NCBI RefSeq assembly: GCF_009932475.1
Contig: NZ_BJOV01000003.1
Span: 124,001 to 188,000 of the forward strand
Direction: 5' to 3'
Source of the DNA: Gordonia spumicola
GTDB taxonomy: Bacteria > Actinomycetota > Actinomycetes > Mycobacteriales > Mycobacteriaceae
Length of the DNA: 64,000 nucleotides
The translations under genes were made by a program, and so were the position numbers. This document shows, piece by piece, positions 1 to 64,000 of the stretch (position 1 is the first letter of the stretch; the number at the start of each line of letters is the position of its first letter). The notes beneath the pieces were generated by a model. That model worked only from the letters and a program-made list of their open reading frames with translations, was not told where the DNA came from and searched no databases.

Positions 1-134
1 CGCGTACGCACCCGACTGCGCCTCCGTCGGCGCGATCGCCGGGTGCGCCAACTGCATCAGCGCCGCCCGAGGCCACAGCAGATAGGCACACGGTTCGTCG
101 AGGACCCGCTGCAGGCTCGGGCGCGACCGACCGC
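1..134 (-). CDS. Partial DUF2236/MpaB-family oxygenase (N-terminal part, cut by window start)
   Basis: The minus strand from about 134 to 1 is open and encodes a stretch containing LLWPRAALMQLAHPAIA. This resembles the N-terminal signature of the MpaB/rubber-oxygenase-like DUF2236 family, where a G/W-P-R-A-L-L-Q-x-AHP segment precedes the haem-binding region. It directly follows the stop codon of another DUF2236 gene (TGA at 137-135), so the two would be a tandem pair read in the same direction. No ATG, GTG or TTG start with a ribosome-binding site is visible in this frame near the junction. Either a CTG start is used around 134, or the true start lies within the preceding gene, or the N-terminus is degraded. 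The product continues outside the window. The family assignment is by eye only. Confidence 0.5.
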
Positions 135-1049
135 TCAGATCACGTCCTTGTCGCGTTTCATGCGGAGCTGCAGGTCTTTGATGAGCAGCCTGTTACCGCC
201 GAACCGGATCCACTTCGGCAGGAACTTGTTGACCACCGACACGAACGTGAACAGATGCTCGAAGCGGCGGCGGTCGTCTTCGGTCCACTCCAACCCGAGC
301 TGCGCCTGCCACAGCGGCGGGAGGAAGCCCGTCGTCAGGAAGCGCAGCAGGTTCACGAACGGCCACCGGATCAGCGGACTGATCATCTTCAGATCGACGA
401 GGTCGTTCAGGAAGTCGCACGTCTCGTCGTCGATGACGGTCCGCTGGCACGCGATGTTCCACCAGTGGTCGAAGTCGGCGCGGGTGGCGGGCCACATGTC
501 GTCGGGCACCTGCAGGGTGGTGCCGAGGGTCTTCGCCGACTGGTAGAACTCGTCGGCGTCGGCCTCGTCCATCTTCCCGTGCAGCAGTTGATGAGTGTCC
601 TCGATGCCGATGAACAGGCACGCCGCCACCCACAGCTGCAGTTCGCGGTTGAAGGCGTTGTACTTCACCGGACTGTGCTCATCCGACTTCACATGTCGGT
701 GCGCCGAGTTCACGGCCTCGCGGAACGCGGCCTTCTCCTCGTCGCTGCCGATGATCGCGACCGACAGGTACTGGGCCGTGGTCCGCGCCCGTTTCCACGG
801 ATGTTTCATCAACGCACCCGACTCGACCTTGCTCTCCATCACCCCGTACGCCACTTCGGGCCACCCCAACTGCATGACGACGTTGGCCGCGGCCCCCGCG
901 AACGACCAGAAGTCGAGCGCCTCCTGGACGCGGGCGGGTTTGCGCAGACTCGTCACGCGACGCTTGCGGGTGGTGATCCGGATCCTGGTCTGCGCCGTCG
1001 TGAGCTCGGGCGTGGTCGAATCCATGTCGGGCAGGTAGCTCGCGGGCAT
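135..1049 (-). CDS. DUF2236/MpaB-family oxygenase
   Basis: A 304-residue protein matching the oxygenase MpaB/latex-clearing-protein superfamily (DUF2236), haem-dependent oxygenases common in mycolic-acid actinobacteria. Visible hallmarks are the LDFWSFAGAAANVVMQLGWPEVA segment around residues 45-67, the HRHV motif at about 117-120 that supplies candidate haem ligands, and the KYNAFNRELQLWVAACLF segment at 129-146. No signal peptide is seen. The ATG at 1049 is preceded by AAGGA. The gene lies downstream of the mce operon on the same strand, separated by about 195 bp that contain a tandem repeat, so it may or may not be co-transcribed. A second family member appears to follow directly. The substrate cannot be read from sequence; a lipid or isoprenoid is an inference from the neighbourhood. 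Confidence 0.75.
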   Translation of the reverse strand: MPASYLPDMDSTTPELTTAQTRIRITTRKRRVTSLRKPARVQEALDFWSFAGAAANVVMQLGWPEVAYGVMESKVESGALMKHPWKRARTTAQYLSVAIIGSDEEKAAFREAVNSAHRHVKSDEHSPVKYNAFNRELQLWVAACLFIGIEDTHQLLHGKMDEADADEFYQSAKTLGTTLQVPDDMWPATRADFDHWWNIACQRTVIDDETCDFLNDLVDLKMISPLIRWPFVNLLRFLTTGFLPPLWQAQLGLEWTEDDRRRFEHLFTFVSVVNKFLPKWIRFGGNRLLIKDLQLRMKRDKDVI

Positions 1050-1077
1050 GGCGTGTCCTTCGGTGTCGAGAGGTTCT

Positions 1078-1256
1078 GACGTCGTGATGATGGGCGGGAT
1101 TTCGACACGACGCCTCGGCTACCGCCTCGGTGTCGGCTCAATCATCGGACGAGGTCCAGAGAATCTGGACGTCGTAACAGGTCGCGGGATCTCGACACGA
1201 CGCCTCGGCTGTCGCCTCGGTGTCGGCTCGATCACCAGATGGGTCTAGAGAGTCTG
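1078..1256. repeat. Two-copy ~90-bp direct repeat of a dispersed intergenic family
   Basis: Two units, about 1078-1167 and 1168-1256, each begin with GACGTCGT. They share the core GATTTCGACACGACGCCTCG or its GATCTCGACACG variant, followed by CGCCTCGGTGTCGGCTC. Read on the minus strand each unit has the form TGATTGAGCC...GTGTCGAAATC. A diverged single copy lies at 14558-14613. The second unit abuts the stop codon of the Mce-associated gene at 1245. This looks like a dispersed extragenic repeat, not a coding sequence. Confidence 0.8.
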
Positions 1257-1817
1257 GACGTCGTCGACGAGCCAGTGGCCGTCGGACTTCTTGAGCGTCA
1301 TGAACATGCGGTACGGCTGGTTCTTGCCGGTGGGGGCGACGACGTTGGTCGCCTTCTGGTCGACGAACAGCAGCACGGTCGCCTTGTCGCCGTCGAGGGT
1401 CTCGACGGCCGAATGCGTCACCTCCGCGGTCGCGACGCCCTGACCGTTGGCGACGATCTCCGACAGCGCCTTCACCATCTCGTCGTAGCGGGACGCGAAG
1501 CCCGGCGTCGACATCCCGTTGACGGCGGCCCTCGACTTGTTCAGGTCGCGGTAGTCGAAGCTGGAGAACTTGACGGCGAAGTCGACAGCCATCGACTGCA
1601 CGGCGGCCCGGTCGCCGTCGCTCGCCGACACGGGAGCGTCATCGGCCGTGAAGTACCGGTAGCCGAAGAAGCCGGTGGCGGCCACGAGCAGTGCGATCAC
1701 GACGTACAGGGCGGCGCTCGCGGGCGGACGCGCACGCGTCACCGGACTGCTCTTGGCGACGGTCACCGGAGCCTCGGACTCCGCCGTCTCGTCCAGTTCG
1801 ATCGTGTCAGTTGCCAT
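1245..1817 (-). CDS. Mce-associated membrane protein
   Basis: A 190-residue protein from the ATG at 1817, which is preceded by GGAAAGG; an in-frame ATG at 1841 would add eight residues. It has a charged, acidic N-terminus, one transmembrane helix at about residues 34-54, and an extracytoplasmic C-terminal domain ending in a GHWLVDDVQTL segment. This architecture is typical of Mce-associated (Mam) proteins, which in mycobacteria are encoded after mceF and stabilise Mce complexes. The start overlaps the end of mceF by a few bases, so it is translationally coupled as the last gene of the mce operon. The fold of the C-terminal domain (SnoaL/NTF2-like in this family) is known for relatives and not shown here. 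Confidence 0.82.
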   Translation of the reverse strand: MATDTIELDETAESEAPVTVAKSSPVTRARPPASAALYVVIALLVAATGFFGYRYFTADDAPVSASDGDRAAVQSMAVDFAVKFSSFDYRDLNKSRAAVNGMSTPGFASRYDEMVKALSEIVANGQGVATAEVTHSAVETLDGDKATVLLFVDQKATNVVAPTGKNQPYRMFMTLKKSDGHWLVDDVQTL

Positions 1818-3036
1818 GTCGGGACCTTTCCAGGAGTTCACGCCATTGTTGAAGTAGTTCCGCGCCGTCGGGGACGAGGACCGGGTCGTCCACCGCGACG
1901 GGGCCGGAGGGTTTTCCGGGGTCCTTGAAGTCGGCGGTGCCGAGCCCGTCCGGGCGGGGAGCGTTGACGGCGCCGCGCTGCCCGTACCCGTTGCCCGGCG
2001 GGCAGTAGCGGGTGAGGTTGGGGTTCGACGGCGTCAGGTCGCCGACCGCCCGGCGCGGCTCGTCGTAGTACATGCACACCGGCCCCTGCGTACCGATGAG
2101 CGCGAAGTCCGCGCGACCGTTCTTGACGATCGACCGCAGGTCGAGAAGGCCCTGCGGGATCGTCTGCAGACCGGTGCGCAGTGCGTCGTCGCGGTTCGCG
2201 ATGATCGGCGCGACGGTCACCAGGTTGGCGAGCACCCCGCCGAACGTGCCCCGATACTCGTCGAACAGGTCCTGTGCCTTCCGCAGGCCCGCGGGCGAAT
2301 GATCGAGGAGATAGACGAACACCGGCTGCTGCGAGTCGAGCTGATCGGTGAACGACGCCGCCGTCTTCATACCCGTCTCGAAGCTCGACGTCGTGTCGCC
2401 CATCGCGTCGAGGACGTCGAGGAAGTCGCCGAGCAGGCCGCGCAGCAGTGGCGCGTTGGACCGGACGAGCCTGCCGAGGACGGCGCCGTTCGACACGAGT
2501 TTCGCGAGCGAGTCGTCGTCCCCGAACGCCGCGTTGAGTTCGCCGACGAGCGTCGAGATGCTGCCCGACCGGATCGACCGCATGACGACGGCCGCCTGCC
2601 CGATGATCTGGTCCATCTGCATCGGTTGTCTGTCCGCGGGGGCGGCGATCGTGTCACCGTCGCCCAGGTAGGGCCCGCCCGCGGCCGCCGGGATCACGTC
2701 GACGCTCTGGATGCCTGCCATCGAGGCCATCGTGACCTGCATGAACGAGTCGCGCGGGATCTTGACGTCGCCGCGCACCCGGAGTTCGATCTCGGCGCCC
2801 GCAGGCCCGAGCCTCGACGACGAGACGGTCCCGATGTCGACACCGCGCAGGGTGACGCCGGTGCCTTCGGTGAGCCCGAAAGCGTCGGTCATCGTCGCGC
2901 GCAGCGTGATCGTCCCCGACACGCCTTCCGGACCGGAGATGAACCCGACGCCGACGGGGATCACGATCGCCGAGATCACCAGGAACACGAGGAACTGCAG
3001 CGTTCCGGTCGGGGCGCGGTCCTTCAGTCCTGTCAT
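1807..3036 (-). CDS. mceF: MCE-family protein MceF
   Basis: A 409-residue substrate-binding subunit of an Mce lipid importer. An N-terminal helix at about residues 12-33 anchors it in the membrane. It is followed by an MCE/MlaD domain (about 40-120, with FGLTEGTGVTLRGVDIGTV) and a long helical region of the kind that builds the periplasm-spanning tube in mycobacterial Mce complexes. The Cys-containing C-terminal segment (GPVCMYYDEP, then RYCPPGNGYG near residue 345) is also usual for the last mce genes. Its ATG overlaps the mceE stop as ATGA. It is sixth in the mceABCDEF series, which fixes its identity more firmly than its sequence alone. Confidence 0.9.
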   Translation of the reverse strand: MTGLKDRAPTGTLQFLVFLVISAIVIPVGVGFISGPEGVSGTITLRATMTDAFGLTEGTGVTLRGVDIGTVSSSRLGPAGAEIELRVRGDVKIPRDSFMQVTMASMAGIQSVDVIPAAAGGPYLGDGDTIAAPADRQPMQMDQIIGQAAVVMRSIRSGSISTLVGELNAAFGDDDSLAKLVSNGAVLGRLVRSNAPLLRGLLGDFLDVLDAMGDTTSSFETGMKTAASFTDQLDSQQPVFVYLLDHSPAGLRKAQDLFDEYRGTFGGVLANLVTVAPIIANRDDALRTGLQTIPQGLLDLRSIVKNGRADFALIGTQGPVCMYYDEPRRAVGDLTPSNPNLTRYCPPGNGYGQRGAVNAPRPDGLGTADFKDPGKPSGPVAVDDPVLVPDGAELLQQWRELLERSRHGN

Positions 3037-4091
3037 CGCTTCGACCCCTTCTTGTCGCGGGGCATCCGCCCGGTCAGGACGTCGGAGAGCTCACCGGGCG
3101 TCGGGAGCGGCTGGCCGGACGCGAGGAGCCCGCCGGTCAGGATCTTGTCGATGCCGCCAGGGATGTCGAGGGCTCCGTCGAAGACGAGGTAGTCGCCGCG
3201 GATGGCGGTCCCCATGTTCGTCATGAAGCCGTTCATGTGCGTGAGTGTCTGCCCGACGTCGTCGTTGAACGTGCCGAGGGCGGCGACGAGCTTGGACGCG
3301 TCGGGGACGAGCCGCGACAGCTCCGGCACCCGCCCGCGGGTGATGCGGTCCAGGTTGCCCGCGAGCGTCGACGTCTGCGACATCAACGACGCGATCGCGT
3401 CGCGTTGGGCCGCGAGCACCGACACCGCGCGCGGCGTCTGATCGAGGAAGGCCGAGATCGTGTCCTGGTGGGCGACGAGGGTGTCGGTGACGTCGGCCGC
3501 CGCCTTCATCGCCGCGTTGAAGTCGCGCGTGTGCGCCGACGACCGCGCGAGAAGCCGGTTGAGGGTGTCGATGAGGTCGCCGACCTTGTCCGACCGCTCG
3601 GCGAAGGCCGAGTTCAGGCTGGTCATGATCGACTGCAGCTGCTTCATCCCGCTGCCCGACACGAGGTTGCCCAGAGCCGCGAGGGTGTCCTCCACCTGCG
3701 GTCCCATGGACGTCTGCGACACCCGTATCCGCGTTCCGTCGACGAGGTCGCCGACGGGCTCCGCGGGGGCGTCCAAGCGGATGAACGGCGTGCCGAGCGC
3801 CGACGGAAGCTGCACCTGGGCGGTGACGTTCTCCGGGAGTCCGGCCGTCTCGTCGAGCGCCAACGTCAGGACGGCCGTCGCGCCGTCGAGCTCGATCTTC
3901 GACACGCGGCCGATCGCCTTCTGCCCCGCACGCACGTCGGCTCCGACGACCACGCCGTCCACCGAGTCGAGTTCGGCGGTCACGTCGATGCCGCCGCCGG
4001 GCGATCCGACCGGGAGATCCTGCAGACCGACGGCACACCCCGACAGGGTGAACGTCGCGGCGAGTGCGGCCGCCGCCGCCCTCGCCCTCAT
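3033..4091 (-). CDS. mceE: MCE-family lipoprotein MceE (LprK-type)
   Basis: A 352-residue Mce subunit with a lipoprotein signal peptide: a short hydrophobic stretch ends in the lipobox LSGC, giving acylation at Cys19. This is the hallmark of the fifth mce gene (LprK in the mce1 operon of M. tuberculosis). The MCE domain covers about residues 38-115, with VVGADVRAGQKAIGRVSKIEL, and a long helical segment follows. The C-terminus is lysine-rich (KKGSKR). Start and stop overlap mceD and mceF as ATGA on both sides, so translation is coupled. It would sit on the outer leaflet of the plasma membrane as part of the hexameric lipid channel. Confidence 0.92.
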   Translation of the reverse strand: MRARAAAAALAATFTLSGCAVGLQDLPVGSPGGGIDVTAELDSVDGVVVGADVRAGQKAIGRVSKIELDGATAVLTLALDETAGLPENVTAQVQLPSALGTPFIRLDAPAEPVGDLVDGTRIRVSQTSMGPQVEDTLAALGNLVSGSGMKQLQSIMTSLNSAFAERSDKVGDLIDTLNRLLARSSAHTRDFNAAMKAAADVTDTLVAHQDTISAFLDQTPRAVSVLAAQRDAIASLMSQTSTLAGNLDRITRGRVPELSRLVPDASKLVAALGTFNDDVGQTLTHMNGFMTNMGTAIRGDYLVFDGALDIPGGIDKILTGGLLASGQPLPTPGELSDVLTGRMPRDKKGSKR

Positions 4092-5239
4092 CGGCCGGCC
4101 CGCTTCGGGAGAGCGCCGCCGGTGATCGCGGAGACGATGCCGAGCGGGTCGGACGCGCTGATCGGGAACGAGATCGGGTTGGTCAGGCCTGCGCCGACGC
4201 ACAGCGGTGTCGGGAGCCTGTCGCACAGCGGTTTGAGCGTCGTGAACTGGGTCAGCGTCGTTGACACGTTGAGGCGGATGCGGCCGCGTCGGTCCGGACC
4301 GACGGTGCTCGAGAGGTTCTGCATCATGAGCGGAGCGAGGTCCATGAACTCGGCGAGCCCCGACTTGTTCTTCGCGAGCACCGTGGTCAGCTCCTGCAGG
4401 TTCTCGGCGACGACACCGACGTCGTCCCCGTGTCGCACGACGAACGTGTTGATCTCGTCGAACACGGTCTTCAGGTCGTTGATCGGCGTCGTCACGTCCT
4501 GATTGGCCTGCGACCACTGATCGCTGAGCACCGACAGGGACCGGATGAGACCGTCGAGCGACACCTGCTTGGCCTCGAACGCGTTCATCAACCCGTTCAA
4601 GCTGGTCAGCAGGCCCTCGATGTCGTCGCTGCGGGCGCTGACGACACCGCTGGCCGACGACAGTTCGCGCAGCGCCCTGCCGAACTCGGGCCCGCGACCG
4701 TCCCATGAGTCGGCGGTCGCCGCGAGCAGCTTTCCGACGTCGCCCGTACTGCCGTCCGACGACGGTCCGACGATCGAGGTGAGGGTGCCGAGGCTGCCCA
4801 TCAGCTTGTCGAAGCTGATCGGCGCGTGCGTCCGGTCGAGTCCGATGACGGCGTCGTCGGCCAGGGTGGCTCCACCCGTGTACGCCGGCCCGAGTTCCAC
4901 GTGCCGGTCGCTGATCACCGACGGATTGAGGATGTAGGCGTTGACGCCCGCGGGCAGCCGCAGGTCGGCGTCGGTGATCGTCATGCGGACGCGGACGCGG
5001 TCGCCGAGTGGTTCGAGCGTGTCGATGCGGCCGACGTCGACGCCGAGGACGGTGACCTTCGATCCCTCGTAGAGACCGTTGACGAAGGTGAACTCGGCGG
5101 TCACCGTGCGCGTGTGCGCGTCGCGCCCGAACACGTACCACGACCCGACCGCGATGGCCGTGACGAGCAGCAGCACCGTGACGATCCGGCCGCCGTAGCG
5201 TTTGCGCGTCCGCACTTCGCGGACCTGTCGGAAAGTCAT
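4088..5239 (-). CDS. mceD: MCE-family protein MceD
   Basis: A 383-residue Mce subunit. The basic N-terminus (residues 1-17) precedes one transmembrane helix (about 18-37). The MCE domain runs from about 45 to 125 and shows FVNGLYEGSKVTVLGVDVGRI. A long helical domain follows, and the C-terminus carries the paired cysteines CDRLPTPLCVGAG. The ATG at 5239 overlaps the mceC stop as ATGA. An upstream in-frame ATG at 5272 lies inside mceC and is less likely. It is the fourth subunit of the lipid-import complex. Confidence 0.9.
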   Translation of the reverse strand: MTFRQVREVRTRKRYGGRIVTVLLLVTAIAVGSWYVFGRDAHTRTVTAEFTFVNGLYEGSKVTVLGVDVGRIDTLEPLGDRVRVRMTITDADLRLPAGVNAYILNPSVISDRHVELGPAYTGGATLADDAVIGLDRTHAPISFDKLMGSLGTLTSIVGPSSDGSTGDVGKLLAATADSWDGRGPEFGRALRELSSASGVVSARSDDIEGLLTSLNGLMNAFEAKQVSLDGLIRSLSVLSDQWSQANQDVTTPINDLKTVFDEINTFVVRHGDDVGVVAENLQELTTVLAKNKSGLAEFMDLAPLMMQNLSSTVGPDRRGRIRLNVSTTLTQFTTLKPLCDRLPTPLCVGAGLTNPISFPISASDPLGIVSAITGGALPKRAGR

Positions 5240-6282
5240 GCGCTGCACCCCTGCATCACGCCGAGGACGCACAGGAGGCCGTCCGGGATCACCGCCGACG
5301 GGGACACCACGTCGGCCCAGTTGCCGTTGCCCGTCGAGTCGACGATCGTGCGCATCGCGGGCGGGAGGTTGACCAGGATCTGATCGATGTTCGCGCTGTT
5401 CCGCTTGAGCGTGTCGGTCACCGACACCACGTTCCGGGTCAGCTCACCCATCGGGACCTGTGGGAACGTCTGCGCCATCGTCCCGAGGACGAGTCGCAGG
5501 TTGTCGGCCAGCCTCGTCATCACGACCTTGCGGACGACGAGGGTCTGCACGATGTTCTGCGTGTCGGCGAACGCGCTCGACACCGTCTGCGCCTGACGCG
5601 ATGTGACGTCGGCGAGTGTGCGCGCGATCGTCAGGAGCTGGTCGAGCTGCCTGCCGGTGCCCGAGATCGCCAGCGCCGCACCGCCTGCGCCGCTCAACGC
5701 CGCCGACAGGTCGTCCGAGTCGGGGACGATCGACTTCATCGTCGACATCATCGACCGGATCACCGTCGGGTCGATCGTGGCCGAGGAGTCGACGGCGGCG
5801 GCCGAGAAGTCGTCCAGCGTGAACGACGTGTCGGTCCGCGACAGCGGGATCGTGTTGTCGGCGCCCACGCTGCCGTGACCGGCCGGGATCACGTTCAGGT
5901 AGCGCTTGCCGAGAACGGTGCGCAGCCGCACACCGGCCCGCGTCTGACCGCCGAGCGGCTGGTCGTCGTCGAGCCGGAACTCGACGCGCACCCGGTCACC
6001 CGCCAGCCTGATCGCCTCTATGCGACCCGCGGGGACGCCGGCCACCAGCACCGGATCGTTGGTGGTCAGTCCTTCGGCGTTCGCGAGTTCCGCGGCGTAC
6101 GGCGACGTCGACGTCCGGTACGTCAGTTGCGGGATGCCGATCGCCAGGACCACCAACACCACGAGAGTGACGATGCCGAGTCCGCCGAGGGTGGCGGGCG
6201 ACGATCCCTGTCCCCGCTTCTCGGGTCGGAAGACGAACTCGATGATGCCGACGAAGACGTCGATGAGTCGAACGAGAAACAT
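5236..6282 (-). CDS. mceC: MCE-family protein MceC
   Basis: A 348-residue Mce subunit from the ATG at 6282. It is preceded by the G-rich Shine-Dalgarno AGGGGGG that immediately follows the mceB stop, with an 11-nt gap. One transmembrane helix lies at about residues 34-53. The MCE domain follows (NAEGLTTNDPVLVAGVPAGRIEAIRL), then a helical tube region, ending in the short Cys-containing tail LLCVLGVMQGCSA. It is the third subunit of the series and probably forms one protomer of a hetero-hexameric lipid channel with the other five Mce proteins. Confidence 0.9.
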   Translation of the reverse strand: MFLVRLIDVFVGIIEFVFRPEKRGQGSSPATLGGLGIVTLVVLVVLAIGIPQLTYRTSTSPYAAELANAEGLTTNDPVLVAGVPAGRIEAIRLAGDRVRVEFRLDDDQPLGGQTRAGVRLRTVLGKRYLNVIPAGHGSVGADNTIPLSRTDTSFTLDDFSAAAVDSSATIDPTVIRSMMSTMKSIVPDSDDLSAALSGAGGAALAISGTGRQLDQLLTIARTLADVTSRQAQTVSSAFADTQNIVQTLVVRKVVMTRLADNLRLVLGTMAQTFPQVPMGELTRNVVSVTDTLKRNSANIDQILVNLPPAMRTIVDSTGNGNWADVVSPSAVIPDGLLCVLGVMQGCSA

Positions 6283-6293
6283 GCGCGGCCCCC

Positions 6294-7313
6294 CTACCTG
6301 CACACCGGAGAATGGAGCGGACCGAAGATGTTCGCCTCCACGGGCGACGCCTTCAGCGTGAAATTGCAGAGGTACAGCATCATGAAGCCTCCGTACCGGC
6401 CGCTGTGGTTGATCTTGTCGGCGAGCCCGGGGAAGGTCGAGAGGAACGTCTCGAACTTCCGCGTCTGCGGGATCCACGCGGCGGTCATCCGCCGCAGGCC
6501 CGTCAGCGAATCGACGAACGAATCGCCTGCCGTCGTCATCATCTGGGCGAGGGCCGCGACGGCGCGGTCGCCGCTGTCGAGCAGTCGGGCGAGCTGCCCG
6601 CCGTCGCCGATGACGGCCGACGTCAACCGGTTGAGTCCGGTGAACAGCTCGGTGAGCTGCGGCGTCCGCTGATCGACGGTGAGCATGAGCGTGTTCAGGT
6701 TGCTCACCAGTCGGGCGAACACCGCGCTGTTGGCCGACAGGTTCGATCCCATCGTGGCGATCTGTCGCAGCAGCAGGTCCACCGAGGAGCGTCGCCCTTC
6801 GAAGGTGTCGACGAAGCCCTGCGCGAGATCGTTCACCTGTGTCGGGTCCAGGGCGTTGAAGAGCGGTTGGAAGCCGTTCATCAGCGCCGACAGGTCGACG
6901 GGACCGGTGGTCGACGCGACGGTGATCACGTCTCCGCGACGGGGCGGTGCGTCCGCGCCGCCGTCGGACAGTGCGATGTAGCGAGCGCCGAGCATGTCGC
7001 CGTACCGGATGGCCGCGTGGACGCGGTCGGGCACCGGATGCGCGCGCTGCACCTCGATGCGGACGCGCGCGATGGACGTCCCGTCGGGTTGGGCCGCGAA
7101 GTCGACCGACTCGACCCGACCCACGCGGACGCCCGACATCTTCACCGGGTTGCCCGCGATGACGCCTTCGGCGTCGGTGAATTCGAGGGTGTACTCGTCC
7201 GTCGGTCCGGACACCGGCACCTGGAGGGTGTTGAACACGAGGACCGCCGCGATCAGGCCGAGTGCCATGAACAGCGTCGCCTTGATCGCCACGAGCGGCG
7301 AGAGCTTCATCAT
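6294..7313 (-). CDS. mceB: MCE-family protein MceB
   Basis: A 339-residue Mce subunit. Two consecutive ATG codons (7313 and 7310) overlap the mceA stop, so the exact start is uncertain by one residue. A single N-terminal helix spans about residues 10-29. The MCE domain covers about 37-115 (FTDAEGVIAGNPVKMSGVRVGRVESVDF) and a helical domain completes the protein. The tail MLYLCNFTLKASPVEANIFGP resembles the conserved end of other MceB proteins. It is the second mce gene and is coupled to mceA. Confidence 0.9.
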   Translation of the reverse strand: MMKLSPLVAIKATLFMALGLIAAVLVFNTLQVPVSGPTDEYTLEFTDAEGVIAGNPVKMSGVRVGRVESVDFAAQPDGTSIARVRIEVQRAHPVPDRVHAAIRYGDMLGARYIALSDGGADAPPRRGDVITVASTTGPVDLSALMNGFQPLFNALDPTQVNDLAQGFVDTFEGRRSSVDLLLRQIATMGSNLSANSAVFARLVSNLNTLMLTVDQRTPQLTELFTGLNRLTSAVIGDGGQLARLLDSGDRAVAALAQMMTTAGDSFVDSLTGLRRMTAAWIPQTRKFETFLSTFPGLADKINHSGRYGGFMMLYLCNFTLKASPVEANIFGPLHSPVCR

Positions 7314-8578
7314 CGGACGGTCACTTCCTGTCCTCGGACCATCGGCCCGACCATCACCGACGTGGCCGCGCTCGGCCGTTCCTCGGCGACGCCGAGCGAC
7401 GATTCGATGATCTTGAGAGATCCGCGTTCGGCCGTCCCGTCGATCACCGGCTGCCTGCGCGGCGGGTTGAGGATGGTTCCGTTGGTGTCGCCCGGTCGCC
7501 GGACCGGACCGACGCCGCGTTCGGAACCCTTCCCGAAGCACTGGGATCCGCGCAGGTCTCCGTACTGCGGGCAGTCGGCGGCCGTGTACGGCATCGGCTG
7601 GGAGAACGTCGGGACGGCGGTGATGTTGAAGCGGCCCGACGAGAACAGGACGGTGCCCGCCGCACCGAATCTGTCGGCCTCGGCCAGCGTGCGGGAGACC
7701 CCTGCCGGGTTCTCGCCGACCGTCGCGAGGATCTTCCCGGTCGAGTCGATCACCCGGATGATGCGTGCGCGTTCGTCGGCGACGAACTCGTCGACGGACC
7801 CGACGAACCCGGACGCCGAGGTCAGGAAGGCCCCGATGTCGGACGCGTGGTCGACGACGCCGCGGGACACGCTGGTGACCGACGCGAGGGTCGCGGTGAT
7901 GTCGGGCGTCGCCCGCTTCAACGAGTCGACGACGCCGCGGAACGTCGGGGTGGCGTCGATGAACCTGTCGACGGTCGACTCCAGTTCCTTCGACGCCGCC
8001 CACCAGTCGTCGATCATGAGCCCGAGCTGGTCGCCGCGTCCGCCGATGGCCCGGTCGACCGCCGCGAGCGCGACGTTGAGCTCGGACGGCTTCACCTCGG
8101 CGATCAGGTCGGACATCTTGGTGAAGATGTCGTACAGGTTCACCGCGTCCGGTCCGGAGTCGACCGTCACGGTGTCGCCGTCGGACAGGTGCGCGTCGGT
8201 GCGCGCGCCCGCCAGCGGGACGAGTTGGACGTAGATGTCGCCGAAGAAGGTCCTCGGCAGCACGCGGACCCGCACCCCGCGCGGGATCATGTCGATCGCA
8301 CCGTCGTCGATCGTCAGCCCGACCTGCGACGACGCCGACCCGGCGTCGATGGTCGAGATCTCGCCGACCTTGATCCCGTGGTAGCGGACGGGTGCGCCCT
8401 GCTGGATGAGGCCCGCCTTGGTGGGGATGTCGGCGTAGACGGTCGGGCTGGTCTCGAGGACGCCCGTGCTGCGGCCGATCATCCACAGCGAGAACACCGC
8501 GAGGACGACGATCGCGGCGGCGGCGCGCAGCACGTACGACCGCGCGGACACCGGATGTCCGGGAAGCATCACGGTCAT
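7310..8578 (-). CDS. mceA: MCE-family protein MceA
   Basis: A 422-residue Mce subunit whose ATG follows the yrbEB stop by one base. It has a transmembrane helix at about residues 17-35, then an MCE domain (IPTKAGLIQQGAPVRYHGIKVGEI), then the helical tube. The segment with two cysteines near residue 340 (DCPQYGDLRGSQCFG) is typical of MceA. In the mce1 system of M. tuberculosis, Mce1A is the founding subunit of the fatty-acid importer. Which lipid this copy carries cannot be told from sequence. The Mce1R-like regulator upstream hints at fatty acids rather than sterols, which is inference. Confidence 0.92.
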   Translation of the reverse strand: MTVMLPGHPVSARSYVLRAAAAIVVLAVFSLWMIGRSTGVLETSPTVYADIPTKAGLIQQGAPVRYHGIKVGEISTIDAGSASSQVGLTIDDGAIDMIPRGVRVRVLPRTFFGDIYVQLVPLAGARTDAHLSDGDTVTVDSGPDAVNLYDIFTKMSDLIAEVKPSELNVALAAVDRAIGGRGDQLGLMIDDWWAASKELESTVDRFIDATPTFRGVVDSLKRATPDITATLASVTSVSRGVVDHASDIGAFLTSASGFVGSVDEFVADERARIIRVIDSTGKILATVGENPAGVSRTLAEADRFGAAGTVLFSSGRFNITAVPTFSQPMPYTAADCPQYGDLRGSQCFGKGSERGVGPVRRPGDTNGTILNPPRRQPVIDGTAERGSLKIIESSLGVAEERPSAATSVMVGPMVRGQEVTVR

Positions 8579-8579
8579 C

Positions 8580-9440
8580 TCAGATCCCCATTCCGGGGAT
8601 CTCGGGGACCAGTCCCCACAGGCCGAAAGTGAAGACGACGTCGAACACGCCGATCGCCAGGATCGACGTCCGCAGGGCCCGGCCCGCGGCCCGCCCGACG
8701 CCCTCGGGTCCGCCGTCGGCGAAGTACCCGTAGGAGCAGTGCACCAGCGTCACGATGCCCGCGAAGACGACGGCCTTGATCGCCGAGAACCACAGGTCGG
8801 TCGGCGAGAGAGCGAGGTGGAAGAAGTAGTCGTAGGTTCCGGACGATTCGCCGTTGAACCAGACGACCACCAGTCGCGTCGCGATGTAGCTGGCGAGCAG
8901 GCCGATCATGTAGATCGGCAGGACGCACAGCATGGCGGCGATCATGCGGGTGGTGGCGAGGAACGGGATCGACCGGATCGCCATCACGTCGAGCGCCGCG
9001 ATCTCGTCGGAGATACGCATCGCGCCGATCTGCGCGGTGAATCCGGTGCCGACCTTGGCCGCGAGGGCGATCGCGACGACGACCGGTGCGAGTTCTCGCG
9101 TATTGGCGATGGCGGCGAGCATGCCCGACAGGGACGTCATGCCGACGAGTTGGAGACCGCGGTACGTCTCGACGCCGAGCATCATCGCCGCCGCGAGAGA
9201 CATCGCGAGGACGATGCCCATCGTGCCGCCGCCGGACAGCAGGCTCTTGGTCCCGAAGGTCATCTCGGCGACCTGGCGGACGACGTGCTTGCGGTAGTGG
9301 ATCAGGGTGTACGGGATCGCGATGATCGCGCGTGTCACGAAGGTGACGTATTCGCCGATCCGGACCAGGCCGTCCCAGATCGGTCGGACGCGCCGCCGGT
9401 AGCCGCGGCCGACGCGCAGGGTGAGGTCGTACGACACCAT
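8580..9440 (-). CDS. yrbEB: MlaE/YrbE-family permease YrbEB
   Basis: A 286-residue integral membrane permease of the MlaE/YrbE family, the membrane-domain partner of Mce proteins. It has about five to six hydrophobic segments and the conserved cytoplasmic coupling motif around SDEIAALDVMAIRSIPFL. The true start is the ATG at 9440, which overlaps the yrbEA stop (TGATG); the open frame extends further upstream only as read-through of a different frame. It should pair with YrbEA and an MlaF-type ATPase. No such ATPase is encoded in this window, which is usual because MceG is encoded elsewhere. Confidence 0.92.
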   Translation of the reverse strand: MVSYDLTLRVGRGYRRRVRPIWDGLVRIGEYVTFVTRAIIAIPYTLIHYRKHVVRQVAEMTFGTKSLLSGGGTMGIVLAMSLAAAMMLGVETYRGLQLVGMTSLSGMLAAIANTRELAPVVVAIALAAKVGTGFTAQIGAMRISDEIAALDVMAIRSIPFLATTRMIAAMLCVLPIYMIGLLASYIATRLVVVWFNGESSGTYDYFFHLALSPTDLWFSAIKAVVFAGIVTLVHCSYGYFADGGPEGVGRAAGRALRTSILAIGVFDVVFTFGLWGLVPEIPGMGI

Positions 9441-10249
9441 CAGTACGCCCCCACTGCCGGGACGATCATCGTGTACAGCTGTGACAGCACGGTGTTGAAG
9501 ATGAAGACGAGCGCGAAGGCGATGACGACGGCCTCGTTGACGGCGTCGGCCACCCCTCGGGGACCGCCGCGAGCGTGCAGTCCCTTGAAGCAGGCGACGA
9601 TCGTCGACAGCATGCCGAACAACGCCGCCTTGACCAGGGCGGTCACGAAGTCGGACGCCCGGCCGTACTGACTGAACGTGGTCATGAACGCGCCCGCGGG
9701 CAGATGCTGCACGTAGATGTGGTAGAGGTAGCACGCTCCGACGCCGGTCACCGTGATCAGCGACGCCAGCACGACGGCGACGACGATCGCGGCGGCGATG
9801 CGCGGTGCGACGAGACGCTCGATGATGTTGACGCCCATCACCTCCAGGGCGTCGACCTCTTCGCGGATCTTGCGCGAGCCCAGGTCGGTGCAGATGGCCG
9901 ATCCGGCCACGCCTGCCATCATCAGCGCACACACCAGCGCCGAGGCCTGACCGACGATGATGAACGCGACCACGGCGCCGGAGTAGCCGCCCGCGCCGAT
10001 ACGGCCGGCGAGTTCGCCGACCGAGACCGCGATGAACACGCCGACGGGGAGCATCAGGAGCAGCGAAGGCCCGGTGCTGACGCGCCCGATGAAGACGATC
10101 TGGTTCAGCGTCTCGGTCAAGGACAGTCGCAAGCGCAGGATCGCCATGACGAGTCCGCCGATCGACTGCAGTGCGAACCCGAGCGTGTGCCCGGCCTCGA
10201 CCGCGAGATCTCGCAGCGGGCCTGTCGACCGCGGCAGTTCGAACGTCAT
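9440..10249 (-). CDS. yrbEA: MlaE/YrbE-family permease YrbEA
   Basis: A 269-residue membrane permease and the first gene of the mce operon. It has several transmembrane segments and the family motif EEVDALEVMGVNIIERLVAPR, which in MlaE-type proteins contacts the ATPase. The ATG at 10249 follows the purine-rich GGGGGTGAG. A good promoter candidate lies about 50 bp upstream (see 10297-10324). With YrbEB it forms the transmembrane core through which MceA-F deliver lipid. Confidence 0.92.
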   Translation of the reverse strand: MTFELPRSTGPLRDLAVEAGHTLGFALQSIGGLVMAILRLRLSLTETLNQIVFIGRVSTGPSLLLMLPVGVFIAVSVGELAGRIGAGGYSGAVVAFIIVGQASALVCALMMAGVAGSAICTDLGSRKIREEVDALEVMGVNIIERLVAPRIAAAIVVAVVLASLITVTGVGACYLYHIYVQHLPAGAFMTTFSQYGRASDFVTALVKAALFGMLSTIVACFKGLHARGGPRGVADAVNEAVVIAFALVFIFNTVLSQLYTMIVPAVGAY

Positions 10250-10296
10250 CTCACCCCCGGTTGAATGTTACAAGTTTCGTGAAGCTGTATCAGCAG

Positions 10297-10324
10297 ATCA
10301 TATTTGAAATCAGAGATCACGCAA
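10297..10324 (-). promoter_or_regulatory. Candidate promoter of the mce operon
   Basis: On the minus strand a -35-like TTGCGT (10324-10319) is separated by 16 bp from the -10-like TATGAT (10302-10297), about 48 bp upstream of the yrbEA start. The -10 hexamer matches the consensus at five of six positions; the -35 is weaker, as expected for a regulated promoter. No transcript data support it. Confidence 0.5.
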
Positions 10325-10402
10325 GGGTTTTCCGGTCGGCCCCGCGACCATGCACGCGAATCCCCACGAAAGTCCTCCATACGGGCACAACTGGACAGCT
10401 CG

Positions 10403-10414
10403 ATGAAATTTCAT
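10403..10414. promoter_or_regulatory. Perfect palindrome ATGAAATTTCAT, candidate GntR operator
   Basis: A 12-bp perfect inverted repeat lies about 53 bp upstream of the GntR start. Its position between the two divergent genes suits autoregulation and control of mce by the FadR-type protein. The assignment to that regulator is inference. Confidence 0.4.
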
Positions 10415-10466
10415 ATACGACTGAGTAATGATGTGGAGCGCCCCTGCACCCAGCGACAATGGAACG

Positions 10467-11147
10467 ATGGCCCTCACCACGCACCGTCGGCAGATCACCG
10501 AGGTTGTCGCGGACGACCTCCGCCTGCAGATCATGACCGGCAGGCTGCGGTCGGGGGACTTCGTCCGGCTCGACGAAACCGCCATCTCCTACGGCTGCAG
10601 CGTGACGCCCGTGCGCGAGGCTCTCGTCACCCTGCGCGGCGAAGGCCTGGTCCGGTCGTCGCGGCACCGGGGATTCATCGTCGAGACGCTCACCAGGCGA
10701 GACGTCGTCGACGTCTTCTGGATCCAGGCCGAGCTGTCCGCCAGGCTGACGATGCGGGCCGCCGACGCCGACACCCTCGCCGACGACCTCGTCACCCTCA
10801 AGAAGATGGTCGACGGCATCGAGGCGGCCGTCGAGTCGGGAGCGCACGACGACGTGATCGCGGGCGAGTACGCATTCCATCGTGAGATCAACCGCATGGC
10901 GCAGAGCAAGAAGGTCGCCTGGTTCCTCGCGGCAGCGAGCCGGTACAGCCCGCACGACGTCTACGTGCGCGATCGCGAGTGGACGACGCACGCCGTCGCC
11001 AGCCATCGACGCCTCCTCGAACTGCTCGCAAGCGACGACAAACAGGGCATCGCCGACGAGATCCGCACCCAGTTCGGCGACGCGCGCGACCGACTTCTGT
11101 CACATCTGGAATCCGTCGGATTCTTCGACGACCAGCCGAGTGCGTAG
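10467..11147 (+). CDS. GntR-family (FadR/FCD) regulator, Mce1R-like
   Basis: A 226-residue regulator. The N-terminal winged helix-turn-helix (about residues 10-70) contains [36 protein letters not shown], the typical GntR pattern ending in PVREAL. A helical FCD effector domain follows (about 80-215), with the conserved D-x-x-x-H-x-x-I spacing in [12 protein letters not shown] and further histidines near 160 and 178 that could bind metal plus ligand. It is encoded divergently from the mce operon, as mce1R is from mce1 in M. tuberculosis, where the protein represses the transporter. The ATG at 10467 is chosen; an in-frame ATG at 10428 lies closer to the palindrome and would add an unconserved extension. 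Fatty-acyl ligands are known for related FadR proteins. Confidence 0.85.
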
Positions 11148-11190
11148 GATTCGGGCCGCAGCCGACAACGCCTCAAGCGAAGGATCACCG

Positions 11191-12660
11191 ATGAGCAGTC
11201 AGCCCGCGACGACAGGTATCGCGGTCATCGTCCTGGCAGCCGGAGCAGGCACCCGGATGAAGTCGAAGACCCCCAAGATCCTGCACCGCATCGGCGGACG
11301 ATCCCTCGTCGGCCACGCGATGCACGGAGCCGACGGCATCAACCCGGACGCCCTCGTCGGCGTCGTCAGCCACCAGCGCGAACGTGTGATCGACGAGATC
11401 GGACGCACCGCGGGAGTCCTCGGCCGCGAGATCCTCATCGCCGAGCAGGACGAGCCGCGCGGCACCGGCGACGCCGCCCGCGTCGGCATGGCCGAGATCG
11501 TCGACTTCGACGGCACCGTCCTGGTCACGGTCGCCGACGCACCGCTCCTCGACGCGCAGACCCTCGCGGCCCTCGTCGGCACGCACACCGCGGGCGACGG
11601 CGCAGCCGTCACGCTGACCAGTTTTGTCGTCGCCGACCCGACCGGATACGGCCGGATCGTGCGCAATCCGGCCGGCGAGGTGACCGCGATCGTCGAGCAC
11701 AAGGACGCCTCCGACGCCGAACTCGCCATCGACGAGGTGAACGCGGGCATCTACGCCTTCGACGCCGCCGTCCTGCGCGACGGACTGTCGAAGCTGTCGA
11801 CCGACAACGCGCAGGGCGAGTTCTATCTCACCGACGTCGTCGCGATCGCACGGGAGGCCGGACAGGCCGTCCGTGCGCACGTCGTCGACGACCCGGCCGT
11901 CGTCGCGGGTTGCAACGACCGGGCCCAGCTCGCCGCGCTCGGGGCCGAGCTGAACCGCCGCACCGTCCGCCGTCACATGCTGGCAGGCGTCACCGTCGTC
12001 GACCCGGCGACCACCTGGATCGACGTCGACGTCGTCCTCGGTCAGGACGTGCACATCGAACCCGGCACTCAGCTGCACGGCCGCTGCGTGATCGCCGACG
12101 ACGTCGTGCTCGGTCCCGACACCACGCTGGACAGCGTGGTCGTCGGTGCGGGAGCGAAGGTCGTCCGCACGCACGGATCGGCCTCGATCATCGGCGCGGG
12201 TGCCGACGTCGGACCGTTCGCCTACCTGCGCCCCGGCACCGACCTCGGCGAGCAGGGGAAGATCGGGGCGTTCGTCGAGACCAAGAACGCCCAGATCGGC
12301 AACGGAACCAAGATCCCCCACCTCACATACGTCGGAGACGCCGAGATCGGCGAGTGCACCAACATCGGCGCGTCGAGCGTGTTCGTCAACTACGACGGCG
12401 TGAACAAGCACAAGACGGTCATCGGTTCCCACTGCCGGACCGGCTCGGACAACATGTTCGTGGCGCCGCTCACGATCGGTGACGGTGTGTACACGGGTGC
12501 GGGTACCGTGCTCCGAGGGGACGTGCCCGCGGGTGCGCTCGCGGTGTCCGCTGGATCACAGCGCATCATTGAAGACTGGGTGCCCAAGAAGCGCCCCGGA
12601 ACGGCGGCTGCCGATGCGGCCCTGGCCGCCAAGAACGACCTCGATCAGGAGAACAACTAA
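11191..12660 (+). CDS. glmU: Bifunctional UDP-GlcNAc pyrophosphorylase / glucosamine-1-phosphate acetyltransferase GlmU
   Basis: A 489-residue protein of normal length for actinobacterial GlmU. The N-terminal uridylyltransferase domain shows [11 protein letters not shown] at residues 15-25, ADAPLL in the metal/UTP site and EVNAGIYAF. The C-terminal half is a left-handed beta-helix with isoleucine-rich hexapeptide repeats ([42 protein letters not shown]). The last segment is the flexible Ala/Lys-rich tail. It acetylates glucosamine-1-phosphate and makes UDP-N-acetylglucosamine for peptidoglycan and the arabinogalactan linker. The start at 11191 follows AAGGATCACCG. It is four bases upstream of prs, the normal arrangement in this order. 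Confidence 0.97.
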
Positions 12661-12664
12661 GCCG

Positions 12665-13642
12665 ATGACTTGGACCACCGACAATCAGAAGAACCTCATG
12701 CTGTTCGCCGGTCGGGCGCACCCCGAGCTGGCGCAGGCGGTCTCCGACGCTCTCGGCGTCCCGGTCACCCCGCAGACGGCGCGCGACTTCGCCAACGGCG
12801 AGATCTTCGTCCGCTTCGAGGACTCGGTCCGCGGCAGCGACGCCTTCGTCCTGCAGAGCTGCCCGTACCCCATGAACCAGTGGATCATGGAGACGCTCAT
12901 CATGATCGACGCGCTCAAGCGCGGCAGCGCCAAGCGCATCACCGCGGTCCTGCCGTTCTACCCGTACGCCCGCCAGGACAAGAAGCACCGCGGCCGTGAG
13001 CCGATCTCGGCCCGCCTGATCGCCGACCTGTTCAAGACCGCGGGCGCCGATCGCATCATCACGGTCGATCTGCACACCGACCAGATCCAGGGCTTCTTCG
13101 ACGGTCCCGTCGATCACATGCACGCCCAGGGCCAGCTCGCCGAGTACGTCCGCACCAAGTACGGCACCGAGAACATCTGCGTCGTGTCGCCGGACGCGGG
13201 CCGCGTCAAGGTCGGCGAGAAGTGGGCCGACTCGCTCGACGGCGCGCCGATGGCGTTCGTGCACAAGACCCGTGACCCCGATGTGCCGAACCAGATCAAG
13301 TCGAACCGCGTGGTCGGCGACGTGTCGGGTAAGACCTGTGTCCTGATCGACGACATGATCGACACCGGCGGCACCATCGCGGGCGCCGTCAACGTCCTCA
13401 AGGAGGCCGGCGCGGGCGACGTGATCATCGCCACGACGCACGGTGTGTTCTCGCACCCGGCCGCCGAGCGCCTCGCCAACTGCGGCGCGCGCGAAGTCAT
13501 CGCCACCGACACCCTGCCGATCCCCGAGGACAAGCAGTTCGACAACCTCACCGTGCTGTCGATCGCCCCGCTGCTGGCCCAGACCATCCGCGAAGTCTTC
13601 GAGAACGGCTCGGTCACCAGCCTCTTCAACGGCGTCGCGTAG
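12665..13642 (+). CDS. prs: Ribose-phosphate pyrophosphokinase
   Basis: A 325-residue PRPP synthetase, the expected length. It carries the flexible-loop/ATP segment FYPYARQDKKHRGREPIS (around residues 97-114), the metal-binding VDLHTDQIQGFF and the PRPP-binding signature VLIDDMIDTGGTIAGA. It makes phosphoribosyl pyrophosphate for nucleotide, histidine and decaprenyl-phosphoribose synthesis. The ATG lies four bases after the glmU stop, so the two are co-transcribed. The same gene pair occurs in M. tuberculosis. Confidence 0.97.
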   Translation: MTWTTDNQKNLMLFAGRAHPELAQAVSDALGVPVTPQTARDFANGEIFVRFEDSVRGSDAFVLQSCPYPMNQWIMETLIMIDALKRGSAKRITAVLPFYPYARQDKKHRGREPISARLIADLFKTAGADRIITVDLHTDQIQGFFDGPVDHMHAQGQLAEYVRTKYGTENICVVSPDAGRVKVGEKWADSLDGAPMAFVHKTRDPDVPNQIKSNRVVGDVSGKTCVLIDDMIDTGGTIAGAVNVLKEAGAGDVIIATTHGVFSHPAAERLANCGAREVIATDTLPIPEDKQFDNLTVLSIAPLLAQTIREVFENGSVTSLFNGVA

Positions 13643-13711
13643 TCCCGAGAAACAGGTCCGTCACGCCGCCGGGTGTGGCGGACCTGTTCGTATGATCACC
13701 GGAGGAGTCAG

Positions 13712-14197
13712 GTGCAGAACGAACTGGAACAGGCGTTCCTCGCGAAGTCTGCGGAGTGCTTCGAGCAGATGACACAGGTGCTCGAGACGATGGGCGACGA
13801 CCTGGTGAACGTCCGCCCCGATCTGCCCGGCGCGAACAGCTGCTATGCGATCGCCTTCCACTGTGTGGGCGTCGTCGACTACTGGCTCGGGTCGTTCGTC
13901 GCCGGTGCCCGCATCCCGCGTGACCGCGACGCTGAGTTCACGGCGTCCGGAACCGTCGCCGACATCGTCGAGCGGCTCGCCGACGCCGCGGAACGGCTAC
14001 CGGCGTGGGTGCGCATCGCCGTCACCGACGGCGTCCTGGACCGGGACGTCGCCGACCATGTGACCAGTGGGACCACGCGCACCGAACTGCTCGCGACCGC
14101 GACACCCGAGTGGGCGCTCCTCCACGTGCTGCAGGACATCGCCCAGCACGTCGGGCACATGGAGATCACTCGCGACCTGCTTCTCGCATCGCGTTAG
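13712..14197 (+). CDS. DinB-like (DUF664-type) four-helix protein
   Basis: A 161-residue protein. The GTG at 13712 is chosen because a strong GGAGGAG lies just upstream; an ATG further back lacks such a site. Histidines that could form the DinB metal site are seen in AFHCVGVV (about residue 49) and DIAQHVGHMEI (about 149-152). The overall helical pattern fits the DinB/mycothiol-dependent maleylpyruvate isomerase superfamily, whose members are often metal-dependent thiol transferases using mycothiol. No specific reaction can be assigned. It lies nine bases upstream of arsC and may be co-transcribed. Confidence 0.65.
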   Translation: MQNELEQAFLAKSAECFEQMTQVLETMGDDLVNVRPDLPGANSCYAIAFHCVGVVDYWLGSFVAGARIPRDRDAEFTASGTVADIVERLADAAERLPAWVRIAVTDGVLDRDVADHVTSGTTRTELLATATPEWALLHVLQDIAQHVGHMEITRDLLLASR

Positions 14198-14206
14198 GCT
14201 GACGTC

Positions 14207-14548
14207 GTGGACGCAACGATCTATCACAATCCCCGCTGCTCGACCTCGCGCAAGACCCTGGACAAGCTCACCGAGGCCGGGCTCGACGTCACCGTCGTCA
14301 AGTACCTCACCGAGGGATGGACGCGCGATCAGCTGCTGACGCTGTTCACCGACGCCGGACTGACCCCCGGACAGGCCGCGCGCAAGCGCGAAGCCCTCTA
14401 CAAGGAGCTGAACCTCGCCGAAGCGTCGGACGACGAGATCCTCGACGCCATGGTCGCGAACCCCGTCCTGGTGGAACGCCCGTTCGTCGTCACCGACAAG
14501 GGCACGCGCCTGGCCCGCCCGATCGAGAGCGTCGACGAGATCGTGTAG
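14207..14548 (+). CDS. arsC: ArsC-family arsenate reductase (glutaredoxin type)
   Basis: A 113-residue ArsC/Spx-family protein with a GTG start. The N-terminal signature HNPRCSTSRKTL places the catalytic cysteine at residue 11. The C-terminal region NPVLVERPFVV contains the conserved arginine that binds oxyanion in this family. Family members reduce arsenate to arsenite with a small thiol, although many housekeeping homologues near prs have no proven arsenic role. There is no arsenite exporter or ArsR nearby, so the arsenic function is presumed from family only. Confidence 0.8.
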   Translation: MDATIYHNPRCSTSRKTLDKLTEAGLDVTVVKYLTEGWTRDQLLTLFTDAGLTPGQAARKREALYKELNLAEASDDEILDAMVANPVLVERPFVVTDKGTRLARPIESVDEIV

Positions 14549-14557
14549 CGACCCCGA

Positions 14558-14613
14558 CGGTGATTGAGCCGGTCCGGAGCGATAGCGAAGGACCGTGTCG
14601 AAATCTCGTGACG
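14558..14613 (+). repeat. Diverged copy of the TTGAGCC...GTGTCGAAATC dispersed repeat
   Basis: This stretch reads CGGTGATTGAGCCGG, then GAGCGATAGCGAAG, then GTGTCGAAATCTCG. It matches the reverse complement of the two units at 1078-1256 at both ends and in spacing, with divergence in the middle. It sits in the convergent gap between arsC and the epoxide-hydrolase-like gene. Confidence 0.7.
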
Positions 14614-14629
14614 ATCGCTGGAACGTGTC

Positions 14630-15067
14630 TCATCGCCGCCCGACGCCGTCGAACGTCCGGTTGAGGCGGGGCAGCGGAATCGTCAGGACACCGCGGACGA
14701 GGCCGCGGGTGAAGTCGACGAAGTCGAAGTAGTCGCGCCACACGGTGATCTGGCCGTCGCGGACCTCGAACCGGCCGCACACCCAGAAGCGCATGCGGAG
14801 CGGGCCGATCCGCAATTCGTCCAGCCGCTCGGTGAGGACGACGGCGCCGTCTGCGGCCACCGACAGGAACTGGACGTCGAAGCCCATCCGCGGCGAGTTC
14901 AGCTTCCGCATGATCGGCGCGAAGCGGCGCATGCCACGGACCGTCGGCAGGGAGACGTTGGTGTAGACGATGTCGTCGTGGACGTCGACGAGCGCACCGT
15001 CGACGTCGCCGTCCGCAAGGGCGGTGAGGAAGTGTCGAACCAGGTCAGCAGGCATCTGAGACGTCAT
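14630..15067 (-). CDS. Limonene-1,2-epoxide hydrolase-like protein
   Basis: A 145-residue single-domain protein with the fold length of the limonene-epoxide-hydrolase family (NTF2-like). The catalytic pattern of that family is present: Tyr35 and Asn37 (VYTNV), Arg81 and Asp83 in TERLDEL, and Asp112 in WRDYFD. The spacing is close to the Arg99-Asp101-Asp132 triad of the Rhodococcus enzyme. It probably hydrates a small epoxide, but the natural substrate is unknown. It is read divergently from the secreted glycosidase gene, with a 55-bp gap between them. Confidence 0.72.
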   Translation of the reverse strand: MTSQMPADLVRHFLTALADGDVDGALVDVHDDIVYTNVSLPTVRGMRRFAPIMRKLNSPRMGFDVQFLSVAADGAVVLTERLDELRIGPLRMRFWVCGRFEVRDGQITVWRDYFDFVDFTRGLVRGVLTIPLPRLNRTFDGVGRR

Positions 15068-15122
15068 GCCCTCATGGTAATCTGCCTCACATTTCGACCG
15101 TGACTGACCCGAGGGGATCTCG

Positions 15123-16193
15123 ATGAAGCGAATGCTGGCGATACTGGCGGCCGTCGCGACCGCCGCCGCCCTGTGCGTGGCGATCGGCTCGCCGGCACGG
15201 GCGGCCGTCGAGGCCCCCGCCGACGGCTACGGCTTCGCCCAGGGCGCGGCGCAGATCCAGATGAGCGCAGCCGACCTGAACCGTGAGCTGGACGCCGTCT
15301 CGGCGACCAAGGGCGAGTGGCTGCGCGTGATGATCGACTGGGCGAGCATCGAACGCACCAAGGGCGTCTACGACTGGACGATTCCCGACCGCGTGATCGG
15401 CGCGGCCCGCTCCCACCATCTCAAAGTCCTGTCGCTGGTGTTGACGACACCGTCGTGGGCGCGCCGCGGCGGGGCCCTCGGCGGCATGTACGCGCCGCCC
15501 GCCGACCCCGCGGCGATCGGCCCGTTCTACCGCGCGCTGATCGGCCGGTACCCCGACGTCACCCGCCACGAGGTGTGGAACGAGCCGAATCTCCAGGCGT
15601 TCTGGGGCATGTACCAACCCAACGCCGCCGAGTACACGGCGCTGCTGAAGGCGTCGTACACGGCGATCAAGGCCGTCCAGCCGTCGGGCACCGTCGTCGC
15701 GGGCGGCCTGAGCCCGGACGCGGGCGCCGCGAACTTCGTCAAGGGCATGTACGCCGCGGGCGCGAAGGGCTTCTTCGACGCCGCCGCCATGCACCCGTAC
15801 GTCTTCCCGAAGGGCATCGATGTGACGCCGAACGGGTGGTCGGAGCTGAAGGACATCCGGTCGGTGATGGTCGCGAGCGGTGACGCCGACAAGAAGATCT
15901 GGCTCACCGAGATGGGCGCGGCGACGATCAACCCGACCGGCGACACCGGCAGCAGCTCGGGCAGCCTCGGCTCGATCGGGTTCGGCGCCGACCAGATGGT
16001 GACGCAGCAGGAGCAGGCCGCCGAGATCGTCGACGTGCTGCGGGCCGCCGCTCGCTCCGGCTATTGCGGGCCCGCGTTCATCTACTCGGTCCGCGACTAC
16101 GGAACGGCCGCGAACAACCGCGAGGACAACTTCGGAGCCCTGCTGACTCACGACTGGAAGCCGAAGTACACGGCATCGGTGCTGGCCGAGTAG
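15123..16193 (+). CDS. Secreted clan GH-A glycoside hydrolase
   Basis: A 356-residue exported protein. A signal peptide ends at about residue 27 (SPARA-AVEA). The mature part is a TIM barrel with clan GH-A catalytic residues: the acid/base Glu154 in HEVWNEPN and the likely nucleophile Glu263 in KIWLTEMG. The pattern is closest to GH5/GH39-type enzymes that act on plant or glycolipid glycans. Exact family and substrate cannot be fixed by eye. It interrupts the gap between arsC and rplY. The start at 15123 follows a GAGGGG element. Confidence 0.75.
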   Translation: MKRMLAILAAVATAAALCVAIGSPARAAVEAPADGYGFAQGAAQIQMSAADLNRELDAVSATKGEWLRVMIDWASIERTKGVYDWTIPDRVIGAARSHHLKVLSLVLTTPSWARRGGALGGMYAPPADPAAIGPFYRALIGRYPDVTRHEVWNEPNLQAFWGMYQPNAAEYTALLKASYTAIKAVQPSGTVVAGGLSPDAGAANFVKGMYAAGAKGFFDAAAMHPYVFPKGIDVTPNGWSELKDIRSVMVASGDADKKIWLTEMGAATINPTGDTGSSSGSLGSIGFGADQMVTQQEQAAEIVDVLRAAARSGYCGPAFIYSVRDYGTAANNREDNFGALLTHDWKPKYTASVLAE

Positions 16194-16366
16194 GTTTCCC
16201 GACCCCGCCCCTGGTAGGGTGGCTGCCGTTGTCTCGGCGAGGGTGACCCGTTCACCGTTATCGGCGCGACTGCGCAGACCTCCACTGCACCCGTGTGGGA
16301 CGAGATCGCGTGTCGAAGCCGCCTTGTCGCGGCGCCACCGATTGTCGAAACCCTTTGGAGGACACC
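16194..16366 (+). promoter_or_regulatory. Leader and probable promoter of rplY-pth
   Basis: This intergenic region holds a -10-like TAGGGT at about 16214-16219 and a short hairpin GGTGA-CCCGT-TCACC at about 16242-16256. It leaves an untranslated leader of roughly 140 nt. A ribosomal-protein leader with structure is plausible, but nothing more specific is recognised. Confidence 0.35.
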
Positions 16367-16972
16367 ATGTCTAACACCAACACGCTCGCTGTCGCACTCC
16401 GTACCGGCAAGGGCAAGGGCGCCGCTCGTCGCGCTCGCCGCGAGGGCCAGGTCCCGGCCGTCCTGTACGGCCACGGCACCGACCCGAAGCACCTGCTGCT
16501 CCCGGCCCGCGAGCTCGCCGCCATCCTGCGCAACAACGGCCTCAACGCCATCATCGAGCTCGACATCGAGGGCGACAAGCAGCTCGCACTGACCAAGCAG
16601 GTCGACGTCCACGCGCTGCGCAACTACATCGAGCACGTCGATCTCCTCGTCGTCAAGCGCGGCGAGAAGGTCACCGTCGAGGTCGCCGTCGTCGTCGAGG
16701 GCGACGCCGTCTCCGGCAGCCTGGTGGTCCAGGACGCCAGCGTCGTCGAGGTCGAGGCCGAGGCTCTGCACATCCCCGAGCAGATCGTCGCATCGGTCGA
16801 AGGCCTCGGCGCGGGCAGCTCCATCACCGCGGGCGACCTGACCCTCCCGGCAGGCGTCACCCTCGTGTCGGACGCGGGCACGCTGATCGTCGCCGTCAAC
16901 GAGACCAAGGGCGCCGCCGCGGGCGACGACGAGGCCGAGGCCCCCGCCGACGCCGAAGCGGCCGCAGAGTGA
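16367..16972 (+). CDS. rplY: 50S ribosomal protein L25 (CTC form)
   Basis: A 201-residue protein of the two-domain L25/Ctc type. The N-terminal 5S-rRNA-binding domain covers about residues 1-95 ([18 protein letters not shown]). The C-terminal TL5/Ctc beta domain follows, and the tail is rich in Ala/Glu/Asp. The start ATG at 16367 follows TGGAGGACACC. A 170-bp leader separates it from the preceding gene. It is 16 bases upstream of pth, as in other Mycobacteriales. Confidence 0.95.
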
Positions 16973-16988
16973 TTCTGCTGCAACGTCA

Positions 16989-17555
16989 GTGAAACTGATC
17001 GTCGGACTGGGCAATCCCGGTCCCTCCTACGAGAAGACCAGGCACAACATCGGCGCCATGGTGGCCGACAGCCTGGTCTTCTCGGCCGGGGAGAAATACT
17101 CCGTTCACAAGAAGTCCGGCGCCGAGACCGCGACCGTCCGCATCGGCGGCGAACCGGTCATCATCGCGAAGGCCCGGGCCTACATGAACGTGACGGGCCG
17201 CCAGATCGGCCCGCTCGCCGCCTACTACTCGGTGGCCCCCGCCGACCTCATCGTGCTGCACGACGAGTTGGACATCGACTTCGGTCAGGTCCGCCTCAAA
17301 CAGGGCGGCGGCGAAGGCGGCCACAACGGACTGCGATCCATCACCTCGGCCGTCGGCACGCGTGACTATCTCCGCGTCCGACTCGGCATCGGCAGGCCGC
17401 CCGGCCGCCAGGATCCGGCCGACTTCGTGCTCAAGCCGTTCCCGTCAGCCGCGAAGGCCGACGTGGAACTTCTCATCGCCAACGGCGTCGACGCCGCCGA
17501 GCTCCTCGTCCGACAGGGCCTGGAAGCCGCGCAGAACACCGTTCACGCCTGGTGA
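16989..17555 (+). CDS. pth: Peptidyl-tRNA hydrolase
   Basis: A 188-residue protein of standard length with a GTG start. The signature [17 protein letters not shown] is present with the catalytic His19. Also visible are the conserved Asn in the AYMNVTG segment and the [10 protein letters not shown] and [13 protein letters not shown] motifs of the active-site crevice. It frees tRNA from prematurely released peptidyl-tRNA. It is probably co-transcribed with rplY. It is the last gene of the conserved housekeeping block; lineage-specific genes begin right after it. Confidence 0.97.
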
Positions 17556-17557
17556 TC

Positions 17558-17573
17558 GAGTAGTCCACTACTC
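17558..17573. promoter_or_regulatory. Palindrome GAGTAGTCCACTACTC
   Basis: Seven-base arms GAGTAGT/ACTACTC around CC, two bases after the pth stop and 70 bp upstream of the small secreted-protein gene. A nearly identical palindrome occurs at 20655-20672 upstream of the second LuxR gene. It may be an operator for one of the three LuxR regulators or a weak terminator; it lacks a T-run. Confidence 0.5.
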
Positions 17574-17643
17574 ACCCCGGCTCCGCCGCCCGGGTGTTTC
17601 CTCAATTGGTCTGGCAAACCATCGTTTCTGAGGAGCACCTCCC

Positions 17644-18021
17644 ATGACAATCCGCACTCGCTCGGCAGCCGCCGTCGGCTGCATCGTCCTGACCGTCACA
17701 TCCGTCATCGCCGCAGGCCCCGCCGGAGCAGCGACCCAACCGACAGTGTCGGTCACCTTCTCGGGTTCGACCGACTTCCGATTCGCCGGTAACAGCGGGT
17801 CCGGAACGAGTTGCAAGGCGACGGTCGACGGGAATCCCCTAGTCCTCATCAGCGGGACGTTCAGCTACACCGGGCCCGGGATCGCGGGCGATCACGCGGT
17901 TCGGGTCGTGTGCGACGGCGGAGTGTCGAGCAACACGGTGCACTACTACGCTCCACGGAACCCTCTCAACGACATCCGCACCCAGTTCAGCAACTCCTCC
18001 CAGGGCATGTTCGGGTCGTAG
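17644..18021 (+). CDS. Small secreted protein of unknown function
   Basis: A 125-residue protein with a signal peptide ending at about residue 29 (AGPAGA-ATQPT). The mature 96 residues are rich in Gly, Ser and Thr. They hold two cysteines (SGTSCKATV and VVCDGG) that could form a disulphide, and a beta-rich pattern suggests an Ig-like or beta-sandwich fold. No family was recognised. GAGGAG lies just upstream of the ATG. It is the first gene before three LuxR regulators and is preceded by a palindrome shared with them, so it may be one of their targets. Confidence 0.6.
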   Translation: MTIRTRSAAAVGCIVLTVTSVIAAGPAGAATQPTVSVTFSGSTDFRFAGNSGSGTSCKATVDGNPLVLISGTFSYTGPGIAGDHAVRVVCDGGVSSNTVHYYAPRNPLNDIRTQFSNSSQGMFGS

Positions 18022-18087
18022 CGCAGCCATTGACGCCGTGCACACGGGCGGACCACGATGTGTCGAGCCGATCGGAAGGGAGTTCGG

Positions 18088-20661
18088 GTGCGTCTGCAGT
18101 CCACGTTCGAGCGCCTTCTCGACCGACCGGCAACGCCGGGCGGCACCCTGGTAGGGCGCGTGCCCGAACTGGCGCGGATAGTCGACGGCTTGAGCCGCCC
18201 CGATCCGCCGGTGTTCGTCGTGTCGGGGCGGGCTGGCGTCGGGAAGACTCGCCTCGCACACGCTGTCGCCGACACCATGTCACAGCGTTTCGCCACCTAT
18301 TGGGTGCAGGCAGACCCGGCTGGTCGCGGCATCCCACTCGGTGTGTTCGACGCCGCCGAGCACTCCGACGGCGATCCGCTTACCCACTTCGCCGAGTTGC
18401 ATCGCACGCTCGCTGGGCCGACTCAGACGGGCGTCCTGATCGTTGACGACGTGCAGAACGCCGACGACCTCTCGCTGTTCCTGCTCCGCCGGTTGGCCGC
18501 CGACCCTTCGACGCCGACGCGGCTGTTGCTCACATTCCGCACCGAAGGCGACATCCCGCCAGCCGTCGCCGATCTTCTGCGGCTACCGTCGATCGAGATC
18601 GTTCCACTGCAACCATTGAGCATCGACGAGACCCGTCAGCTGCTGACCTCGGTTGGACGCGACGATCCCGACCTCGTCGAACAGATCTGGCGACGCACGC
18701 AAGGCAACCCGCTCTTCGTCACTGCGCTCGCCGGATCAGATCCGACCGACGATCTGCCCGATGATCTCGCGGCGGCAGTCGAGACGCTGCTCGCCCGGGT
18801 CGACGACCCGTCGGTGATCGACGTCGTCGAGATCCTCGCCGAGACCGAGTCACTCGACCTCGCGACACTGTCCGAGCTCGCGGGTTCGGCCGCTGTCGAA
18901 GCCGCCGAAGACAGTGGTCTGATCCTCGTCACCCGCGGCGGCGGTTACACCACGCGTCTTGCCCATCCACTGTTCGGCGAGGTGCTGCGGACACGCGGTG
19001 ACCGACGGCACCGACTCGACATTCGACGCCGGGTGCTCGCCCACTACCGCAGCGTTCCCCATGACTACGCGTCGTCGATCCGTGTCGCGGGCCTAGCCGT
19101 TGACACGCCCGATGCCCCCGGTCGGGACGGCGCCATCGTGCGCGGCGCACAGTCGGCGCTTCGCGTCCTCGATCTCCCCCTCGCCGCGCGTCTCGCCGCA
19201 CATGTCGGTCCGGGACCGATGCGGCTGCGTGCCGACATCCTCCGCGGCTACACCGCCGCGGCGTTGAGCGACACGACCGAAGCCAAGTCCGTCCTGACCT
19301 GCCTGCGAACCGATTCGTCCGATCCCGGCGTGATCGAGTCGGTCCGACTGATCATGGCGGGCGGCAGCTGGACCCTCGGTCGGCCCCGGGCGTTGCGAGC
19401 GATCGCGGACGACGCGTCGTCGAGCACCGAGACCCGCGCCGCCATCGGCAGCTTCCTCTCAGCCATGGCCGGCCGGCCTGCCGAATCGGTCGCTCTCCTG
19501 CCGAACGACGTGGCACCGCCCACGGATCCGAACTCGATCGGCGGCGTGGCGATGAACGCTCTGGTATCGGCGATCGGACGGATCACGGCCACCGGACAGA
19601 TCGGCGACATCGACGCGCTACGCTCCGCGGTGTCCAACAGCGGGCGGCTGATCGCCGGATCGGTGATGGTCGCATCGCAGCAGACGATCATCGCCGCGGC
19701 CGCCGTGACCGCCGCCGCGTTGACCGGCGACGTCGGATGGACCGACGACGTCGCGGCGTCGTTCACCGATCGACTGGCGCCGTTTCCCGGGATCTCGGAA
19801 CAATGCGTGGCGGGCTTGCGGGCCGTCACCGCTCTCGCCGCGGGCCGAGTGCACGAGTCGGTGGAGCACGGCGTCCGCGCGCTCGACGGATTCGACGCCC
19901 TCGGCACCCCCGTCTACTTCTGGTATCCCTACTGTGTCGTCACCGCATCGGCGGCCGCGCATGCGGGTGATCTCGGCACCGCGCGGTCGCTCCTGGCCCG
20001 ACTGCGTACGCATCCACACGCCGGGTTCGCACACCTGTCGGTGTTCATCGACCTCGTCCGCGCGCGATGTGCCCCCGCGGGCCGACGCGGCGCGCTCGCA
20101 GTGACCGCCGCCGACCGGGCCGCGGCAGCGGACCAGCACGCAGTCGAGGTGTTCGCCGTCCAGTGCGCCCTCCGCTTCGGTGTGCGCGGACTGTCCGATC
20201 GCGCTCGCGAGCTCGCCGCGCGGACGCCCGGACTGCGGCGGGGCGTGGTGACCGGACTGCACGCGCGGGCCCTCGACACCGGTGATCCCGACGCGATGAT
20301 GCGGGTGGCACGGTTCTACGAGACGGATGGCGACGCGGCGCTCGCGGCCGACGCCGTGGCGCAGGCCGCGATGCTGCACGCCGAGGCGGGTGCCCTCGCC
20401 GACGCCGTCGACATCGCCGACCGCGCGCACCGCCGCGCCGACGGAATCGGCCTCGACAGTCCCGCCGTGCGGGCTTCCGACGACGCGATCGGCCTCACGG
20501 CCCACCAGCGACGGATCGTCGTGCTCGCCCGGACCGGCTCGAGCAACCGAGAGATCGCGGTGCGGACCGGGCTCTCGGTGAGGACCGTCGAAGGTCACCT
20601 GTATCGGGCGTCGCGTGTACTCGGGACCGCTGTCCGCACAAACCCGCCGAAATTCGAGTAG
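18088..20661 (+). CDS. LuxR-family regulator with N-terminal AAA ATPase (LAL type), copy 1
   Basis: An 857-residue regulator. The GTG at 18088 is chosen because AAGGGAG lies just upstream. Near the N-terminus are a Walker A motif SGRAGVGKTR (about residues 46-55) and a Walker B VLIVDDVQ (about 116-123). The middle is an all-helical repeat region of the TPR type. The last 65 residues form a LuxR/NarL helix-turn-helix (LTAHQRRIVVLARTG and NREIAVRTGLSVRTVEGHLYRA). MalT-like proteins of this build bind ATP and an inducer before activating transcription. It is the first of three tandem homologues; the inducer is unknown. Confidence 0.88.
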   Translation: MRLQSTFERLLDRPATPGGTLVGRVPELARIVDGLSRPDPPVFVVSGRAGVGKTRLAHAVADTMSQRFATYWVQADPAGRGIPLGVFDAAEHSDGDPLTHFAELHRTLAGPTQTGVLIVDDVQNADDLSLFLLRRLAADPSTPTRLLLTFRTEGDIPPAVADLLRLPSIEIVPLQPLSIDETRQLLTSVGRDDPDLVEQIWRRTQGNPLFVTALAGSDPTDDLPDDLAAAVETLLARVDDPSVIDVVEILAETESLDLATLSELAGSAAVEAAEDSGLILVTRGGGYTTRLAHPLFGEVLRTRGDRRHRLDIRRRVLAHYRSVPHDYASSIRVAGLAVDTPDAPGRDGAIVRGAQSALRVLDLPLAARLAAHVGPGPMRLRADILRGYTAAALSDTTEAKSVLTCLRTDSSDPGVIESVRLIMAGGSWTLGRPRALRAIADDASSSTETRAAIGSFLSAMAGRPAESVALLPNDVAPPTDPNSIGGVAMNALVSAIGRITATGQIGDIDALRSAVSNSGRLIAGSVMVASQQTIIAAAAVTAAALTGDVGWTDDVAASFTDRLAPFPGISEQCVAGLRAVTALAAGRVHESVEHGVRALDGFDALGTPVYFWYPYCVVTASAAAHAGDLGTARSLLARLRTHPHAGFAHLSVFIDLVRARCAPAGRRGALAVTAADRAAAADQHAVEVFAVQCALRFGVRGLSDRARELAARTPGLRRGVVTGLHARALDTGDPDAMMRVARFYETDGDAALAADAVAQAAMLHAEAGALADAVDIADRAHRRADGIGLDSPAVRASDDAIGLTAHQRRIVVLARTGSSNREIAVRTGLSVRTVEGHLYRASRVLGTAVRTNPPKFE

Positions 20662-20672
20662 TCGACTACTCG
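20655..20672. promoter_or_regulatory. Perfect 18-bp palindrome CGAGTAGTCGACTACTCG
   Basis: This perfect palindrome overlaps the stop codon of LuxR copy 1 (TAG at 20659-20661) and lies about 64 bp upstream of LuxR copy 2. Its GAGTAGT arms are the same as those of the palindrome at 17558-17573. Two copies, each upstream of a gene in the same cluster, suggest a regulator binding site. Confidence 0.55.
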
Positions 20673-20735
20673 ACCGCGGCCTCTGCCGGGCATGTCTGAT
20701 GGATACGCAGACACAGCCGGGAGAGGGGTTCTGTC

Positions 20736-22586
20736 ATGACCGTCGCCGCCGTCGAGGGGACCGACTACGACGAACCCACGACAGTCGGTGTCATCGACAC
20801 CCTGTCGGCGATGAATGCCGTTCCGCTCGCCGTGATGGTGGAGATCCACGGGTGGGCGGCGATCGAACAGGCCGAGGACGCGTCCGTGATAACCGTCTCG
20901 GACGGTGCCGCCCCGCTGGTGACTCTCTCCGATCCCGCCGACCGCGGATCGTCCCCGAGCCCAGCCGTCGCACGGACCCTGCTGGATGCGACGGTCCGCA
21001 CGGCACACCGATGCGGGGCTTTCGACGACGCGATGGCAGCCGCCGACCTCGCGCTCACCCTCGACGACCCGTCCGACTACGACTGCCTGCTGATCTCGGG
21101 CGCCGAGGCGGCACTCGCTCGCCTCGACACGTCGCGGGCCGCACGGTACGCGGCGGCAGTCTCCGCGGGTGCGCTGTACGCCAAGGCGATGAATATCCTG
21201 GGCTACGCACAGTCGACGGTCGGTCAGGGCGTCGACGCGGACCGGGCGTTCACCGCCGCCGCGTCCTCTGAGTGTGTCGAGACGCGGGCCGTCGCACGTC
21301 TGCTGCGGTTCAAGAACGCACTCTGGGTGACAGGCGACACGGGTCGTGCCCGCGCATGCGTCGCGGACATTTCAGGCGGTGACGCCGCCCTCGCTCTCGT
21401 ATCCGCGACATCCGGCGACTCGCGGGCCGCAATCAGATTCCGAGTGAGCGCGCTGGGCCAACCAATCCGAAACGACAGTCTCGCCAGCCGGAGCATCGCA
21501 GCACTGCTCGGCGGGCTCGCGGTCGTGATCGGCGCGGCCGACGCGGGTGCGATCGGTGTCTTGGGCGAAGCCCTAGACGTCGCCTACGAGTACATGAGCA
21601 GGACGCTCCTGGCGACACACCAGCTGATGGCTCTCGGCTTGTTCGGCGCCGCGGCCCATCACATCACCGGTGACACCGTGGGCCAGCAGTCGCTCGCCTC
21701 GCGGGTCGCCGACGCGGTGCCCGGCGGACCGTACCCCGGGTGGCGCGACGAGGTCTCGGGCATCACCGCCCTCACCCGCGGCGACATGCACACCTCGGTC
21801 GGCCTGCTGTCGGGCGTCATCGATCGGCTGGACGCGGCCGATGCACCCGCGTACCTCGGTTACCGCGCCCGGATCGACTGCGCCGACGCCGCAGCGCAGA
21901 CGGGCGACGTCGACACCGCCGACAGACTCCTCCACACGCATCGAACCGACCCGCACCCCGGCTTCGCCTACCTGTCGGGGTCCGCATCGGTGGCGCAAGC
22001 ATGGATCACCGCGGCCGACGACGTGGGTGAGGCCGCCTCGATTCTCGACGTCGCGGCCCGCGATGCACGCACGCGCGGCAGGCACGGCGTCGAGGCGTAC
22101 CTGCTGGAGACGCGACTGCGCCTCGGCGACGCCTCCGCCGCCCCACGTCTGCGTGAACTCGCCGAGACACTGCCCGATCTGCCGCGGGCTCGGCTCGGCG
22201 CCCGGTTCGGTACCGCGTTGGAGGCCGCCGACACCGACCTGTTGTGCGAGGCGGCCGCCGCCTACCGGGCAGCCGGGCTGGAGGCGCCTGCCGTCGACGC
22301 CACCGCCCATGCCGCATTGGCCGCGACCGACCCGCTGTCGGGCGTCACAGTGCTCGCTCAGGCCGACGTTCGCGCCGAACGACTAGGACTGTGCACACCG
22401 GCCGTCGTCGCGGCCCGCGCTGCCGACGGACTGTCGATCCGCCAACGCCACATCACCGCTCGGGCGGCGGCGGGAGCGCCCAATCGGGAGATCGCCGATG
22501 AACTCGGTGTATCCGTTCGCACCGTTGAAGGCCACCTGTACCGCGTCGGTCGAACGATCGACATTCACCACATCCGCCGGACATGA
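20736..22586 (+). CDS. LuxR-family regulator lacking the ATPase domain, copy 2
   Basis: A 616-residue homologue of its two neighbours that starts in the helical middle region. No Walker A or B motif is visible and about 250 N-terminal residues are missing relative to copies 1 and 3. The TPR-like region (about residues 80-540) aligns by eye, with shared phrases such as HPGFAYLS versus HAGFAHLS in copy 1. The C-terminal helix-turn-helix is intact (LSIRQRHITARAAAGAPNREIADELGVSVRTVEGHLYRVG). GGGAGAGG lies upstream of the ATG, so the short form looks genuine and not a sequencing break. It may be regulated by partner binding instead of ATP. Confidence 0.82.
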   Translation: MTVAAVEGTDYDEPTTVGVIDTLSAMNAVPLAVMVEIHGWAAIEQAEDASVITVSDGAAPLVTLSDPADRGSSPSPAVARTLLDATVRTAHRCGAFDDAMAAADLALTLDDPSDYDCLLISGAEAALARLDTSRAARYAAAVSAGALYAKAMNILGYAQSTVGQGVDADRAFTAAASSECVETRAVARLLRFKNALWVTGDTGRARACVADISGGDAALALVSATSGDSRAAIRFRVSALGQPIRNDSLASRSIAALLGGLAVVIGAADAGAIGVLGEALDVAYEYMSRTLLATHQLMALGLFGAAAHHITGDTVGQQSLASRVADAVPGGPYPGWRDEVSGITALTRGDMHTSVGLLSGVIDRLDAADAPAYLGYRARIDCADAAAQTGDVDTADRLLHTHRTDPHPGFAYLSGSASVAQAWITAADDVGEAASILDVAARDARTRGRHGVEAYLLETRLRLGDASAAPRLRELAETLPDLPRARLGARFGTALEAADTDLLCEAAAAYRAAGLEAPAVDATAHAALAATDPLSGVTVLAQADVRAERLGLCTPAVVAARAADGLSIRQRHITARAAAGAPNREIADELGVSVRTVEGHLYRVGRTIDIHHIRRT

Positions 22587-22594
22587 CCGGCGGA
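22573..22594. promoter_or_regulatory. Inverted repeat at the LuxR2-LuxR3 junction
   Basis: Eight-base arms TCCGCCGG and CCGGCGGA flank a six-base loop that contains the overlapping ATGA stop/start of the two genes. In RNA it would form a strong hairpin over the start codon at 22583, which could couple or limit translation of the third regulator. Confidence 0.45.
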
Positions 22595-25114
22595 CGGACC
22601 TATCGTTCGCCCATGCCCGTCCGTTGGCCGTGGGTCGGACGCGCCGCGGAATTCTCCACGGTGCTGCGCTCCTTCCGGCCGTCCGGCCACACCGCTCCGG
22701 TCGTAGCCGTGATCGGATGCCCCGGATCGGGGAAGTCCCGGCTGATCACCGAGTTCATGACGGTCGCGGGTCCGTCCGTCGTGACCGTCGACGGCGCCCT
22801 CGGCGCTCTCGGCCTCCCGACCCGCGATCTCGCCCTCGATTCCGGATCGGTGCTCGTCGTCGACGACGCCGACCTTCTCGACGCGCCGACAGCCGCAACG
22901 GTCACCGCGACCATCGACGGGAGGAGCCGGTCGGCAGCAGTGCTGTTGACGGCCGCCTGCCTGCCGTCGATGCTCCGGACTCTTCGCATCACCACCGACT
23001 CGCTGACCGCCGTCGTCACGCTCGATCCCCTCGACGACGACACGACAGTCGACTTCCTTCGAGCCCGCCTCGGCGCGGTCGACAGCCTCACCGCGGCCAG
23101 ACTGTCCCGGATGACGGCGTCCGTTCCTGGGCTTCTCGTCGCGGCGACCGAGCACGCGATCGCGACGGGAGCCCTCGTCGCCCACGGCGGCACGTGGAGC
23201 CTGCACCGACAGCCCGAACCTCCGCCGTCGGTGCGCTACCTCGTCGACGGGATCATGGCCCGCGCGGGCGACGGGGTACGTGATGTCCTGACCTGCCTCA
23301 TCGAGATCGACGAACTGCCGTACCGCACACTTGCCGCCGTTGTCGGCAGCACGTCGATCGATGCCGCACAGAAGGTCGGCCTGGTCGACATCGATGACGC
23401 CGCACGTTTGGTGCGTGCCGCGAACCCGATGTACCGTACGGCCGCCCGCAGTTCCGTGTCCGTGGCACGCCTGCGCCGCCTCGGAGGCATGTTGAGCGCG
23501 GCCCATACGGCGGGCGCGCCCATGCCGTCGAGCCCGGCGCTCGACATCGCAGCCGCAAACGCCGCACTCGACAATCCCGACAAGCACCAACAGGACCTCA
23601 TTCTCGCGGTGGGCGCACACGCCGCGATCCGCACTCTCGCGCTGCCGAAGGCGCTGGAGTACTGCCGAGCGGTCGCCGCGGGTCCGTACCGCAACCACGC
23701 CCGGCTCAGCGAAGGGTACGCACTGTGCCTGCTCGGCGCGGGACACGACGCCGACCGGGTGCTCGCGCGCGTCGGCGACGACGATCCGTCGCTGCGCGCG
23801 GCCGCCGTGCTGTTGCGCGTGAACAACGCGGTGCTCGCCCTCGGCGATCCGGCGCACGCCCAGCGGATCATCGACGAGCAGCGAGAGCTCCTCGGGCCCT
23901 CGTACCAGAGCGCATCCGCCTTCGTCGCATGCGAACGCGGCGAATCCGCCGCTGCCCTCGACGTTCTCGAACGGCTGATGAACGAGTCCGTCGGCGACCT
24001 GACCCGAATGCTCGTCGACCTGGCGACGGCGATCGCGGCCGCAGACTGCGGCCGCCGCGACCTGCTCGCCGCCCTGATCGAACGCTGCAGTGGCCCCGGA
24101 TGGGCCTCGATCCCCCACCACCGCGCAGCCCTCGCCTACCTGTGTGCGGCAGGCAGCCATCTCCTCGGCGATCGCGACGGCGTGCACGCCGTCGAAGCCG
24201 GAGTGATCAGCAACGTCGACGACGTGCCGTCACCGGGCCAGCACTGGCTCACCGGCCTCTCGGGGCTCGTCGCCGTCGTCGACGGCGAACCGACCGCGGC
24301 CCGCGGCCTCCTCGCGGCCGCCCACCGGGGGTTCCAGGATCAGTCGGCCCCCGCATTCCAGTGGCTGCCGTTCGCCGTGGAACGCGCCGAACTCCTCGCC
24401 CAGACCGATGTCGAGTCGGACGCCGCGGACCTCGATGAGCTGATCGCCGAGATCGACGCCGTCGCCGCGGTGACCGGACCTCGGATCGACGTCCGTGTGC
24501 GGCTCATCCGCGCCTGGCGGCTCGCTCGCGCCGGGTCGGCGACGGCGGCGCGTACCGAAGCGACGGCCGCGGCCGAACTCGCCGCCGTCCGCGGCCAACC
24601 CGCCTCCGAAGTCGTGTGCAGGCAGACACTCGTACGGTTCGGCGACACCGACCAACATGATCGGCTGGCGATTCTGGCCGCCGCGATGCCCGATGCGCCG
24701 CGCGCCCAGGCGGCCGCCGCGCATGCCCGCGCGCTCACCGACCGCGATCCCGACACCCTGCTCGCGGTCGCCGAACGCTACCTCGACATCGGCTGTTCGG
24801 ACGCGGCGGTCGACGCGTTCGCACAGGCGAGCGACATCTTCCACCGCGACGGCCATCCGGGACTCGCGGTGTCGGCCGACAGTTTCATCGCCGGCCATAT
24901 TCGCGCCCACCACACGTCGACGCCGGCCGTGCGCGCTCATCACACGCGGGATCGTCTCACCGATCGGCAACGCCAAGCGCTGTCGTTGGCCCGCGAAGGG
25001 TTGTCGAACACCCAGATCGCGGCCGCGATGGGATTGTCTATCCGCACCGTCGAGGGCCACTTGTACCGGGCAGGTCAAATCCTCGGCGCGCCCGTCCGCC
25101 GATCCGAGCGGTGA
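22583..25114 (+). CDS. LuxR-family regulator with N-terminal AAA ATPase (LAL type), copy 3
   Basis: An 843-residue regulator if read from the ATG that overlaps the previous stop; an ATG at 22613 would give MPVRWPWVGR and fits the domain start equally well. It has Walker A IGCPGSGKSR (about residues 44-53) and Walker B VLVVDDADLL, a long helical repeat region, and the C-terminal LuxR helix-turn-helix (LTDRQRQALSLAREGLSNTQIAAAMGLSIRTVEGHLYRAG). It is a paralogue of the two upstream genes, and the overlap indicates co-transcription with copy 2. The downstream glucosidase/MFS pair could be under its control, which is inference. Confidence 0.87.
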   Translation: MTGGRTYRSPMPVRWPWVGRAAEFSTVLRSFRPSGHTAPVVAVIGCPGSGKSRLITEFMTVAGPSVVTVDGALGALGLPTRDLALDSGSVLVVDDADLLDAPTAATVTATIDGRSRSAAVLLTAACLPSMLRTLRITTDSLTAVVTLDPLDDDTTVDFLRARLGAVDSLTAARLSRMTASVPGLLVAATEHAIATGALVAHGGTWSLHRQPEPPPSVRYLVDGIMARAGDGVRDVLTCLIEIDELPYRTLAAVVGSTSIDAAQKVGLVDIDDAARLVRAANPMYRTAARSSVSVARLRRLGGMLSAAHTAGAPMPSSPALDIAAANAALDNPDKHQQDLILAVGAHAAIRTLALPKALEYCRAVAAGPYRNHARLSEGYALCLLGAGHDADRVLARVGDDDPSLRAAAVLLRVNNAVLALGDPAHAQRIIDEQRELLGPSYQSASAFVACERGESAAALDVLERLMNESVGDLTRMLVDLATAIAAADCGRRDLLAALIERCSGPGWASIPHHRAALAYLCAAGSHLLGDRDGVHAVEAGVISNVDDVPSPGQHWLTGLSGLVAVVDGEPTAARGLLAAAHRGFQDQSAPAFQWLPFAVERAELLAQTDVESDAADLDELIAEIDAVAAVTGPRIDVRVRLIRAWRLARAGSATAARTEATAAAELAAVRGQPASEVVCRQTLVRFGDTDQHDRLAILAAAMPDAPRAQAAAAHARALTDRDPDTLLAVAERYLDIGCSDAAVDAFAQASDIFHRDGHPGLAVSADSFIAGHIRAHHTSTPAVRAHHTRDRLTDRQRQALSLAREGLSNTQIAAAMGLSIRTVEGHLYRAGQILGAPVRRSER

Positions 25115-25186
25115 CCGTCGTCGAGCGGGCACAGTCTCGGTGACACTCGTCACGAGCGACGATCCTGAGCTAGCATTCACCAACTG

Positions 25187-25198
25187 GATCAAATGATC
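25187..25198. promoter_or_regulatory. Inverted repeat GATCA-AA-TGATC upstream of the glucosidase
   Basis: Five-base arms around AA lie 35 bp upstream of the GH1 start. A third TGATC half-site follows at 25205-25209. A -10-like TAGCAT is found at 25171-25176. These could be an operator and promoter for the glucosidase-MFS operon; support is by pattern only. Confidence 0.35.
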
Positions 25199-25232
25199 TA
25201 CAAGTGATCGAGAACTCAGGAGCGTCCCGACG

Positions 25233-26588
25233 ATGTCGACCGTCACCCCGCCGGACCTACCGGTCTTGCCGTCCCCCGTCCGCTGGTCGTCGGCGACGGC
25301 CGCATTCCAGATCGAGGGCGCCCGCGCCGAGGGCGGCCGCGGCCGATCCGTGTGGGACACCTGGGTCGACACCCCGGGCAAGGTCAAGGACGGCTCGACC
25401 GCCGAGCCCGGAGCCGACAGCTACCACCGCTGGACCGAGGACGTCGCGCTCGCGGCCGGGCTCGGACTCGACCGCTACCGGTTCTCCATCTCCTGGACCC
25501 GCGTCCAGCCCACCGGCTCCGGATCCGCCAACGCCGCGGGGCTCGACTACTACTCGCGGCTCGTCGACGATCTGCTCGAGGCCGGCGTCACCCCGTTCCC
25601 GACCCTGTACCACTGGGACCTGCCGGTCCCGTTGCACGAGGAGGGCGGGTGGACGGGCCGCGACGTCGTCGAACGCTTCACCGACTACGCCGGCATCGTC
25701 GCCGAGCGCCTCGGCGACCGCGTGACGAACTGGTACACCGTCAACGAACCCGCGATGACAACCCTGCAGGGCTACGCGGTCGGCGAGCTCGCGCCGGGCG
25801 AGTTCCTGCTGTTCGACGCCATTCCGACCGCGCATCATCAACTCCTGGCGCACGGCTACGCGACTCGTGTGTTCCGCGAGCACGGCGCGACGGCCGTCGG
25901 CGTCGCCAACAATCACACGCACGTGTATCCGCTCACCGACTCCGCGGACGACCGGGCCGCCGCGGCCGCGTACGACACACTGCACAACCGTCTGTTCGCC
26001 GATCCCGTCCTCACCGGCCGGTACCCCGACCTGTCCGCGTACGGCGACGTCGACCTGCCCGTCCGCGACGGCGACATGGACGTCATCGCGACACGGCCCG
26101 ACTTCTACGCGGTCAACTTCTACAATCCGACGACCATCGCCGCACCCGCGCCGGACATCCCGATCCCGTTCGAGATCGTCCCGACTCCCGACGTGCCGCA
26201 CACCGGTTTCGGCCCCGACTGGGGAATCAAGCCGGACGCCCTGCGCGACCTGCTGATCGACCTGGCCGACCGCTACCCGAACCTGCCGCCCGTCGTGATC
26301 AGCGAGAACGGTGCATCGTTCCCGGAACCGGACACCGCGGACGGCGGCATCGACGACGTCGACCGGATCGCGTACATCGACGGTCACATCCGTGCCGTCG
26401 GTGAAGCGATGAGCGCCGGAGTGCGAGTCGACGAGTACACCGTGTGGTCGCTCGTCGACAATTTCGAATGGGCCGACGGCTACACACAGCGTTTCGGCCT
26501 CACCCACATCGATTTCGAGACCGCGAAGCGCACGCCGAAGGCGTCGTACGACTGGTATCGCCGAGTGATCGCGGAGAACCGTAAGTGA
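25233..26588 (+). CDS. GH1 family beta-glucosidase
   Basis: A 451-residue cytoplasmic enzyme of the usual GH1 length. The N-terminal GH1 signature FQIEGARAEGGRG is near residues 25-37. The acid/base Glu172 lies in WYTVNEP and the nucleophile Glu358 in VVISENG. The C-terminal substrate-site motif VWSLVDNFEWADGY is intact. It hydrolyses beta-glucosides or related beta-glycosides imported or made in the cell. AGGAGCG precedes the ATG. The stop overlaps the start of the MFS gene (GTGA), so the two form an operon. Confidence 0.93.
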   Translation: MSTVTPPDLPVLPSPVRWSSATAAFQIEGARAEGGRGRSVWDTWVDTPGKVKDGSTAEPGADSYHRWTEDVALAAGLGLDRYRFSISWTRVQPTGSGSANAAGLDYYSRLVDDLLEAGVTPFPTLYHWDLPVPLHEEGGWTGRDVVERFTDYAGIVAERLGDRVTNWYTVNEPAMTTLQGYAVGELAPGEFLLFDAIPTAHHQLLAHGYATRVFREHGATAVGVANNHTHVYPLTDSADDRAAAAAYDTLHNRLFADPVLTGRYPDLSAYGDVDLPVRDGDMDVIATRPDFYAVNFYNPTTIAAPAPDIPIPFEIVPTPDVPHTGFGPDWGIKPDALRDLLIDLADRYPNLPPVVISENGASFPEPDTADGGIDDVDRIAYIDGHIRAVGEAMSAGVRVDEYTVWSLVDNFEWADGYTQRFGLTHIDFETAKRTPKASYDWYRRVIAENRK

Positions 26589-27862
26589 GCACTGCAATGA
26601 AGGCGGGCAGCCGCAGCTGGCTGACCCTGTTCACCGTCGCCTGGCTCGTCATCTGGATGGTCCAGCTGACCCCGCTGCAACTGCTGCTTCCCCTCCAGCT
26701 CGACCAGGAGAACTCGCAGGGCGGCGACGAATGGATCCACACCGTCGTCATCTCCGGGCTGATCCTCGGCGCGGGCGGCCTCGCGGGCGTCATCGCGGGC
26801 CCGCTCGCCGGGGCGTGGTCGGACCGCACCGACAGTTCCCGTCTCCCGGCATGGCTCGGCGGACGACGCCGCGTGTGGTCGCTGATCGGCACCTGGCTGA
26901 TGGCGGTGTTCCTCGTCCTCGTCGGCGTCACCCACTCCACGTGGGTGATCGGTGCCGCGTGGATCGGCGTCTGCATCGGCGTCGGCGTCGCATCCGCGTC
27001 GTTCACCGCACTGATCGCCGACCAGCTGCCCGACGACCAGCGCGGCGCGGCGTCGGCGGCAGTCGGCGCGTCGCAGGCCCTCGGCATCGTCGTCGGAGTC
27101 GGCGCGATCGGCAGCCTCAACCTCGACCCGTGGGCCGGTTACCTGATCCTCGCCGTCCTCATCGCCGTCGTCGGCACCTGGGCCACCCTGGTGCTGCCCG
27201 ACCCGCCGGTCGACGTGACCGCCGCCCGGGCCACCCTCGATCCGACCCGTGGCCGGTGGGAATCGTTCCGCGACAAGGACTTCTCGTGGATGCTCGCGGG
27301 TCGCTTCGTCGCCAACGTCGGAAACGCGCTCGGCACGTCGCTGTTCCTGTTCTTCCTGCTGTACGGCCTGAACCAGGACAAGGACACCGCCGAAGGGAAC
27401 TTGATCCTTCTCGTGGTGGTCTACACCGTGTTCGTGGTGATCGCGTCGATCATCGCCGGGTCGCTCGCCGACCGCGGCTGGGACCGGCGCGGCCTGACGA
27501 TCGTGTCGGCTCTCGTCCAGTCGCTCTCCGGACTGATCATCGTGATCAGCCCGACGTTCACCGCGACCATGATCGGCGCGGCGTTCATGGGTGTCGGCTA
27601 CGGCGCGTTCTCGACCGTCGGCCTCGCCTACGCCACGGACCTCCTGCCCCACGAGGACGACCACGGCCGCGACCTCGGCATCGTCAACACCACCGCGGCC
27701 CTCGGTCAGCTCGTCGGCCCCGTCCTCGGTGCGGGCCTCGTGTCGCTGGTCGGCGGATTCTGGCTGGTGTTCTTCATGGGCTTCGTCCTGTCGATCGTCG
27801 GGGGTCTGATGACGCTGGGTGCCCGCAAGGTTCCGGCGGTCACTAGAATCAGTTCCACCTGA
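26585..27862 (+). CDS. MFS transporter
   Basis: A 425-residue membrane protein with about twelve predicted transmembrane segments in two halves. The loop between helices 2 and 3 carries a GPLAGAWSDRT motif, the MFS motif A. The central loop holds TRGRWESFRDKDFSWMLAGRFV. The GTG at 26585 overlaps the glucosidase stop; an ATG four codons later is also possible. Coupling to a beta-glucosidase suggests uptake of a glycoside or export of its sugar or aglycone, but the substrate cannot be read from sequence. Confidence 0.85.
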   Translation: MSTAMKAGSRSWLTLFTVAWLVIWMVQLTPLQLLLPLQLDQENSQGGDEWIHTVVISGLILGAGGLAGVIAGPLAGAWSDRTDSSRLPAWLGGRRRVWSLIGTWLMAVFLVLVGVTHSTWVIGAAWIGVCIGVGVASASFTALIADQLPDDQRGAASAAVGASQALGIVVGVGAIGSLNLDPWAGYLILAVLIAVVGTWATLVLPDPPVDVTAARATLDPTRGRWESFRDKDFSWMLAGRFVANVGNALGTSLFLFFLLYGLNQDKDTAEGNLILLVVVYTVFVVIASIIAGSLADRGWDRRGLTIVSALVQSLSGLIIVISPTFTATMIGAAFMGVGYGAFSTVGLAYATDLLPHEDDHGRDLGIVNTTAALGQLVGPVLGAGLVSLVGGFWLVFFMGFVLSIVGGLMTLGARKVPAVTRISST

Positions 27863-27914
27863 CGGCCGTCGATCGACCGGACAGACGACAACACTTGAGC
27901 TCTACAGAAGGACG

Positions 27915-29033
27915 ATGCACGTGGCGACACTGGTGACACCCTCGGGACATCCGAATGTGGCGATGCTAGGCATCGGCGCCTACCGCCCCTCCCGGGTCGT
28001 GACCAACGACGAATTGTGCACCGTTCTCGACTCGTCGGATCAGTGGATCTACGAGCGCAGCGGCATCCGCAGTCGTCGATGGATCAGTGGTGACGAGACG
28101 ATGCGGTCGATGTCGGCGGCGGCCGCCGAACGCGCCATCGTCAACTCCGGCGTCGACCGCGAGAAGATCGACATGCTGATCCTCGCCGCCAGCAGCTGGC
28201 CGTACAACGTTCCGCACGGCGCACCGATCATCGCGTCCGACATCGGCATCAACGGCATCCCCGCGTTCGACGTGTCGGCCGGTTGCGGCGGCTTCGGTTA
28301 CGCCCTCGGCGTCGCGGCCGACGCGATCCGCGCGGGCAGTGCAACCTACGTCGTCGTGATCGGGGCCGAGACGATGTCCGTCGGCCTCGACGTGACCGAC
28401 CGCGGCACCGGCTTCATCTTCGGTGACGGCGCGGGAGCCGTGGTCGTCGGCCCGAGCGAGGTCAACGGCATCTCGAAGATGGTGTCGGGCAGCGACGGCG
28501 ACAACGCCGACGCGATCATCCAGAACATCAACACCGTCGACTACATGGCCCGCTCGGTCGACTACCAGGGCAAGGACCCGGAGACCGATCCCGTCGGTCG
28601 CATGGTGATCCACATGGAGGGCCCGAAGGTGTTCCGCTGGGCCGCCATCACCCTCCCGAAGGCGCTGACCGCCATGCTCACCGAGTCGGGCGCCGGTGTC
28701 GACGACATCGAGGTGTTCATCCCGCATCAGGCGAACGCCCGCATCAACGACCTGATGAAGAAGAACCTCGGCTTCCCCGACGAGCTGCCGATGGCGAACG
28801 ACATCGAGACCACCGGCAACACGTCGGCGGCGTCGATCCCCCTCGCGATGGAGGAGATGCTCGCCACCGGCAAGGCCAAGGGCGGCGAGACCGCGCTGAT
28901 CCTCGGCTTCGGCGCGGGCCTGAGCTACGCGGGCGGCGTCGTCACGATGCCCCCCGCACCGAAGGTCACGAGCTTCGACGGTCTCGGCGACGCCGCCGCG
29001 GGCCCCCTCGCCAAGCATCTGCGCCTGCCGTAG
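27915..29033 (+). CDS. Beta-ketoacyl-ACP synthase III (KAS III) homologue 1
   Basis: A 372-residue thiolase-fold enzyme. The KAS III triad is complete: Cys124 in SAGCGGFGYA, His271 in IPHQANARI and Asn302 in [18 protein letters not shown] is also typical. It has a C-terminal extension of about 25 residues beyond the usual FabH end. AGAAGGA precedes the ATG. KAS III enzymes condense an acyl-CoA starter with malonyl-ACP, or in secondary metabolism transfer or condense other acyl groups. A close paralogue lies 2 kb downstream beyond an ABC exporter, so one of them may serve a specialised role. No gene symbol is given because it is unclear which is the housekeeping fabH. Confidence 0.85.
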   Translation: MHVATLVTPSGHPNVAMLGIGAYRPSRVVTNDELCTVLDSSDQWIYERSGIRSRRWISGDETMRSMSAAAAERAIVNSGVDREKIDMLILAASSWPYNVPHGAPIIASDIGINGIPAFDVSAGCGGFGYALGVAADAIRAGSATYVVVIGAETMSVGLDVTDRGTGFIFGDGAGAVVVGPSEVNGISKMVSGSDGDNADAIIQNINTVDYMARSVDYQGKDPETDPVGRMVIHMEGPKVFRWAAITLPKALTAMLTESGAGVDDIEVFIPHQANARINDLMKKNLGFPDELPMANDIETTGNTSAASIPLAMEEMLATGKAKGGETALILGFGAGLSYAGGVVTMPPAPKVTSFDGLGDAAAGPLAKHLRLP

Positions 29034-29047
29034 GCGTTGACGCGGTA

Positions 29048-29106
29048 GACCTTTCGACGCTTCTATGTTGGCCCCCGTCCGTTGAGCGGGTGGGGGTCGA
29101 AAGGTC
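29048..29106. terminator. Bidirectional terminator with nested inverted repeats
   Basis: Between the convergent KAS III and ABC permease genes lies a hairpin at 29072-29096 with CCCCC/GGGGG outer arms and CCG/CGG inner pairs. It is enclosed by a second perfect 11-bp inverted repeat, GACCTTTCGAC (29048-29058) and GTCGAAAGGTC (29096-29106). The outer right arm overlaps the permease stop codon. The TTGAG...GTCGAAA wording resembles the dispersed repeats found elsewhere in the window. Confidence 0.65.
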
Positions 29107-29866
29107 AGGCGTTCTCCTTGCGGAACACCGACGTCCCCCACCAGGCGGCGAGCGCCGAGAGGACGATCGCCGCGAGGAGTCCCCACAGGACCGTCGTGGT
29201 CATGACGTCGCCGAGGAACGACGAGCGGACCGCGTCGGTGATCCACCGGAACGGGATGAAGTCGCTGATCCGCTTGAGCCAGTCCGGGCCGATCGTCATC
29301 GGCAGCAAGATGCCCGACAACAGCAGGATCGGCATCATCACCATGTTGATGACGGGGGCCATGACGTCTTCGCTCTTGGTGGTGAGGGCGAGGGCGTTCG
29401 ACGCCGCGGCACACGCTCCGCCGACGAGCAGCGTGATGACGAGCCCGACGATCACGCCGCCGATCGACCCGCGCATTCCCATCGCGAAGCCGAGGCCGAT
29501 CAGGATCAACGCCTGGACCAGCAGTTGCAGCAGGTCGCGCAGGATGCGTCCGAACAGCAGCGCCGTGCGGCTCGCGGGCGTCACCCGTTCGGCCTCGATG
29601 ACTCCCTCACGCCATTCGCCGATGAGGCTGAAGCCCGCGAACATGGCGCCGAAGATGCCGAGCTGCACGAGGAGTCCGGGGACGAAGAACGTGTACGCGT
29701 TGTCGCCGGCGCCGGGGAACTGACTCACGAGGGGTTTGAGCAGCGGACCGAACAGCAGCAGGTACATGACCGGCTGCATGATGCCGATCAGCACCCATGC
29801 GGGGTTGCGCAGGTTCATCCGCAGCTGCCTGCGGAAGACGATGTACGACTCGGTGAAGAACCTCAT
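29105..29866 (-). CDS. ABC-2 type exporter permease (DrrB-like)
   Basis: A 253-residue membrane protein with six predicted transmembrane segments and the ABC-2 permease pattern (FRRQLRMNLRNPAWVLIGIMQPVMYLLLFGPLL at the N-terminus). The true start is the ATG at 29866, which overlaps the stop of the ATPase gene (TGATG). It forms the channel of a drug/lipid exporter of the daunorubicin-resistance (DrrAB) type together with the upstream ATPase. The substrate is unknown. Two KAS III genes flank the pair, which would fit export of an acylated metabolite. Confidence 0.88.
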   Translation of the reverse strand: MRFFTESYIVFRRQLRMNLRNPAWVLIGIMQPVMYLLLFGPLLKPLVSQFPGAGDNAYTFFVPGLLVQLGIFGAMFAGFSLIGEWREGVIEAERVTPASRTALLFGRILRDLLQLLVQALILIGLGFAMGMRGSIGGVIVGLVITLLVGGACAAASNALALTTKSEDVMAPVINMVMMPILLLSGILLPMTIGPDWLKRISDFIPFRWITDAVRSSFLGDVMTTTVLWGLLAAIVLSALAAWWGTSVFRKENA

Positions 29867-30864
29867 CACGCGATCTCCTTGTCGGGCTGGGCGGTGTCCG
29901 GCGTCGACGTCTCGTCGCGCAGGGATCGACCGGTGAGGGTGAGGAACACGTCGTCGAGCGTCGGTTTGACGATCTCGATGGAGTCGAGCGTCGCGCCGCG
30001 CGCCTCCAGGTCGCGCAGCAGCCCTGGCACGATCCGCGCCGAACCGCGCACACGGGCGCTCACGGCGGCCCCGTCGACGACGACGTCCGAGCCGATGTCG
30101 CCGAGGGCCGTCGCGACGTTCGGGACGTGTGCGGCGTCCGCGAACTCGAGCCGGACGAGATCGCCCGACACCTGCGACTTCAGGTTGTCCGGCGTGTCGG
30201 CCGCGACGATCCGGCCGTTGTCGATGATGAGGATGCGGTCCGACAGCGCGTCGGCCTCGTCGAGGTAGTGCGTGGTCAGGAAGACCGTCGCGCCCCGCTC
30301 CGTGCGGAGCCTGGCTATGTGCTCCCACAGGTTGGCGCGGGCCTGCGGGTCGAGTCCGGTGGTCGGCTCGTCGAGGAAGACGAGAGTCGGATCGTGGATG
30401 AGACCCATGACGATGTCGAGGCGGCGCTTCTGCCCGCCGGACATGTTCTTCGGCATGCGGTCCCACAGTCCGTCGAGCTGCAGATCGTCGAACAGTTGCT
30501 TGCCGCGCGCGACGGCGTCGCGCCTGCTCATGCCGTACAGCTGGCCGTGGTCGCTGACCTCGTCGCCCGCGAGGGCCTGCGAGAACGTCGACCCGGCCTG
30601 CGACACGTACCCGATGCTGCGGCGGACCTGCACGGACTGTGTGAGAACGTCGTAGCCGTTCACCGTCGCCGTCCCCGAGGTGGGACGCAGGAGGGTGGTG
30701 AGCATGCGCAGGGTGGTCGTCTTGCCCGCGCCGTTTGGACCGAGGAAGCCGACGACCTCGCCTTCGGCGATGTCGAGGTCGACCCCGTCGACCGCGCGGA
30801 CCTCCTTCGTCTGTTTTCCTCTGCCCGTCGTGAAGGTCTGAACCAGACCTCTCGCGTGAATCAT
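29866..30864 (-). CDS. ABC exporter ATP-binding protein (DrrA-like)
   Basis: A 332-residue ATPase from the ATG at 30864, preceded by GAGG. Walker A is GPNGAGKTTT, the signature is MSGGQKRRLD, Walker B is LVFLDEPTTGLD and the switch histidine lies in FLTTHYLDEAD. The C-terminal 90 residues form the regulatory domain typical of DrrA-type proteins (SIEIVKPTLDDVFLTLTGR). It energises the permease encoded directly downstream. It is transcribed divergently from the second KAS III gene, with a 166-bp shared regulatory gap. Confidence 0.9.
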   Translation of the reverse strand: MIHARGLVQTFTTGRGKQTKEVRAVDGVDLDIAEGEVVGFLGPNGAGKTTTLRMLTTLLRPTSGTATVNGYDVLTQSVQVRRSIGYVSQAGSTFSQALAGDEVSDHGQLYGMSRRDAVARGKQLFDDLQLDGLWDRMPKNMSGGQKRRLDIVMGLIHDPTLVFLDEPTTGLDPQARANLWEHIARLRTERGATVFLTTHYLDEADALSDRILIIDNGRIVAADTPDNLKSQVSGDLVRLEFADAAHVPNVATALGDIGSDVVVDGAAVSARVRGSARIVPGLLRDLEARGATLDSIEIVKPTLDDVFLTLTGRSLRDETSTPDTAQPDKEIA

Positions 30865-31030
30865 TTCCAAGCGCCTCACTGTCGTCCGTTCGATGCAGTC
30901 AGGTTTACCCGAAGGGTCCGACAATTCGCAGCGCGTCCACACCGACGCCGGATGAATACTTCCCGGTAACCGGCGTCACATGAGAGCGTGGATCTTCGAG
31001 AGGCGAGATCAGCATCGAAGGAGTGCGCTC

Positions 31031-32050
31031 ATGGTGGACCTTCACGAGGCCGTCGGCGTCAAGAACATCGGAATGCTCGGGATCGGGGCCTACCGGCCCG
31101 AGCGAGTGGTCACGAACGACGAGATCTGTCGGAACATCGACTCGTCGGACGAGTGGATCTTCACGCGGACGGGCATCAAGTCGCGCCGGTTCGCGCGCCG
31201 CGACGAGACCGTCGTCGAGATGGGCGTCAACGCCGGACGGACGGCGATCGCGAACGCACTGCTGTCGCCGTCGGACATCGACGCGGTGATCCTCGCGACC
31301 AACACGCACCTGCTGCTGACCCCGGCCGGGGCGGTGAAGCTCGCGACCGAGCTCGGCGCGAACGGCGTCCCGGCGTTCGACGTGACCGTCGGTTGCGCGG
31401 GCTTCGGGTACGCGATGTCGTTGGCGGCCGACATGGTCCGCGGCGGAAGCGCGACCCACGTGCTCGTCGTCGGCGCCGAGCAGCTGTCGGTGGCGCTCGA
31501 CATGACCGACCGAGGCAACTGCTTCATCTTCGGCGACGGCGCGGGCGCCGTGGTGGTCGGCCCGACGGAACGCCAGGGCCTCGGCCCCGTGGTGTGGGGC
31601 AGCGACGGCACCCAGTACGACGCGATCCGTCAGGACATCGACTGGATCGAGTACATGGACTCCGACGATCACGCCAAGCGCCCCTACCTGCGCCTGGAGG
31701 GGACCGCCGTGTTCCGCTGGGCTGCGTTCGAGATGGGCAAGGCCGCGCAGCGCGCGCTCGACGTCGCGAAGGTCGACGCCTCCGAGATCGACGTCTTCGT
31801 CCCCCATCAGGCCAATTCCCGGATCAACGATCTTCTCGCCCGCAGCCTCAAGTTCCCGGAGACGACGCGCGTCGCGAACGACATCGAGAACACCGGCAAC
31901 ACCTCTGCGGCGTCGATCCCGCTCGCGATGGAACAGATGCTGTCGACCGGGCAGGCCAAGCCCGGCGACACGGCGCTGCTGCTCGGCTACGGCGCAGGAC
32001 TGTCGTACGCGGCGCAGGTCGTCACCATGCCGCCCATTCCGTTCGAGTGA
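31031..32050 (+). CDS. Beta-ketoacyl-ACP synthase III (KAS III) homologue 2
   Basis: A 339-residue paralogue of the gene at 27915. The two share long phrases such as MLGIGAYRP-x-RVVTNDE, TDRG[16 protein letters not shown] and [12 protein letters not shown]. The triad is Cys122 (VGCAGFGYA), His259 (VPHQANSRI) and Asn290. The ATG at 31031 is preceded by GAAGGAG and matches the domain start better than the ATG at 30980. The length is that of ordinary FabH. It is encoded divergently from the DrrAB-type exporter. Confidence 0.86.
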
Positions 32051-32123
32051 CGGCGCCCGCCACTACCCTGTAGAAGACCGGCGCCGCAGGCGGGCGACGG
32101 ACAGGGGCGAGAGGTGTGTGCGA

Positions 32124-33170
32124 ATGGCTGACAGCAGGGTCGGTTCCGGCCCGTCGACGCTGATCCCGTCGGTGGAACTCGATCGGTCCAACCGGGCCGA
32201 ACTGGAGACCGAGGCCGCCCGAGCCCGGACCGCGGGCGACGAGCGTCGACTGTCGGAACTGCGCGCGATCACCGACGCGATCATCGGCGACGACGTGTTC
32301 GTCCTCGAGTTCGACGCGCGCGACAAACAGGCGCACGTGGTGATCGCGCTCGGCGATCCCGACACCGCCGACCGCATCGCCGTGACCGTCCCGGGGATGG
32401 GCAGCACCACGGAACGGTCGGTCGGCGGCATGGTCAACGAGGCCGGGCTCCTCCGCAACGAGGCCCACCGCCAGCTGGCTCTCATCGACGGCGACGACGC
32501 GCCGAAGGTCGCGGCCATCGCATGGATCGGCTATCAGACGCCTGGCAATCCGTTCCTCGGTTTCGACCGCAGAGATCCGCACAGCTGGATGCCGTTCGTC
32601 CGGTCCGGACTTCAGGTGATGAGCCGACACCGCGCCCGACGCGGCGCTCCCCGGCTGGCGGCCTTCCTGACCCGGATCAAGCGACGCACACCGGACACCC
32701 AGCTCGTCCTGCTCGGCCACTCATACGGTTCACTCTGCTCGTCGTACGCCCTGCAACGACTCCGCGGGCGGCCGGCCCTCGACGGCAGGCCGATAGTCGA
32801 CCGCGCCGCGTTCTACGGCTCGCCCGGACTGGCGATCCGCGACGTCGAACAGCTCGGACTCGCGCCCGGCAGCGTCTACTACCTCAGCGCACCGAACGAT
32901 CCGGTGTCGAACCGGATCGCGAACTGGGCGCCGTGGCGCGGCTGGGGCGCGCGGCCGTCCAAGGTCGGCATGACCCGCCTGAGCACGGAGGCGGGCGTCG
33001 ACCGGACCGGCGTGCAGCGCGTCCGCGTGGAAGGGCACGCCGACTACGGCCGCAGCGAGGACAACGGCGCGAAACGGAACGTTGTACGGATGTCCGGCTA
33101 CAACATCGCGGCCGTCGTCGCGGGCATCGAGGCGAACGAGATCCTCATCGGACCGCGGTCGTACCGGTAG
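32124..33170 (+). CDS. DUF1023-type alpha/beta hydrolase
   Basis: A 348-residue protein. It has an alpha-helical N-terminal part and the DUF1023 hydrolase domain, with VTVPGMGSTT (about residues 87-96), the nucleophile Ser200 in LLGHSYGS and a late histidine in EGHADYGRSEDN. The family is abundant in mycolic-acid actinobacteria and its substrates are mostly unknown. GAGAGG lies upstream of the ATG at 32124; a GTG two codons earlier is possible. No signal peptide is visible. Confidence 0.8.
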   Translation: MADSRVGSGPSTLIPSVELDRSNRAELETEAARARTAGDERRLSELRAITDAIIGDDVFVLEFDARDKQAHVVIALGDPDTADRIAVTVPGMGSTTERSVGGMVNEAGLLRNEAHRQLALIDGDDAPKVAAIAWIGYQTPGNPFLGFDRRDPHSWMPFVRSGLQVMSRHRARRGAPRLAAFLTRIKRRTPDTQLVLLGHSYGSLCSSYALQRLRGRPALDGRPIVDRAAFYGSPGLAIRDVEQLGLAPGSVYYLSAPNDPVSNRIANWAPWRGWGARPSKVGMTRLSTEAGVDRTGVQRVRVEGHADYGRSEDNGAKRNVVRMSGYNIAAVVAGIEANEILIGPRSYR

Positions 33171-33230
33171 CGGCCCTCGTGCGCCGCCGCCCTTTTGCCG
33201 CCGCCGCCCGCGGACCGATAGCGTGGACGG

Positions 33231-34844
33231 GTGAGTTCCGAGGTCATCGGGCGCGAGGTCACGCGCCGTCGTACGTTCGCCATCATCTCCCATCCCGACG
33301 CGGGCAAGTCGACGATGACCGAGGCCCTGGCGTTGCACGCCCGCATGATCAGCGAGGCCGGAGCCGTGCACGGCAAGGGCGGCCGCCGCTCCACCGTGTC
33401 GGACTGGATGGAGATGGAGAAGGCCCGCGGCATCTCTGTCAGCTCCACGGCCCTGCAGTTCAAGTACGCGTGCGAAGCGACGAACGACGACAAGGACTTC
33501 CCGCACGTCATCAACCTCGTCGACACGCCCGGTCACTCCGACTTCTCGGAGGACACCTACCGCGTGCTGACGGCGGTCGACGCGGCCGTCATGCTGATCG
33601 ACGCGGCCAAGGGCCTGGAGCCGCAGACGTTGAAGCTGTTCCAGGTGTGTCGGCACCGCGGCATCCCGGTGATCACCGTCATCAACAAGTGGGACCGCCC
33701 CGGTCAGACACCGCTCGAACTGATCGACGAGATCAGCGAGCGCATCGGCCTGATCCCGACTCCGCTGTACGTTCCGGTCGGCATCGCGGGCGATTTCCGC
33801 GGACTGATGGACCGTCGCACCGGCGAGTACGTGAAGTTCACGCGCACCGCGGGCGGCGCGAAGATCGCCCCCGAGACCCTGCTCGACGCCGATGCCGCAG
33901 CGGAAGCCGAGGGCGACGCGTGGACTGCGGCCGCCGAGGAGAGCGAACTGCTGTCCGAGATGGGCCAGGACCACGACCAGGAGATGTTCCTGGCGGGCCA
34001 GACGTCGCCGATGATCTTCACCTCCGCGATGCTGAACTTCGGCGTCCGACAGCTGTTGGAGGCGCTTGTCGAGTTCGCTCCCCCGCCGCGCGGACGCGAG
34101 TCGATCGACGGCGTGGCGCGCGAGGTGACCGACCCGTTCAGCGCCGTCGTCTTCAAGGTGCAGGCCGGCATGGACTCCAGCCACCGAGACCGGCTGGCCT
34201 ACATGCGGATCGTGTCGGGCGAGTTCGAGCGCGGCATGGTCGTCAACCATGCGCAGACCGGGAAGCCGTTCGCGACGAAGTACGCGCAGGCCGTGTTCGG
34301 GCGTGACCGTGCCACCGTCGACACCGCCTACCCCGGCGATGTCGTCGGCCTCGTCAACGCGATGGCCCTGGCGCCCGGCGACACCCTGTACCTCGATCCG
34401 AAGGTGCAGTACCCGCCGATCCCGTCGTTCGCACCCGAGCACTTCTCGTCGCTGCGGGTCACCACCGCCGACAAGTACAAGCAGTTCCGCAAGGCCATCG
34501 ACCAGCTCGACGCCGAGGGCGTCGTCCAGGTGCTGCGCAACGATCTGCGCGGTGACGCCTCGCCGGTGTTGGCCGCCGTCGGACCGATGCAGTTCGAGGT
34601 CGTCACGGCCCGCATGAAGGCCGAGTTCAACGTCGACACGATCATCGAGCCGCTCGGCTACTCGCTGGCGCGCCGCACCGACGAGGCGAGCGCGGTGGAA
34701 CTGAACCGCCAGCGCGGCGTCGAGGTGTTCACCCGCAGCGACGGTGCGATCCTCGCCCTGTTCAGCGACAAGTGGCGTCTGCAGTACATCGAGAAGGAGC
34801 ACAAGGATCTGCTTCTCGAGCCCCTCGTCGCCGCGGCCGACTGA
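33231..34844 (+). CDS. prfC: Peptide chain release factor 3
   Basis: A 537-residue translational GTPase of normal RF3 length with a GTG start. The GTP-binding motifs are present: P-loop SHPDAGKST (residues 20-28), DTPGH (98-102) and NKWD (152-155). Domain 2 and a C-terminal region with the RF3-type QFEVVTARMKAEFNVD phrase follow. RF3 recycles RF1/RF2 from the ribosome after peptide release. It is followed one base after its stop by the lipoprotein gene, so the two are probably co-transcribed. Confidence 0.95.
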   Translation: MSSEVIGREVTRRRTFAIISHPDAGKSTMTEALALHARMISEAGAVHGKGGRRSTVSDWMEMEKARGISVSSTALQFKYACEATNDDKDFPHVINLVDTPGHSDFSEDTYRVLTAVDAAVMLIDAAKGLEPQTLKLFQVCRHRGIPVITVINKWDRPGQTPLELIDEISERIGLIPTPLYVPVGIAGDFRGLMDRRTGEYVKFTRTAGGAKIAPETLLDADAAAEAEGDAWTAAAEESELLSEMGQDHDQEMFLAGQTSPMIFTSAMLNFGVRQLLEALVEFAPPPRGRESIDGVAREVTDPFSAVVFKVQAGMDSSHRDRLAYMRIVSGEFERGMVVNHAQTGKPFATKYAQAVFGRDRATVDTAYPGDVVGLVNAMALAPGDTLYLDPKVQYPPIPSFAPEHFSSLRVTTADKYKQFRKAIDQLDAEGVVQVLRNDLRGDASPVLAAVGPMQFEVVTARMKAEFNVDTIIEPLGYSLARRTDEASAVELNRQRGVEVFTRSDGAILALFSDKWRLQYIEKEHKDLLLEPLVAAAD

Positions 34845-34845
34845 C

Positions 34846-35472
34846 GTGCGCCGGGTCGCGGTCGTCGTCGGTGCGGCACTGCTCGTGGCCGGGTGCTCGA
34901 CGCCCGAGTCGGCCGAGCGTGCGCCGTCGCCGCCGCGCGCGAAACGGCTCGCGACATCGGCGTGCGACGAACCGTCGGCAACTGGGAAAGTCGAACGGCA
35001 GGGCTACGACCTGCGGTTCACCCGTGGATCGATGCGGGTCAAGGTGAGTCTCGCCGGTTCCGAGCAGTGCGTCGAGTTCGCGAAGTGGGGCGATCCGAAT
35101 CCGGAGGTCCCGCCGGACTCCCTGTTGTTCACATTCTCCGGCGGACGCGGCGATGGCGCTCAGCTCGAGTTCCTCAGCGTCGACCTCGCCGGCGGCAAAC
35201 TCCCCGACACCAGGCCGCTCGGCAAACTGAATCACCCGATCAACGCGACCGTCGGCGTCTCCATCGGCGGCACGTACTACACGTCGTCGACGTGCAGCCT
35301 CACGCTCACCTCGAGCAACGCCCACCGTGCCGCCGGGCGCTTCGACTGCCCGACCGCCGTCTCCCAGGCCGCGAACCCGCTCGACCCCTCGGACGACGTC
35401 TCCTACGACGACCCGTCCACCGCCCCGACCGCGACCACCGCCGCGCTCTCCGGTCGCTTCGACGTCCGCTGA
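34846..35472 (+). CDS. Putative lipoprotein of unknown function
   Basis: A 208-residue protein if translated from the GTG at 34846, immediately after the prfC stop. This start gives a clean lipoprotein signal peptide ending in the lipobox LVAGC with Cys17. The mature part has four further cysteines (SACDEPS, EQCVEF, STCSLTL and FDCPTA) and a beta-rich pattern. It looks like the envelope lipoproteins of unknown function (Lpq type) that are common in Mycobacteriales. It ends in a low-complexity Asp/Thr/Ala segment. Confidence 0.68.
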   Translation: MRRVAVVVGAALLVAGCSTPESAERAPSPPRAKRLATSACDEPSATGKVERQGYDLRFTRGSMRVKVSLAGSEQCVEFAKWGDPNPEVPPDSLLFTFSGGRGDGAQLEFLSVDLAGGKLPDTRPLGKLNHPINATVGVSIGGTYYTSSTCSLTLTSSNAHRAAGRFDCPTAVSQAANPLDPSDDVSYDDPSTAPTATTAALSGRFDVR

Positions 35473-35484
35473 GCGACCGCGCCC

Positions 35485-35546
35485 GGTCGTTGAGTTGAGC
35501 GAACGGGAACGGTACGCGCCAGCTGACGATCTCGACGACCGAAACG
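35485..35546. repeat. Imperfect inverted-repeat element GGTCGTTGAG...CTCGACGACC
   Basis: Terminal 10-bp arms at 35485-35494 and 35531-35540 match at nine positions when inverted. The internal sequence begins TTGAGCGAACGGGAACGG. It lies in the convergent gap between the lipoprotein gene and the AT-richer islet. It resembles the TTGAG...CGAAA dispersed repeats elsewhere in the window, though not as a close copy, and could also act as a terminator. Confidence 0.5.
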
Positions 35547-35553
35547 GATGAAG

Positions 35554-36087
35554 TTATCGAAGGCCCCGCGACACCGCATCAGAGTCTTCTGGAGCGAACG
35601 TCGTCCAGTCTCCGCTGAATTCGAGAACAATCCCGTCTGCCATAGGCCTTCGCACAATCTTGCCGCTCAAATCGTCACCACTACCAAGTCGTCCAGATAG
35701 ATCTCGAATGTACGTCAGCCACCCCGGCACGATGGATACGGGGTCGGCATCTCCGAAGTCAAGCGAGACTCCCGAAGCGTGCGCGAGCTGAACACCCGGC
35801 CTCAATGATGCAACAGTGGGATGTAGAGCGTTGACTGCCGCTTCGAACGACTCTTTAAGAACTTCGAACTCATACCCCGCCGCATTCTCGAAGTCCTGCC
35901 ACTGTTCCCAATTGACCGTGACCTCGTACCTGCCCGTCTCCTCATCTCCCAGGGTCGCCGAAACGACGATTTCAATGGCACCATAGCGCCCATTGCAGCC
36001 CACGGAATCCGGTCCCACTGAAGCTATGGTCATCTCGACCGGAAAACCCTCACGATGAGAATAGAGGTCCGCTTTGAAGCGATTCAT
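35554..36087 (-). CDS. Unknown protein in the barstar/porin islet
   Basis: A 177-residue soluble protein with no signal peptide or membrane segment. It is acidic and mixed alpha/beta (YEVTVNWEQWQDFENAAGYEFEVL near residues 53-76). No family was recognised. Its gene is less GC-rich than the surroundings, with codons that the flanking genes avoid. The 30 bp before its start resemble those before the barstar-like gene (shared TGGAATTT, GGAG and GTGAA words). It may be an immunity-type or conserved accessory protein, which is a guess from context. GGAGGGTGAA upstream supports the start. Confidence 0.55.
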   Translation of the reverse strand: MNRFKADLYSHREGFPVEMTIASVGPDSVGCNGRYGAIEIVVSATLGDEETGRYEVTVNWEQWQDFENAAGYEFEVLKESFEAAVNALHPTVASLRPGVQLAHASGVSLDFGDADPVSIVPGWLTYIRDLSGRLGSGDDLSGKIVRRPMADGIVLEFSGDWTTFAPEDSDAVSRGLR

Positions 36088-36322
36088 CCACCAAATTCAC
36101 CCTCCGGAAATTCCATCAGAAATTTCGGCCTGTACCGCCCGCATCAGAATCAACTCTGTGATAGTACGGTCCCGACCGCACTTCGGCCAACTCGCCGAAA
36201 ACGTCCCAACGTATTCAAATCCGAAGAACCCGCGTCATAGTCACCAATCCACGCCGTCGCGAAATTGCTCCGAGACTTTCACCAGGAGGAACGCTTGGGG
36301 CGCATCGGGATCGTGAGAACAG
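36088..36322. other. 235-bp gap with degenerate coding traces
   Basis: No complete gene was found here. The minus strand is open from the barstar region through 36241 in another frame, ending in VKVSEQFRDGVDW before a stop. The segment at 36085-36130 resembles the end of the small membrane-protein gene and the barstar start region (TGGAATTT, GGAG, GTGAA words in order). These look like leftovers of a duplicated or rearranged gene. Confidence 0.35.
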
Positions 36323-36850
36323 CTACCGATCCAGTTTGGAGAAGCGGAGCCCCACACTTGCCCACCGAGCAAGATCGCTCGCCGCGTCATCATCGTCAAA
36401 CTGAAGGTAGATGTTAACACTCCTGGACACAGGCTCGAAGCCCGCCCGAATCCCCTCCGGTGAGCGAATCTCCGAAATGGCCGAACACAATATATCGATA
36501 AAGACTTCCAGATCGACACGGCCCTGCAATCCGCTTCCGTCTCTCAGTACTTCATCCGCATGCCAGATGATCAGGTCAAGACCAGAGGTCGCAGCCTGGT
36601 ACCGAAGATCTTCGTCGAAAAAATCCTGAAGGCAGTCTAGCAGCGCATCGCGATTGTATCCGAAGTACGAAGGAAACTGAAACGCTGCCGCAAACTCATC
36701 GAATAGATCGCCGAACGTCAAGCACTTCCATCCACGAACGTGCACGGGGTAGCGGCCAGATTTCCGCGACGCATACTCAACGCCAGACGTATCGTAGAGG
36801 CTATCGACAAGGATCGAGAAGTTCGACCCATCCAAGGGCGCTTCAGCCAT
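36323..36850 (-). CDS. Barstar-like (barnase-inhibitor family) protein
   Basis: A 175-residue protein whose centre shows the barstar family pattern: GWKCLTFGDLFDEFAAAFQFPSYFGYNRDALLDCLQDF (about residues 40-77), with the YFG-N-x-DAL-x-DCL core. A beta strand LDLIIWHADE and a closing strand VNIYLQFDDDD follow. Barstar-fold proteins inhibit barnase-type RNases and often serve as immunity proteins. No barnase-like or polymorphic toxin gene was recognised next to it, so it is an orphan here. Its ATG overlaps the stop of the small membrane protein by eight bases. Confidence 0.72.
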   Translation of the reverse strand: MAEAPLDGSNFSILVDSLYDTSGVEYASRKSGRYPVHVRGWKCLTFGDLFDEFAAAFQFPSYFGYNRDALLDCLQDFFDEDLRYQAATSGLDLIIWHADEVLRDGSGLQGRVDLEVFIDILCSAISEIRSPEGIRAGFEPVSRSVNIYLQFDDDDAASDLARWASVGLRFSKLDR

Positions 36851-37109
36851 TTACTTCACTCTCCAAAAATTCCAGTAGTGATTTGGCGTGTACCAAACAC
36901 TGCCGGGCACCCCACGACCCCAGATTCGACACCGTCATCGCAGCAGCGACAAGAACCCCGCACCCGAGCAGGAACAAGACGATCGAGCCCACCGGCACCG
37001 ACCCGGCCTCACCGCGCGTCGCCTCCCGGTCGTCGCCAGCCGGGGAATCGGCATGATCTATCGTCCGCGAATCGTCAGCAATACGTGTTGTGTTGTCTGT
37101 CAACGTCAT
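36843..37109 (-). CDS. Small single-pass membrane protein
   Basis: An 88-residue protein. It has a hydrophilic acidic N-terminal half (about residues 1-38), one transmembrane helix (about 40-61, VGSIVLFLLGCGVLVAAAMTV) and a short C-terminal tail with a cysteine (ARQCLVHAKSLLEFLESEVNG). GAAGGGAT upstream supports the ATG. It lies 33 bp after the MspA-like gene and overlaps the barstar-like start, so the three form one transcription unit. No family was recognised. Confidence 0.6.
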   Translation of the reverse strand: MTLTDNTTRIADDSRTIDHADSPAGDDREATRGEAGSVPVGSIVLFLLGCGVLVAAAMTVSNLGSWGARQCLVHAKSLLEFLESEVNG

Positions 37110-37142
37110 ATTGGATCCCTTCTCGTGACGGTAGGCAGGCTG

Positions 37143-37781
37143 CTACAGCAGGTGCGGGGACCCGTAGATGGTGAACGTGTTGTCATTGGCCGCCGTTGCC
37201 ATCGAGACGCGAATGTAGGCGCGCACCGCGGGGCGTGCGCCGACACACCCGGAGATCTCGACTCGAACACCCTCCGCGCGCGTTCCCGCACGCGCACCAG
37301 TCAGGGCTTTCTGGCCGAACTTGACATCGACCGTGGCCCCGTTCGCCAACGTCGTCGACACTGTCGGCATCGCCTGCACCCCGAACACCACCGCCGGCGG
37401 CCACGTGATCGACGCCTGCGCCGTCGGACCACCAGAAATTCCCACGTTCACCGATGACATCTGCCACTGACACGACAACTGATATCCCGAGGTCAGGACC
37501 GCAGCGTCCACTGGTACAGCACCATGTCCAGTGATCTCGGCTTCGCCCCGCAAGTCCAGGAACGCTTCGAACGAACCGACCCCGCGCGAGAGCGGCGGCA
37601 CCGACACGATCTTCTCCGCCGACTTCGTCAACCGGACCGTCCACCCATCATCAGAACGCTTCACCACGGTCCGATCGGGGAACCGATGAACCTGATCAGC
37701 CGACGCCACACCACCACCAGCAACGCCCACCAGCGCAACCGACGCCGCCACCACCGCGACCACCCGAACTATCAACCGCAC
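37143..37781 (-). CDS. MspA-family porin-like protein
   Basis: A 212-residue exported protein with a GTG start preceded by GGGAG. A signal peptide ends at about residue 28 (GGGVASA-DQVH). The mature part follows the MspA family: DGWTVRLTKSAEKIVSVPPLSRG near the N-terminus, SGYQLSCQWQ, GPTAQASITWPP, and the end block VEISGCVGARPAVRAYIRVSMAT...TIYGSP. MspA proteins form octameric channels through the mycolic-acid outer membrane. Compared with mycobacterial MspA, the two extra cysteines (about residues 104 and 180) are a feature of a distinct subgroup. Whether it forms a channel is inferred from family. Confidence 0.8.
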   Translation of the reverse strand: MRLIVRVVAVVAASVALVGVAGGGVASADQVHRFPDRTVVKRSDDGWTVRLTKSAEKIVSVPPLSRGVGSFEAFLDLRGEAEITGHGAVPVDAAVLTSGYQLSCQWQMSSVNVGISGGPTAQASITWPPAVVFGVQAMPTVSTTLANGATVDVKFGQKALTGARAGTRAEGVRVEISGCVGARPAVRAYIRVSMATAANDNTFTIYGSPHLL

Positions 37782-38129
37782 AACACAACTCCCGAACGCT
37801 CACGGCCAGCCACACGAACACTCGACATACGGTCGCATGTTCTGATCTATTGACTTCAACTTACCTTGGTGATTCAGCGACGGTAGCAGGCGTCCACGAC
37901 CCTGGCAACCGTCAGGCGAACGCGACACGAAAACGCTTCCACCCTGCCCGGAAATGTCGAACAATATGTTATGCAGAACTGCTGACGAAGCCCCGCTCGG
38001 CTCCAATCGAAGAACATCAGAGCTGCAGATATGACTCACTCGCCCCCGGAATGATCTTCAGGAGCGAGCGAGTTTCTTATGACCGCTCAGTGAGCGGTGG
38101 ACCGCCGAAGGTGCGGCGACAAACCGACG
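37782..38129. other. 348-bp gap, AT-richer, with hairpins
   Basis: No convincing gene is seen. It holds an imperfect hairpin with arms ACTCACTCG (38034-38042) and CGAGCGAGT (38065-38073), followed on the plus strand by TTCTT. A perfect palindrome ACCGCTCA-G-TGAGCGGT lies at 38082-38098, next to the end of the hydrolase gene. These probably terminate the minus-strand transcript. The left part should contain the promoter of the porin operon, but no clear hexamers were found. Confidence 0.5.
38082..38098. terminator. Palindrome ACCGCTCAGTGAGCGGT, candidate terminator
   Basis: Eight-base perfect arms around one G lie 32 bp after the stop of the 3-hydroxyisobutyryl-CoA hydrolase gene. There is no U-run on the minus strand, so termination is uncertain. 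Confidence 0.4.
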
Positions 38130-39128
38130 TCAGCCGACGATGTCGGCGATCGACGCGGGGTCGACTTCCTCGATTGTGGGCGGCGCGAAGGACGGATTGC
38201 GGTCCTTGTCGACGAGGACCGCGCGGACGCCTTCGACGAAGTCGGGGTGCACGGTGATCCGTTCGGCGGTGCTCAACTCGCGTTCGAGGCATTCGGCGAG
38301 CGACGACGTGGCCCCGAGTTCGAGGAGTCGGGCGGTGACGAACATGCTCGTCGGGGACGCGGACGCGATCAGCGTCAGCATCTCCTCAGCCCACTCGTCG
38401 CCGACCGCGCCGCGGAGCCCGCCGACGATCGCGTCGACGTCGGTGTCGCCGAAATAGTCGGCGATCTTGGCTAGAGGCACCGTCGTCTCGACGGGATCAC
38501 GGTGATCGGCGAGCGCAGCGGCGAGGCCCGCTCCCGAGCGGATGGTGTCGGCGACGGCGCCCAACTCGGATGACGGGACGAAATGCGTCGCCAGGCCGAC
38601 GGCCACCGCGTCCGCGCCGCGCAGGCGCGCGCCGGTCAGGCCGAGCCACATGCCGACGCCCTGCGGCAGACGCGGCAGGAAGTACGTCGAGCCCACGTCG
38701 GGGAAGAAGCCGATGGCCGTCTCGGGCATCGCGATCATCGCCTTCTCGGTGACGACGCGGATCTCGCCGTGCACGCTGATACCCAAACCGCCGCCCATCG
38801 CGGCGCCGTCGATCAGCGCCACATACGGCTTCGGGTACTCAGCGATCATCTGGTTGACGCGGTACTCGCTCGCGAAATAACGGGTGACGGCCGCGGCGTC
38901 GCCCGCGATGGCGCTGTCGCGGATGGCGCGGATGTCGCCGCCCGCGCAGAACGCCCGCTCACTCGCCGACGTGACGAGCACGGTCTCGACGGAGTCGTCA
39001 TCGGCCCAGCGTTCGAGGACATCGTGGAGGTCGTCGATCATCGTCTGATCGAGAGCGTTCAGGGCCTTCGGGCGGTCGAGGATGATCTCCCCGACACCGT
39101 TCGCGACGGTGGTGCGGATGTACGACAT
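38130..39128 (-). CDS. 3-hydroxyisobutyryl-CoA hydrolase-like crotonase
   Basis: A 332-residue crotonase-fold protein (ATG at 39128; a GTG at 39137 would add three residues). The oxyanion-hole segments AFCAGGDIRA and DGAAMGGGLGISVHG are present. The phrase PETAIGFFPDVGSTYFLPRLP and the length of over 330 residues point to the 3-hydroxyisobutyryl-CoA hydrolase subgroup and away from ordinary enoyl-CoA hydratases. That enzyme acts in valine breakdown. No other valine genes are adjacent, so the assignment rests on sequence pattern. Confidence 0.85.
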   Translation of the reverse strand: MSYIRTTVANGVGEIILDRPKALNALDQTMIDDLHDVLERWADDDSVETVLVTSASERAFCAGGDIRAIRDSAIAGDAAAVTRYFASEYRVNQMIAEYPKPYVALIDGAAMGGGLGISVHGEIRVVTEKAMIAMPETAIGFFPDVGSTYFLPRLPQGVGMWLGLTGARLRGADAVAVGLATHFVPSSELGAVADTIRSGAGLAAALADHRDPVETTVPLAKIADYFGDTDVDAIVGGLRGAVGDEWAEEMLTLIASASPTSMFVTARLLELGATSSLAECLERELSTAERITVHPDFVEGVRAVLVDKDRNPSFAPPTIEEVDPASIADIVG

Positions 39129-39224
39129 GGCTGCCACGTTAGCGCACCCTCGGCGCGAATACTTGGGCGTCCTAGTAATTGGCCTGGTGGGCGTACAGCC
39201 GTTCTGGAGCGGGAGCAGAACAGC

Positions 39225-39953
39225 TCAGTCGTCACCCACCCAGGAGACGAGGTTTGCGAACGCATTGACGACCCGAGGCTCCCCCGGCGTCTTGCCGTCC
39301 CCCGACGCCGCTGGACTGCTGGACTCGACGACCGCCGACGGGATCGGCGCCCCGCCCGCATCCGGGTCCAGGTGGGTCGCCACCCAGGCGTCCAACGCAC
39401 CGACGGTGAGATCGACTTCCCGCCGACCCGCGACCCCGTACGTCGCCCATTGAACCGCGAATCCGTCGGACAATACGGTGACGATGTAGCCGAGGTCGTC
39501 GAGTTTCGCCAGGTCGATGGCCCGACCCGCCGCAGACGCGGCGTCGGCGAGGATCGACCGCACCGTCGCCAGCGCCGTGTCGAACACCATGATCGCCTTG
39601 GCCGAGTCTTGCCGCTGCGCCCAGCTGATCAGCTCGAAGATCGCCACAGTCATATCGGGATCGCCCACGTACCAGTCGAGCACCGCGCACAGCAGGCCGC
39701 GTGCATCGGCGGCGATGTCGCCCTGCACGTCATAGCTGTTCAGGACCTCGGAGTAGAGCCCGCTGATGTGCTCGAAGACCGCACTGAACAGCAGTTCCTT
39801 CGACGAGAAGCAGTAGTGCAGGGTCGCCAACGGCGCGTCGGCCTGTTCGGCAATCCGACGCGTGGTGGCGCCGTCGACGCCCCGCTCGGCGATGACTGTC
39901 ACTGCCGCATCGATCAATTCTTGACGGCGTTCCGCCGCGGGAACCCTAGCCAC
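39225..39953 (-). CDS. TetR-family regulator
   Basis: A 242-residue regulator from the GTG at 39953, which has a strong GGGAGGGG just upstream; earlier in-frame starts lack one. The TetR DNA-binding domain occupies about residues 8-55 (AAERRQELIDAAVTVIAERGVDGATTRRIAEQADAPLATLHYCFSSKELLFSAV). A helical ligand domain with a Trp-rich centre follows. The C-terminal 40 residues are low in complexity. It is divergent from the PucR-type gene and shares with it a gap holding a GTCATATGAC palindrome. Confidence 0.85.
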   Translation of the reverse strand: MARVPAAERRQELIDAAVTVIAERGVDGATTRRIAEQADAPLATLHYCFSSKELLFSAVFEHISGLYSEVLNSYDVQGDIAADARGLLCAVLDWYVGDPDMTVAIFELISWAQRQDSAKAIMVFDTALATVRSILADAASAAGRAIDLAKLDDLGYIVTVLSDGFAVQWATYGVAGRREVDLTVGALDAWVATHLDPDAGGAPIPSAVVESSSPAASGDGKTPGEPRVVNAFANLVSWVGDD

Positions 39954-40113
39954 GTCGCACCCCTCCCGATCAAGACAAATGATCACATCACTGGCGAGAG
40001 TACCAGCGAGGTCCGGCGTAGTGGTCATATGACTTGGTCATTCGACATATACTCGGATGTCCTGCCGACCAGACCCGGCAATGCCATCCATCACGAGGGA
40101 ATACAGTTCGAAG
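39954..40113. promoter_or_regulatory. Divergent promoter region of the TetR and PucR genes
   Basis: This 160-bp gap contains the perfect palindrome GTCATATGAC at 40024-40033, a partial repeat of it (TTGGTCATTCGAC) right after, and a -10-like TATACT at 40048-40053 reading toward the PucR gene. Because of this -10, an ATG at 40057 is too close to be the PucR start. The palindrome matches two sites in the intergenic region at 53.1-53.3 kb. Confidence 0.55.
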
Positions 40114-41334
40114 ATGACGTCGCCTTGGCCGCGCCCCGACAGGCGCATCGCCGCGTTGATCCGAGAAGTCGCCGAGGGACTCCTCGCGTCCTCGGAGACC
40201 GCGGTCGAGGAGCTGACCGCTGTCGCCCACGAGATGGCGGAGTACCGATCGGTGCTCGACGATCCCCAACTGGCGGCCGCCGATCGTCAGATGAACAAGA
40301 CGAACATGGTCCACTGGCTGTCGGCCAACCTTCAGAATCCCGGCGCACGAGTGCAACCCAGCAACGATCCGGACATCCTGCAGTTCGCTCGAGACGTGGT
40401 ACGCCGCGGGCTCGACATGCACGATCTGGGATCGTGGCGAGGCGCCCAACACGGCGCGTGGTCGGCGTGGGTGGACGAGTGCTTCACCGCGACGTCCGAC
40501 CTCGACGATCTGCGCGAGTTGATGAAGATCTCCGAGCGATCCATGTCGACGTTCATCGACGACTCCATCGCGGCCCTCGACGAGTACGTCGAGCGCGAAC
40601 GATCCGAGCTCACCCGGGGCGGCAGCGCAGAACGACAGGCGACGGTTCACCTGCTGCTCGAAGGTGCGCCGATCGCACGCGACCATGCGGAGGCTCGACT
40701 GGGGTACGCACTCACCGGACACCATGTCGCCGCCGTCATCTGGAGCGACGCCACTTCCCAAGCGGTCGCGCTCGACACCGCCTCGGAGTCGATGATGAGG
40801 TTGTGCGGCGCATCGCGGCGGCTCACCGTGAACGCCAGCGTCTCGGCGCTCTGGGTCTGGTTGCCTGTCGACTCGGTTCCGTCTGTAGAAGCGACCGAGG
40901 AAGCACTCGACGACGCAGCCGGAATCCATGTCGCGTTCGGCAGACCGGGCCAGGATCTCGACGGCTTCCGCCGCAGCCATCTGGACGCCATGTCCGCACA
41001 CCGTGTCCTGATACAGGTCGGCTCCGAACGAACTGTCGTCCGGTACCAGGACGTCGCCCTGATCTCGGTGCTGACCGCCGACATGGGCCGCGCCGATCAG
41101 TTCGTCGAGGACACGCTCGGCGACCTCGCGTCCGCGGACGCCACCCTCCGCGACACGGCGCTCACCTACGTGCAGGAGCGGTTCAACGCGTCGGCCGCCG
41201 CCGAACGGCTCTACACGCACCGCAACACCGTCGAACGACGCCTGGCTCGCGCCGACAGCCTCCTGCCCGTCCCGCTCGCCGAGAACGCGGCGAGCGTGGT
41301 GGCGGCCCTCATGCTCGTGCAGCTGCGCGACTGA
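40114..41334 (+). CDS. PucR/CdaR-family transcriptional regulator
   Basis: A 406-residue regulator. The N-terminal 170 residues are helical and of unknown fold (RsbT/PucR-N type). A central GGDEF-like/CdaR region follows. The C-terminal PucR helix-turn-helix is clear (DTALTYVQERFNASAAAERLYTHRNTVERRLARADSLLP). PucR-type proteins usually activate nearby catabolic genes in response to the substrate or a nitrogen signal. The start is uncertain: ATGs at 40081 and 40114 are both possible and neither has a good ribosome-binding site. It converges with the ten-gene amine/ketone operon (16-bp gap) and is its most likely regulator together with the TetR protein. Confidence 0.82.
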   Translation: MTSPWPRPDRRIAALIREVAEGLLASSETAVEELTAVAHEMAEYRSVLDDPQLAAADRQMNKTNMVHWLSANLQNPGARVQPSNDPDILQFARDVVRRGLDMHDLGSWRGAQHGAWSAWVDECFTATSDLDDLRELMKISERSMSTFIDDSIAALDEYVERERSELTRGGSAERQATVHLLLEGAPIARDHAEARLGYALTGHHVAAVIWSDATSQAVALDTASESMMRLCGASRRLTVNASVSALWVWLPVDSVPSVEATEEALDDAAGIHVAFGRPGQDLDGFRRSHLDAMSAHRVLIQVGSERTVVRYQDVALISVLTADMGRADQFVEDTLGDLASADATLRDTALTYVQERFNASAAAERLYTHRNTVERRLARADSLLPVPLAENAASVVAALMLVQLRD

Positions 41335-41350
41335 GAACCGCCACCGCGCC

Positions 41351-42814
41351 TCACATCGGCAGGTCCGGGGAGTCGACGCCGACCACCCGGTCGCCGCAGA
41401 ACACTCGAACAGATTCCGCCGGGCCGTGACCGCCGATGCCGGACGGCCCCCAGAAGCTCTGCGCCGAATCGGCGCCGAGGTCGGCGACCTTCGCACCGTT
41501 CACGCGGACCTCGCCCGAGCGGACTCTGGAGCCGATGGCGATGGCGTGATCGGTGTCGGTCCCGAAGACGTAGGCGTCGAGTCCGGACGGGTTCGCGTTC
41601 GCCAGTCGCAGCGCCTCTCCGTCGGAGTCGACGCCGTGCAGGGAGATCACCGGCCCGAACAACTCAGCGGTGGTGCGGTCCGGATCGGAGCCGGTCGCGA
41701 CCGTCGGCGACAGGAAGAACCCGCCGAGATCCGGCAGTTCGCCCACCTGGTCGATCTCCGCACCCAGTTCGCGCAGTCCGTCGATCCGCTGCAGCAAGGT
41801 CCGGAAGTGGGGTGCGTTCGAGATCGGACCGATGTCCGTGGTCTCGTCCAGCGAATGGCCGATCCGCAGCTTCGCGATCCGCGCGTTCAGTGCTTCGCGG
41901 AGCGGCTCGACCAGGCGGTGCGGCGCGAACACCTTGCCCGGGCCTTCGCACCACTGCCCATTCAGGTTCGTCATCCCCGTGAGGAGCCCGTCGGCGGTGA
42001 CGTCCAGGTCGGCGTCGTCGAGGACGAGGGCCGGGTTGTTGCCTCCCAGTTCCAGTTGCAGAACCTTGAAGTCCTCGGCAGCGGCACGCGCGATGGCCCG
42101 GCCCGCACCGGGGCCGCCGGTGAACGACACCACCTGAACGCGGCGGTCGCCGGTCAGGGCGGCACCGATCTCACCGGTTCCGTGGACGAACTGCAGGGCG
42201 CCGTCGGGAAGTCCGGCGTCGACGAAGCACTCGACGATCGCCTGTGCACTGGCGGGTGCGTGCTCGGACGGCTTGAGGATCACCGGGCAGCCTGCCGCGA
42301 GAGCGCTCGCGACCTTCGCCGCCGGAATGAAACTCGGTCCGTTCCACGGGGTCAGAATGGCTGCCGGACCCCACGGGATCCGATGCAGACGGACGTCTCG
42401 TCCGTCTGCGGCGAGCGGGGTGACGCGGGCGATGGTCCGTGCCTCTGCGGCGGCCGCGCGCAGCCGGTACGGGAGGAACGACGCGACCGTGCGGGTGGCG
42501 CCGATGGCGGTGCCGCTGGTGAGGGCGTCGATGCGGGCTATCTCCTCGATTCGCTCCTCCACGTTCGTCGCGGCGCGTTCCAGGACCTCCGCGCGCTGGA
42601 GACGGACGTCGTCGTCGAGGAAGTCCGAGGCGTCATAGACCTCCACGGCCAGTTGCAGGGCGCGCTCGAGATCGTCGGACGAGGTCGTCACCATCGCGTG
42701 AACCGGTTCGCCGGTGTTCGGATCGACGTTCCACGCGTCGAGGGTCTCGCACTGGACCCATTCGCCCGCGATGTAGCTGCGCGGCTGAGCGAGAGTGGTG
42801 TTCATGGTGGTCAT
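41351..42814 (-). CDS. Aldehyde dehydrogenase (PuuC-like or semialdehyde type)
   Basis: A 487-residue NAD(P)-dependent aldehyde dehydrogenase. The general base Glu255 lies in LELGGNNP and the nucleophile Cys289 in NGQWCEGPGK. The cofactor segment TPWNGPSFIPAAK is intact. It is the last gene of the ten-gene operon and its ATG overlaps the alcohol-dehydrogenase stop (ATGA). The direct pairing with an alcohol dehydrogenase suggests a two-step oxidation of a primary alcohol to an acid. In a Puu-type pathway it could oxidise a gamma-glutamyl-aminoaldehyde instead. Sequence alone does not decide between these. Confidence 0.9.
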   Translation of the reverse strand: MTTMNTTLAQPRSYIAGEWVQCETLDAWNVDPNTGEPVHAMVTTSSDDLERALQLAVEVYDASDFLDDDVRLQRAEVLERAATNVEERIEEIARIDALTSGTAIGATRTVASFLPYRLRAAAAEARTIARVTPLAADGRDVRLHRIPWGPAAILTPWNGPSFIPAAKVASALAAGCPVILKPSEHAPASAQAIVECFVDAGLPDGALQFVHGTGEIGAALTGDRRVQVVSFTGGPGAGRAIARAAAEDFKVLQLELGGNNPALVLDDADLDVTADGLLTGMTNLNGQWCEGPGKVFAPHRLVEPLREALNARIAKLRIGHSLDETTDIGPISNAPHFRTLLQRIDGLRELGAEIDQVGELPDLGGFFLSPTVATGSDPDRTTAELFGPVISLHGVDSDGEALRLANANPSGLDAYVFGTDTDHAIAIGSRVRSGEVRVNGAKVADLGADSAQSFWGPSGIGGHGPAESVRVFCGDRVVGVDSPDLPM

Positions 42815-43932
42815 CGGACTGCCTCCGTGGTGTCGGCTGGGGTGGGCATGGCGGCTACGATGCGGGTCACATCTCCGGACTTCATGGCGTCGAAGCCTTC
42901 GTTGACCTGGCTGAACGGGATGACCTTCGTGACCATCTCGTCGAGCAGCAGCCGTCCCTCCAGGTAGAGGCGCGCGAACTCGGCGATGTCCTGCTGCGCC
43001 TGGCCCGACCCCATGTACGAGCCGATGAGCTTCTTCTCACCGAAGAAGAAGTCCGACGCCGGGATCTGCAGATCGGTGCCGTCGGGCGCGATTCCGACGA
43101 GGGTCGCGGTTCCCGTCGCACGGAGTGCGGCGAATGCGGTCTGCGCGGTGCGCGCCGAACCTACGGCCTCGAAGGCGTAGTCGACGCCGTCGCCGAGGAT
43201 GTCGCGGATCGCGGCCGGAACATCGGACGCACCGTTGACGACGTGCGTGGCGCCGTACACGCGGGACGCCTCCAGACGCGCGTCGTCGAGGTCGACGGCG
43301 ATGATCGCCGACGCGCCGGCCATCCGCGCGCCCTGGATGATCGCGGACCCGACGCCGCCGCAACCGATCACGGCCACTGTCGATCCCGGACGGATCTGCG
43401 CGCCGCGGAAGACTGCTCCGACACCGGTGACGATGCAGCACGAGAGCAGGCAGCCGACGTGCAGCCCCACCTCGTCGGGCATCTTGACCAGGGTGTTCTC
43501 GCGCATCAGGATGTGCTGCGAGAAGGCACCGACGCTGCCGAGTCGGTCGACGACGGTCCCGTCGGGCAGGGTGAAGGCCGGACGCTGCCGCTCACGCACC
43601 TGGCTCTGCCGCTGGCACTGTGTCGAATGGCCCGCGGCACAGTTGCGGCACTTGCCACACGACGGGGTGAGCGCGCCGACGACGCGGTCGCCGAGTTCAA
43701 AGTCTGTGACTGCCGAACCGATCGCCTCGACGACGCCCGCCACCTCGTGGCCCACGACCACCGGCAGGTCGGCGCCGACGGTGCCGGTCATGTAGTGCAG
43801 GTCGCTGTGGCAGAGGCCGACGTGGGTGACGGCGACTCGGACCTCGTGGGGCTCGGGGTCGTCGACGTGGATGTCGGTGAGGACGAGCGGGGTGTTGATC
43901 GCCGTGAGAACGGCGGCTTGGGTGGTGATCAT
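42811..43932 (-). CDS. Zinc-dependent alcohol dehydrogenase (MDR family)
   Basis: A 373-residue medium-chain dehydrogenase. Catalytic-zinc ligands are Cys41 (GLCHSDLHY) and His62-Glu63 (VGHEVAGVVE). The structural-zinc lobe has CGKCRNCAAGHSTQC (cysteines 92, 95, 98, 106). The cofactor motif GCGGVGSAII is followed by an acidic residue in VDLDDAR, indicating NAD. GAAGGAAG precedes the ATG. Class III-like enzymes of this type oxidise primary alcohols or hydroxy acids. In the proposed pathway it would oxidise the omega-hydroxy acid released by the lactone hydrolase. Confidence 0.9.
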   Translation of the reverse strand: MITTQAAVLTAINTPLVLTDIHVDDPEPHEVRVAVTHVGLCHSDLHYMTGTVGADLPVVVGHEVAGVVEAIGSAVTDFELGDRVVGALTPSCGKCRNCAAGHSTQCQRQSQVRERQRPAFTLPDGTVVDRLGSVGAFSQHILMRENTLVKMPDEVGLHVGCLLSCCIVTGVGAVFRGAQIRPGSTVAVIGCGGVGSAIIQGARMAGASAIIAVDLDDARLEASRVYGATHVVNGASDVPAAIRDILGDGVDYAFEAVGSARTAQTAFAALRATGTATLVGIAPDGTDLQIPASDFFFGEKKLIGSYMGSGQAQQDIAEFARLYLEGRLLLDEMVTKVIPFSQVNEGFDAMKSGDVTRIVAAMPTPADTTEAVR

Positions 43933-43967
43933 CGCGGTGTGCTTCCTTCGTCTGTGTGCGGTATCGG

Positions 43968-44738
43968 TCAGCGCGCGGGAGTCGCCGCGGCGTCCCGGTC
44001 GCCCCAGAACTGCGCGACGCCCGCGCTGAGCGCGCCCGACTCCCACGCCACGCGGGCGGCTTCGTCCTCGCGAGCGAAGGCGGCCTCGACCTCCTCTGAG
44101 CGCGGGCGCAGCAGTCCGAGATGCAGCGAGGTGGTGAGCGGGTTGGAGTTCCAGGCGCGAGCGGTGCCCGCGGCGCGAGCGACGAGTTCCTCGGCGGGCA
44201 CGATCTCGTCGAGCAGTCCGATGCGCAGTGCGTCGTCGGCGTCGATCCGCTGTCCGCCGAGCACGACGCGCATGGCGTGATTGCGCACGAGTCGGGACAT
44301 GAGGATGCTCGACGCGTTGGAGATGATGATTCCGCGCTTGTTCTCGGGCTGGTAGTACTCGGTTCGCGCGGTTCCGATCCGTCCGTCGCAGCACAGGGTG
44401 ATCTCCGACGCGCCGCCGACCGCGATACCGTTGACGGCGGCGATCACGGGCACGGAGGTCTCGAGGATCGCGCGGGTGATGTCGTGGAAAGTGGCGAACG
44501 CCTCGCGGATCCCGTCGAAGGTGGTCGGTATCGCGGCGAGGTCTTCACCCGCGGAGAACGCTCGGCCGTTTCCGGTCAGGACGATGCCGCGGACGTCCTC
44601 GCCCGCGCCGAAGCGCCTGATCTCCTGTGCCAGCAGGACGCGGGTGTTGATGTCCAACGCATTGAGCTTGTCGGGGCGATTCAGGGTGAGGACGGCGATG
44701 TCGTCGTCGATGCGGACGTCCACTGCGGTGTCGGTCAT
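43968..44738 (-). CDS. Enoyl-CoA hydratase/isomerase (crotonase)
   Basis: A 256-residue crotonase of standard length. The two oxyanion-hole segments are RAFSAGEDLAAI (about residues 59-70) and NGIAVGGASEITL (about 103-115). A second catalytic acid cannot be identified with certainty: the usual Glu near PE-x-x-x-G is replaced by QPENKRGIIIS. It would act on an acyl-CoA made by the ligase encoded ten bases upstream. It is the third from last gene in the operon. Confidence 0.88.
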   Translation of the reverse strand: MTDTAVDVRIDDDIAVLTLNRPDKLNALDINTRVLLAQEIRRFGAGEDVRGIVLTGNGRAFSAGEDLAAIPTTFDGIREAFATFHDITRAILETSVPVIAAVNGIAVGGASEITLCCDGRIGTARTEYYQPENKRGIIISNASSILMSRLVRNHAMRVVLGGQRIDADDALRIGLLDEIVPAEELVARAAGTARAWNSNPLTTSLHLGLLRPRSEEVEAAFAREDEAARVAWESGALSAGVAQFWGDRDAAATPAR

Positions 44739-44747
44739 GTCTTCTCT

Positions 44748-46376
44748 TCACTTTCCCGGCGCGGCGGTGCGCGCAGGCCGGAGGTCGTAGGTGGTGCCGG
44801 GATTCTGGGCGGCACGGGCTTTCACAATCGGCTTGGCGATGCGTTCGGACGGGGTGCGCGGGAAGTCGGTCACGAACTCCACGAACCGAGGCACCTTGAA
44901 GCGCGCGAGTCTGGCGGCGGTGGCGTCGACGATGCGTTCGGCGGTGGCTCTGTCTGCGACGGTCCCCGGCGCGAGCTGGATGAACGCCTTGACTTCCTCG
45001 CCGAACAGCTCGTCGGCTTCGGCGAGCACCGCGGCGGCGACGACAGTCTCGGCGCATTCCAGTGCCCGCTCGACCTCGCTGCTGGCGATGTTCTCGCCGC
45101 CGCGCCGGACCATGTCTTTGATGCGACCGACGAGGCGATACGTTCCCGCTTCGCAGACCGCGACGTCACCGGTGTGCAGGCGGCCGTCGCGAAGCGTCTC
45201 GGCGGTCGCGTCGGGACGATTCCAGTAGCCGAGCATCATCGGGACTCCGGACACCGTCAGCTCCCCGGGCTCACCGTCGGGCACCTCGGCCCCCTCCGGG
45301 TCGAGAATCCGCACCCGCTTGGTGGGCACCGGGTGGCCCAGCGTTCCGCTGCCGACGACTGCCGCGTCGTCGAACGGGCTGAACAGGTCGACGCCGCTCT
45401 CGGTCATCCCGTAGATCTCACGCCAGGGTGCGCCCCAGCGGTCTTCGAGGTCGGCGTGCATCCCGGCGGGGATCGCGGAGCAGAAGATCGCGCGGAGCCG
45501 GTTGTCCCGGTCGGCGTGGTTCGGCGGCTGCTTGAACAGCAGCGTCGGCATGGACCCGAGGACGTAGCAGAAGGTCGCGCCGTGACGACGCGCGTCGGCC
45601 ATGAAGCCCGACGCCGAGAACCGCGGCAGCACAACGAGCGGCGCCCCCGTGATGAGGGCGAGGACGGTGTTCCACTGCGGGTCCATGTACGAGAACGGCT
45701 GAGCCGTCAGCAGTACGTCGTCTGGGCCGAGCCCGACCGCCGCGGCACACGTCCACCCGATCCGCGTCCAGTAGTCGTGGGTGAGCATGCACGCTTTCGG
45801 GAAACCCGTGGTGCCGGACGTGTACTGCAGGTTGGCGAGTGTCTCCGGGCCGATCGATGCCGTCGGTGAGGTGATCGGGAGATGGGCGTCGCCGGTGTCC
45901 GCGATGTCGACGACGGTGATGTCGGCGAGGTCGGGAGTTCCCGCGAGGACCTCGTGTACCAGCGTCAGGTGGTCGGCATCGGTCACGATCACGCGGGCGC
46001 CGGAATCGGACAGGACGAATTCGAGGTCGGCGGCCCGATACGACGAGTTCACGGGCACCGCGACCACGCCGGACTTGAGCGCGGCCAACCAGATGAGCGG
46101 CCAACCGACGACGTTGGGCAGCATGATGGCGACGCGGTCGCCCGGAACCAGGTGGTCGACGGCGACGAACCGATGTGCAAGCTGCGACGACGCCGCGTCG
46201 ACCCGGCTGTACGACCACGACTCGTCGCCGAACCGCAGCAGTTCGGCGTCGGGAGTACGCGCGACGCCGTCGCCCAGAAGACCCGTCACGGTCCCGATCC
46301 GCGGATCCGCCGCGATCAGATCCGGGTCGACGGCGCGCCGGAACGTGCCCCCGGCCCGATCGGCCTCGATTGTCAT
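44748..46376 (-). CDS. Acyl-CoA synthetase (AMP-forming)
   Basis: A 542-residue ANL-superfamily ligase. The P-loop-like motif YTSGTTGFPKACML, the REIYGMTESG motif and the C-terminal domain hinge RLVGRIKDMVRRGGENIASSEVE are all present, as is the catalytic lysine region RTPSERIAKPIVK. The ATG at 46376 follows GGAGAGG and overlaps the PuuD-like stop (ATGA). It activates a carboxylic acid as its CoA thioester. In this operon the acid could be the product of the alcohol and aldehyde dehydrogenases. The exact acid is not predictable here. Confidence 0.9.
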   Translation of the reverse strand: MTIEADRAGGTFRRAVDPDLIAADPRIGTVTGLLGDGVARTPDAELLRFGDESWSYSRVDAASSQLAHRFVAVDHLVPGDRVAIMLPNVVGWPLIWLAALKSGVVAVPVNSSYRAADLEFVLSDSGARVIVTDADHLTLVHEVLAGTPDLADITVVDIADTGDAHLPITSPTASIGPETLANLQYTSGTTGFPKACMLTHDYWTRIGWTCAAAVGLGPDDVLLTAQPFSYMDPQWNTVLALITGAPLVVLPRFSASGFMADARRHGATFCYVLGSMPTLLFKQPPNHADRDNRLRAIFCSAIPAGMHADLEDRWGAPWREIYGMTESGVDLFSPFDDAAVVGSGTLGHPVPTKRVRILDPEGAEVPDGEPGELTVSGVPMMLGYWNRPDATAETLRDGRLHTGDVAVCEAGTYRLVGRIKDMVRRGGENIASSEVERALECAETVVAAAVLAEADELFGEEVKAFIQLAPGTVADRATAERIVDATAARLARFKVPRFVEFVTDFPRTPSERIAKPIVKARAAQNPGTTYDLRPARTAAPGK

Positions 46377-47134
46377 CGCGCCCTCTCCTGTCGTTTCCGC
46401 GCTTCGTCGACGATCCACGTCATCGCCGGATCTCTGTTCTCCATCCACTCGGGGTGCCACTGCACCCCGAGGATCGGTGCTCCGGGCGACTCGACCGCCT
46501 CGACCACTCCGTCCGCGGTACGGCCCGTCACGACGAGCGACTCCCCGCACCGGTCGACGGCCTGGTGATGCCACGAGTTGGTCAGCATGCGCGGGCCGAA
46601 GACCGCGGCCGCGGTCGAACCGGGCTCGAAGGTCACCACGTGCTCGGCGTCGCCGTCGGTCGGTGCGCTCTGCAATGACAGATGCGGGATCTCTCCCGGC
46701 GGAAGGTCGGCGATCAGCGTCCCGCCGCGCGCGGTGTTGAGGACTTGAAGTCCGCGGCAGACTCCGAGGATCGGCACTCCCCGCTCGATCGCCGCGCGAG
46801 TGAGTGCGAGCTCGTAGTCGTCACGCTCGGGATCGTGGGCGTTGGTGTCGGTGCGCGGGTCGATGTCCCGGACCACCGAGGCGTCGCCGCCCCAGCGTGC
46901 GGGGTGCACGTCCTGCCCGCCGGTGACGATCACACCGGACAGCCAGTCACAGGCGTCCGCGGGGTCGGCGTCGTACGGCAGGTGCACGGGTGTCCCGCCC
47001 GCCTCCGCGACCCGAACGGCGAATGCCGACATGAACGAGTCCATGCACGCCTTGCCGTACCGGGGATCGGCGCCGGCGATGAGACTGAGCTGGAAACGAC
47101 GACCGGTGATGCCGATCAGCGGCTTGCGGCTCAT
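46373..47134 (-). CDS. PuuD-like gamma-glutamyl amide hydrolase (class I glutamine amidotransferase fold)
   Basis: A 253-residue hydrolase. The catalytic triad of the gamma-glutamyl-GABA hydrolase (PuuD) family is intact: Cys126 in GVCRGLQ, His227 and Glu229 in VQWHPEW. TGGQDVHP (residues 71-78) and RDDYE are also characteristic. It cleaves a gamma-glutamyl amide to release glutamate. Its ATG overlaps the stop of the GS-like gene (ATGA), a pairing seen in Puu and in gamma-glutamyl-anilide pathways. The amine substrate is not known. Confidence 0.9.
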   Translation of the reverse strand: MSRKPLIGITGRRFQLSLIAGADPRYGKACMDSFMSAFAVRVAEAGGTPVHLPYDADPADACDWLSGVIVTGGQDVHPARWGGDASVVRDIDPRTDTNAHDPERDDYELALTRAAIERGVPILGVCRGLQVLNTARGGTLIADLPPGEIPHLSLQSAPTDGDAEHVVTFEPGSTAAAVFGPRMLTNSWHHQAVDRCGESLVVTGRTADGVVEAVESPGAPILGVQWHPEWMENRDPAMTWIVDEARKRQERAR

Positions 47135-48498
47135 GAGAACTCGAAGTATCGGTGGGACTCCCATTCCGAGAGTTCGGCGTAGGGGTCGCCGCCCGTGGTG
47201 TGGAACTGCATCCATTCCCAGCGTCGGGACGCGGCCCAGAAGTCGACGAACTCGTCGCCGAGATACTCGCGGAGGAGCGGGTCGGCGTCGAGCGCGGTGA
47301 TCGCCTTCGACATCGAGCCCGGAATACGCTCCACGCCGCAGTCGTCGGGCAGGCACCAGGCCATGTCGTGGACCTGCGGCGGCGCGTCCAGGTTCTTCTC
47401 GATCCCCGCCAGAATGCCTGCGAGTACACCTGCGAGCGCGTAGTACGGGTTCACATCGGAACCGGGAACGCGGTACTCGAGCCGCGAGTACGCCCGATGG
47501 CCGACGATCGCGCGCAGCGCGGCGGTCTTGTTGTTCACACCCCAGCTGATCGTCGTCGGCGGACCGGAGACGTCGACCAGACGGCGGTACGAGGTGATCT
47601 GCGGCAGTCCGAGAAGGGTGCTGCCCGCCATCGTCGCCATCAGCCCGCCGACCGCGTTGAGCATGAGCTCAGACGGTCCGTCGGGTGCGTAGAACGCATT
47701 CTCCCCGTCCCGTCGCAGGGACACGTTCAGATGCGCGCCCTGTCCGAAACCGGCCGTCGGCTTAGCCATGAAGGTGACCGACCGGCCCTTGTCGCAGGCG
47801 ACCTCTCGCATCACCTGTTTGGTCCGGACCCACGAATCGGCCAGAGTCAGCGGGTCGGTCGGTGCGATGTTCAGTTCGGTCTGACCGGGCGCGGCCTCGT
47901 CCGTCCACGCCTCCCAGACGATGCCGAGTTCGTCCAGTCGATCGGTGACGGCCTCCATGTAGTCGACCCAGTCCGACGACCTCGCGAGGTTGTAGGTGGC
48001 TCCGGTCTCGCCGCCGAGCGGAGTGAGGTCGCGGTACCCGCGTGCCCGAGCTTCCTGAATGGACTCCTCGAACAGCGTCGTCTCGATCTCCACCGCGACG
48101 GTCGCCGTGTAGCCGAGGTCGGCGAGGCGGTCGATCTGCCTGCGCACGAGGTTCCGCGGACAGATCGGGTTGGGACTGCCGTCTTTGAGCCAGAAGTCGC
48201 CGATCACGGACCTGACGCCGGGCTTCCACTCCACCTCGGTATCCATGTCGGGCAGCAGTGCGATGTCGTGCAGGTTTCCACGCCACTCGGGGTAGGCGTC
48301 GCCGAACACGACGTCGGTGCCCATGTCGATGCCGAACAGGATGTCGGCGAAGGCGAAGCCCGATCTCCGACCGGACGCGAACTTCGCGGGTGTGACGGTC
48401 TTGCCCATGAAGCTGCCGTCGTGGTTGGTGGCCTCCACACGGTAGGCCTTTGCGGCACGTTCAGGCACATCAACGCTGGTCAGGTGGGTGTCAGACAT
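47131..48498 (-). CDS. Glutamine-synthetase-like gamma-glutamyl amine ligase
   Basis: A 455-residue protein of the glutamine-synthetase fold. It has the beta-grasp N-terminal part and the catalytic domain with VAVEIETTLFEE (metal-binding glutamates), TELNIAPTDPLTLAD, FMAKPTAGFGQGAHLNVSL and NPYYALAGVLAGI. The last matches the NPY-x-A-x-A-x-x-LAAG region of GS. The adenylylation site of true GlnA is absent. With PuuD-like, permease and aldehyde dehydrogenase partners, it fits a ligase that joins glutamate to an amine (PuuA, IpuC or anilide-ligase type). It overlaps its neighbours on both sides. The acceptor amine cannot be told from sequence. Confidence 0.88.
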   Translation of the reverse strand: MSDTHLTSVDVPERAAKAYRVEATNHDGSFMGKTVTPAKFASGRRSGFAFADILFGIDMGTDVVFGDAYPEWRGNLHDIALLPDMDTEVEWKPGVRSVIGDFWLKDGSPNPICPRNLVRRQIDRLADLGYTATVAVEIETTLFEESIQEARARGYRDLTPLGGETGATYNLARSSDWVDYMEAVTDRLDELGIVWEAWTDEAAPGQTELNIAPTDPLTLADSWVRTKQVMREVACDKGRSVTFMAKPTAGFGQGAHLNVSLRRDGENAFYAPDGPSELMLNAVGGLMATMAGSTLLGLPQITSYRRLVDVSGPPTTISWGVNNKTAALRAIVGHRAYSRLEYRVPGSDVNPYYALAGVLAGILAGIEKNLDAPPQVHDMAWCLPDDCGVERIPGSMSKAITALDADPLLREYLGDEFVDFWAASRRWEWMQFHTTGGDPYAELSEWESHRYFEFS

Positions 48499-49135
48499 CG
48501 TAGCGAACCTTCCAGGAGGCGGCCGTCATCGTCGAGAGCTGGGCCAAGGTGCCCTGGACGCGCAGACCGCGTTCCAGAGCGGTGAACAGGAAATCGGCGC
48601 CGGTGAAGACTCCGGCGAGAGCATCGGGGGTGCCGACCAGGCGGTAGGTGTCGGCGCCCGTTCCGAAAGTGACCTCCTCGCGACCGCCCGGACCCGTGGC
48701 GACAGCGACGAGCACGTCGGGGATTCCCTTGACTGCGCGGGTGAGCTCGAAGAATCGACCGGCGGCGTCGCGCCAGTCGGGTGTGGGCAGGCGCAGTGCC
48801 CGCGCCAGGCCGTCGGCGAGCTGGGCGTCGCCGACGGAGGTCACGATGGCGAATCGTGTGTCGAGGTCGACGGTGATCGTCACGTCGGTCGACACGGGCA
48901 CACCGCCGGTCACGGTGACGGCGCCGTCGCCGAACGTGACGGTCGCGACCTGCGGGGTGCTGTGCGAGCGGACGACGACGCTTCCGGAGGTCTGTTCGAG
49001 AACGTCTGTGGCGTGGTCGAGCCGGACGGCGTCGCGAAGGGTCCGGCCGATGAGGCGCACGATCGGAGTGGCGTCGTCGTCGATCGTCACCCGGACCGGT
49101 GTCACGGCAGGGGCCGCGAGTGTGGTGGTTTCCAT
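48491..49135 (-). CDS. Protein with two SCP2-like halves, unknown role in amine operon
   Basis: A 214-residue soluble protein from the ATG at 49135. The sequence appears to contain two related beta-alpha units: VATVTFGDGAVTVTGGVPVSTDVTITVDL in the first and EEVTFGTGADTYRLVGTPDALAGVFTGADFLFTALERGLRVQGTLAQLS in the second. The latter has the G-x-x-DAL-x-x-hhxG...GLRVQG pattern of sterol-carrier-protein-2 domains. SCP2 domains hold hydrophobic ligands. This is an unusual passenger between an amino-acid permease and a GS-like ligase. It overlaps the GS-like gene by eight bases, so it belongs to the pathway. The assignment is by eye and moderate. Confidence 0.6.
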   Translation of the reverse strand: METTTLAAPAVTPVRVTIDDDATPIVRLIGRTLRDAVRLDHATDVLEQTSGSVVVRSHSTPQVATVTFGDGAVTVTGGVPVSTDVTITVDLDTRFAIVTSVGDAQLADGLARALRLPTPDWRDAAGRFFELTRAVKGIPDVLVAVATGPGGREEVTFGTGADTYRLVGTPDALAGVFTGADFLFTALERGLRVQGTLAQLSTMTAASWKVRYDV

Positions 49136-49167
49136 GGGATGTCCTTGGTCGAAACGGATAGGGGTGG

Positions 49168-50589
49168 TCACTCGAGGGACGCGTAGACGTCGGGTCGACG
49201 CCTGCGGAGGGCGAGCGCCCAGACGAGGCCGCCGACGAAGGCGGCGGCGAGCACCCCGAGGAAGAGGTTCGCCAGACCACGAGTCCCGATGAGCAACTCG
49301 AAGTTGACGACGACGAGCACGAGGATGCAGCCGAGCGCAGCGAACGCGAGCGCAGGCGCGACGGTTCCGCGCCACAGGCTCGTGGCGGCGCCGCGTCGGA
49401 AGTGAATGACGATCGCCCCGGAGGTCAGCGTCAGCAGGGCGATGAGTCCCAACGTGCCCGCACCGCCGAACCAGGCGTACACCTGCGTGACCGGATCGAG
49501 CCCGGCGATCGCGGTGACCGCGACGAGCACGCCGATCACCGCCGAGGTCAGCAGCGAGGCGACATGCGGCGACTTGTACCTCGGGTGCGCCGCCCCGAGC
49601 CGGGCCGGAAGAGCGTTCTGACGGCCGAGCGCGAACAGGTACCGGGACACCACGTTGTGTGCGGTGAGCACACAGGCGAAGAAGCTGGTGACGAGGAGGA
49701 CCTGCAATGCGTCGTGCGCGAACTGCGCGACGTAGCGTGTCGCAAGCCCAGGTGCGAGGCCCTCGGGGTCTTCCGCGGCGAGACCTGACGCCTGCTCGGC
49801 GCCCAGTCCGATGATCATCGCCCACGACGACACCGCGTAAATCACCGCGATGAGGATCACCGCGACGTACGTGGCCCGAGGGATCGTCCGGTCCGGATCG
49901 CGCGCCTCCGAACGGAAGACTGCGGTGGCCTCGAAGCCGACGAAGCCGAAGACGGCGAACATGATCCCGGTGGCCGGAGTGCCACTGGTGAAGGCGCTCA
50001 TGGAGAGCGGCTCGGCCGACAGTCCGTCAGCCCCACCACGAACGACGACCGCAGCATCGATGATCGCGACTATTCCGATCTCGGCGATCAGAAGGACGCC
50101 GAGAACACGCGCACTGAGCTCGACATCGCGATAGCCCAGATACGCGATCGCGGCGAGTCCCACACCGGCGAGCATCCACCAGGGCACCGAGACCCCGACG
50201 AACGTCTCGAGCACGTTGCCCGCCGACGCTCCCAGGTAACCGCTGACGGCGACCAGGAGAACCGAGTACGTCACCAACGCGAGAGCCGCGGCGCCGAGAC
50301 CCGTCGCAGAACCGAGACCGCGCTGCACGTAGGAGTAGAACGCCCCGGCGTTGCGAACCTCGGGCGTCATCGCCGAGTACCCCACGGTGAACAGCAGCAG
50401 CACCACGCCGACGATCAAGAAGTCGAGCGGCGTTGCGATGCCGTTCCCCGTGCCCAGCATCAGCGGAATCAGTCCTGCGAAGACTGTCAGGGGTGCGGCC
50501 ATCGCCACGACCATGAACACGATCTGCGGTACCCCGAGAGTCCGCGCCAGCCCGACGGTCGGCGTCGACGCCGTGTCCTGCGCGGTCAT
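49168..50589 (-). CDS. Amino acid/amine permease (APC superfamily)
   Basis: A 473-residue membrane protein with about twelve transmembrane helices. The N-terminal helix 1 motif MVVAMAAPLTVFAGLIPLMLGTGNG and the helix 6 region MFAVFGFVGFEATAVFRSEARDPDRTIPRA are typical of APC amino-acid/polyamine transporters. The start overlaps the alpha/beta hydrolase stop (ATGA). It probably imports the amine that the operon degrades, a role analogous to PuuP. Confidence 0.92.
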   Translation of the reverse strand: MTAQDTASTPTVGLARTLGVPQIVFMVVAMAAPLTVFAGLIPLMLGTGNGIATPLDFLIVGVVLLLFTVGYSAMTPEVRNAGAFYSYVQRGLGSATGLGAAALALVTYSVLLVAVSGYLGASAGNVLETFVGVSVPWWMLAGVGLAAIAYLGYRDVELSARVLGVLLIAEIGIVAIIDAAVVVRGGADGLSAEPLSMSAFTSGTPATGIMFAVFGFVGFEATAVFRSEARDPDRTIPRATYVAVILIAVIYAVSSWAMIIGLGAEQASGLAAEDPEGLAPGLATRYVAQFAHDALQVLLVTSFFACVLTAHNVVSRYLFALGRQNALPARLGAAHPRYKSPHVASLLTSAVIGVLVAVTAIAGLDPVTQVYAWFGGAGTLGLIALLTLTSGAIVIHFRRGAATSLWRGTVAPALAFAALGCILVLVVVNFELLIGTRGLANLFLGVLAAAFVGGLVWALALRRRRPDVYASLE

Positions 50590-51485
50590 CGGGCCATCAC
50601 CCGTTCCAGGTGAGCGACGACGAGGTCGGCGATGCGGAGCGCGAGGGCGTCGGGCAGGTGGTGGCCCATTCCGGGGATGATCACGTGGCGCGCGCCGGGA
50701 ATCGCGGCCGCGGTGGCGACACCTCCCGACGGCGCGACGATGCGGTCTCGATCGCCGTTGATCACCAGAGTCGGCGCCGTGATCGTGACGAGTTCGTCGG
50801 TGCGGTCGCCCGAGGCCTGGATCGCCTGGAGCTGGCGGGAGGTGCCCGCGACGGCGTCGCCCGCCGTCCGATCCCAGGTGGTAGTCGCGTGCTCCGTCTC
50901 CTCGGTCTCGTCGAGCGGATAGGCGGTGCCCGCGAGGTGGGCCGTCATGCGCAGGTGTGCGCGGACCGCACCCACTCGATCACTCGGCGGGGGCGCACAG
51001 ATCAGCGCCCACGTCGACAACGCGGGTTGCCCGACCTTCGTGTCGCCCGTCGTCGAGTACATCGACGTCAGGGTCGTGACGAGCTCCGGCCGGCGGGCGG
51101 CCACGGTCTGGGCGATCATCCCGCCCATCGACCGCCCGATCAGATGGACCGGGCCCACGCCGAGGTGTTCGATGAGTCCGGCCGCGTCGTCGGCCATGTC
51201 GGCGAGCGTGTACGAGTCGGGGCGTGGTCGAGCGAGCAGCTGTCGCAGTGTGTTGGGAGGCGGGGCGGTCGCGTAGGTCGACCGCCCGCAGTCCCTGTTG
51301 TCCATCCGGATCACCCGGAATCCCGTGGCCGCGAGCGCGGAGACGAACTGGTCCGACCACGTCGTCAAGTCTTCGGCGAGGCCGGCGACCAGCAGGACGG
51401 GGACGCCGTCGCTCGGGCCGTCGACCCGGAAGCACACCCTGGTGCCGCCCGGCAGCACCGCGAATCGGTCGAGGTCCTCACGCAT
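50586..51485 (-). CDS. Alpha/beta hydrolase (probable ester/lactone hydrolase)
   Basis: A 299-residue alpha/beta hydrolase. The nucleophile Ser119 lies in LIGRSMGG, the acid in NGDRDRI and the histidine in PGMGHHLP. The oxyanion segment LLVAGLAEDLTTW follows the N-terminal strands. The ATG at 51485 overlaps the end of the Baeyer-Villiger monooxygenase gene by eight bases. Such pairs are common, because the hydrolase opens the ester or lactone made by the monooxygenase. The substrate is therefore inferred from its partner. Confidence 0.88.
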   Translation of the reverse strand: MREDLDRFAVLPGGTRVCFRVDGPSDGVPVLLVAGLAEDLTTWSDQFVSALAATGFRVIRMDNRDCGRSTYATAPPPNTLRQLLARPRPDSYTLADMADDAAGLIEHLGVGPVHLIGRSMGGMIAQTVAARRPELVTTLTSMYSTTGDTKVGQPALSTWALICAPPPSDRVGAVRAHLRMTAHLAGTAYPLDETEETEHATTTWDRTAGDAVAGTSRQLQAIQASGDRTDELVTITAPTLVINGDRDRIVAPSGGVATAAAIPGARHVIIPGMGHHLPDALALRIADLVVAHLERVMAR

Positions 51486-53016
51486 CGACGTGCTCCTTGA
51501 CGATCGCGGCCACCGGGGCCTCGTCACGGACCGAGCCGAACTGCAGAGCATCGTCGAGCAGCGGTCCGCGCAGGATCTTCGCGTCCTGCTGGTACGACAT
51601 CGACATCTGGAACATGCCCGTGCCCTGCTTGGGGATCACGTCGCGGGCCCGCTGCGCGTAGCCCGAGCTGAGGTCGAGGATCGGGCGGCGTTCCATCGCC
51701 GGATCGGCCTCGACCCGTACGCTGTCGTACCCGAACGCGTCCATGTGCGTGATCAGGTCGCAGAGGTAGCGGGCGACGATTCCGATCTTCAACGTCCAGG
51801 CGGACGTGGTGTAGCCGATCGCGATGGACAGGTTGGGCAGCCCCGTGAGCAGGGTTCCGCGGTACGCGACGGTGTCGGGGACGTTCACTCCGGTTCCGTC
51901 GACGTCGAACTCGATGCCGCCGAGGAGACGCATGTTCAGGCCGGTCGCGGTGACGATGACGTCGGCGTCGAGATGCTCGCCGGACTCGAGAGCGATCCCC
52001 GACTCGGTGAACCGATCGATCCGGTCGGTGACGATGGAGGCGTCACCGGTGCTCAGCGCGTTGAAGAAGTCGCCGTCCGGGCACAGGCAGAGACGCTGGT
52101 CCCACGGCTTGTACGGCGGGTTGAAGTGCGTGTCGACGTCGAACTCCTTCGGGAGCGACGAGGCGTTGACCTTCCGGATGAGCGCGCGGGTCAGCTTCGG
52201 GAACGCGCGCATGAACTTCACCTGGCCGCGTTCGGCCCAGATGCTGGTGAATCGGGTGAGCGCGTAGCCGCGCTTCTCACCGAACAGTCGGCTGAACAGC
52301 AGGGCCGTCGAATCGACCTTCGGCCACGGCACGACATAGGTCGGGGTGCGTTGCAGCATGGTGACATGCGAGGCGGCCCCCTCGTGGCCGAGCATGGACG
52401 GGATCACCGTGACCGCGGTGGCTCCGCTGCCGATGACCACGACCTTCTTGCCCGCGTAGTCGTAGTCCTCCGGCCAGTGCTGCGGGTGGATGACGTCGCC
52501 CGCGAAGTCGTCGCGGCCTTCGAAGTGCGGCGTGTAGCCCTCGTCGTAGCGGTAGTACCCGGTGCCCGCGAAGATCCAGCTCGTGGTGATCGTCCGGCCG
52601 CCGTCGGGGGTCTGGACGTCGAGGGTCCACGTGGCGTCGGCACTCGACCACGAGGCGTGCTGCACGCTGTGCTCGAATCGGATGAGCCGACCGAGGTCGT
52701 ACTCGTCGACGGCCTCCTGCAGGTAGTTCAGGATCTTCGGAGCCTCGGCGATGGCGTCGGCATCGGTCCAGGGCTTGAACTCGTAGCCGTAGGTGTGCAG
52801 GCCGTTGTCGGAGCGGATGCCCGGGTACTTGAACAGATCCCACGTGCCGCCGATGTCCGCGCGGCCTTCGAGGATCACCACCCGCTTCTGCGGGAAGGCC
52901 TCGGTGATGTATTTCGCCGCACCGATGCCTGCGATTCCGGCACCGATGACGACGATGTCGAACTCGTCCGGCGACGGTGTGTCGGCGTCTGTCGTGGCGG
53001 TCTTCATTGCGTTCAT
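51478..53016 (-). CDS. Flavin-containing monooxygenase, Baeyer-Villiger type
   Basis: A 512-residue class B flavoprotein monooxygenase from the ATG at 53016 (GAAAGG upstream). The FAD site GAGIAG lies at residues 25-30, GGTWDLFKYPGIRSD at 56-70 and the NADPH site GSGATAVT at about 196-203. The Baeyer-Villiger fingerprint F-x-G-x-x-x-H-x-x-x-W-P is exact at residues 171-182 (FAGDVIHPQHWP). These enzymes turn ketones into esters or lactones with O2 and NADPH; EthA of M. tuberculosis is in the same broad family. It is the first gene of the ten-gene operon and faces the amine-oxidase operon. The ketone is not known. Confidence 0.92.
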   Translation of the reverse strand: MNAMKTATTDADTPSPDEFDIVVIGAGIAGIGAAKYITEAFPQKRVVILEGRADIGGTWDLFKYPGIRSDNGLHTYGYEFKPWTDADAIAEAPKILNYLQEAVDEYDLGRLIRFEHSVQHASWSSADATWTLDVQTPDGGRTITTSWIFAGTGYYRYDEGYTPHFEGRDDFAGDVIHPQHWPEDYDYAGKKVVVIGSGATAVTVIPSMLGHEGAASHVTMLQRTPTYVVPWPKVDSTALLFSRLFGEKRGYALTRFTSIWAERGQVKFMRAFPKLTRALIRKVNASSLPKEFDVDTHFNPPYKPWDQRLCLCPDGDFFNALSTGDASIVTDRIDRFTESGIALESGEHLDADVIVTATGLNMRLLGGIEFDVDGTGVNVPDTVAYRGTLLTGLPNLSIAIGYTTSAWTLKIGIVARYLCDLITHMDAFGYDSVRVEADPAMERRPILDLSSGYAQRARDVIPKQGTGMFQMSMSYQQDAKILRGPLLDDALQFGSVRDEAPVAAIVKEHVDA

Positions 53017-53368
53017 CGGGGAGCCTTTCGGTGGCGGTCGAGCGGTGATGCCCTTCACATTGCCGACCCCCACACCCTGTGAGCTACGACATAGTGATCC
53101 GTCTTTTTCGGTTCGTCGACGCTCTCCGGTGCATATTGCACACTCGACATAGTCAAATGACCTACTTTGCGTGTTACGGCTTCTACCTTTGGTTATGCGA
53201 GTTCACCGGCGATCGACATCGGGCCTTGACTGTGAGCACAGTCACGATCTATGTTCGTCAATGTCATTTGACCTAGTTATCTGACCAACTCTGAGTGAGT
53301 CGCCGTGACGCACCCCGACTCCGGCGCGTTCCACAGGAGATCCCCCCACTATCGATAGGAGCCCGATC
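53017..53368. promoter_or_regulatory. 352-bp divergent control region of the amine/ketone operons
   Basis: An AT-richer gap between the monooxygenase (minus) and the membrane-protein gene (plus). It holds inverted repeat GTGCA-TAT-TGCAC (53129-53141), two GTCA-WW-TGAC sites (53152-53161 and 53263-53272), the palindrome TGACTGTG-AG-CACAGTCA (53227-53244), and two copies of CGACATAGT (53087-53095 and 53145-53153). The latter read as -10-like ACTATGTCG on the minus strand. The density of symmetric sites marks it as the main switch for both operons. Confidence 0.7.
53226..53255 (+). promoter_or_regulatory. Promoter with embedded operator for the amine-oxidase operon
   Basis: A -35-like TTGACT (53226-53231) and -10-like TATGTT (53250-53255), 18 bp apart, read toward the gene at 53369. 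The 18-bp inverted repeat TGACTGTGAGCACAGTCA (53227-53244) overlaps the -35 and spacer, which is a typical repressor position. A GTCATTTGAC site follows at the presumed transcription start. Confidence 0.55.
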
Positions 53369-54073
53369 ATGGGTGAAACACTCTTCCTCCTGGCCGATCT
53401 GTTGATGATCGTCGCCGGCTACACCGCAGGCTGGAAGTTCCTGCGGCGCTACGGCAACTACCTCCTCGGCGTGGAGTGGCTGATCGTCGCGACATCGGGA
53501 CTCAACTTCCTGATCTGGGCCCTCCTCGGCTCCAACGAGCACAGCGCGCAGTACAACGTCGCATTCTTCTTCGACGCGTTCTCCCGATCGATCGGCATCA
53601 CCCTGCTGCTCGTCGTCGGGCTCATGCGGGTGACACACCGCTACAAGCCGGGCATCGCCGTGGACGTCGCGCTGTTCGCCCTGGCGATCGGCGCCGGCCT
53701 GTACCTGTCGCAGGAGAAGTTCCGCAATCACGATCTGCACGTCGGCCCCGCCACCTTCTACCTGGTCGCGAACCTGTTGACCCTGGTGTTCCTCGGCTAC
53801 TTCGCGTGGCGACTGTGGACGATCGGCGCACGGCGGGTCGTGATCGCCACCGCCCTCGTCAGCCTCGCAGCGACGTCGGTCGCCGTGTTCTACGACTTCT
53901 TCCCGTGGTCGTTCGACGACGAGAGCCGCAGCCTGTTCTACGCCTACGCGCTGGCCGTGTGGGGCTTCCAGCTCTGGATCTACTACCTCGGCTACCGCGC
54001 GCTGGACGACCACAACGCGGCGATCGATCACACCGCCATCGCGAACGATCGCACCGCGCAGACCGTGCGCTGA
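53369..54073 (+). CDS. Integral membrane protein of unknown function
   Basis: A 234-residue protein with about seven hydrophobic segments (around residues 5-20, 32-53, 72-88, 97-114, 125-146, 157-175 and 192-208). The C-terminal tail is soluble. Conserved-looking polar residues within helices are few. No transporter family was recognised. It is the first gene of the plus-strand operon, 30 bp before the amine oxidase. A role in sensing, substrate entry or electron transfer is possible but unsupported. Confidence 0.6.
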   Translation: MGETLFLLADLLMIVAGYTAGWKFLRRYGNYLLGVEWLIVATSGLNFLIWALLGSNEHSAQYNVAFFFDAFSRSIGITLLLVVGLMRVTHRYKPGIAVDVALFALAIGAGLYLSQEKFRNHDLHVGPATFYLVANLLTLVFLGYFAWRLWTIGARRVVIATALVSLAATSVAVFYDFFPWSFDDESRSLFYAYALAVWGFQLWIYYLGYRALDDHNAAIDHTAIANDRTAQTVR

Positions 54074-54103
54074 CCGCCCCTTCCACTCCGAAAGAAGAAC
54101 ACA

Positions 54104-55453
54104 ATGACAAGAACCGAAGCAGACGTCGTCGTCATCGGCGGCGGGATGGCGGGCCTCGTGGCGGCCACAACGCTGGCAGCGCAGGGAAAGGACATCGTCG
54201 TCCTGGAGGCGGCGGAACGGATCGGCGGCCGAGTGGAATCGGTGCGCAAGGGCGACTACTGGCTCAACGTCGGCACCCAGTTCACCGAAGGCACCGGCAC
54301 GCTGATCGACAAACTCGACGAGCACGGCATCGTCCGCGGCACTCTCGCGGGCAAGAAGATCGGTCTCGATCTCGGTGACGGCGAGGTCCTCGACACCGGC
54401 AACCCGGTGTCGCTGATGCTCAACGCCGCGATGACCATGTCCGACCGGATCGGCCTCGCCAAAGTCGGAGCCCGGATCATCAACGGCGCCGTCTGGCTCG
54501 ATCCGCGCTTCGAGAACACGGCCCTCGGCCGGCGATACCGCGCCTTCCTCGACAAGAAGACCGGCGACTACCTGTTGGGCGGCGTGCGATCGGACGTCGC
54601 CCGGGCGATGGTGCAGGCGTGGAGCGGCCAGTGGATGGGCTGTGATCCGGAGGAGACCGCCGCGGGACAGTTCGTCTTCTCCGTCGGTATGGCGATCGCC
54701 GATCCGGCGAAGGTCCCGAACTTCTCGCTCCCCGAGGGAGGCAATCAGACCCTGACCGACGTGCTCGCATCGGACCTCGGGGACCGTGTCCGACTGGGTT
54801 CGACGGTCCGCGCCGTGCACTGGGCCGATGACTCGGTCACTGTCCACTACGCCGACGCGGACGGTGTCCACGAACTCCACGCCCAACGTGCCGTGATCGC
54901 CGTGCCCGCCGACATCGCGGCCGCACTCCTGCCCGAACTGCCACCGTCGTACCGCACAGCGCTCGATCAGATCAGCTATGGCCGCTACGTGATCGTCGGC
55001 TACTTCACCGAGGAGAACGGCCCCGCACGCTGGGACGACTTCTACGGCGTCTCGACACCGACGCGCGCGTTCCAGGCGATGTTCAACCACGCCGCGGCGC
55101 TGCGCACGGGCGAGCGGAGGCCGGGCGGCGCGCTCGCATGCTTCGCCGGAGGCTCGAAAGCAGACGCGCTGATGGACCTCTCCGACGACGAGATCGTCGA
55201 CAGGTTCAACCGCGACCTCCTGGAGGTGTATCCCGAGCTCGAGGGCAAGCTCGGCACCCCCATCGTCCGCAAGCACCACCGGGTGGTGCCGTACTGGGGT
55301 CCCGGAGGTCGCGCCACACTGCCGACATTGCGCGAACCTCTCGGACCGATCCACTTCGCCGGCGACTACCTGCTCGACGTCCCATCGCTGGCCGACGCCG
55401 CGGAGTCCGGCGAACGGGCCGCCCAGGCCATCGCGGCGGGACTCCGACCATGA
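54104..55453 (+). CDS. Flavin-dependent monoamine oxidase-like protein
   Basis: A 449-residue flavoprotein. The FAD-binding motif GGGMAGLVAA (residues 12-21) and the monoamine-oxidase signature EAAERIGGRVES (about 35-46) are clear. The C-terminal FAD block reads IHFAGDYLLDVPSLADAAESGERAA. Family members oxidise primary or secondary amines to imines with release of H2O2. The usual covalent-flavin cysteine context is not seen. It lies in a divergent operon opposite a Baeyer-Villiger monooxygenase, so it could generate the ketone that enzyme uses. Its stop overlaps the next start (ATGA). Confidence 0.85.
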   Translation: MTRTEADVVVIGGGMAGLVAATTLAAQGKDIVVLEAAERIGGRVESVRKGDYWLNVGTQFTEGTGTLIDKLDEHGIVRGTLAGKKIGLDLGDGEVLDTGNPVSLMLNAAMTMSDRIGLAKVGARIINGAVWLDPRFENTALGRRYRAFLDKKTGDYLLGGVRSDVARAMVQAWSGQWMGCDPEETAAGQFVFSVGMAIADPAKVPNFSLPEGGNQTLTDVLASDLGDRVRLGSTVRAVHWADDSVTVHYADADGVHELHAQRAVIAVPADIAAALLPELPPSYRTALDQISYGRYVIVGYFTEENGPARWDDFYGVSTPTRAFQAMFNHAAALRTGERRPGGALACFAGGSKADALMDLSDDEIVDRFNRDLLEVYPELEGKLGTPIVRKHHRVVPYWGPGGRATLPTLREPLGPIHFAGDYLLDVPSLADAAESGERAAQAIAAGLRP

Positions 55454-56778
55454 ACACGACGATTCTGCACGAGACCGGCTGGGCCGGACCGCCGGCCGCC
55501 GTCGAACCACGCCTCCTCGAGGAGGTGCGATGCGATGTGGTGGTGATCGGCGGCGGAGCGGGCGGCATGTCAGCCGCGATACGGCTGGCCGAGAACGGCG
55601 CGGACGTGGTTCTGGTCGAGGCCCGCACCCTCGGGTGGGGCGCGAGCGGACGCAATGCCGGCTACATCACCAACTCGATCGCCGCCGACCCGGAGATGCT
55701 GAAGTATCTGCTCAAGCCCGACCGGCTCCAATCGCTGTACCGCTACGCCCACAACGCGGTCCTCTTCGCGGAGGACGCGATCGAGCGGCACGGCATCGAA
55801 TGCGGACACGTCAAGACCGGAATCGTCATGGCTGCGGTCACGAACGGACAACTGCGTCGCGCACGTCGCATCGCCGACGTCCTGTCCGAATCCGGAGCAC
55901 ACGCCGAGTTCGTCGACGGTCGCGAGGCCGGCCTGCCCGACGGCTTCCTCGGCGGAGTCCGCGAAGGTGTCGGCGGAACCGTCAACCCGGGCGAGTTCGT
56001 TCTGGGCCTGCGCGCGGCGACCATCGCCGCCGGAGTGCGCGTGTATGAATACACGCCGGCGCGCGACGTGCACGACACGGGAGACGGGGTCACCGTTCTG
56101 ACTCCCGGCGGCTCCGTGCACGCCGACCGCGCGCTCCTCATGACCAACGCAGACACCGGATCCCTGTCGATCGCGCCGAAGAACATCGCCACTCCGGCGT
56201 ACACGTCGCTCCTCGAGACCGAGCCCATCACGCCGGAGCTCCTCGACGAGATCGGGTGGACCAGCCGTGCGCCGATGGTCTCGCTCCACATGATCATCGA
56301 GAACCACCGCGTCACACCGCGCGGGACCGTCGTCTTCGGTACCCGACGAGTGGAGGCGGGCCGCAACCCTCTCCCCGACCGGGCGCCGTCACGGGCCGTC
56401 ATCACCGACCTCATCCGCGGATTCGGCGAGCGCTTCCCCGGTCTCGGTGATGTGCGGTTCCAGAGCGTGTGGGGAGGATGGATCTCGATGAGTTCGACCT
56501 GGCTGCCCGCGGCGGGCGAGGCGTCCCGGAACGTCCTCTACTCCCAGGCGTGCAACGGCCACGGATTCGCTCAGGCCCAGTACGTGGGGCACATGCTCGC
56601 CGAACATGCCGGAGGAGCACCACGCCACGACGACCTCGACGCGATCTGGCATGGCGACAAACGGTTCTGGCCCGGGCTCGTCAGCAACCCCGTGCTGTAC
56701 GCGGGGTGGCTCGCCGACCGTACGGCCGACCGTTTGTCGGCGCTCGTCGGCCGAACGGGCACCGCCGACCACGGATGA
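55450..56778 (+). CDS. FAD-dependent oxidoreductase, PuuB/DAO-like
   Basis: A 442-residue flavoprotein of the DAO fold. The FAD motif VVVIGGGAGGMSAAIRL is at about residues 30-46 and EARTLGWGASGRNAGYITNSI is typical of gamma-glutamylputrescine oxidase (PuuB) relatives. The C-terminal region YSQACNGHGFAQAQYVGHMLAE is also characteristic. It would oxidise the free amine of a gamma-glutamyl-diamine or a related secondary amine. Together with the GS-like ligase, aldehyde dehydrogenase, PuuD-like hydrolase and permease on the other strand, it completes a PuuA-B-C-D-P set. Confidence 0.85.
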   Translation: MNTTILHETGWAGPPAAVEPRLLEEVRCDVVVIGGGAGGMSAAIRLAENGADVVLVEARTLGWGASGRNAGYITNSIAADPEMLKYLLKPDRLQSLYRYAHNAVLFAEDAIERHGIECGHVKTGIVMAAVTNGQLRRARRIADVLSESGAHAEFVDGREAGLPDGFLGGVREGVGGTVNPGEFVLGLRAATIAAGVRVYEYTPARDVHDTGDGVTVLTPGGSVHADRALLMTNADTGSLSIAPKNIATPAYTSLLETEPITPELLDEIGWTSRAPMVSLHMIIENHRVTPRGTVVFGTRRVEAGRNPLPDRAPSRAVITDLIRGFGERFPGLGDVRFQSVWGGWISMSSTWLPAAGEASRNVLYSQACNGHGFAQAQYVGHMLAEHAGGAPRHDDLDAIWHGDKRFWPGLVSNPVLYAGWLADRTADRLSALVGRTGTADHG

Positions 56779-56843
56779 GGTCCGCTGTCGGGTCGGGACG
56801 AACGCCCCATGTCCCGACCCGCCGCACATGCGAGGATCGGCTG

Positions 56844-57347
56844 ATGAGTGTTCTCGTGATCGTCGAGTCGTACTTCGGCTGCACGTGGCGGATCGGCGAG
56901 GCGATCGCCACCGCGGTCCCCGACGCCACACTCCTCCGGTCCGACGACGCCCCGACCGTCGTCGATCCGAGTGTGCGGCTGGTGATCCTCGGCGCGCCGA
57001 CCCACGCGTTCACGCTCCCCACCGACAGCAGTCGCACCGACGCGGCACGACGCCGTTCGACGGGCGCCGATGCGGCCCACGCCGCTGGGTTCGATGCGAG
57101 CAGGCGGGGCGTGCGCGAATGGATCGCAGCGGCCGAGATCCCCGCCACCGCCCGCGTCGTCACGTTCGACACCGCGGCGGGGGCGTGGGCGGCACTGGGC
57201 CGATCGTCGAGGAAGGCCGCTCGCCGACTACGCGCCGCGGGCGTCGACGCCAAGACGGGCCCGTCCTTCCGCGTCACCACCGACGACGTCCTGCGTGACG
57301 GCGAATGCGAACGGGCCGCGGCCTGGGCGGGCGGTCTCGCCGACTGA
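56844..57347 (+). CDS. Flavodoxin-like protein
   Basis: A 167-residue protein. The N-terminal strand-loop MSVLVIVESYFGCTWRIGEAIATAV is the FMN-phosphate loop region of flavodoxins, though the usual S/T-x-T-G-x-T is replaced by ESYFGCTW. LVILGAPTHAFTLP (about residues 46-59) and VVTFDTAAG supply the isoalloxazine loops. It may carry electrons or be a flavodoxin-fold protein of another use. It follows the FAD oxidase by 65 bp and converges with the ABC-F gene (seven-base gap). Confidence 0.7.
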   Translation: MSVLVIVESYFGCTWRIGEAIATAVPDATLLRSDDAPTVVDPSVRLVILGAPTHAFTLPTDSSRTDAARRRSTGADAAHAAGFDASRRGVREWIAAAEIPATARVVTFDTAAGAWAALGRSSRKAARRLRAAGVDAKTGPSFRVTTDDVLRDGECERAAAWAGGLAD

Positions 57348-57354
57348 GCGACCC

Positions 57355-59154
57355 TCAGCCCACGAGCTCGGACAGTTCCAGCCAGCGTTCTTCGAGATCG
57401 TCGACCTCCGCCTGCGCCGCGTTGAGTTTCGCGGTCAGCTCACCGAGTCCGGTGTAGTCGCTCTGGTCGTGGGCCGCCATCTTGTCGTGGAGCGTGGCGA
57501 TCTGACCGTTCAACTTCTCCATCTTGCGTTCGACGGCGTTGAACTCCTTGCGCGCGGCCTGATGCTCGGCGGCGCTGGTCTGCGAGGCGGCCGCCGAAGC
57601 GGCGGGCTTCGACGGTGACGCGGGCTTGGAGTCGACGGCGCGTCGTTCCAGGTACTGGTCCACTCCGCGCGGCAGATTGGTGAGCTTCCCGTCGCCGAAC
57701 AGCGCCCACGTGGAGTCGCAGATCCGCTCGATCAGGTAACGGTCGTGGCTGATCACCACGAGCGTGCCCGCCCACGAGTCGAGGAGGTCCTCGACCTGCT
57801 GCAGGGTGTCGATGTCGAGGTCGTTGGTCGGCTCGTCGAGCAGCAGCACGTTCGGCTCGCTCATCAGGACAGCCGTGAACTGCAGACGACGGCGTTCGCC
57901 GCCCGACAGGTCGCCGACGGGCGTCCGCTGTCGCGCGGGCGAGAATCCGAGCCGCTCGCACAGCTGGCTCGCCGAGAGTTCCTTGTCGCCGAGCATGATG
58001 TGCCCGGCGACGGCCTCGACCACCTCGATCAGGCGCAGCGACTCGTCGAGGTCGTCGAGTTCCTGCCGCAGCCAGCCGATGGAGACCGTCTTGCCTTCGA
58101 TGCGTCGGCCCGGTGTCACTGGCACGTCGCCCGCGAGGGCACGCAGGAGCGTCGTCTTGCCGGAGCCGTTGACGCCGACGAGACCGATCCGCTCGCCCGG
58201 TGCGAGACGCCACGTGGTGTCGTCGAGCAGCACCCGGCCCGGCTCGCCGTTCGACGACGGCGTGGTCAGGCGGGCGTTCTCCAGCTCGATCGCGACCCGG
58301 CCGAGACGCCGCTTCGCGAACGCCGACAGGGCGACGCTGTCGCGGGGCGGCGGCACGTCGGAGATCAGCTTCTCGGCCGCCTCGATGCGGTACTTGGGCT
58401 TGGACGTGCGGGCCGGGGCCCCACGACGCAGCCACGCCAGCTCCTTGCGCGCCAGGTTGCGGCGACGTTCCTCGGCGGCGTCTGCCTGCCGGTTGCGTTC
58501 GGCGCGCGCGAACACCCAGTCGTTGTAGCCGCCCTCGTACTCGTCGACCCGGCCCGAGTGGACCTCCCACGTGCGGGTGGCGATGGTGTCGAGGAACCAG
58601 CGGTCGTGCGTGACGACGAGCAGCGCGCTGCGTCGGTCGACGAGGTGCTCGGCGAGCCAATGCACGCCCTCGATGTCGAGGTGGTTGGTCGGCTCGTCGA
58701 GGATCAGCAGGTCGGCGTCCGTGATGAGCGCGGCGGCGAGAGCCGTGCGTCGACGCTGACCGCCCGACAGTTCGGTCACCTTGCGGTCGAGCAGACCGTC
58801 GATGCCGATGCCTGCGAGGATGCCGCGGATCCGGGCGTCCGACGCCCACTCGTGCTCGGCCACACCCACGCCGACGACGACGTCGGCCACCGTCTGGTCC
58901 TCGGGCATCTCACCGCGCTGGGTGACCGTCGCGACCACCGCGCCGCCCACCCGCGACACGCGACCGGAGTCGGGTTCGGTGATGCCCGCGAGTATCTCCA
59001 GCAGCGTCGTCTTTCCTCCGCCGTTGAGACCGACGACGCCGATCCGTTCGCCTTCGTGGACGCCGACGCTCACGTCGTCGAGCAGCGCGCGGATGCCGAA
59101 GCTCTTGCTGATCTTCTCGGCGGTGATCAGCGACGTGTTGGTGCCGGGGGCCAT
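57355..59154 (-). CDS. ABC-F family ATPase (ribosome-associated type)
   Basis: A 599-residue soluble protein with two ABC domains and no membrane part. The first has GLNGGGKTT (residues 42-50) and LSGGQRRR; the second has GVNGSGKTT (about 341-349) and LSGGERRR. The linker between them carries charged helices (NRQADAAEERRRNLARKELAWLRRG). The C-terminal 80 residues form a coiled coil, as in Uup. ABC-F proteins act on the ribosome, either as translation factors or for antibiotic protection. The subfamily is Uup-like by its C-terminal arm. It follows ispE by 28 bp. Confidence 0.9.
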   Translation of the reverse strand: MAPGTNTSLITAEKISKSFGIRALLDDVSVGVHEGERIGVVGLNGGGKTTLLEILAGITEPDSGRVSRVGGAVVATVTQRGEMPEDQTVADVVVGVGVAEHEWASDARIRGILAGIGIDGLLDRKVTELSGGQRRRTALAAALITDADLLILDEPTNHLDIEGVHWLAEHLVDRRSALLVVTHDRWFLDTIATRTWEVHSGRVDEYEGGYNDWVFARAERNRQADAAEERRRNLARKELAWLRRGAPARTSKPKYRIEAAEKLISDVPPPRDSVALSAFAKRRLGRVAIELENARLTTPSSNGEPGRVLLDDTTWRLAPGERIGLVGVNGSGKTTLLRALAGDVPVTPGRRIEGKTVSIGWLRQELDDLDESLRLIEVVEAVAGHIMLGDKELSASQLCERLGFSPARQRTPVGDLSGGERRRLQFTAVLMSEPNVLLLDEPTNDLDIDTLQQVEDLLDSWAGTLVVISHDRYLIERICDSTWALFGDGKLTNLPRGVDQYLERRAVDSKPASPSKPAASAAASQTSAAEHQAARKEFNAVERKMEKLNGQIATLHDKMAAHDQSDYTGLGELTAKLNAAQAEVDDLEERWLELSELVG

Positions 59155-59182
59155 GATGCGGGGTGTCTTTCTCTCGAGACGG

Positions 59183-60100
59183 TCAGGGTTGGGGGATCAG
59201 GCGCGCGCCCGCGACGGGACCGGACGCGGTCCGCACGGCCTTGGCGACGCCCGAGCCGGACAGTTCGGCGGCCACCGAGACGGCGGCGTCGGAGTCGGCG
59301 CACAGGAACGCGCAGGTGGGGCCGGAGCCTGAGACGATGCCGGCGAGCGCGCCCGCTTCACGCCCGGCGCGCAGCGTGCGACGCAGCATCGGCTGCAGCG
59401 ACAGTGCGGCGGGCTGAAGGTCGTTGTGCAGCAGCGGCGCGACAGTCCGCACGTCGCCGGAGGCGATCGCCACCATCAGGGCGTCGGGTCTGGCCGTGCC
59501 CGCATCGTCGGGCAGGTCGCCCGCCTCGCGGAGACGGTCCAGCTCGCGGTAGACGGCAGGCGTCGACAGCCCGGTGCCGGAGACGGCGAGCACCCAGTGG
59601 AACTCGCCGCGGTGCAGGACGGGCAACAGCTTCTCGCCGCGGCCGGTGCCGAGTGCGGCCCCGCCGGTCAGCGAGAACGGGACGTCGGAGCCGAGGTCGG
59701 CGGCGATGTCGAGGAGCTCGGTGCGCGGCAGGTCCGCCCGCCACAGGCGTGCGGCGGCGAGCAGCGCGCCCGCGGCGTCGGCCGAGCCGCCCGCCATGCC
59801 GCCCGCGACGGGTATGTGCTTGTCGATGGTGATCGCGACGTTCGGATCGTCGCCCGTCCGTGCGGCGAGGGCGGCCACCGCGCGAGCCGCGAGGTTCGTC
59901 GCGTCGGCGGGCACCGCACGGCGGTTCTCGCCGGTGATCGTCAAGGTGAGCGCGTCCGACGGGCGGACCGTCACGTCGTCGTACAGGGACAACGCGCAGA
60001 ACAGCGTCGACAGTTCGTGGAAGCCGTCGTCGCGCAGCGGTCCGACGCCCAGGTGCAGATTGATCTTCGCGGGGACGCGCGCGGTGGCGCCGCCGATCAC
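59183..60100 (-). CDS. ispE: 4-diphosphocytidyl-2-C-methyl-D-erythritol kinase
   Basis: A 305-residue GHMP kinase of normal length. Catalytic Lys12 in PAKINLHL and Asp139 in GSDVPF are present, as is the ATP loop [16 protein letters not shown] (about residues 96-111). It phosphorylates CDP-methylerythritol in the non-mevalonate isoprenoid pathway. The GTG start overlaps the rsmA stop (GTGA). The order tatD-rpfB-rsmA-ispE is the same as in M. tuberculosis. Confidence 0.96.
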
Positions 60101-60963
60101 CGGGCCGCCGCCTGCGCCTGTGCGAGTCGCACGAAGTCGTCGACGGCGAGACGCTCACCGCGGATGCCGGGATCGATGTCGGCGGACCGCAGCAGTTCCT
60201 CGGCCTGTGCCGGGCTGCCCGCCCAGGCGGCGAGCGCCGAGCGCATGGTCTTGCGGCGTTGGGAGAACGCGGCGTCGATCGCGGCGAACGTCCGACGCCG
60301 GTGGTCGTCGTCGTGACCGTACGGGTCGGTGCGCTCCACCCGGACCAGACCCGACTCGATCTTGGGTTCGGGCCAGAAGACGTGCTTGCCGATCGAGCCC
60401 GCGCGCGTGACGTCGCCGTAGTAGCGGGCCTTGACGCTGGGCACACCGTAGATGCGTCCGCCCGGCGTCGCGGCGAGCCTGTCCGCCACCTCGGCCTGCA
60501 CCATCACCAATGCCGTCCGCAGGGTCGGGAACTGGGCCATCAGGTGCAGCAGGACGGGCACTGCCACGTTGTACGGCAGGTTCGCGACCAGCGCCGTCGG
60601 CGTGACGGGCAGGTCGGCGGGCGTCACGGTGAGCGCGTCGGCGAGCACCACGTCGAAGTTCGACGCCTGGTCGGGCGCGAACTCGCCGATCGTCTGCGGC
60701 AGTCGGGCGGCCAGCTTCGGGTCGATCTCGACGGCCACCACGCGCCCGGCGACGCCGAGGAGTGCGAGGGTCAACGAGCCGAGGCCGGGACCGACCTCCA
60801 GAACCACGTCGTCGGGTCCCACCCCGGACGACGTCACGATCCGACGCACGGTGTTGGCGTCGTGCACGAAGTTCTGCCCGAGCGTCTTCGTCGGACGGAC
60901 GTCCAGCTCCGCGGCGAGCGCGCGGATCTCGGCCGGTCCGAGAAGGCGGGGTGGGTTCTGCAT
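60097..60963 (-). CDS. rsmA: 16S rRNA (adenine1518-N6/adenine1519-N6)-dimethyltransferase
   Basis: A 288-residue methyltransferase (KsgA) from the ATG at 60963, with GGAG upstream. The SAM-binding motif [10 protein letters not shown] (residues 56-65), the [11 protein letters not shown]-terminal block and the catalytic NLPYN motif (128-132) are intact. It dimethylates two adenines in helix 45 of 16S rRNA during 30S maturation. It is translationally coupled to ispE downstream and lies 17 bp from the end of rpfB. Confidence 0.96.
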
Positions 60964-60980
60964 GGACTCCAGGATAGGGG

Positions 60981-62099
<1,119 letters not shown>

Positions 62100-62151
62100 T
62101 CATCCTGACGGGTGATTCTTCGATCACGATACGGTAACGAACAGACTGTCG

Positions 62152-63003
62152 TTAGCGCAACGGTAGCGAGTAGGCCCGCCGCGCGTTCGCGCCGAGGATC
62201 GCCGCCATGTCCGCGTCGCCGAGACCCTTCACCGCCGCCAGCGCCCGCGCCGTGTACGGGACGCAATACGACTGATTCGGCTGGCCACGGTAGGGATGCG
62301 GGGTCAGGAAGGGCGCGTCCGTCTCCACCAACATCAGCTCTGGCGGGGTGATGTGCGCGGCCTCACGCAACTCGTCCGAGTTGGCGAACGTCACCGTCCC
62401 CGAGAAGCTCAGGTAGTAGCCGCGGTCGACGCATTCGTCCGCGACGTGACGGTCACCGGAGAAGCAGTGCATCACCACGGTGTCCGGGCTTCCCTCCGCC
62501 TTCAGCACGTCGAGGAGGTCCCGATCGGCGTCCCTGTTGTGGATCATCAACGCCTTGCCGGTCCGCTTCGCGAGGTCGATGTGCCACGCGAAGACGTCGC
62601 GCTGCGTCGACGGATCGGCGCAGTCGTCCGAGCGGGTGGTCCAGTAGTAGTCGAGGCCCGTCTCGCCGACCGCGACCACCCGCGGCTCGGTCAGCATCTG
62701 CTCCAATTCGGCACGCGTCTCGTCGGTCAGGTCACCCGCGTGCGTCGGATGCAGCCCGACCGCGGCGAACGCCCTGCAATCCCACCGCGCGGCCTCGACG
62801 GCCCACCGGGCGTCGACCATGTCGTCGGCGACGGTCACCACATGCGTGACGCCCACCGACTCCGCGTGGTCGAGGATCTCCTTGACGGCCTCCGGCGTCC
62901 GACCGCCGCACGCGGCGAGATGCGTGTGCGCATCGATCAGCCCGGGCAGCGGGGCCGGGTCGGGCGGAGGAAGTCGACGCCTGTCCTTCTTGCTTGAACT
63001 CAC
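62152..63003 (-). CDS. tatD: TatD-family metal-dependent hydrolase
   Basis: A 283-residue TIM-barrel hydrolase, the usual TatD length. Metal ligands are seen in LIDAHTHL (His26 and His28), VGETGLDYYW, MIHNRDADRD, HCFSGD and ETDAPFLTPHPYRG. TatD proteins are Mg-dependent DNases or general phosphoesterases. The GTG at 63003 is chosen because it gives a short lysine-rich N-terminus; there is no good ribosome-binding site and the start is uncertain. The gene is upstream of rpfB on the same strand, as in M. tuberculosis. Confidence 0.92.
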   Translation of the reverse strand: MSSSKKDRRRLPPPDPAPLPGLIDAHTHLAACGGRTPEAVKEILDHAESVGVTHVVTVADDMVDARWAVEAARWDCRAFAAVGLHPTHAGDLTDETRAELEQMLTEPRVVAVGETGLDYYWTTRSDDCADPSTQRDVFAWHIDLAKRTGKALMIHNRDADRDLLDVLKAEGSPDTVVMHCFSGDRHVADECVDRGYYLSFSGTVTFANSDELREAAHITPPELMLVETDAPFLTPHPYRGQPNQSYCVPYTARALAAVKGLGDADMAAILGANARRAYSLPLR

Positions 63004-63074
63004 AGCACCACTGTGCCCGATACGACGGCGACGCTCGCGCCGCCCACCCGAATGACCCGTGAACGCGCAGTCCC

Positions 63075-64000
63075 TCATCGAGCCCGCAGGAACGAGCCGG
63101 TGCGACGCGAACCGAGCGTCGGCAGCGGCACACCGTCGCGGACCACCGGCACACCGCCGACGAGGACTGCGGCGACGGTGGCGTCGTTGCGGTTCACCAT
63201 GCGCGACAGCCCGTCGTATTCGGGGACGGGGCTTTCGGCGTATTCGTCGAGAGAGTCGTCCAACCGTTCCGGATCGAGCACGAGGAGGTCCGCGCGGTCG
63301 CCGACCCGCAGGCGTCCGACGTCGAGGCCGTACCAGTCGGCGAGCTCGCCCGTCAGACGGTGCACGGCGTGTTCGACGGTCATGAACGGCGTTCCGGCGC
63401 GGTCGGCGTCGCGCACCCGGCGCAGCAGTCGGAGCCCGAAGTTGTAGAACGCCATGTTCCGCAGGTGCGCGCCCGCGTCGGAGAAGCCGAGCTGGACGCC
63501 GGGGTCGGACGCGAACGTGTTCAGCACCCGCGGGCGATGGTTGGAGATGGTGGTGCGCCACCGCACCTTCGAGCCGTGCTCGACGACGAGGTCGAGGAAC
63601 GCGTCCACCGGGTGCAGTCCGCCGCGGTCGAGGCCGACCTGGCCGAACGTCTTGCCGATGACGGTGTCGTCGGGGCATTCGACGATCTCGGCGTCGAAGA
63701 AGTCGCGGTGCCAGACGCGCGGGCCGTACTTCTTGTCGTAGTCCTTGCGGAATCGTCGCCGGTACGCCTCGTCCTGCAGCAGCGCGGCGCGCTGCTCCAT
63801 CCGGTTCGACAGGTCGAGCGCCGCCGCACCCGACCCGAACTCCTCGAACACGGGCAGGTCGATGCCGTCGGAGTACACCTCGAACGGGACCGGCAGATGC
63901 TGCCAGCGGAAGTCGCCGCCGAGCCCGTTGACGATCTTCGCGAGCAGCGGGAACACGAGCGAGACCGCGGGGATGGCCTTCACGTCGGCGGCCGACAACA
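63075..64000 (-). CDS. Amidohydrolase, D-aminoacylase-like (3' part, truncated by window end)
   Basis: About 308 residues of the C-terminal part of a metal-dependent amidohydrolase. The barrel-end motif GFSDAGAHLRN, with an Asp expected to bind metal, is followed by MTVEHAVHRLTGELADWYGLDVGRLRVGDRADLLVLDPERL, the typical closing sandwich domain of the N-acyl-D-amino-acid deacylase group. The N-terminal half with the HxH motif lies outside the window. It precedes tatD on the same strand with a 71-bp gap. In M. tuberculosis this position beside tatD is held by other genes. Confidence 0.75.
   Translation of the reverse strand, partial: LSAADVKAIPAVSLVFPLLAKIVNGLGGDFRWQHLPVPFEVYSDGIDLPVFEEFGSGAAALDLSNRMEQRAALLQDEAYRRRFRKDYDKKYGPRVWHRDFFDAEIVECPDDTVIGKTFGQVGLDRGGLHPVDAFLDLVVEHGSKVRWRTTISNHRPRVLNTFASDPGVQLGFSDAGAHLRNMAFYNFGLRLLRRVRDADRAGTPFMTVEHAVHRLTGELADWYGLDVGRLRVGDRADLLVLDPERLDDSLDEYAESPVPEYDGLSRMVNRNDATVAAVLVGGVPVVRDGVPLPTLGSRRTGSFLRAR

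What the first reader, a model, noticed from the sequence alone, without database searches (positions are those of the whole stretch)
35554..37781. AT-richer islet: MspA-type porin, small membrane protein, orphan barstar-like inhibitor and unknown protein
The four genes are closely spaced, mostly coupled, and differ in base use from their neighbours. A barstar-like protein downstream of a porin and a single-pass protein, without a barnase-like toxin, is odd. It may be a defence module against an RNase toxin delivered through the envelope, or a remnant of a polymorphic-toxin locus.
Basis: partly seen in the sequence, partly recalled or inferred. Interest (0 to 1): 0.55.

Follow-up and report, generated by a model that had tools for sequence, protein, structure and literature searches.

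The report
Scar of a porin-linked toxin locus
The islet is a decayed copy of a gene cassette of mycolic-acid bacteria in which an MspA-type outer-membrane porin is paired with a swappable toxin and its antidote; here the toxin gene has been cut out and two antidote genes are left, which matters because it points to a so far undescribed way in which these bacteria may fight each other.

Summary
The islet is real: four minus-strand ORFs, each with lower codon adaptation than the 55 other predicted genes of the window, inserted at a site that is closed in 26 of 29 other Gordonia loci. It is the remnant of a polymorphic-toxin locus of a type on which ten library searches found no paper. In Gordonia, Williamsia, Rhodococcus plasmids and relatives, an MspA gene is followed by a two-TM protein, a secreted-type carrier with a conserved N-terminus and variable C-terminal tip (TNT; Ntox17-like and HNH among others; most unmatched) and small immunity-type genes. 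Two copies (88-90% identical DNA) sit elsewhere in this genome. In the window, homology to them stops at 36905, inside the TM gene; the next bases (36904-36854) encode, out of frame, the last 17 residues of a barnase/RNase-Sa-family protein whose stop codon abuts the barstar start. So a carrier with an RNase tip was most likely deleted and the barstar is its orphaned immunity gene. The 'unknown' gene is related to a protein that follows an Ntox17-like tip in G. desulfuricans; an IS scar lies between the two. What MspA does for the toxin is untested, and no intact MspA-linked RNase-tip carrier was found.

The parts
35473..38129 (.). Whole stretch between the lipoprotein gene and the enoyl-CoA hydratase gene that holds the insertion
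   Evidence: prfC lies within 1.5 kb of the hydratase 3' end in 26 of 29 other Gordonia loci; exact ends of the insert not resolved
37782..38072 (-). Upstream (promoter-side) region conserved with the paralogous loci
   Evidence: blastn homology to L042 runs to 38072 and to L043 to 37976
37143..37781 (-). Intact MspA-family porin gene of the toxin-linked group (no tree built)
   Evidence: PF09203 106.6 bits; profile of 14 toxin-linked MspAs hits MspA 1UUN at 4.5e-10; the L042 and L043 paralogs are frameshifted
36905..37109 (-). First ~69 codons of the conserved two-TM protein gene (second TM lost)
   Evidence: 87-88% identical over aa 1-69 to L043/L042 TM proteins; DNA homology to both stops at 36905
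36851..36904 (-). Scar of a barnase/RNase-Sa-family C-terminus: last 17 codons plus stop, out of frame with the TM gene, stop abutting the barstar ATG; read in the TM frame it makes the tail of the 88-aa chimaera
   Evidence: tblastx pieces at this place to ten RNase-bearing loci; score 55 against a maximum of 44 in 3000 random 60-mers of the window
36323..36850 (-). Orphan barstar-family immunity gene
   Evidence: PF01337 47.5 bits; weak match to PDB barstar 1A19, E 0.066
36166..36232 (+). Scar of the 3' end of a transposase gene/IS (ISL3-like, name recalled) that sits beside other loci of this kind
   Evidence: 76% over 68 and 66 bp to the 3' ends of the 437-aa transposase genes in L042 and L055
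36083..36136 (-). Second, degenerate copy of the RNase-tail/immunity-start sequence
   Evidence: 54-bp local alignment to the first tail, score 49 against a shuffle maximum of 29, 0 of 500
35554..36087 (-). Second orphan immunity-type gene (family without a name in Pfam or NCBIfam)
   Evidence: 28% over 163 aa, E 2e-12, to the C-half of the 363-aa protein that follows the Ntox17-like tip in G. desulfuricans L072

Best explanation
The islet is a decayed, inserted copy of an MspA-linked polymorphic-toxin locus (confidence given is for this part). Shown: the fuller locus type is mspA, two-TM protein, secreted-type carrier with exchangeable C-terminal tip, immunity-type gene(s), sometimes followed by displaced cassettes and an IS; in the window, TM-gene homology ends at codon ~69 and is followed at once by the last 17 codons of an RNase of the barnase family and then by the barstar gene. 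Inferred: a deletion removed the rest of the TM gene and a carrier with an RNase tip; the barstar was that tip's immunity gene and the 177-aa gene is an immunity gene of another (Ntox17-like) cassette. Inferred for the intact system (my probability about 0.4): the carrier passes the inner membrane by its signal peptide, the two-TM protein and the MspA porin serve its passage across, or display at, the mycolate outer membrane, the tip poisons a neighbouring cell, and the immunity protein protects kin. The islet no longer attacks; its two immunity genes may still protect against toxins of kin, and its intact porin may stand in for the frameshifted porins of the two other loci.
For: Own-genome paralogs: porin 96-97% (L043) and 82-98% (L042) identical in pieces, TM protein 87-88% over 69 aa, each followed by a carrier. 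Carrier N-terminus in 20 of 59 Gordonia genomes, 40 matches, 34 with a listed MspA 9-869 bp upstream on the same strand. 29 of 37 Gordonia TM matches have a listed MspA within 1.5 kb upstream. Among 31 long proteins, tips match in 17 of 465 pairs; N-regions match in 236 of 276 pairs of the 24 that bear the N-motif (the N count is biased, since loci and N-regions were picked by similarity). Tips: TNT over cut-off, HNH over cut-off in a displaced cassette and Ntox17 just under cut-off; the L062 tip plus DUF6188 gene also forms the end of a Streptomyces polymorphic toxin-type HINT protein and its neighbour. Junction and RNase scar. Relation of the 177-aa protein to a tip-adjacent protein. IS scar. 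Zhang 2012 (PMC3482391, passages): barstar immunity goes specifically with barnase-like toxins.
Against: No intact MspA-linked carrier with an RNase tip was found: 0 of 49 PF00545 matches in 48 genomes lie within 20 kb of a listed TM match. The RNase scar is only 17 codons and its tblastx pieces lean on the neighbouring barstar match. 8 of 37 Gordonia TM matches and 6 of 40 carrier matches have no listed MspA upstream. Most tips and immunity-type proteins match no family. Outside Gordonia the order varies: MspA divergent in L125, downstream in L136, absent in L124 and L142. AlphaFold models of the barstar and the 177-aa protein failed (pLDDT 34 and 36). Nothing here shows that MspA carries the toxin, that tips are toxic, or that the orphan genes are expressed.
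Confidence: 0.85

Rival explanations
1. The RNase tail and barstar came from a stand-alone secreted RNase-barstar pair (like the conserved Gordonia pair), captured beside a porin-TM fragment; no carrier ever bore the RNase.
For: Such pairs are adjacent in six Gordonia loci viewed; no MspA-linked RNase-tip carrier was found (0 of 49).
Against: The scar starts at the base after TM homology ends, in the position where a carrier tip and its immunity gene lie in fuller loci; the window barstar is a diverged relative of the genome's other barstar (48% over 62 aa), not a recent copy.
Confidence: 0.2
2. The islet is kept as an acquired-immunity island: orphan immunity genes under selection against toxins of related strains (compatible with the best explanation).
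For: Both immunity ORFs are intact, with GGAG-type sequences before their starts, while the toxin is gone; orphan immunity genes protecting against foreign effectors are reported in other systems (abstracts in a search listing).
Against: No expression or selection data; a related barstar C-half in another Gordonia (L061) lacks its N-half; lag before decay also explains intact ORFs.
Confidence: 0.4
3. MspA and the TM protein are ordinary uptake genes that merely travel with toxin cassettes.
Against: MspA relatives of the window porin lie just upstream of 34 of 40 carrier matches; the same order recurs in other genera and on three Rhodococcus plasmids.
Confidence: 0.2
4. Prophage or phage-borne cargo.
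For: M. abscessus prophages carry polymorphic toxin cassettes (PMC8092301, passages).
Against: No match of one TM protein (L043) or of the window MspA in 50,697 phage records at E 0.01; the M. abscessus cassettes are WXG-100 type VII substrates.
Confidence: 0.03

Closest known systems
Polymorphic toxin systems (Zhang et al. 2012, PMC3482391, passages read)
   Same: Conserved N-terminal trafficking part, exchangeable C-terminal toxin tips, downstream immunity genes, displaced cassettes
   Different: The trafficking part (signal peptide, Cys-Trp-Pro-Cys segment, Pro/Gly-rich stretch, internal hydrophobic segment) matched no Pfam family over cut-off in 10 carriers (a SHOCT match, 28.4 bits, in one of the carriers, L124) and is tied to an MspA porin and a two-TM protein; in the passages read the trafficking table names a porin-like partner only for the T5SS (FhaB/CdiB)
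Two-partner CDI (CdiB-CdiA-CdiI)
   Same: Outer-membrane barrel gene next to a large toxin with variable tip and immunity gene; orphan tip/immunity modules (recalled)
   Different: MspA is not an Omp85/TpsB barrel (recalled); no TPS domain found in 10 carriers; extra two-TM protein
CpnT/TNT of mycobacteria (recalled)
   Same: A TNT domain tips one carrier-like protein, on a Rhodococcus plasmid, in an envelope-channel context
   Different: In CpnT, as recalled, channel and toxin are one protein; here the channel would be a separate MspA gene and tips vary
Type VII secreted WXG/LXG polymorphic toxins
   Same: Actinobacterial polymorphic toxins with immunity genes (PMC8092301, passages)
   Different: Signal peptide-like N-terminus; no WXG or LXG domain matched in 10 carriers
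Barnase-barstar pairs
   Same: Barstar-family gene directly behind a barnase-family C-terminus
   Different: Only the last 17 codons of the RNase remain, fused to a TM gene in a porin locus

Membership tests
Polymorphic toxin system (locus type) | Conserved N-terminus with variable C-terminal tip | tested here: met
   Tips match in 17 of 465 pairs of 31 proteins; N-regions in 236 of 276 pairs of the 24 with the motif (N count biased by selection)
Polymorphic toxin system (locus type) | Tips related to known toxin domains | tested here: met
   TNT 69.9 bits; HNH over cut-off and Ntox17 just under it; tip shared with a polymorphic toxin-type HINT protein; most other tips unmatched
Polymorphic toxin system (locus type) | Immunity gene directly downstream | tested here: inconclusive
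   A small gene overlaps or follows within 10 bp of the carrier end in L062, L069, L072, L077, L078; DUF6188 over cut-off in L062; that they confer immunity was not testable
Polymorphic toxin system (this window) | A toxin gene is present | tested here: not met
   No carrier; only a 17-codon tip scar. Hence filed as a remnant
Barstar family | Match over curated Pfam cut-off | tested here: met
   47.5 bits against 23.4, profile positions 4-48 of 96
Barstar family | Complete barstar fold | tested here: inconclusive
   AF2 model pLDDT 34
MspA porin family | PF09203 match and relation to solved MspA | tested here: met
   106.6 bits against 22.9; 1UUN by profile at 4.5e-10; single-sequence search found no PDB match
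MspA porin family | Forms an octameric outer-membrane channel | not testable with these tools
   needs experiment
CDI two-partner system | TpsB/Omp85 transporter and TPS domain | tested here: not met
   The barrel gene is MspA; no TPS domain in 10 carriers
Type VII WXG toxin | WXG100/LXG N-terminus | tested here: not met
   No such Pfam match in 10 carriers

The most novel reading that the evidence does not exclude
Mycolic-acid bacteria possess a dedicated porin-based toxin delivery route, an analogue of two-partner secretion: an MspA-type octamer, a two-TM inner-membrane protein and a signal-peptide carrier with an internal stop-transfer-like segment form an envelope-spanning path through which exchangeable toxins reach neighbours; the islet shows how such loci decay into orphan-immunity islands that keep a working porin for use in trans.
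Probability: 0.4. Interest if true: 0.9.

Novelty: new variant of a known kind. Interest (0 to 1): 0.7.

Why it matters
How mycolic-acid bacteria move proteins across their outer membrane is a long-standing open question, and MspA porins are known (recalled) for nutrient uptake and nanopore sequencing, not for toxin work. A porin gene repeatedly coupled to a polymorphic toxin gives a compact, genetically testable candidate for an outer-membrane route and a source of antibacterial toxin/immunity pairs. If true it would also explain part of the MspA paralog numbers seen in some Gordonia genomes (up to 16 matches).

Tried and rejected
Prophage origin: no phage-record match for the window MspA or one TM protein. 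RNase-tip carrier elsewhere: not found. Order-wide search with the carrier profile: 3 of 397 genomes, but only 10 first-look candidates per genome were scored, so it is insensitive and not used as a limit on distribution. PDB searches with four tips gave nothing usable: none for the L042 and L054 tips, pentatricopeptide-repeat artefacts for L078, weak hits for L062. Phmmer of the window porin alone missed PDB MspA; the 14-row profile found it. AlphaFold of the barstar alone and of the 177-aa protein with one relative: pLDDT 34 and 36, no fold search made. L061 (barstar C-half relative in G013): no N-half and no toxin seen nearby. L088, L089, L091 had no prfC within 1.5 kb, so the empty site is unresolved there. 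Literature: ten searches of an open-access library that lacks most subscription papers found no paper on MspA-linked polymorphic toxins; absence there is not proof.

Full report
What is there. The four ORFs lie on the minus strand at the stated places. The porin is MspA family (PF09203, 106.6 bits), the third gene is barstar family over its N-half (PF01337, 47.5 bits against a cut-off of 23.4), and the other two match nothing over cut-off in Pfam or NCBIfam. Each of the four has lower codon adaptation than all 55 other genes predicted in the window by my simple caller; GC falls to 54.5% in the barstar gene against a mean of 68.5%.

Insertion. The islet separates a prfC-lipoprotein pair from a convergent enoyl-CoA hydratase gene. 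The hydratase search covered 35 other Gordonia genomes and gave loci for 29 of them; in 26 of the 29, prfC lies within 1.5 kb of the hydratase 3' end, and in the 23 with a lipoprotein match the two matches end 16-245 bp apart, against 2657 bp in the window. Three loci (L088, L089, L091) had no prfC in the stretch held. The genus is taken as Gordonia because contigs of unnamed relatives have the lengths of named Gordonia records; the species of the window is not known.

Paralogous loci in the same genome. Two more copies of the porin/TM pair lie at C3:779 kb (L042) and C3:848 kb (L043), 88% and 90% identical in DNA over about 1.1-1.2 kb. Each is followed by a 107-aa two-TM protein and a long secreted-type ORF, 806 and 476 aa; the shorter one may itself be broken. 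Both porin genes there are frameshifted at the same place, near codon 148, whereas the window copy is intact. Their genes have the same deviant codon usage as the islet (codon adaptation 0.27-0.43).

The system. In 16 ORFs from 15 of the 20 loci first fetched, the long protein begins with a signal-peptide-like segment and a conserved block with Cys and Trp-Pro-Cys followed by a Pro/Gly-rich stretch; the TM protein is conserved too (13 sequences). The carrier N-terminus occurs in 20 of 59 Gordonia genomes with 40 matches; 34 of the 40 have a listed MspA match 9-869 bp upstream on the same strand. Of 37 Gordonia TM matches, 29 have a listed MspA within 1.5 kb upstream. A scan of named genomes gave 22 loci, all Gordonia or Williamsia. 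The TM profile hits 63 of 401 sampled genomes of the family in 13 of 31 genera at E 1e-3, weak hits included and only ten candidates per genome scored. Of 20 loci outside Gordonia that I chose from these (two overlap Williamsia loci), 18 contain MspA and 8 a carrier by profile; L124 and L142 lack MspA, in L125 it is divergent and in L136 downstream. In several of the others a large secreted-type protein and small genes follow the TM gene. Three Rhodococcus plasmids carry MspA, two small proteins (the second matching the TM family) and a long protein, in this order.

Why the long proteins look like toxins. Tips (last 150 residues) of 31 long proteins match in 17 of 465 pairs, whereas N-regions match in 236 of 276 pairs of the 24 proteins that bear the N-motif; the second count is biased, because loci and N-regions were picked by similarity, and seven proteins without the motif, one of them the Streptomyces comparator, were left out. 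One protein on a Rhodococcus plasmid ends in a TNT domain (69.9 bits against 27). One tip in G. desulfuricans is Ntox17-like (E 1.2e-4, 22.7 bits, cut-off 25), a displaced cassette in L053 is HNH over cut-off, and one tip has a weak, sub-cut-off PD-(D/E)XK match. The L062 tip and its DUF6188 neighbour recur as the end of a Streptomyces polymorphic toxin-type HINT protein and its neighbour. L054 and L137, a locus of another genus, share a tip (64% over 137 aa). Other tips end in glycine-zipper-like stretches beside small hydrophobic proteins (my reading). Most tips match no family. Toxicity itself is inferred.

What happened in the window. Homology to L042 and to L043 ends at the same base, 36905, inside the TM gene. 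The following bases, read out of the TM frame, give 17 residues like the end of a barnase/RNase-Sa-type protein, with its HY motif, then a stop codon that abuts the barstar start. Ten RNase-bearing loci gave tblastx pieces here, though as part of matches that include the barstar gene; tested alone against six Gordonia RNase C-termini the piece scores 55, while 3000 random 60-mers of the window reach at most 44 and 3000 shuffles at most 36. Those six RNases lie directly before a barstar gene. So a carrier with an RNase tip was most likely deleted and the barstar is the surviving immunity gene, in line with the statement that barstar immunity goes specifically with barnase-like toxins (PMC3482391, passages). 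The window barstar has matches in 57 of 101 relatives; the six viewed that sit beside an RNase are the conserved pair, and a seventh (L007) is not. A second, degenerate copy of the tail sequence precedes the 177-aa gene, and between lies a 68-bp scar of the transposase gene that flanks L042 and L055. The 177-aa protein is related (28%, E 2e-12) to the C-half of the 363-aa protein that follows the Ntox17-like tip.

How it probably works. In 10 of 31 long proteins a second hydrophobic segment of a common type, mostly near residue 190-220 and followed by arginines, suggests an inner-membrane stage with the N-part outside; by the positive-inside rule the tip may at first stay inside. I infer that the porin and TM protein help the carrier across or onto the outer membrane. 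That is the untested step. The islet has lost the carrier and the second TM segment, so it cannot deliver; its immunity genes and porin may still act.

Results against this reading. No intact MspA-linked carrier with an RNase tip was found: PF00545 matched in 42 of 48 genomes searched, 49 matches, none within 20 kb of a listed TM match. The RNase scar is short. Six of 40 carrier matches and eight of 37 TM matches have no listed MspA upstream. A stand-alone RNase-barstar origin of the scar stays possible. Structure predictions failed.

Novelty. Ten searches of the held open-access library found no description of MspA-linked polymorphic toxins; papers were seen as listings with abstract starts, except passages of PMC8092301 and PMC3482391. 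Most subscription papers are not covered. I rate it a new variant of a known kind: polymorphic toxins with a so far undescribed trafficking partner.

Noticed in passing
L042 9293-9926, L043 12759-13395: Both toxin-linked mspA genes of the fuller loci in this genome share a frameshift near codon 148, while the islet copy is intact; some mspA copies in other genomes are split too (G028, G029, G004; G154). Phase variation, shared pseudogene or assembly error not resolved.
   Followed up: partly
L145, L146, L147: Three Rhodococcus plasmids carry the MspA-TM-long protein order; in one the long protein ends in a TNT (tuberculosis necrotizing toxin) domain.
   Followed up: partly
L051, L067, L068, L070, L071, L130: Carriers whose tips look glycine-zipper rich, several followed by small hydrophobic proteins: possibly membrane-targeting tips with membrane immunity proteins.
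   Followed up: no
L042, L053, L054, L059, L062, L067-L071: Ten of 31 long proteins have an internal hydrophobic segment of the type PLPVW-x-IAGAAAVAAA followed by arginines, resembling a sorting-type stop-transfer signal but inside the protein.
   Followed up: partly
L042, L047, L052, L055: Closely similar 436-437-aa transposases (ISL3-like by recall) sit beside several of these loci in different genomes.
   Followed up: no
L124, L128, L129: Two TM genes in succession (and two carriers in L124) in unnamed genera G394 and G303.
   Followed up: no
window 32118-33170: Alpha/beta hydrolase of the Abhydrolase_8 family upstream of prfC, near but not part of the islet.
   Followed up: no
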